This document shows, piece after piece, positions 1 through 32,550 of a stretch of 32,550 nucleotides of DNA (position 1 is the first letter of the stretch; each line of letters begins with the position of its first letter). The stretch covers positions 1 through 32,550 of the forward strand of contig PLOH01000070.1 in assembly GCA_003142955.1 (NCBI GenBank), in the 5' to 3' direction. A program made the translations under genes and the position numbers. The stretch comes from Opitutia bacterium (GTDB taxonomy: Bacteria > Verrucomicrobiota > Verrucomicrobiia > Opitutales > Opitutaceae). A model generated the notes under the pieces. That model was not told where the DNA came from. It ran no database searches and worked only from the letters and a program-made list of their open reading frames with translations.

Positions 1-103
1 TCTGGGAGTGGCATGTCTGATATTACATAACGGCTTAAAATCTGATTTTGCAAGTGAATTAGCCTCTTCAGCTTTTACTGTGGTCGCACCGGAGTTGACA
101 GAG

Positions 104-205
104 CTAGCTCTTGGCCAAGATTGGATACCCCATCTTCAGTTCCTGGGCCTGCTTGGCCAGTTCGTCCAGGGCCTTCAGGCGTTTTGCGCGGGTGGTCTTC
201 TTCAT
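104..205 (-). CDS. possible 33-aa basic small protein
   Basis: A short minus-strand ORF with ATG at 205-203 and TAG at 106-104 encodes a lysine-rich, probably helical peptide beginning MKKTTRAKRLKALDELAKQ and ending MGYPILAKS. Most codons end in G or C, as in the genes of this window, although the DNA just downstream is clearly AT-richer. That contrast is the main argument that it is translated. There is no clear ribosome binding site. It is divergent from mraZ, about 160 bases away. I do not recognise a family and infer no function. It could be a chance ORF. Confidence 0.42.
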   Translation of the reverse strand: MKKTTRAKRLKALDELAKQAQELKMGYPILAKS

Positions 206-300
206 AGGGTCTCGTGCGCTATCGGGGTGAGTCTTGGTTTCTTACAGCGTCGCCGTTTTTCCCGGCAGGGAAAATGTGAGTAAGTTCTATCCGACTTTTC

Positions 301-344
301 TTGACTGCGGGGGTTAAAATGGGGAATAGTGGGTCGTTATGGGG
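301..344 (+). promoter_or_regulatory. mraZ promoter with three MraZ-type TGGGN boxes
   Basis: Three TGGGN pentamers lie at 320-324, 330-334 and 340-344, each separated by exactly 5 bases. This is the known arrangement of the MraZ operator, through which MraZ represses its own dcw operon. TTGACT at 301-306 could be a -35 box. TAAAAT at 315-320 matches five of six bases of a -10 box but sits too close to TTGACT to pair with it. AATAGT at 325-330 pairs with TTGACT at an 18-bp spacing. In either case the boxes overlap the -10/start region, which suits repression. The boxes are seen directly; promoter use is inferred. Confidence 0.75.
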
Positions 345-364
345 CACCTAGTGCACCCATCCCC

Positions 365-817
365 ATGCCCTCATCCAGCAGACCGCGTTACACCGGCCAT
401 TTCCGGCATTCCTTGGACGACAAGAATCGGCTGACGATTCCGTCGGGATGGCGGGTCGCGCATACGGAGGAAGATGAGTTCGTCGCCCTGCCGCACCCGG
501 ATGGATATGTCGCCGTATTGCCGCCGGCAGAGGTGGACCGCCTCTATGACAAGGCGGCGGAGAAGAACTTGAGCGATAGCGAGGCGCAGGACGTCCTCAC
601 GCAGCTCTTTGCCCACGCGCTGACCGTCCGTTTCGATAAACAAGGTCGCATCGCCCTCACCCCGGAACTGCTCAAACACGCCGGCATCACGAAGGACGCG
701 GTTCTCGCCGGTTCCTTGAGCAAGTTTGGCATTTGGAACCCAGAAGGGTGGGCGGCGACGGGTCAGCGCATGGACAACCAGACCTATCGCGACCTCATGC
801 GACGCGCCGGGATCTGA
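365..817 (+). CDS. mraZ: MraZ, transcriptional regulator of the dcw cluster
   Basis: MraZ is a DNA-binding protein of the AbrB/SpoVT fold that forms rings and represses the dcw operon through TGGGN repeats. The protein (150 aa) has the family opening GHFRHSLDDKNRLTIPSGWR around residues 10-29. A second copy of the fold has VRFDKQGRIALTPELLKHAGI around residues 83-103. The usual family length is about 140-150 aa. The frame is open to a GTG at 329, but that start would lie inside the operator boxes, so ATG at 365 is chosen. The leader before it is C-rich with no Shine-Dalgarno sequence. It is the first gene of the cluster and is probably autoregulated through the boxes just upstream. Confidence 0.93.
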   Translation: MPSSSRPRYTGHFRHSLDDKNRLTIPSGWRVAHTEEDEFVALPHPDGYVAVLPPAEVDRLYDKAAEKNLSDSEAQDVLTQLFAHALTVRFDKQGRIALTPELLKHAGITKDAVLAGSLSKFGIWNPEGWAATGQRMDNQTYRDLMRRAGI

Positions 818-848
818 TCCCGCGTCATCCCCTGATCACGCTTTTTCG

Positions 849-1079
849 ATGAACCATTCTTCGTCTGTTCGCACAACCAGTTTCAGCCTTTGGACGCTGG
901 GGCACCGGCGCTACTATTCGCCAATCCTCCAGGCGACCGGAAGGCCGCCTGCGACCGAATCGATGGTGACGCCGCGCGTGCGGCCGAGCCTCGTGCTGCG
1001 TCGCGTGCGTGAGCAGGGAAGCGACGGCGCTGCTGATCCCCGGCATCCGACAAAAACCCCCGACCTTGATTCCTTATGA
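849..1079 (+). CDS. small basic hypothetical protein between mraZ and rsmH
   Basis: This 76-aa ORF starts at ATG 849, 31 bases after mraZ, and ends in TGA at 1077-1079, overlapping the ATG of the next ORF by four bases (ATGA). The product is arginine- and serine-rich, begins MNHSSSVRTTSFSLWTLG, and has no membrane segment or motif I recognise. Much of the ORF uses G/C-ending codons. The overlap with the next ORF and the tight spacing behind mraZ support a real gene in the operon. The composition is that of a low-complexity chance ORF, so I hold this loosely. No function is inferred. Confidence 0.42.
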   Translation: MNHSSSVRTTSFSLWTLGHRRYYSPILQATGRPPATESMVTPRVRPSLVLRRVREQGSDGAADPRHPTKTPDLDSL

Positions 1080-1393
1080 TCCCACTAACCCTGATCGTCT
1101 GCGGATGTCTCCTTCTGGCGAGTGTTGTCGCAGTGCTCCTGGCCGCAATTCACGCACCTCAGGGCTACGAAGACGAACGAGGTTTTTTCGAAGGCATCGA
1201 GCCCCAGCTTCAACCGGTCCTGGCAGCCGGCGATGCTCGACTCGTCGGCGCTGCGAATGGCCGGCCCCAGAGCTACGCGACCAGGCTGGGTTCGAACGAG
1301 GACGTCGAGCCAACGTTTTGGAAGGGACTGGAGGCGGCGGAGCCGATCCAGTCGACTCATCGCGCCTCCCCTCATGCTCACCGTGCCCACTGA
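1076..1393 (+). CDS. small single-pass membrane protein in the dcw cluster
   Basis: This 105-aa ORF is coupled to the previous one by an ATGA overlap. Residues 2-24 form one strongly hydrophobic segment (begins MIPLTLIVCGCLLLASVVAV), followed by a soluble tail with an acidic stretch near GYEDERGFFEGIEPQ and a histidine-rich end. The layout suggests a membrane-anchored protein with a short tail. No known dcw protein of this place or type comes to mind. It ends 13 bases before the preferred rsmH start. An N-terminal anchor in such a compact operon argues for a real product. Any role in division or envelope synthesis would be guesswork from position. Confidence 0.52.
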   Translation: MIPLTLIVCGCLLLASVVAVLLAAIHAPQGYEDERGFFEGIEPQLQPVLAAGDARLVGAANGRPQSYATRLGSNEDVEPTFWKGLEAAEPIQSTHRASPHAHRAH

Positions 1394-1406
1394 CCGCTGT
1401 CAGGCG

Positions 1407-2327
1407 ATGAACCTGGGCCACCAGCCAGTGCTGCTTCATGAGGTCCTGGAGTTTCTCGCGCCTCGCGCCGGCGGTCGTTATCTGGATTGCACCTTTGGCG
1501 GGGGCGGACATTCGCGGGCAATCCTGGCCGCGGCGGGCGATACCCAGGTGGTCGCCCTTGATCGCGATCCGGCGGCGGCAGCGCGCGGCACGCTCATGGA
1601 CGAGGCATTTACCGGCCGCTTTGCCCTCATTGGCCGGAACTTCGACCAGCTGGGAGAATTCGATCTCGGGAGTTTTGACGGCGTGATCTTCGATCTCGGC
1701 GTGTCGTCGTACCAGTTCGACGACGTCTCGCGCGGCTTCTCCTTTCGCGAGGACGCTCCGGCGGATATGCGGATGGATCCCCGCAGCGGCGTGCCGGCCG
1801 CGCAATGGCTGGAAACGGCCACGACCGAAATGCTCGTGCGTGCCATCCGCGATTTCGGCGAGGAGAAACACTGGCGCCGGGTCGTCCGGGCGCTCGAGGC
1901 CGCGCGCGGGAAGGACCTGCTCGGGCGGACGGGAAGCCTCGCCACGTTGATTGCCGAGGCGATTCCGGCCCGCGACCGCCGCGCCACCAAGCTTCATCCG
2001 GCCACCCTCAGCTTCCAGGGCCTGCGGATCGCGGTGAATGACGAACTCGGCGCGCTCGAACGCGGCCTCCCCGCCGCATTCGAGCAGCTCCACCAGGGCG
2101 GCGTCCTGTGTGTGATCAGTTTCCATTCGCTGGAAGACCGCATGGTCAAGCAGCGTTTCCGCCGCTGGTGCGGCCAACCCGAGAGTGCCGACGATGCGAT
2201 GCCGCAACAGTTTCGCACGCGTCTGGCCGAGCCGCTCACCCGCCGGCCGGTGATTCCGGGGCAGGCCGAGATTGCGGCCAACCCGCGGAGCCGGTCCGCG
2301 AAACTCCGCGCCCTGCGCAAGCTTTGA
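1407..2327 (+). CDS. rsmH: 16S rRNA (cytosine1402-N4)-methyltransferase RsmH
   Basis: RsmH (MraW) uses S-adenosylmethionine to methylate N4 of C1402 in 16S rRNA at the ribosomal P site. The 306-aa product has the SAM-binding GGGGHS at residues 31-36, FDLGVSSYQFD, the family stretch HPATLSFQGLRIAVNDEL and the late SFHSLEDRMVKQRF. It opens with the typical GHQPVLLHEVLEFL, which supports ATG 1407. An in-frame ATG at 1374 would add 11 residues and overlap the preceding small ORF. Length fits the family (about 300-315 aa). Its place second among conserved dcw genes is standard. No strong ribosome binding site is visible. Confidence 0.96.
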   Translation: MNLGHQPVLLHEVLEFLAPRAGGRYLDCTFGGGGHSRAILAAAGDTQVVALDRDPAAAARGTLMDEAFTGRFALIGRNFDQLGEFDLGSFDGVIFDLGVSSYQFDDVSRGFSFREDAPADMRMDPRSGVPAAQWLETATTEMLVRAIRDFGEEKHWRRVVRALEAARGKDLLGRTGSLATLIAEAIPARDRRATKLHPATLSFQGLRIAVNDELGALERGLPAAFEQLHQGGVLCVISFHSLEDRMVKQRFRRWCGQPESADDAMPQQFRTRLAEPLTRRPVIPGQAEIAANPRSRSAKLRALRKL

Positions 2328-2359
2328 TCTGCGGCATCCCGTCCGGTCCGCCCTGCCTC

Positions 2360-2749
2360 ATGAACAAGTCCCCCACCAGCGCTTTCATCAACCAGTTGCT
2401 TGTCTACACCCTGGTGATGCTGGTCTTCACCGGATCGATCGGCTTCGGCATGGTCTGGTTGCGCCACGAGATTTCGCTGGCCGCCAACCGGGACAAAAAC
2501 CTGCAGGCGCACCTCGACGATGTGCAGCGCCACCTGGATCAGTTGACCGCCGAGATCGCCGCCGTCCAGACGCCGGATGCCCTGATTCGCCTCGATTCGT
2601 CATTGCGTCTGGGCCTCGACACGCCGCGCCAGGAGCAGATCGAGTATGTGGCAGCCAACGTCGAGCAGCGACTGGCCGCCAAACGTAACGCGGGAATTTT
2701 CATCGCCGAGGTTAAACCGGTGGTCCTGCGCCGCGGAGGAAAGCCCTGA
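2360..2749 (+). CDS. ftsL: FtsL/DivIC-like small divisome membrane protein
   Basis: The 129-aa product has a short cytoplasmic start, one transmembrane helix at about residues 10-33 (LLVYTLVMLVFTGSIGFGMV) and then a charged helical stretch (about 35-70) with coiled-coil character, including DDVQRHLDQLTAEIAAVQ. This matches the architecture and map position (between rsmH and ftsI) of FtsL, which joins FtsB and FtsQ to recruit and activate FtsW-FtsI. Sequence conservation in FtsL is low, so the call rests on topology and position. ATG 2360 follows a pyrimidine-rich leader without a Shine-Dalgarno sequence. The ftsI start lies 6 bases downstream of the stop. Confidence 0.78.
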   Translation: MNKSPTSAFINQLLVYTLVMLVFTGSIGFGMVWLRHEISLAANRDKNLQAHLDDVQRHLDQLTAEIAAVQTPDALIRLDSSLRLGLDTPRQEQIEYVAANVEQRLAAKRNAGIFIAEVKPVVLRRGGKP

Positions 2750-2755
2750 AGGATC

Positions 2756-4600
2756 ATGTCGAAGGGTTTTGCCTCGAATTACCGGATGGTGCTGCTCGCC
2801 ACGGGCATCTTCCTCTGCTTTGGTGGCATTGGGGTGCGCCTGGTGTGGCTCCATGTGCTCGAACGCGACGAGCTCCTGAAGTACCTCGAGCAGGCCCGCC
2901 GGTCCTTTATCGTCGAGAATGCCCGCCGGGGAAACATCAGCGCCGCGCGCGGGGAGATTCTCGCCACTAGTCGCACGCTCATGGACGTCGGACTCGATCC
3001 GCACATGCTGCGCCGCGAGGACGAGGCGCGTTGGCCGGATCTGGCGCGGCTGCTGGGCATCAAACTGGACGAGATCCAGGCCGCCGCCCGCCGCGCCCCG
3101 GAAACATCCGAGGATGACGGTCCCGACGCCAAACCGGTGCAGTGGGTGAAGCTCGCCGAGGGCGTGGACGAGGCGGTCTATCAAGGCGACCCGGCCCGGC
3201 ACATCTTGGGAGTTAAGGATCTCAAAATCCGCGGGGTCTACGGCAACCGCGTCTACCGCCGGTTCTATCCGCAAAACTCGCTGGCCGCCCACGTCATCGG
3301 TTACGTCAACCTGCAGGAGGTGCCCGCCGCGGGTGTTGAACACTACATGGATTTCTTCCTGCGGGGCCGGGACGGGTGGCGGGAATCGGAGCGCGACGGG
3401 CGCCGGCAGGAACTGGCGCAGTTCCGCACCCGGGAGGTGCCGGCGGTCGACGGATACAACGTGGTCTTGTCGCTCGACGCGTATGTCCAGCATCTGGTCG
3501 AGAACGAAATGCAGAAGATCGCGGATGAATATTCGCCGGCGAAGGCCACCATCATCGTCAGCGATGCCCGCACGGGTTTTATCCTCGGCCTGGCCAATTA
3601 TCCGACCTTCAACCTCAACGAATACAACAAGGCGCCGATTGGCGCCCTGCGCAATTTCGCCGTCGCGGACGTGTTCGAACCGGGCTCGACGTTCAAGATC
3701 GTGGCCGCCAGCGGCGCGCTGAACGAGCGACTGGTCACGCCGAACAGCGCGTTTGATTGCGGTCTGACCGAGATCGACTACCACAACCGGCATCTCCACC
3801 TGCCGCGGGAGGCGCACGAAGAAGCGTTTCACAACCTGACCGTGGCCGAGATTATCAGCCATTCGAGCAACCGCGGAGCGGCCCAGCTGGCGATGCTATT
3901 GGGCGACCAGCGGTTCTACGACTACGTCCGCGCTTTCGGCTTCGGTCAGAAGACCGGATTCCCGTTCGGCGGAGAGGTCGATGGTTTGTTGGCGCCGCCC
4001 AAGGAATGGGATGGCCTGACGATCACGCGGATGCCCATGGGCCAGTCGGTCGCGGCGACTCCCATGCAGATCCACTGCGCGATGGGTGCCATTGCCAACG
4101 GCGGGATCCTGATGCAGCCGCAGCTGTTTCGCGAGGTGCGAGACGAACATGATGCCCTGGTCTTTGCTTTCAAGGATCAGCCCCGCCGGCGGGTGATCTC
4201 CGAGCACACCGCCCAGACCATGGCCCGCCTGCTGATGGGAGTGGCCTCGAGCGAAGGCACCGCTCCGGATGCTGCCATTCCCCATTTCGAGGTCGCGGGC
4301 AAGACCGGCACCAGCCAGAAGGTCATCGACGGAAAGTACTCGACCTCGCATCACGTCGCGTCGTTTGTCGGCTTTTTCCCCGCCAGCCGGCCGCGGGTGG
4401 TTATCTCCGTTATCGTCGACGATGCCGACGCCCGCAGCCCCCGGGGCATCGCCTATGGCACGAAGGTCGCCGCGCCGTCTTTTCGCCACATCGCCGAACA
4501 GTTGATCCAATATCTGGATATCAAACCCGTCGACCCGCTCCCCGGCTACGGCGGCTTCGCGATGCAAACCGCCGCCGCTGACCAAGGACCACGCCGGTGA
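2756..4600 (+). CDS. ftsI: septal peptidoglycan transpeptidase FtsI (PBP3 class)
   Basis: This class B penicillin-binding protein crosslinks septal peptidoglycan together with FtsW. The 614-aa product has one N-terminal membrane helix (about residues 10-33), a PBP dimerisation domain containing NARRGNISAARGEILATS, and a C-terminal transpeptidase domain. The three catalytic motifs are all present: STFK with nucleophile Ser311, SSN at 370-372 and KTGT at 516-519. There are no PASTA repeats, so it is FtsI rather than a sporulation SpoVD-type protein. An AAGG sequence precedes ATG 2756. The stop overlaps a GTG that could serve the murE frame. Confidence 0.95.
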   Translation: MSKGFASNYRMVLLATGIFLCFGGIGVRLVWLHVLERDELLKYLEQARRSFIVENARRGNISAARGEILATSRTLMDVGLDPHMLRREDEARWPDLARLLGIKLDEIQAAARRAPETSEDDGPDAKPVQWVKLAEGVDEAVYQGDPARHILGVKDLKIRGVYGNRVYRRFYPQNSLAAHVIGYVNLQEVPAAGVEHYMDFFLRGRDGWRESERDGRRQELAQFRTREVPAVDGYNVVLSLDAYVQHLVENEMQKIADEYSPAKATIIVSDARTGFILGLANYPTFNLNEYNKAPIGALRNFAVADVFEPGSTFKIVAASGALNERLVTPNSAFDCGLTEIDYHNRHLHLPREAHEEAFHNLTVAEIISHSSNRGAAQLAMLLGDQRFYDYVRAFGFGQKTGFPFGGEVDGLLAPPKEWDGLTITRMPMGQSVAATPMQIHCAMGAIANGGILMQPQLFREVRDEHDALVFAFKDQPRRRVISEHTAQTMARLLMGVASSEGTAPDAAIPHFEVAGKTGTSQKVIDGKYSTSHHVASFVGFFPASRPRVVISVIVDDADARSPRGIAYGTKVAAPSFRHIAEQLIQYLDIKPVDPLPGYGGFAMQTAAADQGPRR

Positions 4601-4701
4601 TCGCCTATCTCACCCAAAACTATTCCCTCATTCACGCTTTTCGTTCGCCGCCGCGTGGATTAAACTATGAGGGCCGCCTGGCCCACCGCCGCATCTTCAA
4701 C

Positions 4702-6186
4702 ATGGCACCGAAGCTCCAAGACTACTTCACCGACGATGACATCATCGCCGTCAAAGGCGGGCTCGACCGGCCCATCTCGGGCCTGACGATGGACAGCCGC
4801 CGGGTGGTTCCGGGCAGCCTGTTCTTCGCGTTGCCGGGCCTGCGGACCGACGGCGCGGCGTTCATCGACGAGGCGGTCAACCGCGGGGCCGTGGCGGTGG
4901 TCAGCCAGAAGCCGATCATCCTGCCGTACAGCAAGGTCACCTTCATCCAGGTGCCGAATGCCCGGGTGATGCTGGCCCGCGTGGCGCAGCGCTACTACCG
5001 GTTCCCCGACCGCGACCTCGAGGTGGTGGGAGTCACCGGCACCAACGGGAAGACGACCGTCACGCACCTGATCAAGCATTTTCTCAACGGCCAGCAACGG
5101 GTCGGTCTGATCGGCACGGTCAACTACGATCTCGGCCTGCGCACCGTTCCCTCCTACAAGACCACACCGGAGTCGCTCGATCTCTACGGAATGCTGGCGC
5201 AAATGCGCGACGCCGGCTGCCGGCAGGCGATCATGGAGGTGAGTTCGCACGGCATCGACCAGCAGCGCGTCCTCGGAATGCATTTTGGCGCCGTGGTCTT
5301 CACCAACCTGACCCGCGACCACCTCGACTACCACAAGTCGCTCGACGCCTATTTCGAGGTTAAATCCCGCTTGTTTGCCGGCGGCACGGGAACGGTGCCC
5401 AAGGTGGCGGTCGTCAACCTCGACGATGGCTACGGCCGCGAACTGGTGGCCCGGATCCCGGCCGGGGTAAAGCAGGTCACGTTTGGCGAGCATCCGGCCG
5501 CCGACGTCCGCGCCGAGGCGCTCAATCTCGAATTCCGCCGCACCTCCTTCCGGCTCGTCTGGCCGGGTGGAACCGCTGCCGTGGAAAGCCCGCTGATCGG
5601 CCGCTACAACGTGAGCAACCTGCTGGCGGCGCTGGCGACGTGCCATGCGCTCGGCCGGGATCTGGGCGTCCTCCTGCCCAAGCTGGGCCTGTTCAAGAGT
5701 GTGGCGGGCCGCATGGAACGCATCGAGGAGGGCCAGCCGTTCAACGTTCTCGTGGATTACGCGCATACCGACGACGCGTTGCGCAACGCGCTCGGCATGC
5801 TCCGCGCGGTCACGCCCGGCCGGCTGCTGGTCGTGTTCGGCTGCGGCGGCAACCGCGACCGGACGAAGCGGCCGCTGATGACGCGCGCGGTGCAGGAGCG
5901 GGCGGACTTCGCCTGGGCCACGGCCGACAACCCGCGCGGCGAACCCCTGGCCCGGATTTTTGCGGACATGCGGGAGGGCATCGTGGCGCCGGATAAGATC
6001 AACTTCATCGACGACCGCCGCCACGCGATCAGTCTCGCGCTGGATGCGGCGCAGCCCGGGGACTGCCTGCTCATCGCGGGCAAGGGCCATGAATCGTATC
6101 AGGAATTTGCCGACACGATCATCCCGTTCGACGACCGGCAGGTGGTCCGGGAACTCATCGGGGTGAAGCGGATCAAGGAGCCATGA
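4702..6186 (+). CDS. murE: UDP-MurNAc-tripeptide synthetase MurE (meso-DAP type)
   Basis: MurE adds the third residue to UDP-MurNAc-L-Ala-D-Glu using ATP. The Mur-ligase P-loop GTNGKTT has its lysine at residue 117. The motif DNPR at 409-412 is the signature of ligases that take meso-diaminopimelate rather than lysine. ATG 4702 gives a standard N-terminus leading into ISGLTMDSRRVVPGSLFFALPG and a 494-aa protein. The frame is also open to a GTG at 4597 that overlaps the ftsI stop by four bases. The extra 35 codons are AT-richer and unlike any MurE start, so that stretch is more likely a leader. MurF follows 19 bases downstream. Confidence 0.95.
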   Translation: MAPKLQDYFTDDDIIAVKGGLDRPISGLTMDSRRVVPGSLFFALPGLRTDGAAFIDEAVNRGAVAVVSQKPIILPYSKVTFIQVPNARVMLARVAQRYYRFPDRDLEVVGVTGTNGKTTVTHLIKHFLNGQQRVGLIGTVNYDLGLRTVPSYKTTPESLDLYGMLAQMRDAGCRQAIMEVSSHGIDQQRVLGMHFGAVVFTNLTRDHLDYHKSLDAYFEVKSRLFAGGTGTVPKVAVVNLDDGYGRELVARIPAGVKQVTFGEHPAADVRAEALNLEFRRTSFRLVWPGGTAAVESPLIGRYNVSNLLAALATCHALGRDLGVLLPKLGLFKSVAGRMERIEEGQPFNVLVDYAHTDDALRNALGMLRAVTPGRLLVVFGCGGNRDRTKRPLMTRAVQERADFAWATADNPRGEPLARIFADMREGIVAPDKINFIDDRRHAISLALDAAQPGDCLLIAGKGHESYQEFADTIIPFDDRQVVRELIGVKRIKEP

Positions 6187-6205
6187 GCGGCGGAGGAGAC
6201 CAGGG

Positions 6206-7587
6206 ATGACAGCGTTTTCTCCCGACGAGCTGGCGCGCTGGGGCTGCGGGCGCTGGACCGTGCCGCCCGCCGGACCCATCGGCGGCTTCGCGCACGATAC
6301 CCGCGTGCTCCAGCCCGGCCAGCTGTTCGTGGCGCTGGAATCCGACCGCCGCGACGGCCACGACTATCTGGGCGCCGCGGCCGCGGCCGGGGCGGCGGGG
6401 GCGCTGGTCAGGCACGCCGAACCAGGACTCGCCCTGCCCCAATTGGTGGTGGCGGATCCGCTGGAGGCTTTCCAGGCCATCGCGCGGGAGCATCGGCGGA
6501 AGTTCACCGGTCCGGTCATTGGCATTTCGGGCAGCGCCGGCAAAACCTCGACCAAGGATCTGGTCGCGGTGTTGCTCGGCGGCGCGCCGGACGTGCTGGC
6601 CACCGAAGGCAACCGCAACAACCACCTGGGGGTGCCGCTGACCCTGACGCGGCTCGACCCGGCGGTGCACCGGTACGCGGTGGTCGAGGCGGGCATCAGC
6701 CTGCCCGGCGAAATGAAGCAACTGGCCGGCATGATCGAGCCGGATCTGGCGATCATCACCCTGGTGGCGCCGGCCCATCTGGAAGAACTGGGCGACGTGG
6801 AGGGGGTGGCGCGGGAGAAGGCGGAATTGCCGGCGGCCGTCCGGACCGCCGGCGTCGCGGTGTTCCCCCGGCACTGCGAACAGTTCAGCGGGTTCCGCGA
6901 TCTCGCGGTGCGGCGGCTGGTCGTGGAAGCCGCCGACGTGGTGCGCCCGGCGGCCCCGCCGAAGGACCGGGTATTCTTTGCCGTCACCCAGCGCGGCGAT
7001 TCGACCGCCCTGGCCATCGCCTACAGTGCGCCGCCGCCGCTACATTTCACCCTGCGCCGTGTGTCCACCGGCATGGCGCAAAACGCCGTGCTGGCGATCT
7101 GCGCCGCGCTCTGGCTCGGCGTGCCGGACGCGGTCATCCAGGAGCGGCTGGCGGCCTGGCGGCCCGCGCAATGGCGGGGCGAACTGCGGCGCCACGGCGG
7201 CCGGCTGGTGTATCTCGATTGTTACAACGCCAACCCGGCCTCGATGGCCGACGCGCTGGACAACTTCGAGGCGTTGGCGCCCGCCGGCCAGCCGCGCGCG
7301 TACGTGCTGGGCTGCATGGAGGAACTGGGTTCCCGGGCGGCGGACTATCACCGGGAGCTGGGCCGCACCCTGCAGCTGCGCCCGGATGACCGGCTGTTCA
7401 TTGTGGGCGGCCACGCGGCGGCGCTGCGCGAGGGCGTGCTCGAGAACGGTCCGGCGGCCGGGCAGATCGTCATCGCGGCCGGGGCGGCCGCGGTCCGTCC
7501 GTTGCTCGCTTACTTCCCGGGCGCCATTTTTCTGAAAGGGAGCCGCCGCCATCACCTGGAGCAGGCGCTGGATCTGGAGGAGGCCGC

Positions 7588-7594
<7 letters not shown>
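6206..7594 (+). CDS. murF: UDP-MurNAc-pentapeptide synthetase MurF
   Basis: MurF ligates D-Ala-D-Ala to the UDP-MurNAc-tripeptide. The 462-aa protein shows the Mur ligase order: an N-terminal substrate domain (FAHDTRVLQPGQLFVAL), the P-loop GSAGKTSTKDLV with Lys113, TEGNRNNHLGVPLTL after it, and a C-terminal domain with DCYNANPASM. A strong ribosome binding site (GGAGGAG at 6192-6198) sits before ATG 6206. The end overlaps the start of mraY by seven bases. No D-Ala-D-Ala ligase gene (ddl) lies in this cluster, so its substrate must be made from elsewhere in the genome. Confidence 0.95.
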
Positions 7595-8705
<1,111 letters not shown>

Positions 8706-8709
<4 letters not shown>

Positions 8710-10073
8710 ACGCGCCCCTGCCAGCCGGTCCGGATGGTGCGGTCCCGTTCCCCCAGGGGGGCGCCGCCCGGTCCGGCGGCGCGGCACTAACGCCGCCCGC
8801 CTGGCTGGCGCGGCTGTTGGAACGGCCGGTGGCGGTCTTCGGCGGCGGGGTGAGCGGCCAGGCGGTGCGCGACCTGCTGGCGCGGCTGGGCGCCCGCGGC
8901 GAGATGTTCGACGAAAAGCCCGGCGCGGCCCCGGCGCGGTTCTTTGGCCTGGCCGACGCGGCGTCCTGCCGGCTGGCCGTGTTCAGCCCGGGGTTCGCCC
9001 CGGAGCACGCCTGGCTGCGGACCGCCCGCGCCGCCGGCGGCACGTGCCTGGGCGAACTCGATTTCGCGTCGTTGTTCTGGCCCGGCCGGCTCATCGCGAT
9101 CACCGGGACCAACGGGAAGACGACCCTGACCGAGTTGCTCACCCATGCGCTGCGCTCGACCGGGGAGTCGGCCTTCGCCGTGGGCAATGTCGGTTTCCCT
9201 TTCAGCCGGCTGCTGCTCCAGACCGGCGCGGCCGCGGCGACCGCGGTGTGCGAGGTCAGCTCGTTTCAGGCCGAGACGCTGCAGCATTTCCGCGCGGACG
9301 CCACGTTGTGGACCAACTTTGCGGAGGACCACCTGGAACGGCACCCGGAGCTGGCCGGCTATTTTGCCGCCAAGTGGAATCTCGTCAACCATACCCGGCC
9401 GGGCGCGGTTTTTGCCGGCAGCAGCGTTGCGCGGTTTGCCCGTCAGTTCGGCCGGTGGCTTCCGCCGGAGACCTGGGTCAGCACGGAAGGCGCGGCCTTG
9501 GACGCGCGGCTCGAAGGCACGCCGTTCGCCCGCTATCCCCAGCGGGAGAACTTCCAGCTGGCGCTCGCCTGGTGGCGGCACGCCGGGCGGGCTGAGTCCG
9601 GGTTATATGCCGCCGCCCATTCCTTCCAGCTTGGCCGCCACCGACTCGCGCGCGTGGGGGAATGCCGCGGCGTATCGTTCTGGAATGATTCCAAGGCCAC
9701 CAACTTTCATGCGGTGGAAGCGGCCCTGGCCACCTTCTCCGCGCCGGTACACCTCATCCTGGGCGGCCGCTCCAAAGGCGGCGACCTCCGCGCTTTCGTG
9801 GGCCGGATTGCGGGGAAGTGCCGGCATCTCTGGCTGATTGGGGAGACCCGTACGCCGCTGGCCGCGCTCTGTCTGGCGGCAGACATCCCGCATACCGTCT
9901 GCGATTCGTTCGAGGAAGCGGTGTGCGGTGCTGCGGCCGCCGCCCGGCCGGGCGAGTCGGTCGTGCTCAGCCCGGCTTTCGCCAGTTTTGATATGTTTCT
10001 AAGTTATGCTGACCGCGGCGATCAATTTGAGCGACTCGTGGCCAGCCTCAGCGCCACCACCATTTTTCAGTAG
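8706..10073 (+). CDS. murD: UDP-MurNAc-L-Ala D-Glu ligase MurD, TTG start
   Basis: MurD adds D-glutamate to UDP-MurNAc-L-Ala. The product has a Rossmann-like start (VAVFGGGVSGQAVRDLL), the P-loop GTNGKTTL with Lys138, CEVSSFQAE, NDSKATN and the C-terminal SPAFASFDMF. The 455-aa length is normal. No ATG or GTG is available between the mraY stop and the first conserved residues. TTG 8706-8708 overlaps the mraY TGA by three bases (TTGA) and is the only sensible start, so translation is probably coupled to mraY. The first 35 or so residues are rich in Pro, Gly and Ala and poorly conserved. The frame remains open far upstream inside mraY, which is not meaningful. Confidence 0.92.
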
Positions 10074-10119
10074 CCATCCCGCTGCTCACCGACCCATAAT
10101 CCACCATTCCGCACCGCCC

Positions 10120-11175
10120 ATGAATATCTTGAAGATCCTTGGTATTGTCGCCGGCATCCATGTCGTCGCCTTTTTCCTCATGTTTGTTAATCCCGGCTGC
10201 CGGTCCACCAGCTCGACCCAGTCGCCCGTTAATGGCGATCCAGCCCCGGCCCTGACGTCCCAGGCTCCCATTCCGGCCGACACCGGTTCCGGGTCCAGCG
10301 CCGCGGTTTCGATCAACATTCCTTCGCCGGCCCCGGTGCGTTACAGCCCGACGCGTCCTGGCACGCCGGCCTCGGAGGCGTTGGAGAATGCGCCGCTCAA
10401 TGATGTGACGCCGGCCACCACCTACGCCGTGGTCCGTGGCGACAGCCTGTCGAGGATCGCGAAGAAAAACCACTCGACCGTGGCAGAACTGATGAAGGCC
10501 AATCATCTGACCAACAGCTCGGTGTTGAACGTCGGTCAGAAACTGATCGTTCCCGGCAAGGCGCCGGTGGCCGGGTCAATGACGGGTGGCAGTGCCGAAG
10601 TCGCGATGGCGGGTGCCTCTTACACGGTCAAGCCCGGTGACACGCTGGCGGAGATCGCGCATCGGGCCGGCAGCACCACGGCTGAGCTGAAACAGCTCAA
10701 CAGCTTGCGGAGCGATTATGTGCAGGTGGGCCGGGAATTGAAACTGCCGGCGGGTGCTGCTCCCGCCGCGATGGAGCCGGCGCGCAATTTTTCTCCGGCG
10801 GTGCCGACCGGCCCCGCCTCAGTGAAAACGCCGGAAGGCGCCCAGACTTACGAGGTCAAACCCGGCGAGACGCTCGGAGCCATCGCCCGGAAATTCCACG
10901 TGAAGACCCAGGACCTTCTGGTCGCCAACAACATTGCCGATCCGCGAAAAATCCGCCCGGGCCAGAATCTCGTGATCCCGGCCGGTGGTACTTCCGCGGT
11001 GGCGGGTCCGGCAATCAAGCTGAGTCCGGCGGCACCGGCCGCCCCGGGTTCGGCTGCGGCGAACACCGGCACCTCCGTGACGCCGCCTCCGCCGGTTCTT
11101 GATTCCGGCGTGAACCCGCCGGTCGACGTGCCGGTCATCAAGGTCGACGACAGCAGCGAGACCAAGACTCCGTAA
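10120..11175 (+). CDS. membrane-anchored protein with three LysM domains
   Basis: LysM domains bind GlcNAc-containing glycans such as peptidoglycan. The 351-aa protein starts with a hydrophobic segment (about residues 4-25, ILGIVAGIHVVAFFLMFV) followed by NPGC, which only weakly resembles a lipobox. It is therefore either membrane-anchored or exported. Three LysM repeats begin near residues 101, 167 and 243, each with Y-x-V-x-x-GD/E-(S/T)L and an ending like VGQKLIVP. Linkers and the C-terminal tail are rich in Pro, Ala and Ser. Its place between murD and ftsW suggests a wall-binding role in division or envelope assembly, but it has no catalytic domain. ATG 10120 lacks a Shine-Dalgarno sequence. 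Confidence 0.88.
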   Translation: MNILKILGIVAGIHVVAFFLMFVNPGCRSTSSTQSPVNGDPAPALTSQAPIPADTGSGSSAAVSINIPSPAPVRYSPTRPGTPASEALENAPLNDVTPATTYAVVRGDSLSRIAKKNHSTVAELMKANHLTNSSVLNVGQKLIVPGKAPVAGSMTGGSAEVAMAGASYTVKPGDTLAEIAHRAGSTTAELKQLNSLRSDYVQVGRELKLPAGAAPAAMEPARNFSPAVPTGPASVKTPEGAQTYEVKPGETLGAIARKFHVKTQDLLVANNIADPRKIRPGQNLVIPAGGTSAVAGPAIKLSPAAPAAPGSAAANTGTSVTPPPPVLDSGVNPPVDVPVIKVDDSSETKTP

Positions 11176-11290
11176 CGCTTGGCCGTCGGGCCGGTCCGCG
11201 CGCGAACCGCAGACTGTACCCTGCTGGACGGCTGGCCGGTTGGGAAGGCGCATGGCCTTCCCGTTGAGCTGAGTCCATCCTTCTTCCCGC

Positions 11291-12469
11291 ATGTCTCAGG
11301 AACCGTTTGAGAAACCACGGTGGATCGCGGCGTTCAACCCCGCGGTGGTCATGCTCGTCTGTGTTCTGAGCCTCTCGATTCTCGGGTTCACGGTGCTGTT
11401 CAGCGCGAGCGTCTCGCTGAAGGCGGATCCGTATTTTTATCTCAGCAAGCAGCTCCTGTGGTTCGTGCTGGCGGGTGGCGCATGCCTGGTGGTGAGCCGG
11501 ATGGATCTGGAGCACGCCCGTCGTTACGTCTGGGTTTTCGCCGCGGTATGCCTCTTGGGGCTGTTGTTGGTATTGGTTCCGGGAATCGGCATCGCGGTTA
11601 AAGGCAGCCGGCGCTGGCTTGGCTTCGGCCCGGTGCGGCTGCAGATCTCGGAATTTGCCAAGCTGGCGATGATTTTCGGCCTGGCGCATTATCTCGCGCT
11701 GAGCCAGACGCGGATTTCCGAGCTGGGGCGCGGCTTCTTTGCGCCGCTGGCGTGGATCTCGGGGTTTGCCGGGCTGATCCTGCTTGAACCGGATTTTGGC
11801 ACGGCCGCGCTCACGTTCGCGATCGGCGTGGTCCTCTTGTATCTGGCCGGCGGTCGGCTGCGCTATTTGTTCTCGGCGTTTGCCGGCGCCGGCGCGCTGC
11901 TGACGGTGGCGGTGATTCACAATCCCAATCGGCTGGCGCGCTTCCTCGCGTTTCTGGATGTGGAGGGCAACCGGAGTGGCGGAACGTATCAGCTCTGGCA
12001 GGCGATTCTGGCCTTCGCGGCCGGAGGGGTGGAGGGCGTGGGTCTCGGTCAGGGCCGCCAGCAGAACAGCTTTTTGCCTGAGGTGCACACCGACTTCATC
12101 TTCGCGGTCATCGGCGAGGAACTGGGGCTGACCTTCACCATCGGCGTGGTCGTTTTGTTTGCGATCCTGTTCGCCGCGGGGCTGTGTCACCTGCGCAAGG
12201 CCCCCAATCTGTTTCAGTTTCTGCTCGTGGCCGGCTGCCTGCTGCTCATCAGTCTGCAGGCATTGATCAATCTCGGCGTGGTGACCGGGTGCCTGCCGAC
12301 CAAAGGCATGTCACTGCCTTTTATCAGTGCCGGCGGATCGAACCTCTTGCTGATGGGCATTCTCGTGGGGATTTTCCTCAACACGCAGCGTTCCTGGACC
12401 AGGCCCACGCTGATGCATCGCGAGCGCACGTTGAAGGAGGTCACGCGGCCGGAAGGGAGAAGCGGATGA
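11291..12469 (+). CDS. ftsW: SEDS peptidoglycan glycosyltransferase FtsW
   Basis: FtsW polymerises lipid II into glycan strands at the septum, working with FtsI. The 392-aa protein has about ten membrane helices and typical SEDS features: GSRRWLGFGPVRLQISEFAKLA, the conserved acidic residue in EPDFGTA, QQNSFLPEVHTDFIFAVIGEELG and TKGMSLPFISAGGSNL. The last motif has Ala and Asn where most FtsW proteins read SYGGSS. Position between the LysM gene and murG fits FtsW rather than RodA. The leader before ATG 11291 is pyrimidine-rich without a Shine-Dalgarno sequence. The stop overlaps murG by four bases (ATGA). Confidence 0.94.
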   Translation: MSQEPFEKPRWIAAFNPAVVMLVCVLSLSILGFTVLFSASVSLKADPYFYLSKQLLWFVLAGGACLVVSRMDLEHARRYVWVFAAVCLLGLLLVLVPGIGIAVKGSRRWLGFGPVRLQISEFAKLAMIFGLAHYLALSQTRISELGRGFFAPLAWISGFAGLILLEPDFGTAALTFAIGVVLLYLAGGRLRYLFSAFAGAGALLTVAVIHNPNRLARFLAFLDVEGNRSGGTYQLWQAILAFAAGGVEGVGLGQGRQQNSFLPEVHTDFIFAVIGEELGLTFTIGVVVLFAILFAAGLCHLRKAPNLFQFLLVAGCLLLISLQALINLGVVTGCLPTKGMSLPFISAGGSNLLLMGILVGIFLNTQRSWTRPTLMHRERTLKEVTRPEGRSG

Positions 12470-13614
12470 GCCGTTTTCTCATTGCCTGCGGCGGGACGGG
12501 CGGGCACCTCTCGCCGGGCATTGCGCTCGCGGAAGGGCTCACCGCGCGCGGCCATGAGACGACGCTGCTCATCAGCCATAAGAAAGTCGACGCGCGCCTG
12601 ATGGAGAAATACCCGCTGCTCAGATTCGAAAGGATTCCCGGCGTCCACCTGGCGCTCAACCCGGTGGGCTTCTGCCGTTTCTTCTGGCAGCAATTGCAGG
12701 CCTTCTGGTTCAGTGCCCGGTTGATCCGGGCCTGGCATCCCGACGTGATCATTGGATTTGGCGGCTTCACCACGTCCGGCATCATCGTGGTCGCGGCGCT
12801 GTTCCGCCGGGCCGTGGCGCTGCACGAGGCGAACCGCGTCCCTGGCCGCGCCATCCGTCTTCTCGGTGGACTCGCGCAGCGCCTCTACCTGCCGCCGGGC
12901 GTGCATTTGCCAGGGGTGCGACTCGCCGGGGTGCGCCATGTCGGACTGCCCGTCCGCCGCGAGATCATCCGGCTGCCGCACGAGGCGGCGCGAAGCCGGC
13001 TCGGACTGGATCCGGTGCTGAAGGTGCTGGTGATCTTTGGCGGGAGCCAGGGAGCCGCGCCGCTGAATAACTGGGTGCGGGAACGGCTGGCGCGCCTGGC
13101 GGAAGAGGGTATCCAGGTTTACTGTGTGACGGGTCTGGGCAAGGGTGGCGCGGAGGTGCAGGAACTGCGGGCGAGCTCCGGCCAGACGGTCAAGGCCATC
13201 TTCGTGCCGTTCTGTGACGATGTCGCGACGCTGCTGTCGGCGGCCGACCTGGTGGTGTCCCGGGCTGGAGCCGGCACGATCGCCGAGCTCATCCGCTGCG
13301 TCACCCCCGCGATTCTCGTGCCGTTCCCGCAGGCGGCCAACAATCACCAATGGGCGAATGCGCGTTTTTTCGAGCAACAGGGTGGAGGCTTGGTGGTCGA
13401 CCAGCGGTTCCTGGCTGAGCTCGATCGCGAGGTGTTCGATGTCATGTTCAACGACTGGCTGTTGCGCAAGTTTCGCGCGAATCTGCAGCGGATGGACCGC
13501 GCTAATTCGCTGGATCTGATTCTCGACGATCTCGAGGAACTCGCGCTTCCCGCCGGCCGGCCCGCGCCGGGCCTGGCCGCCGCGGCCGCGAAATCCCCGA
13601 CGAAAGCCGCATGA
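12466..13614 (+). CDS. murG: lipid II synthase MurG (GlcNAc transferase)
   Basis: MurG is a peripheral GT-B glycosyltransferase that adds GlcNAc from UDP-GlcNAc to lipid I. The 382-aa product shows the N-terminal GGTGGHLSPG, GFGGFTTSG, HEANRVPGRA (usually HEQN), then GGSQGA in the linker region, SRAGAGTIAEL and PFPQAANNHQWANA in the nucleotide-binding domain. The start at ATG 12466 overlaps the ftsW stop (ATGA), with a purine-rich GGAAGGGAGAAG before it. The stop overlaps the next start by four bases. The last 20 or so residues are an alanine-rich tail. Confidence 0.95.
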   Translation: MSRFLIACGGTGGHLSPGIALAEGLTARGHETTLLISHKKVDARLMEKYPLLRFERIPGVHLALNPVGFCRFFWQQLQAFWFSARLIRAWHPDVIIGFGGFTTSGIIVVAALFRRAVALHEANRVPGRAIRLLGGLAQRLYLPPGVHLPGVRLAGVRHVGLPVRREIIRLPHEAARSRLGLDPVLKVLVIFGGSQGAAPLNNWVRERLARLAEEGIQVYCVTGLGKGGAEVQELRASSGQTVKAIFVPFCDDVATLLSAADLVVSRAGAGTIAELIRCVTPAILVPFPQAANNHQWANARFFEQQGGGLVVDQRFLAELDREVFDVMFNDWLLRKFRANLQRMDRANSLDLILDDLEELALPAGRPAPGLAAAAAKSPTKAA

Positions 13615-15941
13615 GTGCCCGACCGCCGCCCCGACTCTTCGATCGCGATATCCGCTCCGTCCATCTCGTCGGAGTCGGGGGCACCGGCATGGCTCCGCTG
13701 GCCCTTTGCCTTCGGGAGGCGGGGTTCGCCGTGAGTGGGGAGGACGGCGCGCTGGCCCCGCTGGTGCGTCCCTGGCTGGAGCAGGCCGGCGTCGCGCTCA
13801 CGCCGCCCGGCGGAGTGCCTGAGCGGTGTGATTTGCTCGTGCGTTCCTCGGCCGTACCTGTGGACCACCCGGCGCGGGTGCGCGCGCTCGAACGCGGAGT
13901 GCCGCAGGTGCGCCGCGGCGAGATGCTGGCGGAGCTGTTGCGGGACCGGAAGCTCGTGGCGATCGTGGGGGCCCACGGCAAGACGACGACGACCGGCATG
14001 CTCATCACCGCTCTGCATTGCGCCGGCTTTCCCTGTGGCTGGCTGCTGGGGGGACTGCTGGCCGACCAATCGCTGCCGCCCGGACGGCTCGGTCCGGAGG
14101 AATGGGTCGTGGCGGAGATTGACGAAAGCGACGGCACCATCGAGGGCTTTGCGCCCGAGATCACGGTCATCGTCAGTCTCGATTGGGATCATCCGGATCA
14201 TTACGCGCGGATTGAACAGTTGGAAGAGACCTTCCGTCGCCTGGTCGCGCGGACGCGGCGGGCGGTCGTGTTCGATCCGCTTTGCGCGCTTTCGGTCCGG
14301 GTGATGGCGGGGGCGCGCGTCCCGGCGTTCTCGTGTGGCGCGGACGGAAGTTATCGCGCCACCGTCGTGGGCGAATCGGGAGAGCATCTCTCGCTTCACC
14401 TGGAGGGCGAATTTCCCGTGCTCGATGTCCTGGTGCGGGCCCGGGGCGGCTTTAATGCGCACAATGCGGCGGCGGCGCTGGCGGCGGCGCATCTGATGGG
14501 CGCGTCCTTGTCGCGGAATCTGCTGGCGGACTATGCGGGTGCCTGCCGACGGCAGCAGGTGCTCAGTGTCACGGAGCGCCTGACCATCCTCGAGGATTAC
14601 GCGCATCATCCGACCGAAATCCGGGCGCTGCTCGCCAGCCTGCGCCAGCGCACGACGGGCCGGCTCGTGGTCGTTTTCCAGCCGCACCGTTTTAGCCGGA
14701 CGGCCCGGTTCAAGTCCGATTTTGCCGCCGCGCTGGGCCTCGCCGACCGCCTTTTTCTGCTCGACGTCTATCCGGCCGGCGAGGCGCCCGTCCCGGGCGG
14801 CACCACCGCCGATCTCTGCGCCCAGATCGCGCAGACCGGGGGATCCCTGACCGTGACTCATCTGCCGGGCCGCCACCCCGATGTCCTCGGCACCGTGCGT
14901 CCGGCGCTGGAGCCCGGAGACTGGCTGGCCTTTGTCGGAGCGGGGGACATCGATCAATGGGCGCACGAATTCGCGGCGCAAGGAGCTGATGATTTCCGGC
15001 AGACGGTGGATTGGGATCGATGGGTGGCTGAGCTTCGACCGCAACTTTCCCCGGAGACGCGACTGACCCGGGAGGAGCCGCTGGCGCCGAAAACGACGAT
15101 GCGGGCCGGGGGCCGGGCGCGCAGCTATTGCGAGCCGGCGGGGATCGATGATTTGCAGTTGTTGTTGCGCGAAGCGCGCTGGCGCGGGTTGCCGGTTTAT
15201 GCTCTTGGTCGCGGTTCGAACCTGATAGTGCCCGACGAAGGTGTCGACGGATTGGTGGTTTCCCTGGCGCATCCCTGTTGGCAGGCTTGCGAGCTCCGGC
15301 CCGGCGGACGCGTCTGGGTCGGAGCGGGTTTGCGGTTGAAGACCCTGTGCGGCTTTGCCGGCAAGGCCGGCTTGGCCGGATTTGAATTTCTCGAGGGCAT
15401 CCCGGGTTCCGTCGGAGGGGCGCTCCGGATGAATGCCGGTGCCATGGGCGGCTGGATCTTCGATCTGGTCGAGGAGGTGCAGTTCATCGCGCCCACCGGT
15501 GAGGTGCGCACGCTGCCGAGGGAGCAGATGCGGCCGGGTTACCGCCAGTGCGACGAACTACGGGATGCCATTGCCCTGGGTGCGCTGCTGCGGCCGGCGG
15601 CGACGCAGGAGAGCGAAACGATCAGCCGCCACATCGATGTCTACCGCCGCCGGCGCCAGGAATCCCAACCGCGCGAGCCGAGCGCCGGGTGCATTTTCCG
15701 GAACCCGCCGGAGGTCGCGGCCGGGAAACTCATCGAGGAACTGGGCCTCAAGGGCGAGCGGGTGGGGGATGCCGAGGTCTCGTCGGTGCACGCGAACTTT
15801 ATCGTCAATCGCGGCCAGGCCACGGCCGCGGAGATCATCGCGCTGATCCGCCGGGTGCGGGCGCGGGTGCAACAGGCCCGGGGCATCACCCTGGAGCCCG
15901 AGGTGCTGCTCTACGGTCGCGAATGGAAGGACGTTCTGTGA
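13611..15941 (+). CDS. murC/murB: MurC-MurB fusion: UDP-MurNAc:L-Ala ligase plus UDP-MurNAc dehydrogenase
   Basis: One 776-aa protein joins two consecutive enzymes. Residues 1 to about 455 are MurC: VHLVGVGGTGMAPLAL, P-loop GAHGKTTTT, EIDESDGTIEGF, DYAHHPTEI and FQPHRFSRT. From about residue 475 it is MurB, the FAD enzyme that reduces UDP-GlcNAc-enolpyruvate: EEPLAPKTTMRAGG, LGRGSNLIVPDEG, EGIPGSVGGALRMNAGAMGG, then SAGCIFRNPP and SSVHANFIVN. MurB makes the substrate of MurC, so fusion could aid hand-over. The position of the usual catalytic serine is Cys694. No stop or frameshift separates the domains. It overlaps murG by four bases. Confidence 0.95.
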   Translation: MSARPPPRLFDRDIRSVHLVGVGGTGMAPLALCLREAGFAVSGEDGALAPLVRPWLEQAGVALTPPGGVPERCDLLVRSSAVPVDHPARVRALERGVPQVRRGEMLAELLRDRKLVAIVGAHGKTTTTGMLITALHCAGFPCGWLLGGLLADQSLPPGRLGPEEWVVAEIDESDGTIEGFAPEITVIVSLDWDHPDHYARIEQLEETFRRLVARTRRAVVFDPLCALSVRVMAGARVPAFSCGADGSYRATVVGESGEHLSLHLEGEFPVLDVLVRARGGFNAHNAAAALAAAHLMGASLSRNLLADYAGACRRQQVLSVTERLTILEDYAHHPTEIRALLASLRQRTTGRLVVVFQPHRFSRTARFKSDFAAALGLADRLFLLDVYPAGEAPVPGGTTADLCAQIAQTGGSLTVTHLPGRHPDVLGTVRPALEPGDWLAFVGAGDIDQWAHEFAAQGADDFRQTVDWDRWVAELRPQLSPETRLTREEPLAPKTTMRAGGRARSYCEPAGIDDLQLLLREARWRGLPVYALGRGSNLIVPDEGVDGLVVSLAHPCWQACELRPGGRVWVGAGLRLKTLCGFAGKAGLAGFEFLEGIPGSVGGALRMNAGAMGGWIFDLVEEVQFIAPTGEVRTLPREQMRPGYRQCDELRDAIALGALLRPAATQESETISRHIDVYRRRRQESQPREPSAGCIFRNPPEVAAGKLIEELGLKGERVGDAEVSSVHANFIVNRGQATAAEIIALIRRVRARVQQARGITLEPEVLLYGREWKDVL

Positions 15942-16111
15942 ATTTGCTCGAAATTGGCGCGGGCTGCGCCAAAAAAGAATGGCGCGCCGGGCTGAAGCCT
16001 GCCGGCGGCGTGGGGTTGGGTTTTCGCGTTGGACTCCGAGAACCGTTGGCTTCCGCCGTTGAGTCTGGTTGCCCGTTGCCGCTGGTTGTTTGCGCCTGCG
16101 TTTTCCGATGA
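15938..16111 (+). CDS. possible 57-aa coupled ORF between murB and ftsQ
   Basis: A GTG at 15938 overlaps the murC-murB TGA, and the TGA of this ORF at 16109-16111 overlaps the ftsQ ATG, each by four bases. It would thus fill the gap exactly. The product starts MNLLEIGAGCAKKEWRAG and ends with a short hydrophobic stretch. It has no motif I know. The middle (GGGCTGAAGCCTGCC) resembles sequence common in intergenic repeats, so the ORF may simply be a leader that keeps ribosomes moving to ftsQ, or chance. Confidence 0.25.
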   Translation: MNLLEIGAGCAKKEWRAGLKPAGGVGLGFRVGLREPLASAVESGCPLPLVVCACVFR

Positions 16112-17079
16112 GTCTGTCCGCCACTATTCCGCCGCCTTCGCGCTCCTGGAAGGATATCCGCCAGGGGGTCAACCCGCGCGCGATGTCGAGGGAGGGCCAC
16201 CGACGGCGGATGGTGGCCGGCTTGAAATTTGCCGCGGTGTGCGCGCTCGTGCTCGGCGGGGCGGCGGCGGCGATCGAAGTTTTTCTGACCTGGGAAAGCA
16301 ATCCGGCGCGCCTGAAGGACCCCGGCCAAAGCATTCCGCTCCGGCAGGTGATTTTTTCCACCGATGGCGTGCTGGACCGCCCCTGGCTCAACCAGACGCT
16401 GGCGCTGTCGAAAAGGGCGAGCTTGATGAATCTCGACCTGGCGGTGCTGGAAAGCCGGCTGCTCGCCTCGGGGCAGGTGCAGGCCGTGGTGCTCCGGCGG
16501 CGGTTTGCCGACAATTCGCTGGCGGTCACGGTGCAGGAGCGCACCCCGGTCGCCCGTTTGATGGTGCAGGGGAAAGGCGACTCGCCCCGCCTGCGGCTGG
16601 CGGCGCGCGACGGCATGGTCTACGAGGGCGTCGGCTACGAACCCGCGGTGCTGGAGCGGCTGCCTTGGCTGGCCGGCGTGCAGTTGCGGCACTCGGCCAC
16701 CCATGGATTTGAGCCGATTGCGGAGATGGAGCGGACCGCCGACTTGCTGCGGGCCGCCCAGGCCATGGTCCCGGAGCTGTTTGCGGGCTGGCAGGTCGTG
16801 TCGCTGGCCCGATTCGCGTCGGACCAGGAGATCCTGGTGCGCTCGACCCTGATTCCGGAGATTGTGTTTGATGTGCGGGATGAATTCCCCCGCCAACTGG
16901 CGCGGCTGGATTACATCGTCGATTTTCTCCGCTCCAAGGGTGCGCCGCCACTCCAACGGATTGACCTCGCGCTCGGCGGGCAGGTGCCGGTCGAATTGCA
17001 GGAAACCGCCCCGCTCAGACCGGCGCGCGCTTCCCCCCGCGAGACAGCTTCCCAACCAAAACCGCGACGTGATTTCTAA
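16108..17079 (+). CDS. ftsQ: cell division protein FtsQ/DivIB
   Basis: FtsQ is a single-pass divisome protein that bridges the cytoplasmic ring and FtsL/FtsB. The 323-aa product has a basic cytoplasmic N-terminus (about 1-34, with SREGHRRRM), one membrane helix at about 35-55 (LKFAAVCALVLGGAAAAIEV), a region fitting a POTRA domain, and a later FtsQ-like domain containing VQERTPVARL and RLAARDGMVYEG. Sequence identity to classical FtsQ is low, so position before ftsA-ftsZ and topology carry the call. ATG 16108 is preferred over a TTG at 16069. The last 11 bases overlap the presumed ftsA start. Confidence 0.86.
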   Translation: MSLSATIPPPSRSWKDIRQGVNPRAMSREGHRRRMVAGLKFAAVCALVLGGAAAAIEVFLTWESNPARLKDPGQSIPLRQVIFSTDGVLDRPWLNQTLALSKRASLMNLDLAVLESRLLASGQVQAVVLRRRFADNSLAVTVQERTPVARLMVQGKGDSPRLRLAARDGMVYEGVGYEPAVLERLPWLAGVQLRHSATHGFEPIAEMERTADLLRAAQAMVPELFAGWQVVSLARFASDQEILVRSTLIPEIVFDVRDEFPRQLARLDYIVDFLRSKGAPPLQRIDLALGGQVPVELQETAPLRPARASPRETASQPKPRRDF

Positions 17080-18283
17080 GACCAGACTCATTGGCGCCGT
17101 TGAAATCGGCACCTCCAAAGTAACCGTCCTCGTGGGGGAACTCACGCGCGGGCGCACCCTCAACATTGTCGGGTTCGGATCGTGCCCGGCGCGCGGTGTG
17201 ATCAAGGGCGCCGTGGTCGACTACAAAGAGGCGAGCGCGTGCACGCATTCCGCGCTGCAGGCGGCGGAAGAGGGGGCGGGCGCCCCGGTCGACGCGGTTT
17301 ATCTGGCGCAGACGGGCGCGCACCTCGAGGGTTTTTACAACGAAGCCTCGGTCAACGTGAATGCCGCGGACAACTGCGTGGGCGCACTCGACATCGACAC
17401 CGCCTGCCGGCTGGCCATGGCCAAGGAACTTCCGGCCGGCCGCGCCGTGGTGCATCACATCCGGCGGCCGTTCCGGCTGGACGGACGCCTGGTGCCCGAT
17501 CCCGAACACCTCGTGGGTCAGCGACTGGAGGTGGGCTACTGGACGGTGCATGGGAGCGAGGCCAAGATCGGCGATCACATTCACGTCATCACCGGGTTCA
17601 ATCTTCGCGTGGACGAGCTGATTCTGTCGAGTCTCGCCGCCGGCACCATGGTGACCACGCCCGAGGAGCGTCAGCATGGTGTGCTGGTCCTCGACGTCGG
17701 CTGCGGGACGACGGATTACGTCCTCTACCACGACGGGGTGGCCTATCAGACCGGCGTGGTACCGGTCGGCGGGGACCATTTCACGAACGACCTTGGTCTC
17801 GGGTTGCGGCTCACGCGGCCGCAGGCCGAGAAGCTCAAGCTGCGCTACGGCTCGGCCATGTCGCGATCGCGCGACAAGCACGACAAGGTCTGGCTCAACG
17901 GCGACTATTCGGTCGGCGACCGGCAGTTTCCGCGCCAGTCGATCGAGCAGATCACCGCCGGCCGCGCGCGCGAGTTGTTCGAGGTGGTGCGGGCCAAGCT
18001 CGGCGCCGCCTTTGTGCCGGAACAGACGCCGGTGGGCGTGGTTCTGACTGGGGGGGCGGCCAAGATGCCGGGGATGGACGAGGCCGCGGGCAAGGTCTTC
18101 GGGGTCTCCGGACGGCTGGGCGAGCCGGCGTCGTGGGTCGCCGACGAACTGCGCGATCCGGGCTTCAGCACTCCGCTCGGGCTGCTTTATTTCGGCCTCA
18201 ATTCGCAGGCGGAGCGTCAGCCCGCCGCCCGGCGGAGCGGTGGTCTTTTTGGAAGCCTCAAGCGCATTCTGGCTGCCTCCTGA
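17069..18283 (+). CDS. ftsA: cell division protein FtsA (actin-like FtsZ anchor)
   Basis: FtsA is an actin-fold ATPase that tethers FtsZ to the membrane. The 404-aa product has the phosphate-1 loop VEIGTSKVTVLVGEL (usually DIGTSK, here Glu), phosphate-2 LDVGCGTTDY (usually DIGGGT) and the adenosine motif VVLTGGAAKMPGM. The C-terminus GLFGSLKRILAAS fits the amphipathic membrane-targeting helix. GTG 17069 is the only start that keeps the conserved N-terminus, overlapping ftsQ by 11 bases. ftsZ starts three bases after the stop. The nucleotide-motif substitutions suggest a diverged but complete FtsA. Confidence 0.93.
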   Translation: MISKTRLIGAVEIGTSKVTVLVGELTRGRTLNIVGFGSCPARGVIKGAVVDYKEASACTHSALQAAEEGAGAPVDAVYLAQTGAHLEGFYNEASVNVNAADNCVGALDIDTACRLAMAKELPAGRAVVHHIRRPFRLDGRLVPDPEHLVGQRLEVGYWTVHGSEAKIGDHIHVITGFNLRVDELILSSLAAGTMVTTPEERQHGVLVLDVGCGTTDYVLYHDGVAYQTGVVPVGGDHFTNDLGLGLRLTRPQAEKLKLRYGSAMSRSRDKHDKVWLNGDYSVGDRQFPRQSIEQITAGRARELFEVVRAKLGAAFVPEQTPVGVVLTGGAAKMPGMDEAAGKVFGVSGRLGEPASWVADELRDPGFSTPLGLLYFGLNSQAERQPAARRSGGLFGSLKRILAAS

Positions 18284-18286
18284 GTC

Positions 18287-19543
18287 ATGCAATTCGATCC
18301 TAACCACAACGAGCTTCCACTCACCCACGAAATCCTCACCGACCGGTCGATCGCCATCAAGTTGGTCGGCGTGGGCGGCGCGGGCTCGAACGCCATCGAC
18401 CGGCTCAAGATGGACAACCTGGAGCGGTTGCAGCTCGCCGTCATCAACACTGATCTGCAGGCATTGTCCTCCTCCCCGGTGCAGGACAAGATTCTGATTG
18501 GTGGTCAGTTGACCCGGGGGCTCGGCACGGGTGGCGAACCGGAGTTGGGCCGTCAGGCGGCCGAGGCCGACCGGGATAAGATCGCCGCGGTGGTGAAAGG
18601 ATGCGATCTCGTGTTCCTGCTGGCCGGGTTGGGTGGCGGCACCGGCGGCGGCGCCACTCCCATTGTCGCCGAGGTGGCGACCGAGCAGGGAGCGCTGGTC
18701 ATCGCCTTTGTCACGATGCCCTTCAGCTTCGAAGGCGGCCGGCGGTTGAAACAGGCGGAGGAAGGCTTGACGGCTTTGCGCCGCGCCTGTGATGCGGTGA
18801 TTCCGCTCTCCAACGATGTGCTGCTGCAGGAGTGCAGCGACAGTACCGGGGTCCTGGCGGCGTTTGCCCAGGCGGACGCGTGGATTGGCCGCGGCGTGAA
18901 ATCGATCTGGTCGATGCTGTTCCGCACCGGTCTGATCAACCTCGATTTTGCCACCCTGCAACAGGTGTTTCAGTCGCGGGGCGGCAAGACGCTGTTCAGC
19001 CTCGGCAGCGGCGAGGGCCCGCAGGCGGTGGCCCAGGCCATCGAAAGCATCAAGCTCTGTCCCTTGCTGCATCCGACGGAGTACTCCCGCAAGGCGGACC
19101 GCCTGCTCGTTAATATCATTGGCGGCACCGATCTCACGCTGCCGATGGTGAACGAGCTCATGACCGCGATCACCGGGCAATACGGCCGGGATTCGCATGT
19201 CATTATGGGCGCGGTGATCGATGAGGGCATGCAGCAGCGGCTGGAGGTCTGTGTGATTGGCACGACGGATGTGGGCAACCGCAGCCAGACGCCTTGGCGC
19301 CCGCGGAACGCCGGCCGCCTGGCCGCCCCCGCCCGGGCCGTGAACGAAAAACCTGCCAGCGCCGCGGCAGGGCCGGTGGCTGTGCCCGATCCGGTGTCAG
19401 CGGCCCGAGCCGAGCAGAACGAATTCTCATTTTCAGAGGTGGAGAGCCGGGGCCACTTCGACAAGACCGACCGGAATCTCTTCGAGGGGCAGGATCTCGA
19501 CGTTCCGACCTACCTGCGCAAGGGAATCAAGATCGCGGTGTAG
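18287..19543 (+). CDS. ftsZ: cell division GTPase FtsZ with altered T7 loop
   Basis: FtsZ is the tubulin-like GTPase of the division ring. The 418-aa protein shows KLVGVGGAGSNAIDRL, NTDLQAL, the tubulin signature LGGGTGGGATPI, VTMPFSFEG, and the C-terminal conserved peptide DLDVPTYLRKG that binds FtsA. The T7 loop reads GLINLDFATLQQVF at about 215-228. The first catalytic aspartate is present (Asp220), but the second, in the family motif NxDFAD, is Thr223. A variable linker rich in Ala and Pro (about 345-400) precedes the C-terminal peptide. It is the last gene of the dcw run, followed by a repeat array and no clear terminator. Confidence 0.96.
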   Translation: MQFDPNHNELPLTHEILTDRSIAIKLVGVGGAGSNAIDRLKMDNLERLQLAVINTDLQALSSSPVQDKILIGGQLTRGLGTGGEPELGRQAAEADRDKIAAVVKGCDLVFLLAGLGGGTGGGATPIVAEVATEQGALVIAFVTMPFSFEGGRRLKQAEEGLTALRRACDAVIPLSNDVLLQECSDSTGVLAAFAQADAWIGRGVKSIWSMLFRTGLINLDFATLQQVFQSRGGKTLFSLGSGEGPQAVAQAIESIKLCPLLHPTEYSRKADRLLVNIIGGTDLTLPMVNELMTAITGQYGRDSHVIMGAVIDEGMQQRLEVCVIGTTDVGNRSQTPWRPRNAGRLAAPARAVNEKPASAAAGPVAVPDPVSAARAEQNEFSFSEVESRGHFDKTDRNLFEGQDLDVPTYLRKGIKIAV

Positions 19544-19554
19544 CGCCCAGGGAA

Positions 19555-19618
19555 AATCGAGAAATCGGGAAACCGGAAAACCGAAACATCGGGAGATCGG
19601 GAAATCGATAAACCGGGA
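19555..19618 (+). repeat. eight imperfect copies of an 8-bp repeat
   Basis: Directly after the ftsZ stop, eight consecutive octamers fit a consensus AATCGGGA (AATCGAGA, AATCGGGA, AACCGGAA, AACCGAAA, CATCGGGA, GATCGGGA, AATCGATA, AACCGGGA). The register is exact with no spacers. It is not a CRISPR array (no spacer sequence). The origin is unknown; slippage of a short repeat is the simplest view. Confidence 0.85.
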
Positions 19619-20498
19619 ACCCTTTCAGTATTTGGAGGGCGGCGCGCTGTCGCCGCCTGATTCCCCGCCATTTGCCTCCGATCGGGTGGCGGCCAGCGCC
19701 TATCCAAGATCGGTTCTGGAACGTAGCGCAGGCTTCCTGCCTGCCTGGCGGACGTGGTCAAATCCGTAGCCGCGAGCGCCAGCGAGTGGATCGGTGGCAA
19801 ATCGAGAAGGCAAGAAGTCGGGAAACGATCGCCCCGCCTTCGGTGCCTTAGCTTCGCTGGTTTTTGTCGTTATGGCCGCGGGCCTCCGGGCGCCGCTTTT
19901 CGGGTCACTTTTCTCACGTATCGTCTTCATTGTTAGATGATCGCGAGATTATCGATGCTCCGCTAAACGACTGGTGATTGGGTTTTTCGATCCGTGGTTA
20001 TGCCGCAGGTTTTCGTCCCGGCGAGGCTTCTTTCTCCTCCTCGACGAGTTCCCGACCACCACCGTTCTAGCCAAAAAAAACGCCCCTCCATCGAATCAGT
20101 TCTGGCGTCGCTTGCTCCGATTTAGCGCGACCGGGTGAAGAAAGAACCTCTCCCAAATATCGCAGCAGCTAAATCCTATGGAAACAAACTGCTCGCAGCA
20201 TTCCTCCGCGACGCCACCGGCCCGGCTGGAACCTCCGGTTGCTTAGGCCGGCGAAACCGTCTCGGCCGATGTTCTCAAGAGGCGACACCACGGGCGGTCA
20301 AGAACCGTCCGGAAATGTAAAACGTGCAGGTTTTCGTAGGGGCGATTTTGCCGACTCCTGCCGGCCGCCGATTCCCGGCTTGATTTCCAAGATATTTTCA
20401 AACAACAATATCCAGTGCGCGCGATGCAACCAACGGCCCCGTAAAAGGGTTCCGAGCCGATTTGGATATAACACAACCTCTCCGCGCTATATTACACT
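19619..20498. other. gene-poor spacer with repeat fragments
   Basis: I see no convincing gene here. At 19631-19665 lies a GC-rich motif (TTTGGAGGGCGGCGCGCTGT and onward) that recurs with a few changes at 31434-31470. At about 19732-19744 GCAGGCTTCCTGC forms a small hairpin. At 19800-19823 three more octamer-phased units of the post-ftsZ repeat appear (AATCGAGA, AGGCAAGA, AGTCGGGA). From about 19900 the DNA is richer in A/T than the flanking genes. Short ORFs in the stretch lack motifs and good starts. Confidence 0.6.
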
Positions 20499-20520
20499 GT
20501 TGGGCCAAGAAAGAACCAGC

Positions 20521-20554
20521 TTGACATACGTACGCTTAACCGTACGCTCACGGT
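20521..20554 (+). promoter_or_regulatory. yefM promoter and likely YefM operator
   Basis: TTGACA at 20521-20526 is a perfect -35 box. The -10 box is unclear; TACGCT at 20543-20548 is a weak candidate at 16-bp spacing. Two direct copies of CGTACGCT at 20529-20536 and 20541-20548 (12-bp period), each containing the palindrome CGTACG, overlap the presumed promoter just before the antitoxin ATG. YefM antitoxins autoregulate through short palindromes here, so this is a plausible operator (inferred). Confidence 0.6.
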
Positions 20555-20797
20555 ATGACATCCATTCCCGTCACCCAAGCTCGTTCCAGGCTCTATCAGC
20601 TTGTCGACGACACCGCCGCTTCCCACGTCCCCGTCCAGATTACCGGCAAGCGCAGCAATGCGGTTTTGGTGGCCGAAGACGATTGGCGGAGCATTCAGGA
20701 GACGCTCTACCTTCTGTCGATTCCTGGAATGCGCGAATCCATTCGGAAGGGATTGAGGGAACCGTTGGGGAGAGCCAAGACTGAAATCGCCTGGTGA
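20555..20797 (+). CDS. yefM: antitoxin of YefM/Phd family
   Basis: YefM binds and neutralises the YoeB toxin and represses the operon. The 80-aa product starts MTSIPVTQARSRLYQLVDD, the typical Phd/YefM DNA-binding N-terminus, continues with VPVQITGKRSNAVLVAEDDWRSIQETLYLLSIPGM, the family core, and ends in the toxin-binding tail. Length fits the family (75-90 aa). The stop overlaps the toxin start by four bases (GTGA), as usual for this pair. It is followed by yoeB and then an attC-like element, which suggests carriage on an integron cassette. Confidence 0.93.
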   Translation: MTSIPVTQARSRLYQLVDDTAASHVPVQITGKRSNAVLVAEDDWRSIQETLYLLSIPGMRESIRKGLREPLGRAKTEIAW

Positions 20798-21057
20798 CCT
20801 GGCAGTTCTATTACACCAAGCAAGCCCTGAAGGACGCCAAGAAGCTGGCGTCCAGCAATCTTCGGCCCCAAGCAGAACGCCTGCTTGAGATTCTGAAGAA
20901 GGATCCGTTTCAAAGCCCGCCAGCATATGAGAAGTTGGTCGGAGATCTCGATGGCGCGTGGTCTCGCCGGATCAATATCCAGCACCGACTCGTGTATCAG
21001 ATCTACCCAGAGAAACGGGCGGTGAAGATTATTCGGATGTGGACTCATTACGAATGA
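20794..21057 (+). CDS. yoeB: YoeB-family mRNA interferase toxin
   Basis: YoeB is a ribosome-dependent RNase of the RelE superfamily that cuts mRNA in the A site. The 87-aa product has the family opening WQFYYTKQALKDAKKL, then LLEILKKDPFQSPPAYEKLVGDLDGAWSRRINIQHRLVYQI and ends IIRMWTHYE. The C-terminal His-Tyr pair and the arginine in SRRIN are the catalytic positions of the family. Start is GTG 20794, overlapping the yefM stop. It appears intact. An attC-like element begins four bases after the stop. Confidence 0.94.
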   Translation: MTWQFYYTKQALKDAKKLASSNLRPQAERLLEILKKDPFQSPPAYEKLVGDLDGAWSRRINIQHRLVYQIYPEKRAVKIIRMWTHYE

Positions 21058-21061
21058 ATAG

Positions 21062-21160
21062 GCCCAACCAGCCATCGCTGCCAATTCGGCAGTCGGTCAC
21101 GCCTCGTGCATGCGCACGAGTCGCGCCCGCCAGCCTCATGGCAGGCTGGTAGCGTTGGGC
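21062..21160 (+). other. attC-like integron recombination site
   Basis: A 99-bp element begins with GCCCAAC (21062-21068, fits RYYYAAC) and ends with GTTGGGC (21154-21160, fits GTTRRRY), which are the R'' and R' boxes of integron attC sites. Inside, CTGCCA (21078-21083) pairs with TGGCAG (21139-21144). A perfect central hairpin CTCGTGC/GCACGAG lies at about 21102-21119. All three pairs are centred on about 21110-21112. It lies between two toxin-antitoxin modules, a usual place for attC. The spacing of nine bases between box pairs is wider than in classical sites, and no integrase gene is in the window. Confidence 0.62.
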
Positions 21161-21190
21161 TTGAAATACGCCAGCAATACGCCATATTTA
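21161..21190 (+). promoter_or_regulatory. possible brnTA promoter with direct repeat
   Basis: TTGAAA at 21161-21166 could be a -35 box, with a weak -10 (CATATT at 21183-21188, 16-bp spacing). Two copies of AATACGCCA at 21165-21173 and 21176-21184 (11-bp period) overlap it and could be the BrnA operator. The repeat is seen; function is inferred. Confidence 0.4.
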
Positions 21191-21196
21191 TGATCG

Positions 21197-21365
21197 ATGA
21201 GTAATCTCTCGTTTGAATGGGATTCCAAAAAGGCGGCATCAAATGCCGCCAAACATGGCGTTCGTGGTGCACTGCCTGCGGAAGCAAGGCTCGATGATCC
21301 GGATTATCTCAGCTCGGCGGGCTGGCACGAAGGAGAAACAACCATATCTAGCGAGGCTACCATGA
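21197..21365 (+). pseudogene. brnT: brnT toxin remnant, internal deletion plus frameshift
   Basis: BrnT is a RelE-like RNase of about 90 aa. Here its start is intact (ATG 21197; FEWDSKKAASNAAKHGV is the family N-terminus). After that the reading frame no longer matches. The family C-terminus is readable in the +1 frame from about 21258: FVVHCLRKQGSMIRIISARR, then AGTKEKQPYLARLP, ending at TGA 21363-21365. This overlaps the brnA ATG by three bases, as in functional pairs. So roughly 35-40 codons between HGV and VVH were lost with a frame change. In the original frame the DNA reads straight through into brnA as a chimera. The toxin is almost certainly dead. Confidence 0.8.
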
Positions 21366-21586
21366 GATCAGAATACGACTTCTCGAAAGCAAAGAAGAAC
21401 CCTTATGCGAAGCGGCTTAAGAAGACCGTCACCATCCGGTTGGAGGACGAGATCATCAGTTACTTCAAGGCGATGTCTGCCGATACAGGGGTTCCTTACC
21501 AAAACCTGATCAATCTTTATCTCAGGGATTGTGCGCAGACCCAGAAGCGCCTCTCGCTAGATTGGCGGCCGCACAAGGTGGCGTGA
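21362..21586 (+). CDS. brnA: BrnA antitoxin (ribbon-helix-helix)
   Basis: BrnA neutralises BrnT and binds the operon promoter as a dimer. The 74-aa product starts MRSEYDFSKAKKNPYAKRL and contains KKTVTIRLEDEIISYFKAM, the ribbon-helix-helix core of BrnA/CopG proteins, followed by GVPYQNLINLYLRDC. ATG 21362 has GCGAGG shortly upstream. The frame also continues from the brnT start because of the deletion there, so a chimeric longer protein is possible. The antitoxin is intact next to a broken toxin, making it an orphan that might still regulate or protect against related toxins. Confidence 0.87.
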   Translation: MRSEYDFSKAKKNPYAKRLKKTVTIRLEDEIISYFKAMSADTGVPYQNLINLYLRDCAQTQKRLSLDWRPHKVA

Positions 21587-21618
21587 GATGATGAAGAATT
21601 TGCCCAACCCAGAAGGGT

Positions 21619-21796
21619 GATCCGACGGGGGGCGATCCGACGGGGTCATGTGTGAATTCTCGACAAGGGGATAACGTCCGGAATCTCGCGCACATTTTTT
21701 GACGGATGTAGTTCGGAGGAGGCGGGACGATCCGAAGGGGTCCGGATTCCCCCTCGAGCGGTCTTGTCGAGAATTTACACATGACCCCATCGGATC
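21619..21796. mobile_element. 163-bp element with 34-bp inverted ends (MITE-like)
   Basis: Positions 21634-21667 and 21763-21796 are inverted copies of 34 bases differing at only two sites; each end reads GATCCGAYGGGGTCATGTGT inward. About 95 bases lie between and encode nothing. A direct extra copy of GATCCGACGGGG precedes the left end at 21619-21630 (15-bp period), and GATCCGAAGGGG recurs inside at about 21729. Size and structure suggest a non-autonomous transposable element or a very large hairpin. The family is unknown. It follows a GCCCAAC heptamer at 21602-21608 that could be the start of a second attC site. Confidence 0.75.
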
Positions 21797-21876
21797 TGCC
21801 CTTCCCATGGTGACCACGGCAACCGCCCAGGGGGTCCGTCAAATTCGGGAGGACGCGTTGCCTGCCAGGCGAAGAA

Positions 21877-22116
21877 TCAGGCCGTCTTCTTGCCTTCGGA
21901 ACGCGGCTTGTTCTTGCCGCCGCTTGAACCAAGGGCGAGCCCCGCCACGACTCCGACCGCGAAGACCGCAAAGTAAACGATCGCGGCGGTGGCCTGGATC
22001 TTCTTCGTCAGGAGCAGCGGGAAAGAGAATTCAATCGAATGGGTATTATTGACGCCGACGTAGAGGACGACAAAGAGCATCGCCAGAAAGACGATCGCAC
22101 GGAGGAGCATTTTCAT
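21877..22116 (-). CDS. LapA-domain small membrane protein (DUF1049-like)
   Basis: The 79-aa product has two hydrophobic helices, at about residues 5-20 (AIVFLAMLFVVLYVGV) and 40-62 (IVYFAVFAVGVVAGLALG). Between them is NNTHSIEFSFPLLLTKKIQ, and a lysine-rich tail (GGKNKPRSEGKKTA) follows. This pattern, with N-x(4-5)-F then a second helix, is that of LapA/DUF1049 proteins, of which E. coli LapA acts in lipopolysaccharide assembly. The start is uncertain: ATGs at 22128, 22116 and 22110 are possible, and 22116 is chosen. It is transcribed away from the thioredoxin gene. The role here is not known. Confidence 0.72.
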   Translation of the reverse strand: MKMLLRAIVFLAMLFVVLYVGVNNTHSIEFSFPLLLTKKIQATAAIVYFAVFAVGVVAGLALGSSGGKNKPRSEGKKTA

Positions 22117-22252
22117 CAGGAGCAGCATTGCGTTGTCGCCGAGGAATCTCAAGACTTTGCTGGCATCGCCGCACGGCGGGGTTGACATCGTTCCCGGGTC
22201 GGCAAAAGGAAAGAGCTCGATTCTCAACCATCCTGAACCATTGGAGAGCACC

Positions 22253-22681
22253 ATGTCCTATCATCGTTCCATCCTCGCCTTCGTTCTCGCGGCCGCCATC
22301 GCGGCCCCGCTCGCCCTTCGCGCCGATGACACTCATGTGAAAGGTCCGGGCCCCGCCCACATCTCCGGGGGTGAAAAAGTTGACGTCACGAATTACCTGG
22401 TGCCCGGGAAAACCACCATCGTCGATTTTTTCAGCGAGTATTGCCCGCCGTGCCGCGCGATTGCGCCGAAGCTGGAAAAGCTGCACAAGACCCGGGACGA
22501 CATCGCGGTCGTCAAGGTCGACATCAACCGGCCCGGGGTGAAGGGCATCGATTGGCAGTCCCCGGTGGCCCAGCAGTACCAATTGCATTCGATCCCTCAC
22601 TTCCAGATCTACAGTCCGGATGGGAAACTCAAGGCGGAGGGCGATGCGGCTTACGATCAGGTAAGCAGCTGGGTGGAATAG
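22253..22681 (+). CDS. exported thioredoxin-family protein
   Basis: The 142-aa product has a signal peptide (MSYHRSILAFVLAAAIAAPL, likely cleaved after ALRA near residue 24) and a thioredoxin fold with the redox motif CPPC at residues 64-67 and the cis-proline stretch SIPHFQIYSPDGK. It is expected to act on disulfides outside the cytoplasm. The WCGPC of cytoplasmic thioredoxin is replaced by YCPPC, so substrate range cannot be told. GGAG at 22242-22245 is a good ribosome binding site. It converges on hflX with only seven bases between stops. Confidence 0.88.
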   Translation: MSYHRSILAFVLAAAIAAPLALRADDTHVKGPGPAHISGGEKVDVTNYLVPGKTTIVDFFSEYCPPCRAIAPKLEKLHKTRDDIAVVKVDINRPGVKGIDWQSPVAQQYQLHSIPHFQIYSPDGKLKAEGDAAYDQVSSWVE

Positions 22682-22688
22682 CGATCGG

Positions 22689-23993
22689 TCAGGTCGGGGC
22701 TGCGGACTTCCCGGGCGGAGGGACAGGCAGCACGAACGGGGCGAAAACGGCCGCCTGCGCGGCGGGAAAACTGCCGTGGATATGCACGCCGTCGTCGCGC
22801 AAATCCTGGGCGTGGACCTGCCCGATCTCGTGCAGCCGGGCGATAATGTCGTATCGATCGTGCGGCACGAGCAGCTCGATCGCGGCGGATTCGCGGGCGA
22901 TGCTGGCGGCGCAATGCTCCAGGAGCCGGTCCAATCCGGCGCCGGTTTTCGCGCTGACGAACAGCGCGCCGGGCGCGAGGATGCGCGCCGTCTCGATCGC
23001 GGCGGGGGCGGCGATATCGGTCTTGTTGAACACATCGATGATCTTCTTCCGGTCGGCGCCCAGTTCGGCGAGCACGCCAAGCGTGGTGGCATGATGACGG
23101 GCCACGTTCGGATTGGTGACATCGAGGACGTGAATCAGAAAATCCGCGACGATCACTTCTTCGAGGGTGGCCTTGAACGCCTCGACCAGATCGTGCGGCA
23201 GCCGTCGGATGAATCCGACAGTGTCGGTGATCAGCAGCTTCTGGTTGTTGGGCAGAGCGAGCTGGCGTGTCGTCGGATCGAGCGTGGCGAAGAGCTTGTT
23301 TTCGACGAGCACGTGGGCGCCCGTGAGCCGGTTGAGGAGGCAGGATTTGCCGGCGTTGGTGTAGCCGACGATCGCACACGTGGGTACAGGCACGCGCAGG
23401 CGGCGCTGGCGCTGCACGCCCCGCTGCTGGCGGACGTCAATGAGCAGGGTGCGCAGATGGGCGATGCGGTCGCGTACGGTGCGCCGGTCCTGCTCCAGCT
23501 GCGTCTCGCCTTCACCGCCGAGGGAACCCCGGCCGCGTTGTCGGGAGAGGTGGGTCCACGCCCGTTTCAGGCGGGGCAGAAAATATTCCTGGCGGGCCAG
23601 TTCCACCTGGAGCATGGCCTCGCGGGTGTGCGCCCGGTCGGCAAAGACCTCGAGGATCACTTCCTGCCGGTCGATCACCGCCAGGCAGGATTCCGTCTCC
23701 CAGTTGCGCTGCTGGGCCGGCGAAAGCGTCTCGTCGATGACGATCACGTCGGCGCCGGCCGCCTTGGCCTGTTCGATCATCTCGCCGACCTTGCCGCTTC
23801 CCAGGAGAAACGTGGAGGAGGGTGATCGGAGATTGACGAGCACGCTGCCGGCGATGACCAGATGGAGGTTCTCCACGAGTTCACGCAGCTCCGCGAGCAA
23901 CTCGGCGCCCTCGCCCGGCGACAGGTGCGCGGTTTGCACGCCGACGAGGAACGCCCGGAGGATGCGTTTATTCTTGTCGAACAGCTCGGCCAT
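22689..23993 (-). CDS. hflX: ribosome-associated GTPase HflX
   Basis: HflX is a GTPase that binds 50S subunits and splits stalled or hibernating ribosomes under stress. The 434-aa protein has the N-terminal HflX domain with LGSGKVGEM and VIVIDETLSPAQQRNWE, the coiled linker RQRGRGSLGGEGETQLE, then the G domain: P-loop GYTNAGKS (210-217), DTVGF (257-261) and NKTD. A C-terminal domain follows. Length and order are typical. It lies downstream of the HD gene in the same direction with an 86-base gap, so co-transcription is possible. Confidence 0.95.
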   Translation of the reverse strand: MAELFDKNKRILRAFLVGVQTAHLSPGEGAELLAELRELVENLHLVIAGSVLVNLRSPSSTFLLGSGKVGEMIEQAKAAGADVIVIDETLSPAQQRNWETESCLAVIDRQEVILEVFADRAHTREAMLQVELARQEYFLPRLKRAWTHLSRQRGRGSLGGEGETQLEQDRRTVRDRIAHLRTLLIDVRQQRGVQRQRRLRVPVPTCAIVGYTNAGKSCLLNRLTGAHVLVENKLFATLDPTTRQLALPNNQKLLITDTVGFIRRLPHDLVEAFKATLEEVIVADFLIHVLDVTNPNVARHHATTLGVLAELGADRKKIIDVFNKTDIAAPAAIETARILAPGALFVSAKTGAGLDRLLEHCAASIARESAAIELLVPHDRYDIIARLHEIGQVHAQDLRDDGVHIHGSFPAAQAAVFAPFVLPVPPPGKSAAPT

Positions 23994-24079
23994 AAAATTC
24001 CATGGTGCGGGCGGATTTCCTTAGAGGCGAGCGGCAAACGTCCGGATGAAATCTCCGGCCCTGGGACGGGGCGGCGAGG

Positions 24080-24679
24080 TCAGGTCGGCAGATTCCCCTC
24101 GGCGACGGTCTGTTCGATCATGCGGGCGGCGTAATCCCACAGTGCGGCCGAGCCCTCGGCGATATAGGAATTGCGGGCGATCACGCGGTCCCGAGTGATG
24201 CCGTGCTTCCGCCAGGCGGCACCCTCGGTCCGGCAATTCAGGAGCATGGGCTGGAAGCGGTCGACGGCGGCGGCGAACTTCGCCTCCGGGGTCTGGCGCG
24301 CCTCAAATTCATCCCACAGCGCGCGGAATTCGAGGGCTTGGTCTGCCGGTAGCAGGCCGAAGATCCGGTCGGCCGCCACGGCCTCGCGGTCGTGTTGTCC
24401 GGCCATCGCCAGAGTGTCGTAGGCAAACGTATCGCCGGCGTCGATCTCCACCAGGTCGTGCAGGATGAGCATCTGGAGCACCCGCAGCACATTGAGTTGG
24501 GGCGAGTTTGCGTGCTCGGCCAGCGTGATGACAATGAGGCAAAGGTGCCACGAATGCTCGGCGTCGTTTTCGGGGCGCCGGCTGTTGATCAACACCGTCT
24601 GCCGGAAGATCTCCTTCAGACAGTCGACTTCGATGATGAAACGGATTTGCTGCGCCAGTCGCTCGCGGGCGGTTTCCAT
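24080..24679 (-). CDS. HD-domain phosphohydrolase (YfbR/HDDC2-like)
   Basis: HD-domain enzymes of this kind remove phosphate from deoxynucleoside monophosphates, or have related activities. The 199-aa product starts METARERLAQQIRFIIEVD and shows the metal-binding residues in ENDAEHSWH (His42) and ILHDLVEIDAGDTF (His74-Asp75), with a further aspartate near residue 80. It is typical of the HDDC2/YfbR group (about 190-200 aa). ATG 24679 is chosen. A TTG at 24715 would overlap the preceding stop and add 12 unconserved residues. The start codon lies in one arm of an inverted repeat. The substrate is not predictable here. Confidence 0.85.
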   Translation of the reverse strand: METARERLAQQIRFIIEVDCLKEIFRQTVLINSRRPENDAEHSWHLCLIVITLAEHANSPQLNVLRVLQMLILHDLVEIDAGDTFAYDTLAMAGQHDREAVAADRIFGLLPADQALEFRALWDEFEARQTPEAKFAAAVDRFQPMLLNCRTEGAAWRKHGITRDRVIARNSYIAEGSAALWDYAARMIEQTVAEGNLPT

Positions 24680-24699
24680 GGTCAAAGGTGTTTGACCAT
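24678..24699. promoter_or_regulatory. inverted repeat covering the HD gene start
   Basis: ATGGTCAAA (24678-24686) and TTTGACCAT (24691-24699) are perfect inverted arms around GGTG. A further GGTCAAAC at 24709-24716 pairs with GTTTGACC at 24690-24697. One arm overlaps the ATG of the minus-strand HD gene. It could be a protein site or an RNA hairpin masking the start; function unknown. Confidence 0.45.
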
Positions 24700-24711
24700 G
24701 AGCACGGCAGG

Positions 24712-25938
24712 TCAAACCCGAATCGGTTCAGCCGAACGCCGGATTACCGGTTCCGCCGGATCGGCCGGCTGCGTCGACCGGCGTCTTGTCGCCATCTCTG
24801 CCAACCAGGCGACCGGAAACAGGAGCCCGACCATGGTGATGGCGGTCACCGTGCGACCGGTAAAAGTGGCGAACAACTGCGGTTGCGTCAGGACAAAGAG
24901 GCAGAAGGTGGCCTGCGCAGTAAACACGACCAGCGAATGCCGTCCCAGAAAGGCGAGCGGTCGGAAGGTGAAAATCCGGGGGCGGTGCACGGCCACCGCA
25001 GCGATCAGATAGGCGAGAACAATAAAGTTCACGAGCCGCAGCGGGGCCAGGTGGGTCTTGTCCGCCCAGGACCAGATCAGGTCCATCGATAGACCGGTGG
25101 GGACAGGCTGGTATCTGATCAAGAACCACAAGGGCGTCGCCACGAGCAGGCAGAACACCAGCATGGCGGGACGGAAGGACAGCAACGGCTTTGGCGATTT
25201 CGCCCAATGGTACCCGAAGAACGCACCGGACACGAAGAGGAACTGCCAGGCCAGCAGGTCGAAGACCCCCAGGTTGATGGGCAGGAGGTTCTGGAGCGAG
25301 CGTTCCAGATGGTCGCGCAGGCCGAATTGGGAAAGCAACCAGAGGCCGCCGCTCACGGCGAAGAGCCGGCCCCAGTGCCCCTTCCGCAAGGCGGCCAGCA
25401 TCGCCGGAAGGACCAGCATGAACCCACAATACATTGGCAGGATGTCGAGCAGGCCCGGCTGGAAAAGCAGCGACGAGCCCAACAACAACGCGGTGACTGG
25501 TTCCTGGAAGAAAAGCGCCGGCGCAGTGGGGGCCGCAACGTGCGTGAAAAGCGTCAACAGCTGGAGACCGATGAAAGCCGTGACAAAACCGGACAGGTGA
25601 AAGAAATAGATCTCCCAGGCCCGCCACCGCGCCTTTTGTTGCAGTTCCACCGGCGACGAACTGGCCGAGCGACGGGTATAGACCAGGCCGGCGACGAGAC
25701 CGGACAGGAAGACAAACCCTTCGGCAGTGGAAACGAAACCGAAGACATAGTCAGTGAAGACGCGGAGCTCGGTGTCGAGGTGGTTGATCGCTATGGCCAC
25801 GAGCATCAACCCGCGCAGCGTGTCGAGGCGCAAGTCGCGGCTCACTCCGCCTGCCAGCGGGAGCGACACCGTTCGCCCGGGTCGCTCTTCCGGGTATAGC
25901 GGGCGGTCTGCGGGTGCTGATGGGCTGGCAGCGAGCAT
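24712..25938 (-). CDS. OpgC-like integral membrane protein
   Basis: The 408-aa product has about ten hydrophobic segments after a 38-residue soluble start. It contains RDLRLDTLRGLMLVAIAINHLD, STAEGFVFLSGLVAGLVYTRR, LDILPMYCGFMLVLPAML and AWQFLFVSGAFFGYHW. These are hallmarks of OpgC-type proteins, relatives of acyltransferase 3 enzymes; OpgC succinylates periplasmic glucans. No glucan synthesis genes (opgG/opgH) are near, so the actual acceptor is open and it may modify another surface sugar. It is probably first of a minus-strand set with the HD gene and hflX. Confidence 0.85.
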   Translation of the reverse strand: MLAASPSAPADRPLYPEERPGRTVSLPLAGGVSRDLRLDTLRGLMLVAIAINHLDTELRVFTDYVFGFVSTAEGFVFLSGLVAGLVYTRRSASSSPVELQQKARWRAWEIYFFHLSGFVTAFIGLQLLTLFTHVAAPTAPALFFQEPVTALLLGSSLLFQPGLLDILPMYCGFMLVLPAMLAALRKGHWGRLFAVSGGLWLLSQFGLRDHLERSLQNLLPINLGVFDLLAWQFLFVSGAFFGYHWAKSPKPLLSFRPAMLVFCLLVATPLWFLIRYQPVPTGLSMDLIWSWADKTHLAPLRLVNFIVLAYLIAAVAVHRPRIFTFRPLAFLGRHSLVVFTAQATFCLFVLTQPQLFATFTGRTVTAITMVGLLFPVAWLAEMATRRRSTQPADPAEPVIRRSAEPIRV

Positions 25939-26245
25939 AAGTTCTAGTCAGGATTCAAAGGAAGTGGTTCCACCGATCGTCTTAGGCCGCAGGAATTTCA
26001 AGGTGATGACGCAGAATTCACGCCAATCCTGGCGCTGTGGCCGACTGCGGTACCTGCGTCAATTGACTACGCGTCCGGCAAAACGCAAGGCGTGGCAGTC
26101 GTTTGATCGGTGGATGGAGACAAGGCAGAGGGAAATTTGTGGGCCGCAGGTCCAGACGCGCTTCGTAAGACGCTGTTGATTGCCGGACGTTACGACGGTG
26201 TTGCCGGGCGTCGCGGACCCGGGAATTGCAGGAAGCCAAGGCGTG
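25939..26245. other. intergenic region without recognisable genes
   Basis: This divergent region between the opgC-like gene and serA must hold promoters for both, but I cannot point to clear -35/-10 pairs. Short ORFs here lack motifs, and one merely runs into serA. No RNA gene is recognised. It ends at a palindromic element. Confidence 0.5.
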
Positions 26246-26383
26246 CCAGGGCCCTGGTGGTTTGTTTTGAGGAGCCGTCGCGCGATCCCACGGGCGAGAC
26301 GCCCGTGCCACGTGGCATGGGCGTCCCGCCCATGTCAGACGAGACTCGTTCCAAAACAAAAGACCGTGGTGGCAGGGCCCTGG
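26246..26383. repeat. nested palindromic intergenic element
   Basis: Two perfect hairpins, CACGGGCG-AGA-CGCCCGTG (26289-26307) and CATGGGCG-TCC-CGCCCATG (26316-26334), flank the palindrome CCACGTGG (26308-26315). Outside them CAGGGCCCTG occurs on both sides (26247-26256 and 26373-26382), and TTTGTTTTG (left) pairs with CAAAACAAA (right). The whole is a roughly 138-bp nested palindrome just upstream of serA, like a REP/BIME or MITE. It does not encode protein. Confidence 0.75.
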
Positions 26384-26440
26384 TCGATCATATCAAGTGT
26401 TGCCTTCGTGGTCCGGGGACTTTTGGGTCAGCCTCTACCC

Positions 26441-28030
26441 ATGAAAGTTCTCGTGGCTGACAAGATCTCACCCAAAGGGGTGCAATTGCTTCGCAACCAG
26501 CCTGGTTTCGAAGTCATTGAAGCATACAATTCGCCCCGGGAGAAACTCCTGGAGCTGGTCAAGGACGTCCATGCCATCGCGGTTCGCAGCGAGACGAAGA
26601 TCACGGCCGAGATAATCGCCGCCGCGCCGAAGCTGCAGGTGATTGGCCGGGCGGGGGTCGGAGTCGACAATGTCGACGTCGAGGCGGCCACCGAGCGCGG
26701 GGTGGTGGTCATGAACACGCCGTCGGGCAATACCATCGCCACGGCGGAGCTCACGTTCACGCACATGCTGTGTGGCGCGCGCCCGGTGCCCCAAGCGGCG
26801 GCGTCGATGCGCGAGGGCAAATGGGACCGCAAGAGTTTCTCGGGAATCGAGCTGTACAAGAAGGTCTTGGGCGTGGTCGGGCTCGGCCGCATCGGTGGCG
26901 AGGTGGCCCGCCGGGCGCAGGCTTTTGGCATGCGCGTGCTCGCCTATGATCCCTATCTCGCGCCCAGCCGCGCCAAGGCCATGCAGGTTGAGCAGGTGGA
27001 CCTCGACACGCTCCTGCGGGAATCGGACTACATCACCGTCCACATGCCGCTGACCGAGCAGACCCGCTACATGATTGATGAGGCGGCGCTGGCCAAGACC
27101 AGGAAAGGCGTGCGCTTGTTCAACTGCGCCCGCGGCGGAATCATCAAGGAGGCCGCATTGATCGCGGCGATCAAGCAGGGGCACGTCGCCGCGGCGGGCT
27201 TGGACGTCTACGAGGACGAACCGTTGCCGGCGGACCACGAATTGCGGAGGCTACCCAATGTTGTCCTCACCCCGCATCTGGGAGCGTCGACTGCGGAAGC
27301 CCAGGAAAGCGTCGGCATCGAAATCGCCGAGGCCATTGCGGATGCTTTGCGGGGAGGCGTGATTCGCAACGCGGTCAACGTGCCTTCGATCGACGCCGCC
27401 ACCCTCAAGGTGCTCGGGCCTTATCTCGATCTGGGGGCCAAACTCGGTACCCTGGTGCAGCAGATTGCGCCAGCGCAGGTGGACAAGCTGCGCATCACGT
27501 ATTGGGGCCGGATCGTCGATCTTGATGCCAACGCCGTGACCCGGAGCATCCAGCGCGGTTATCTGCGCCGCATCGGCGGCGAGGAGGTGAATTTCGTCAA
27601 CGCGCCCGTGCTGTTGCAGCGTCTCGGCGTGCATGTGGAGGTCACCAAGTCGGCGGCCGAGACCGACTACACCGAACTCATCCAGGTGCAGGCCGAGGAC
27701 CCGGAAGGCCGGCGGTACTCCGCCGAAGGCACGCTGATCGGCAAAGGCAACAAGCCGCGCATCATTGCCATCAACGAACGGGACGTCGAGGTGGCCGCCG
27801 AAGGCAAGCTGCTCGTCCTCGAGAACGTGGACGTTCCCGGCATGGTCGGCACGGTGGGCACAATTCTGGGCAAGGATGGGGTCAACATCGCCGAGATGTC
27901 ATTGAGCCGGCTCGAGCCGGGCGACAACGCCTACATGGTCGTGCGTGTCGACAACGAGCCGAGCCCGGCGGCCCGGCAGGAAATCAAATCCAACCCGGCC
28001 ATCAAGATGGCCAAGTTTGTGCAGCTTTAG
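26441..28030 (+). CDS. serA: D-3-phosphoglycerate dehydrogenase SerA
   Basis: SerA oxidises 3-phosphoglycerate with NAD, the first step of serine synthesis. The 529-aa length and domain order mark the long type: substrate domain (MKVLVADKISPKGVQLL), NAD-binding domain with GLGRIG at 147-152, catalytic Arg in NCARGGI, Glu in EDEPLP and His in TPHLGAST. An intervening regulatory domain and a C-terminal ACT domain (VLENVDVPGMVGTVGTIL) follow. Feedback by serine through the ACT domain is likely from family knowledge. The frame is open upstream, but ATG 26441 matches the family start. It has a pyrimidine-rich leader and no Shine-Dalgarno sequence. Confidence 0.96.
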   Translation: MKVLVADKISPKGVQLLRNQPGFEVIEAYNSPREKLLELVKDVHAIAVRSETKITAEIIAAAPKLQVIGRAGVGVDNVDVEAATERGVVVMNTPSGNTIATAELTFTHMLCGARPVPQAAASMREGKWDRKSFSGIELYKKVLGVVGLGRIGGEVARRAQAFGMRVLAYDPYLAPSRAKAMQVEQVDLDTLLRESDYITVHMPLTEQTRYMIDEAALAKTRKGVRLFNCARGGIIKEAALIAAIKQGHVAAAGLDVYEDEPLPADHELRRLPNVVLTPHLGASTAEAQESVGIEIAEAIADALRGGVIRNAVNVPSIDAATLKVLGPYLDLGAKLGTLVQQIAPAQVDKLRITYWGRIVDLDANAVTRSIQRGYLRRIGGEEVNFVNAPVLLQRLGVHVEVTKSAAETDYTELIQVQAEDPEGRRYSAEGTLIGKGNKPRIIAINERDVEVAAEGKLLVLENVDVPGMVGTVGTILGKDGVNIAEMSLSRLEPGDNAYMVVRVDNEPSPAARQEIKSNPAIKMAKFVQL

Positions 28031-28039
28031 GCCGGGTCC

Positions 28040-28678
28040 ATGATCCTCCCGTTCCTGATCGCCGCCCTTGTGGGCTATTTTCTGGGCGCGTTGCCGTTCG
28101 GCTACTTGGTCGCCCGGGCGCACGGCGTGGACATTTTCAAGGCGGGGAGCGGCAATCCGGGTGCGACCAACGTGAAGCGCGTGCTCGGGTCGAAAGCCGG
28201 CAATACCGTCTACCTGTTCGATGCCCTTAAGGGCGTGGTGGCGGCCGGTTGGCCGCTCTTCTGGTGTTTCGGCATGCGCCCGTCCGATCAGCTTTTCGGC
28301 CATGATCAGTCGGCCGCCTCGATGCTGGGCGTGGCGGGCCTGGTCGCGGCTGTCCTTGGCCACTCCTTTTCCTGTTTTACCCGCTTTAAAGGCGGCAAGG
28401 GCGTGGCCACCGCCTCGGGCGGACTGCTGGTGCTCATGCCCGTGCCCGGCCTGATCGCGATCTTCGTCTGGACCCTCACGTTTGTCACCTCGCGTTATGT
28501 GTCTCTGGCCTCGATTCTCGCAACGCTGTCGGTGCCGACGGCGGCTTGGTCGCTTGGTTTGCCGCTCGCGCTGAAACTCATGGCGACCGGGCTCAGTGGG
28601 CTGGTCCTCGTGCGACATTACGCCAACATCCGCCGCCTGCTCGCCGGCACCGAGCACCACTGGACCCGCAAGCCTTAG
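28040..28678 (+). CDS. plsY: acyl-phosphate glycerol-3-phosphate acyltransferase PlsY
   Basis: PlsY is a membrane enzyme that transfers the acyl group of acyl phosphate to glycerol 3-phosphate, the first committed step of phospholipid synthesis in most bacteria. The 212-aa protein has several membrane helices and the three family motifs: GSGNPGATN (36-44), GHSFSCFTRFKGGKGVAT and RHYANIRRLLAGTE. It begins nine bases after serA and ends 23 bases before lysC, all in the same direction, so a serA-plsY-lysC transcript is likely. No metabolic link to its neighbours is obvious. Confidence 0.96.
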   Translation: MILPFLIAALVGYFLGALPFGYLVARAHGVDIFKAGSGNPGATNVKRVLGSKAGNTVYLFDALKGVVAAGWPLFWCFGMRPSDQLFGHDQSAASMLGVAGLVAAVLGHSFSCFTRFKGGKGVATASGGLLVLMPVPGLIAIFVWTLTFVTSRYVSLASILATLSVPTAAWSLGLPLALKLMATGLSGLVLVRHYANIRRLLAGTEHHWTRKP

Positions 28679-28701
28679 CAACGCGTCACCAATTCTCCAC
28701 C

Positions 28702-29928
28702 ATGGCTAGAATCGTTCAGAAATACGGCGGCACCTCGGTCGGCGACATTGAGCGCATCAAGCGCGTGGCGGACCGCATCAAGGCGACCCGCGACGAGGGC
28801 AACGAAGTCGTCGTGGTGGTTTCGGCCCGTTCCGGCGTCACCAATGAGTTGCTCGCCCGTGCCAAGGCGATCCACGAGCATCCGAGCGAGCGGGAACTCG
28901 ACATGCTGCTGGCGACGGGCGAACAGGAAACGATCGCGCTGACCGCGATTGCGTTGCACGCGATCAAGGTGGAGGCGGTTTCCTATACCGGTGCGCAGGC
29001 GGGCATCTTCACGGACGCGGCGCATACCAAGGCCAAGATCAAAACGATCAACGCCCGCCCGATCGAACACGATTTGCAGGCCGGCAAGGTCGTGATTGTC
29101 GCCGGCTTTCAGGGAATCAACGACGAGGGCCAGATCACCACGCTCGGCCGCGGCGGATCGGATCTGACCGCCATCGCCCTGGCGGCGGCGGTCAAGGCGG
29201 ACAAGTGTGAGATCTATACGGACGTGGATGGCGTCTACACCGCGGATCCGCGGGTGGTGAAGGATGCACGCAAGCTGGACGAGATCAGCTACGACGAGAT
29301 GCTGGAGCTCGCCAGCAGCGGGTCCAAGGTCATGCAGTCGCGCTCCGTGGAGTTCGCCAAGAAATACGATGTCGTTTTCGAAGTCCGTTCATCATTCAAT
29401 CACAACCCGGGAACCATCGTGAAAGAAGAAGTCGTCTACATGGAGGAGGTCGTCGTGCGCGGCGTGGCCGTGGACAAGGACCAGGCCAAAGTCATCGTCA
29501 GCAACATCCCGGACAAGCCGGGCTCCGCCGGTCGCGTGTTTCGCGCGCTGGCCGACGCCAACATCATTGTCGACATGATCGTGCAGAACATCGGGCGAAA
29601 CGGGATCGCGAACCTGACGTTTACCGTCCCGCAGAGCGACTCGCATCGGGCCCAACAGGCGCTCGACCCGGTGTTCAAGGAACTGGGAGGCGGAGAGGTG
29701 GCGATTCACCATGAAATCGCCAAGCTGTCCGTCGTCGGGGTCGGCATGAAGACGCACAGCGGGGTAGCCGCGACGCTTTTTGAGACGCTGGCCACCCAGC
29801 GCATCAACATCGAGCTGATCAGCACCTCCGAGATCAAGATTTCGGTCGTGATCTCCGCCGCCCGCGCCGACGATGCCGCCCGCGCCGCCCATGCGGCGTT
29901 CGGCCTGGACAAGCTCGGGTTGGGCTAA
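28702..29928 (+). CDS. lysC: aspartokinase LysC with tandem ACT domains
   Basis: Aspartokinase phosphorylates aspartate, opening the route to lysine/diaminopimelate, threonine and methionine. The 408-aa product opens with IVQKYGGTSVGDIERIK, has the kinase residues in TLGRGGSDLTAIALA and EIYTDVDGVYTADPR, and carries two ACT domains at the C-terminus (VAVDKDQAKVIVSNIPDKPG and KLSVVGVGMKTHSGVA). This is the class II length, which in some bacteria also yields a shorter beta subunit from an internal start. ACT domains imply feedback by lysine and/or threonine. It supplies diaminopimelate for the MurE step and feeds thrC next door. Confidence 0.96.
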   Translation: MARIVQKYGGTSVGDIERIKRVADRIKATRDEGNEVVVVVSARSGVTNELLARAKAIHEHPSERELDMLLATGEQETIALTAIALHAIKVEAVSYTGAQAGIFTDAAHTKAKIKTINARPIEHDLQAGKVVIVAGFQGINDEGQITTLGRGGSDLTAIALAAAVKADKCEIYTDVDGVYTADPRVVKDARKLDEISYDEMLELASSGSKVMQSRSVEFAKKYDVVFEVRSSFNHNPGTIVKEEVVYMEEVVVRGVAVDKDQAKVIVSNIPDKPGSAGRVFRALADANIIVDMIVQNIGRNGIANLTFTVPQSDSHRAQQALDPVFKELGGGEVAIHHEIAKLSVVGVGMKTHSGVAATLFETLATQRINIELISTSEIKISVVISAARADDAARAAHAAFGLDKLGLG

Positions 29929-29943
29929 GGAGGAGATGCATGG

Positions 29944-30014
29944 GTAGGGCCGGCGCTTGCCGCCGGGCCACAACCGGTGTTTGAGAGTGGCCTGCCGACT
30001 AGCGGCAGCCCTAC
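29944..30014. repeat. palindromic repeat between lysC and thrC
   Basis: Positions 29944-29970 and 29988-30014 are imperfect inverted arms, each starting GTAGGGC at its outer end and finishing GGCCA at the loop, with about 17 bases between. The element resembles short GC-rich intergenic palindromes (REP-like). It lies just after a GGAGGAG sequence (29929-29935) at the lysC stop and separates it from the thrC start. Confidence 0.7.
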
Positions 30015-30045
30015 AATTCAAAACGCCAATTCAAAATAGATTCTG

Positions 30046-31404
30046 ATGCAATTCATCTCCACCCGCGGACAGACCGATCCGCTCGGCTTCTCCGAGGCGG
30101 TGGCCGTCGGGCTGGCGCCGGACGGTGGGTTGTTTCTGCCCGAGAGGCTGCCGGATTTCTCGGGGGAACTGGCGCGTTTCGAAGGTCTGGCCTATGCCGA
30201 GTTGTGTGGCGAGTTTCTCGGGCGGTTCGCGACCGACCTCGAACCGGCCGTGCTCAAGGACCTCATGGCGCGGTCCTACCGCAATTTCAGCCATCCGGCG
30301 GTGGCCCCCCTGGAGCAGCTCGGCGAAGACCTCTTTGTGCTCGAGCTCTTTCACGGGCCGACGCTCGCGTTCAAGGATTTTGCGCTGCAATTGCTGGGCA
30401 ACCTCTACGAACAGCAATGCCGCGTGCGCGGCCAGACGCTCAACGTGCTGGGCGCCACCTCGGGAGACACCGGCGCCGCGGCGATCCATGGTCTGCTCGG
30501 CAAACCCGGCGTGGCCATCTTCATCCTTTATCCCGACGGCCGGATTGCGCCCTTGCAGGAGCGGCAGATGGCCTGCACCGGGGCGGAGAATGTTTTTGCG
30601 CTCGCCGTCGATGGCACGTTTGACGATGCGCAGGCGGCTTTGAAGGAGGTGTTCGGCGACCAGGCGTTCCGCCAGCGACATCGGCTCTCGGCAGTGAACT
30701 CGATCAACTTGGCGCGGGTGTTGGCCCAATGCGTTTACTATCTTTACGCCTGGCTGCGGCTGCCGCAGTCAAAACGATCGAACATCGAGTTCGTCGTGCC
30801 GACCGGAAACTTCGGCAACGTCCTGGCTGGATGGCTGCTGAGGAAGATGGGGGTGCCCATCCGCAGTTTCAAGATCGCGACCAACCAGAACGACATTCTC
30901 TATCGACTCTTCACCACCGGCGAGTACCGCCTCGCCCCGGTTGCGCCCAGTCTGGCGCCCTCGATGGACATCCAGGTGGCGTCCAACTTCGAGCGTTTCC
31001 TCTATTATGCTGTCGGCCGCGATCCGACGCGCGTGCGGGACATCCTGCGGACGTTCCGGGAGACGGGCATCTACCGGTTCGAGCAATTCGACGCCGACTG
31101 CTTCAGCGCGTCCCGGTGCACGGACCAAGGGATCTCCGCGATTATCAAGCGCGTCTACCAGAAGTACGGCTATGTCTGCGATCCGCACACGGCTTGTGGC
31201 TTTGCCGATCTGGGCTCCGACCGTGTCAGCGTCGTGCTGGCGACCGCCAGCCCGGCGAAGTTTCCCGAGGCGATCCACGCCGCCACCGGGTTGGAGCCGA
31301 CGCATCCCTCACTCGAGGCGCTCAAGTCGAAACCGGTAGCCAAGCATGTTATCCGGGCGGATGCCGCATCAATCAAGGCGTTCATCGCCGAGCATGGAGT
31401 CTGA
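30046..31404 (+). CDS. thrC: threonine synthase ThrC
   Basis: Threonine synthase is a PLP enzyme that converts O-phosphohomoserine to threonine. The 452-aa protein has an N-terminal STRGQTDPLGFSEAVAVGLAPDGGLFLPE, the PLP lysine in GPTLAFKDFALQ (Lys110), GATSGDTGAAAIHGL and VVPTGNFGNVLAGW. Length and motifs fit the class that includes E. coli and yeast ThrC. It is separated from lysC by a palindromic repeat, and no ribosome binding site precedes ATG 30046. Its stop lies inside a large inverted repeat shared with convergent thrS. Confidence 0.96.
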   Translation: MQFISTRGQTDPLGFSEAVAVGLAPDGGLFLPERLPDFSGELARFEGLAYAELCGEFLGRFATDLEPAVLKDLMARSYRNFSHPAVAPLEQLGEDLFVLELFHGPTLAFKDFALQLLGNLYEQQCRVRGQTLNVLGATSGDTGAAAIHGLLGKPGVAIFILYPDGRIAPLQERQMACTGAENVFALAVDGTFDDAQAALKEVFGDQAFRQRHRLSAVNSINLARVLAQCVYYLYAWLRLPQSKRSNIEFVVPTGNFGNVLAGWLLRKMGVPIRSFKIATNQNDILYRLFTTGEYRLAPVAPSLAPSMDIQVASNFERFLYYAVGRDPTRVRDILRTFRETGIYRFEQFDADCFSASRCTDQGISAIIKRVYQKYGYVCDPHTACGFADLGSDRVSVVLATASPAKFPEAIHAATGLEPTHPSLEALKSKPVAKHVIRADAASIKAFIAEHGV

Positions 31405-31548
31405 GCCGGGAGGCTGTCCGGAAACTGCCAGGTTTTGGAGGGCGACGCGCCGTCGCCGCCCAATTTCCGAGCGGCGCTGACAGCGCAGCGCCCTCCAGCG
31501 CAAAGCGCAACGGAGTTTCTCGACAGCCTCCAGGCTTCCGGCTCAGAC
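31399..31548. terminator. large inverted repeat between convergent thrC and thrS
   Basis: Reading inward from each end, both arms carry GTCTGAGCCGG, GAGGCTGTC, GAAACT and GGAGGGCG followed by a CGCGC/GTC/CGCCGC stretch, with small insertions. Together they make an imperfect palindrome of about 150 bp. Both stop codons (TGA 31402-31404 on +, and 31545-31543 on -) lie in the outer arms. It could act as a bidirectional terminator, although there is no T-run. The inner part recurs at about 19631-19665. Confidence 0.6.
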
Positions 31549-32550
31549 CTTCTTCTTGTCCGGCAGGGCGCGGGTGGCGACTTCAGTCCGGAGCTTTTCC
31601 AGAAAGACGTCGAACGGCATGACCCCTTCGTCGCCGCGGGCGCGCGAACGCACGGCCACCGACTTGGCTTCGGCTTCCTTGCCGCCGATCACGAGCGCAT
31701 AAGGCACCTTGTCCATCTCGGCGCGACGGATTTTGGCGCCAAGCTTGTCGGCATGTTCATCCAGCGAGGCGCGAAAACCCTCGGCTTTCAGGCGGGCGAC
31801 CACGTCACGGGCATAATCGATCATCTTGTCGCTGATCGGCAGCACGCGCGCCTGCTCGGGCGCAAGCCACGAGGGAAAATCGCCGCCGAAGTGTTCGATC
31901 AACACCCCGACGAAGCGCTCCATCGAGCCGAAGGGCGCCCGGTGAACCATCACCGGCCGGTGCGGCTGGTTGTCGGCGCCGATGTAGGAAAGGTCGAAGC
32001 GTTGCGGCAGGTTGTAGTCCACCTGGACCGTGCCGAGCTGCCATTCGCGGCCGATGACATCGCGGACGACGAAGTCGATTTTCGGCCCGTAGAAGGCGGC
32101 TTCGCCCGGTTCCTCGGTGAAAGGCACCTCGAGGGTTTTGGCGGCTTCGCGGCACGCGGCCTCGGCCTTGTCCCAGTTGGCCGGGTCGCCGGTGTATTTG
32201 GCCGAATCGGGATCCCGGAGCCCCACGCGGACGCGGTAATCGGACATGCCGAGCGTCGCGAGGACGATCTTCACGAGCGAGAGGCAGCCGAGGATCTCCT
32301 GGGGCACCTGGTCCTCGGTACAGAACAGGTGGGCATCGTCCTGGGTGAAACCGCGGACGCGCGTCATCCCGTTGAGTTCGCCCGATTGTTCCCAGCGGTA
32401 AACCGTGCCAAATTCCGCCAGGCGCACCGGCAGGTCGCGGTAGGAATGCGGCTGCGATGAGTAGATCTTGATGTGATGCGGACAGTTCATCGGTTTCAGC
32501 AGAAAGCCTTCAATGAGTTTGTCGTCCGGCAGGACCCGGCTGGCGCTGAT
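31543..32550 (-). CDS. thrS: threonyl-tRNA synthetase ThrS, C-terminal part
   Basis: ThrS charges tRNA-Thr with threonine. The window holds the last 335 residues; the frame is open to the right edge, so the N-terminal editing domains lie outside. Visible are [14 protein letters not shown] (class II aminoacylation core, zinc-binding region), [14 protein letters not shown] (motif 2), [25 protein letters not shown] (motif 3), and the anticodon-binding domain from about [12 protein letters not shown] with [15 protein letters not shown]. The ATG in MNCPHH is internal, not the start. It converges on thrC, so synthesis and use of threonine sit side by side. Confidence 0.96.

Follow-up and report, generated by a model that had tools for sequence, protein, structure and literature searches.

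A single ftsZ at the end of a division and cell wall cluster

The window, meaning the whole stretch of 32,550 nucleotides analyzed here (contig PLOH01000070.1 of the Opitutia bacterium assembly GCA_003142955.1), carries a division and cell wall (dcw) cluster on its forward strand at positions 2756 to 17079. The cluster encodes, in part, an FtsI-type penicillin-binding protein, MurE, MurF, MraY, MurD, a LysM-type protein, and FtsW, and further contains murG, a murC-murB fusion, and an open reading frame in the ftsQ position that had no family match. The LysM-type gene (10006 to 11175) lies between murD and ftsW, and the MurC-MurB fusion (13611 to 15941) is of a kind also known in Verrucomicrobium spinosum (PMC12283558). 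Downstream is ftsA (17069 to 18283, forward strand), which encodes 404 amino acids from an inferred GTG start and matches TIGR01174 with 276 bits. The ftsZ gene (18287 to 19543, forward strand) closes the cluster, directly after the stop codon of ftsA at 18283.

A search of the 4.29-Mb assembly for members of the tubulin/FtsZ family matched this gene alone, and its product of 418 amino acids is the single FtsZ of the genome. The translation, which includes RTGLINLDFATLQQVF, passed the NCBIfam ftsZ model (TIGR00065) with 309.4 bits against a cut-off of 295.2. An AlphaFold2 monomer had a mean pLDDT of 83.5 (91 to 92 in the blocks of the T7 loop), and its closest PDB matches were Staphylococcus aureus FtsZ; the predicted monomer supports the FtsZ fold alone. 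The C-terminal conserved peptide DLDVPTYLRKGIKIAV (19493 to 19540, forward strand; by translation and alignment) is intact, containing DVPTYLRKGIKIAV, and DVPTYLRK at the C terminus aligns with DIPAFLRK of Escherichia coli.

One of the two T7-loop aspartates is replaced by threonine

The T7 synergy loop of this protein, GLINLDFATL (G215 to L224; 18929 to 18958, forward strand), lacks the N-x-D-x-x-D pair and reads N218-L-D220-F-A-T223. When the protein was aligned by MAFFT with E. coli K-12 FtsZ, the reference taken from NC_000913, LMNVDFADVR stood over LINLDFATLQ with no gap through the loop, and phmmer alignments to solved FtsZ proteins (2vam, 2rhh, 4u39, 2r6r, and 2vaw) likewise placed T223 on the second Asp. 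The initial annotation had assigned Thr223 to the position of Asp212 by eye, and both kinds of alignment bear this out. It had also described the lost residue as one of two that complete the GTPase site of the neighboring subunit, in agreement with what is reported for S. aureus FtsZ (PMC8936486). The codon of T223, at the position of E. coli D212 and S. aureus D213, is ACC (18953 to 18955, forward strand), two base changes from an Asp codon.

The rest of the active site is kept. The catalytic Asp is present as D220 (E. coli D209, S. aureus D210; codon at 18944 to 18946, forward strand), N218 corresponds to E. coli N207 (18938 to 18940, forward strand), R153 corresponds to E. coli R142 and S. 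aureus R143 (18743 to 18745, forward strand), and the T2 residues N54, D56, and Q58 (18446 to 18460, forward strand) correspond to E. coli N43, D45, and Q47; the T3 glycine G71 of E. coli is retained as well. The T4 signature (18632 to 18652, forward strand) is GGGTGGG, where the usual form is GGGTGTG or GGGTGSG, so that the core GGGTGxG is present and the stricter GGGTG[ST]G is not, the sixth residue being Gly. This variant occurs in three of the six genomes of the genus. The claim that the other FtsZ motifs are intact therefore stands for the C-terminal peptide and fails for the strict form of T4. Since one of the two T7 aspartates is missing, we do not class the window protein as a two-aspartate FtsZ GTPase.

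Loss of the second aspartate is a trait of the order

The FtsZ regions of relatives were sampled by taxonomic distance, and positions 209 and 212 were read in E. coli numbering. The sample leaves out L001, the loci that repeat genomes (L122 to L135, L137, L139, L140, L142, L147, and L150), and L008, which has no FtsZ; three rows of family f103 (L337 to L339) and L173 have gaps within the loop and went unscored. Thr is found at position 212 in all six genomes of the genus, the window included. Across the order, D212 is kept in only 3 of the 152 scored rows (155 FtsZ rows in all), the position being occupied by T in 86, A in 24, S in 22, Q in 8, H in 5, D in 3, and G, K, Y, and I in 1 each. Position 209 is acidic in 150 of the same 152 (D in 147, E in 3), which argues for strong constraint on the Asp that remains. 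The other active-site residues are also widely kept in the 155 rows (D45 in 146, G71 in 153, R142 in 145 with K in 5 more, and N207 in 134). A tree made with the T7 columns removed places the FtsZ proteins of the order in one group (48 rows, SH-aLRT 100). Four named order loci, from "Candidatus Synoicihabitans palmerolidicus" (T at 212), an uncultured Puniceicoccaceae bacterium (S), and two Opitutae metagenome-assembled genomes (T and T), fall inside families f1 and f2 in the tree, and on this ground we describe the family of the window as Opitutaceae-like.

Each of the three exceptions has its own form. L334 has both aspartates, and two more rows from its family carry S and T; L323 has E209 and D212; and L340 is a second FtsZ, of the type that has lost D209, in genome G420. 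This genome, which belongs to family f4 of the order, encodes two FtsZ proteins (L340 and L341) with complementary half-sites, one of the order's own type with D209 kept and T at 212 and the other with G at 209 and D at 212.

An error of sequencing or assembly, or a misalignment of the loop, has a negligible chance of explaining Thr223. Nothing that we found supported it, the ACC codon is two substitutions away from Asp, the loop aligns without gaps, and the Thr or the loss is common to the genus and the order. Aligning the FtsZ proteins of relatives, the check that the initial annotation had proposed, showed a lineage trait, and the outcome that it had linked to a sequence error, with most relatives carrying Asp, is the reverse of what the order shows. 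The loop with one aspartate is real and is due neither to chance nor to error.

Much of the rest of the phylum keeps one aspartate or the other

The breakage of the T7 pair extends over most of the phylum and often proceeds by loss of the other Asp, which goes beyond the initial annotation. In the same class outside the order (52 rows), 13 FtsZ proteins have both aspartates, 39 keep D212, 18 keep D209, and 1 has neither acid; in the other classes of the phylum (44 scored rows), the corresponding numbers are 11, 19, 33, and 3. Loops such as GLINVGLDDL and GLIQLSFADV, in which D209 is lost and D212 kept, occur in many families. Counted per family (n = 75, before the last 40 loci were added), both acids are kept in 20, only 209 in 24, only 212 in 28, and neither in 3. 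The class totals include the loops of family f13 (L152 to L154, read as TE, NS, and GE), from genomes of 2.3 to 2.5 Mb whose FtsZ proteins are so divergent that the alignment of the T7 loop is uncertain. Outside the phylum, by comparison, both D209 and D212 are present in 77 of 77 FtsZ proteins (76 named records from many phyla and E. coli). Of the two search patterns that yielded these loci, one spans the T7 loop and permits T, S, or D at its last place; the 20 loci that matched the second pattern and the 17 that did not match the T7 pattern were all D/D.

A tree of 162 FtsZ rows, from which the T7 columns had been excluded, required at least 14 changes of acidity at position 212 and at least 15 at position 209. 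The two losses were compared under a two-trait model of correlated loss on a tree of 214 rows, in which family f1 was reduced to one row per genus and the f13 rows and rows with few filled columns were left out; the IQ-TREE trees were made under LG+G4 with no mixture and a short search. The dependent model was better than the independent one (likelihood ratio 22.6, 4 degrees of freedom, P = 1.5e-4). The fitted loss rates were 0.47 to 0.51 from the two-acid state against 0.03 to 0.13 once one acid had been lost, so that after a first loss the second acid went about 3.5 times (212) to about 17 times (209) more slowly. The result held with one row per genus (P = 0.0008), with a FastTree tree (P = 0.0013), with one row per family (P = 0.0076), with the order left out (P = 0.032), and with only Asp counted as retained (P = 0.027), although this last coding, in which Glu does not count, weakens the rule in that 11 of 197 rows have no Asp at either position. 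Against the rule, simulations of independent losses gave double losses as few as observed in 99 of 1,000 runs. The trend in an independent-pairs test was as expected (3.4 pairs against 0.4) and was not significant, with low power (median P = 0.22 to 0.25). Taken across the phylum, these sequence comparisons make a rule by which one acid may be lost if the other is kept well supported but not proven.

Five scored rows have lost both acids. The FtsZ proteins with neither T7 acid are L172, L184, L186, L316, and, uncertainly, L153, and judged from their loops they would be the phylum's best candidates for an FtsZ without GTPase activity.

FtsA and the division machinery

The initial annotation had proposed that FtsA also has altered nucleotide motifs and that the pair may have codiverged. 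Neither proposal was upheld. The phosphate-1 (EIGTSK) and adenosine (LTGG) motifs of the window FtsA are normal. A comparison of 119 FtsA rows showed that the Cys of the phosphate-2 loop (DVGCGTTD) is a feature of all six genomes of the genus; most of the family has Ala there, and other phyla have Ala or Gly. Several members of the order with Ser212 in FtsZ carry the standard GGGT in FtsA, and codivergence was dropped. It was stated in 2008 that the evolution of ftsZ was accelerated and that of ftsA was not (PMC2474590), and the normal FtsA nucleotide motifs seen here fit the latter statement.

The same work stated that MinC, MinD, and MinE were lost, perhaps at the ancestor of the superphylum (PMC2474590); the loss of Min from the superphylum and the accelerated evolution of FtsZ are thus already in print. 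A search for the MinC C-terminal domain had no match in 188 genomes of the class (6 of 14 controls matched), and a search for ZapA had none in 19 relatives (4 of 14 controls matched). With MinC and ZapA undetected, part of the usual turnover machinery appears to be missing.

Some genomes of the order had no recognizable FtsZ. When the window protein was used as the query (E value of at most 0.001), 28 of 132 order genomes had no match; they belong to families f89 and f102 to f105, and many of those listed are 0.8 to 1.0 Mb in size. This suggests reduced genomes that divide without a recognizable FtsZ.

A probable one-acid GTPase and the alternatives to it

According to published work, both T7 aspartates are conserved among species, and FtsZ requires them for assembly or hydrolysis (PMC8936486). 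In S. aureus FtsZ, the catalytic water is positioned by D210 (E. coli D209), which swings; D213 (E. coli D212) is static and contacts R143 through water (PMC8936486). Measured against these roles, what the order has lost is the static Asp, and the swinging Asp and the arginine are retained. Substitutions of the static residue have left some activity in other proteins: residual GTPase was 7% in E. coli D212A and about 15% in Arabidopsis FtsZ1 D275A (PMC8142252), and that of D212G was reported as nearly 10-fold lower, with less than 1% also quoted, and with static rings (PMC7320174), while the same mutant has been cited as functional for E. coli division (PMC4383033). By analogy with these mutants, slow hydrolysis and long-lived filaments would be expected in the order. 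The D213N change in S. aureus is reported to abolish assembly (PMC8936486), and an FtsZ with one acid can therefore be defective.

We think it fairly likely, from the comparisons above, that the window encodes a functional sole FtsZ that works with one T7 acid, Asp220, in a phylum that may lose either Asp if one acid stays. Early in the order, the second Asp would have given way to Thr, Ser, Ala, or Gln, none of them charged, and the loss would then have been kept. Asp220 of the upper subunit may direct the attacking water at the GTP in the lower subunit, where the conserved Arg153 and the T2 and T3 residues would assist it; the hydroxyl of Thr223 might hold water at most. By analogy, the window FtsZ probably hydrolyzes GTP slowly with its one acid, and both hydrolysis and the turnover of the filament are probably slower than in E. 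coli and above zero.

Hydrolysis would be normal if another acid, from the same subunit or its neighbor, had moved into the site. The FtsZ proteins of the order share 32 diagnostic substitutions, and a conserved acid is found in the H9-S8 loop beside a short insertion (E265 in the window; Glu or Asp in 133 of the 155 rows). E265 was considered as the compensating acid and dropped, because E. coli and part of the class (16 class rows) have acids in the same stretch, so that it is not a clear gain. Elsewhere, no other position of T7 or early H8 has turned acidic among the order's proteins (no more than 7 of the 155 rows at any of them), and no diagnostic substitution puts an acid at the catalytic residues of T2, T3, or H5. 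The order-specific substitutions and the T7/H8 scan of 155 rows thus offered no clear compensating acid near the site, and such a shift seems unlikely. It is rather improbable, too, that the order's FtsZ is effectively dead as a GTPase, binding GTP in static filaments, with division driven by ring assembly and cell wall synthesis and not by treadmilling. The static rings of D212G in vitro (PMC7320174), the report that this mutant divides E. coli (PMC4383033), and the failure to detect MinC and ZapA would agree with it, but a protein that had abandoned catalysis would not require an acid at 209 in 150 of 152 rows, nor the retention of R142 and D45.

Decay under relaxed selection, with residue 212 carrying no functional meaning, would account for the divergence of FtsZ across the phylum, where only 15 of 145 genomes passed the cut-off of the ftsZ model, against 13 of 13 controls with a match, and for the 28 order genomes without a match; in Methylacidiphilum and Prosthecobacter, ftsZ is stated to have evolved at an accelerated rate (PMC2474590). 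The loop of the order is otherwise tightly conserved (D209, N207, and F210), however, and position 212 holds mostly residues that are small, or polar and uncharged, with its Thr encoded by four synonymous codons. In V. spinosum, moreover, ftsZ is reported as essential by transposon sequencing (PMC12283558). We regard decay as quite unlikely.

Relation to known FtsZ proteins and significance

The window FtsZ shares with the canonical proteins of E. coli, S. aureus, and Bacillus subtilis the fold, the GTP-binding loops, the residues D45, R142, N207, and D209, the FtsA-binding peptide, and the dcw location, and differs from them in having Thr for the second T7 Asp and GGGTGGG in T4. E. coli D212A and D212G and Arabidopsis FtsZ1 D275A are uncharged at the same position and have low, nonzero GTPase activity (PMC8142252, PMC7320174); these laboratory mutants were engineered in two-aspartate proteins, whereas the change in the window is natural, old, and fixed in a sole FtsZ. 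The FtsZ of "Candidatus Thiosymbion oneisti" is another natural protein with low GTPase activity in vitro, but the description of that protein calls its T7 loop fairly conserved and its catalytic residues conserved (PMC8953583). The FtsZ proteins of V. spinosum and other Verrucomicrobia are reported as divergent yet essential and located in the dcw cluster (PMC1845146, PMC12283558), and that of V. spinosum was termed canonical in 2007, with eight divergent conserved positions (PMC1845146). The other families of the class, in our sample, mostly lose D209, unlike the window's order. Within the superfamily, beta-tubulin has a T7 loop without the catalytic acid, and the neighboring site does not hydrolyze; beta-tubulin is one of two alternating subunits, whereas the window FtsZ forms a homopolymer. 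In the literature searched, a scope that did not extend to Pilhofer et al. 2008, we found no report of the loss of a T7 aspartate in verrucomicrobial FtsZ or of the either/or pattern of the pair.

Because the order has lost one Asp and its relatives in the phylum have often lost the other, an essential filament may run on a single catalytic acid. It is possible, and we put it forward tentatively, that the pair in Verrucomicrobiota is an either/or device in which one acid suffices, at 209 or at 212 three residues away, and that whole orders have had a one-acid, slow-turnover Z-ring, with MinC lost, since their origin. Drug designs that presume both T7 aspartates call for caution. A phylum that keeps now one Asp and now the other would offer a natural test of which of the two engages the water, and its one-acid FtsZ proteins a natural test of the minimum GTPase activity for a working Z-ring and of the need for treadmilling in division.

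Follow-up and report, generated by a model that had tools for sequence, protein, structure and literature searches.

The contig PLOH01000070.1 of Opitutia bacterium (assembly GCA_003142955.1), a stretch of 32,550 nucleotides hereafter called the window, carries two toxin-antitoxin modules separated by a palindromic element of 99 bp. The question raised by this locus is whether the element is an integron attC site and whether the neighbouring modules are cassettes left behind by an integron. An earlier note, made from the DNA letters alone, had proposed 'relic integron cassettes', and was right in substance. The region 19814-21608 most probably represents the remains of a chromosomal integron located between ftsZ and a thioredoxin gene. 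The features of the locus are collected in Table 1.

Table 1. Position and supporting evidence of the features at the integron remnant and its borders (positions are those of the window).
Feature	Position	Strand	Evidence
ftsZ, left neighbour, end of division/cell-wall cluster	18287-19543	+	Pfam Tubulin, FtsZ_C
5' stub of intI, start codon and ~39 codons, remainder deleted	~19814-19930	-	tblastn, collinearity with G003
intI leader and attI region	19931-20498	+	homology to G003:C168; 20379-20498 best conserved
GTTGGGC, junction of attI and first cassette, cut point G/TT	20499-20505	+	cassette homology begins, attI homology ends
yefM antitoxin, cassette 1	20555-20797	+	Pfam PhdYeFM_antitox 1.4e-17
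yoeB toxin, cassette 1	20794-21057	+	Pfam YoeB_toxin 9.4e-12; TIGR02116 94.5 bits
attC site between the two cassettes	21062-21160	+	R1 match with exact ends; covariation; bottom-strand fold
attC boxes	R'' 21062-21068; L'' ~21074-21082; L' ~21140-21147; R' 21154-21160		
brnT 5' remnant, 22 codons, then internal deletion of ~124 bp	21197-21262	+	intact copies elsewhere
brnA antitoxin, 74 aa, intact	21362-21586	+	Pfam BrnA_antitoxin, CopG_antitoxin above cut-off
GCCCAAC, R'' box of cassette 2 attC, remainder missing	21602-21608	+	position after brnA, where attC is expected
~182-bp repeat with terminal inverted repeats	21615-21796	+	copies elsewhere in the same genome
Thioredoxin-fold gene, right neighbour	22253-22681	+	Pfam Thioredoxin 1e-12

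The motifs on which the integron proposal had been built, namely the 99-bp element, GTTGGGC at 20499-20505 and GCCCAAC at 21602-21608, were all found at the correct coordinates. The outer boxes of the element, GCCCAAC and GTTGGGC, fit the pattern RYYYAAC/GTTRRRY and are complementary at seven of seven positions. When the window was randomised 200 times under a first-order Markov model, perfectly complementary pairs of this pattern lying 45-140 nt apart occurred at 0.08 per window, and none of them reached a fold as stable as -36.6 kcal/mol, the value obtained for the bottom strand of the element (z -6.5 against shuffles). The top strand is less stable (-29.0 kcal/mol, z -4.0). The pairing of the boxes is thus more than chance. 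An Rfam scan of the window gave no match.

In attC sites, R and L boxes are accompanied by unpaired bases on the R''-L'' arm, and a conserved extrahelical G sets the strand choice (PMC2727003). The consensus structure of the family of sites described below displays an R stem of 7 bp, spacers of 5 and 6 nt and L stems of 3+5 bp; on the R''-L'' arm, position 16 is left unpaired on its own and positions 22-23 together. The site of the window fits this structure with one mismatch among the eight L pairs. The inner paired segments that had been compared with attC are borne out: the L boxes are present, as are a central spacer without pairing and the unpaired R''-L'' bases. The base at position 16 is a candidate for the extrahelical base that sets the strand choice. 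The box spacing had been called wider than classical, which does not hold: 5 and 6 unpaired nucleotides between R and L are ordinary. Reading the site by eye had suggested 9 nt on either side, a value given up in favour of the consensus structure.

A search that demanded perfect pairing of the R boxes overlooked most real sites, and a covariance model (R1) was used instead. R1 was trained on 13 attC sites from arrays adjoining integrase genes in four relatives (G194, G249, G085 and G135), leaving out the genome under study; it is specific to the lineage (Opitutaceae, judged by the named matches) and is not the published general attC model. R1 gave a single match in the window, at 21062-21160, with exact ends, a score of 65.8 bits and an E-value of 5.6e-15 for the 649 kb searched. 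A search of this kind had been suggested as a check, and with the lineage-specific model it met the site to the base. The element is a genuine integron attC site.

On its left lies the yefM-yoeB module, of which both genes are complete (the cut-off of TIGR02116 is 51.8). Homologous yefM-yoeB cassettes were found in two relatives, at G001:C362 (94%) and G382:C253 (74%). Both alignments begin exactly at 20499, and the DNA further left in these relatives is unrelated to the window. The left borders of the relatives' cassettes fall precisely at G/TTGGGC, as the cassette reading would predict. By these alignments, the GTTGGGC at 20499 is to be regarded as a real cassette boundary and, with a real attC at the other end, the proposed yefM-yoeB cassette from 20499 to 21160 stands. 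An array of G194 that runs up to an intact intI includes yefM-yoeB (60-64% protein identity) as a cassette flanked by attC sites on both sides. In G287, G394 and G316, no more than about 10 bases separate the stop codon of yoeB from the start of an attC. Such homologous cassettes and attC contexts in several relatives indicate that yefM-yoeB is a circulating cassette in Opitutaceae. No relative was found with an otherwise identical site missing one cassette; G003, a congener, lacks the entire 2.7 kb. Among plasmids, the cassette had a single weak match, which came from a Halomonas record.

The sequence to the left of the boundary is what distinguishes an integron remnant from loose cassettes, as both an attI region and a stub of intI are found there. 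The segments 19973-20041 (75%) and 20309-20501 (73%) match G003:C168 collinearly (best E 1.8e-27); in the congener, the matching DNA separates the integrase gene start from the first cassette junction. The homology stops at 20501, i.e. at GTT. From this comparison, the region 19931-20498 appears to include attI, located next to intI. A promoter scan detected no consensus promoter in attI.

The last ~125 bp of attI were found in further copies in the same genome (C57:88629-88754, minus strand, 85%) and in the congener (G003:C93:9737-9866, minus strand, 79%). Both copies stop at the GTT core, beyond which each has a different cassette. These two units have no integrase gene, their left borders lie at about the same position, and each carries a single cassette with a degenerate or weak attC. 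With the window, attI is thus present at three loci that are unrelated to each other, lack an intact intI and have differing cassettes; a fourth locus, G003:C168, carries a frameshifted intI. On this basis it may be, although it is unlikely, that a unit of ~125 bp of attI with one or two cassettes spreads through the chromosome without an integrase gene in this genus.

The intI stub was recognised with the N-terminus of the G003 integrase, which gave E 1.65e-8 by tblastn in 1.2 kb of the window (alignment 19814-20017, including the leader). The stub runs collinear with the DNA of G003, the offset staying the same throughout and the two start codons coinciding, and blocks of 40 nt reach up to 70% identity, the 99% random limit being 42.5%. 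The stub alone gave no Pfam match, and integrases of more distant relatives failed to detect it, so that the call depends on a single congener, in which intI is itself frameshifted (two reading frames at C168 ~50053-51322, minus strand, with an integrase family match). As the intI of G003 is split, its decay may be common in the genus; intact copies are known in other genera. The earlier note had stated that no integrase is in the window. This is true of a functional intI and overlooks the 5' stub and the attI region that were kept. No integrase above the TIGR02249 cut-off was detected in the assembly of the organism (94% complete, 158 contigs), and present mobility can therefore not be claimed; contig breaks at repeated cassettes may conceal an intact integron in this genome. 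To the left of the stub, where the homology ends, a dispersed 25-bp repeat (GTAGCCGCGAGCGCCAGCGAGTGGA) is located at 19766-19790, with an identical copy on contig C50 of the same genome and nearly identical ones in G001 and G382.

These left-end features bear on another origin of the locus, by which an integrase acting in trans would have inserted the cassettes off-target into an attG-like G/TT site of a chromosome that never held an integron platform here. Such insertion is a recognised origin of integrase-less attC clusters (PMC8618304), no attC is found ahead of cassette 1, and the same genome holds other attC clusters without integrase. It would leave unexplained, however, why 20309-20501 and 19973-20041 are homologous to the attI side of the intI locus in G003, where the start codon of intI also falls in register, and why the attI sequence left of 20499 recurs beside other cassettes. 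This origin is accordingly considered very improbable compared with the decay of a resident integron.

The attC site of the window belongs to an abundant family. In the same genome, R1 detected 19 sites, clustered on contigs C63, C148, C119 and C20; these clusters are without integrase. A DNA search of this genome showed three nearly complete further copies of the element (87-92%) as well as fragments, and among the 57 genomes searched, 11 had matches, the genome itself counted. R1 arrays were found in many relatives, one of them in G009 with more than 12 sites beginning near an integrase. The attC arrays expected in the genome and its relatives are thus plentiful. A scan with the inner core across named genomes returned 25 stretches, nearly all in Opitutaceae or other Opitutia, and integron integrases above the curated cut-off were detected in 50 of the 223 genomes of the order.

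Covariation was analysed on 61 distinct sites outside the R1 training set. In the alignment, 85.8% of the cells pair, and changes on both sides were counted in 320 cells, against 110 in shuffles. The pairing drops to 27-37% when the partner is slid (27-29% for a slide by one base). The alignment was fitted to R1 and is thus biased toward the structure; the contrast is very large nonetheless. Although the several 87-92% identical copies and the strong hairpin potential of the palindrome could suggest a REP/MITE-type intergenic repeat or a transcription terminator with a coincidental match to the attC boxes, this reading is refuted for practical purposes by the R1 matches and the covariation of paired positions, by copies lying at the 3' ends of different ORFs and in head-to-tail arrays, some beside intI, and by a search of the + strand that found no terminator-like site.

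To the right of the attC site, the second cassette of the integron remnant is damaged at two places. Copies of brnT-brnA on contig C57 of the same genome and at G001:C404 are continuous with the window except for ~124 extra bp at position 21262. From the C57 copy, a BrnT of full length (Pfam 3e-28) is predicted, along with the same BrnA protein as in the window. The window BrnT has just 22 N-terminal residues in common with the intact copy and is not a complete toxin. The element had been said to precede brnTA; brnA is indeed intact, while of brnT only a stump is left. The second attC ends 6 bp past its R'' box, where an element of ~182 bp starts. Copies of this element were found at C55:52839-53020 (98%) and C119:3620-3805 (95%) of the same genome, and internal inverted matches at 21630-21667 and 21763-21801. 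It is likely a miniature transposable element, and its recurrence elsewhere in the genome supports the earlier suggestion that the second attC was cut by a later insertion. The element (GATCCGACGGGGTCATGTGT...) is non-coding.

A different interruption was observed in the intact brnT-brnA cassette on C57 (6279-6900), where the attC is broken directly after TTTGCCGAATC. The interrupting sequence resembles the reversed 3' end of the group II intron that is found on contig C137, with the same junction as there, and this apparent group IIC intron end lies at the place equivalent to 21602-21608 of the window. Contig C137 carries at ~572-2506 a group II intron with a reverse transcriptase/maturase (TIGR04416, 373 bits; Rfam group-II-D1D4), adjoining an attC-like site at 478-579. 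The association of group IIC-attC introns with attC is known (PMC7923331).

In the congener G003, ftsZ lies directly beside the thioredoxin gene and the intervening 2.7 kb of the window are absent. From this comparison, the 2.7 kb would have been either gained here or lost in G003. A homologue of the gene that adjoins intI in G003 is located on contig C50 of the studied genome, without integron or attC, which indicates that the two species carry the integron at different sites.

The following history is proposed for the locus. IntI would once have inserted circular cassettes at attI, cutting attC as a folded bottom strand, at the G/TT point of R', and joining it to attI, as is inferred from established integron biology. 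Each linear cassette would thus begin with TT(GGGC) and end with its own attC, and the remaining order would be yefM-yoeB with its complete attC (21062-21160) followed by brnT-brnA. Later losses would have removed intI except for ~39 codons, ~124 bp of brnT and the second attC from 6 bp past R''. The sequence comparisons show that the site is an attC, where the cassettes begin and end, that attI has homologues, and that intI, brnT and the second attC are broken. The remaining attC could probably still be cut if IntI were supplied, and yefM-yoeB, with both genes intact, may still work as an addiction module keeping the remnant in place.

Integrons have been reported from Verrucomicrobiota (PMC8618304). 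The locus shares with chromosomal (sedentary) integrons the attI, the G/TT junction, the toxin-antitoxin cassettes and an attC with R and L boxes. It differs from them in that intI is reduced to a 5' stub, where a complete integron has a functional intI, and that one complete and one truncated attC are left. With CALIN, i.e. attC clusters lacking an integron integrase, it has in common the attC-bearing cassettes and the lack of a functional integrase; among the origins proposed for CALIN is the loss of intI (PMC8618304; PMC9024848). IntegronFinder 2.0 by default requires at least two attC sites for CALIN (PMC9024848), and the locus, where a single attC is complete and a second is reduced to its R'' box, stays below this number; the clusters on other contigs of the genome hold two or more sites. 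In contrast to CALIN, attI and the intI stub were kept here, which makes the route of formation visible. Few functions are commoner in cassettes than toxin-antitoxin systems (PMC8618304) and, like those of superintegrons, the present one is a two-gene cassette in cassette orientation; the second module differs by having lost its toxin. Cassettes of the Delta-attI type in mobile integrons likewise have attI away from an intact intI, but there an attI fragment stands in place of attC, downstream of the gene (PMC12901181), whereas here attI is upstream of the first cassette.

The locus offers a base-level view of the decay of an integron into loose cassettes, in which the 5' end of intI, attI and an intact toxin-antitoxin cassette with its attC persist. 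The analysis further records an attC type of ~99 bp that is family-wide in Opitutaceae, outside the well-studied Proteobacteria, and R1 can be used for locating more attC sites of this family. Working versions of the integron are common in Opitutaceae, and the copy in the window is a degraded one.
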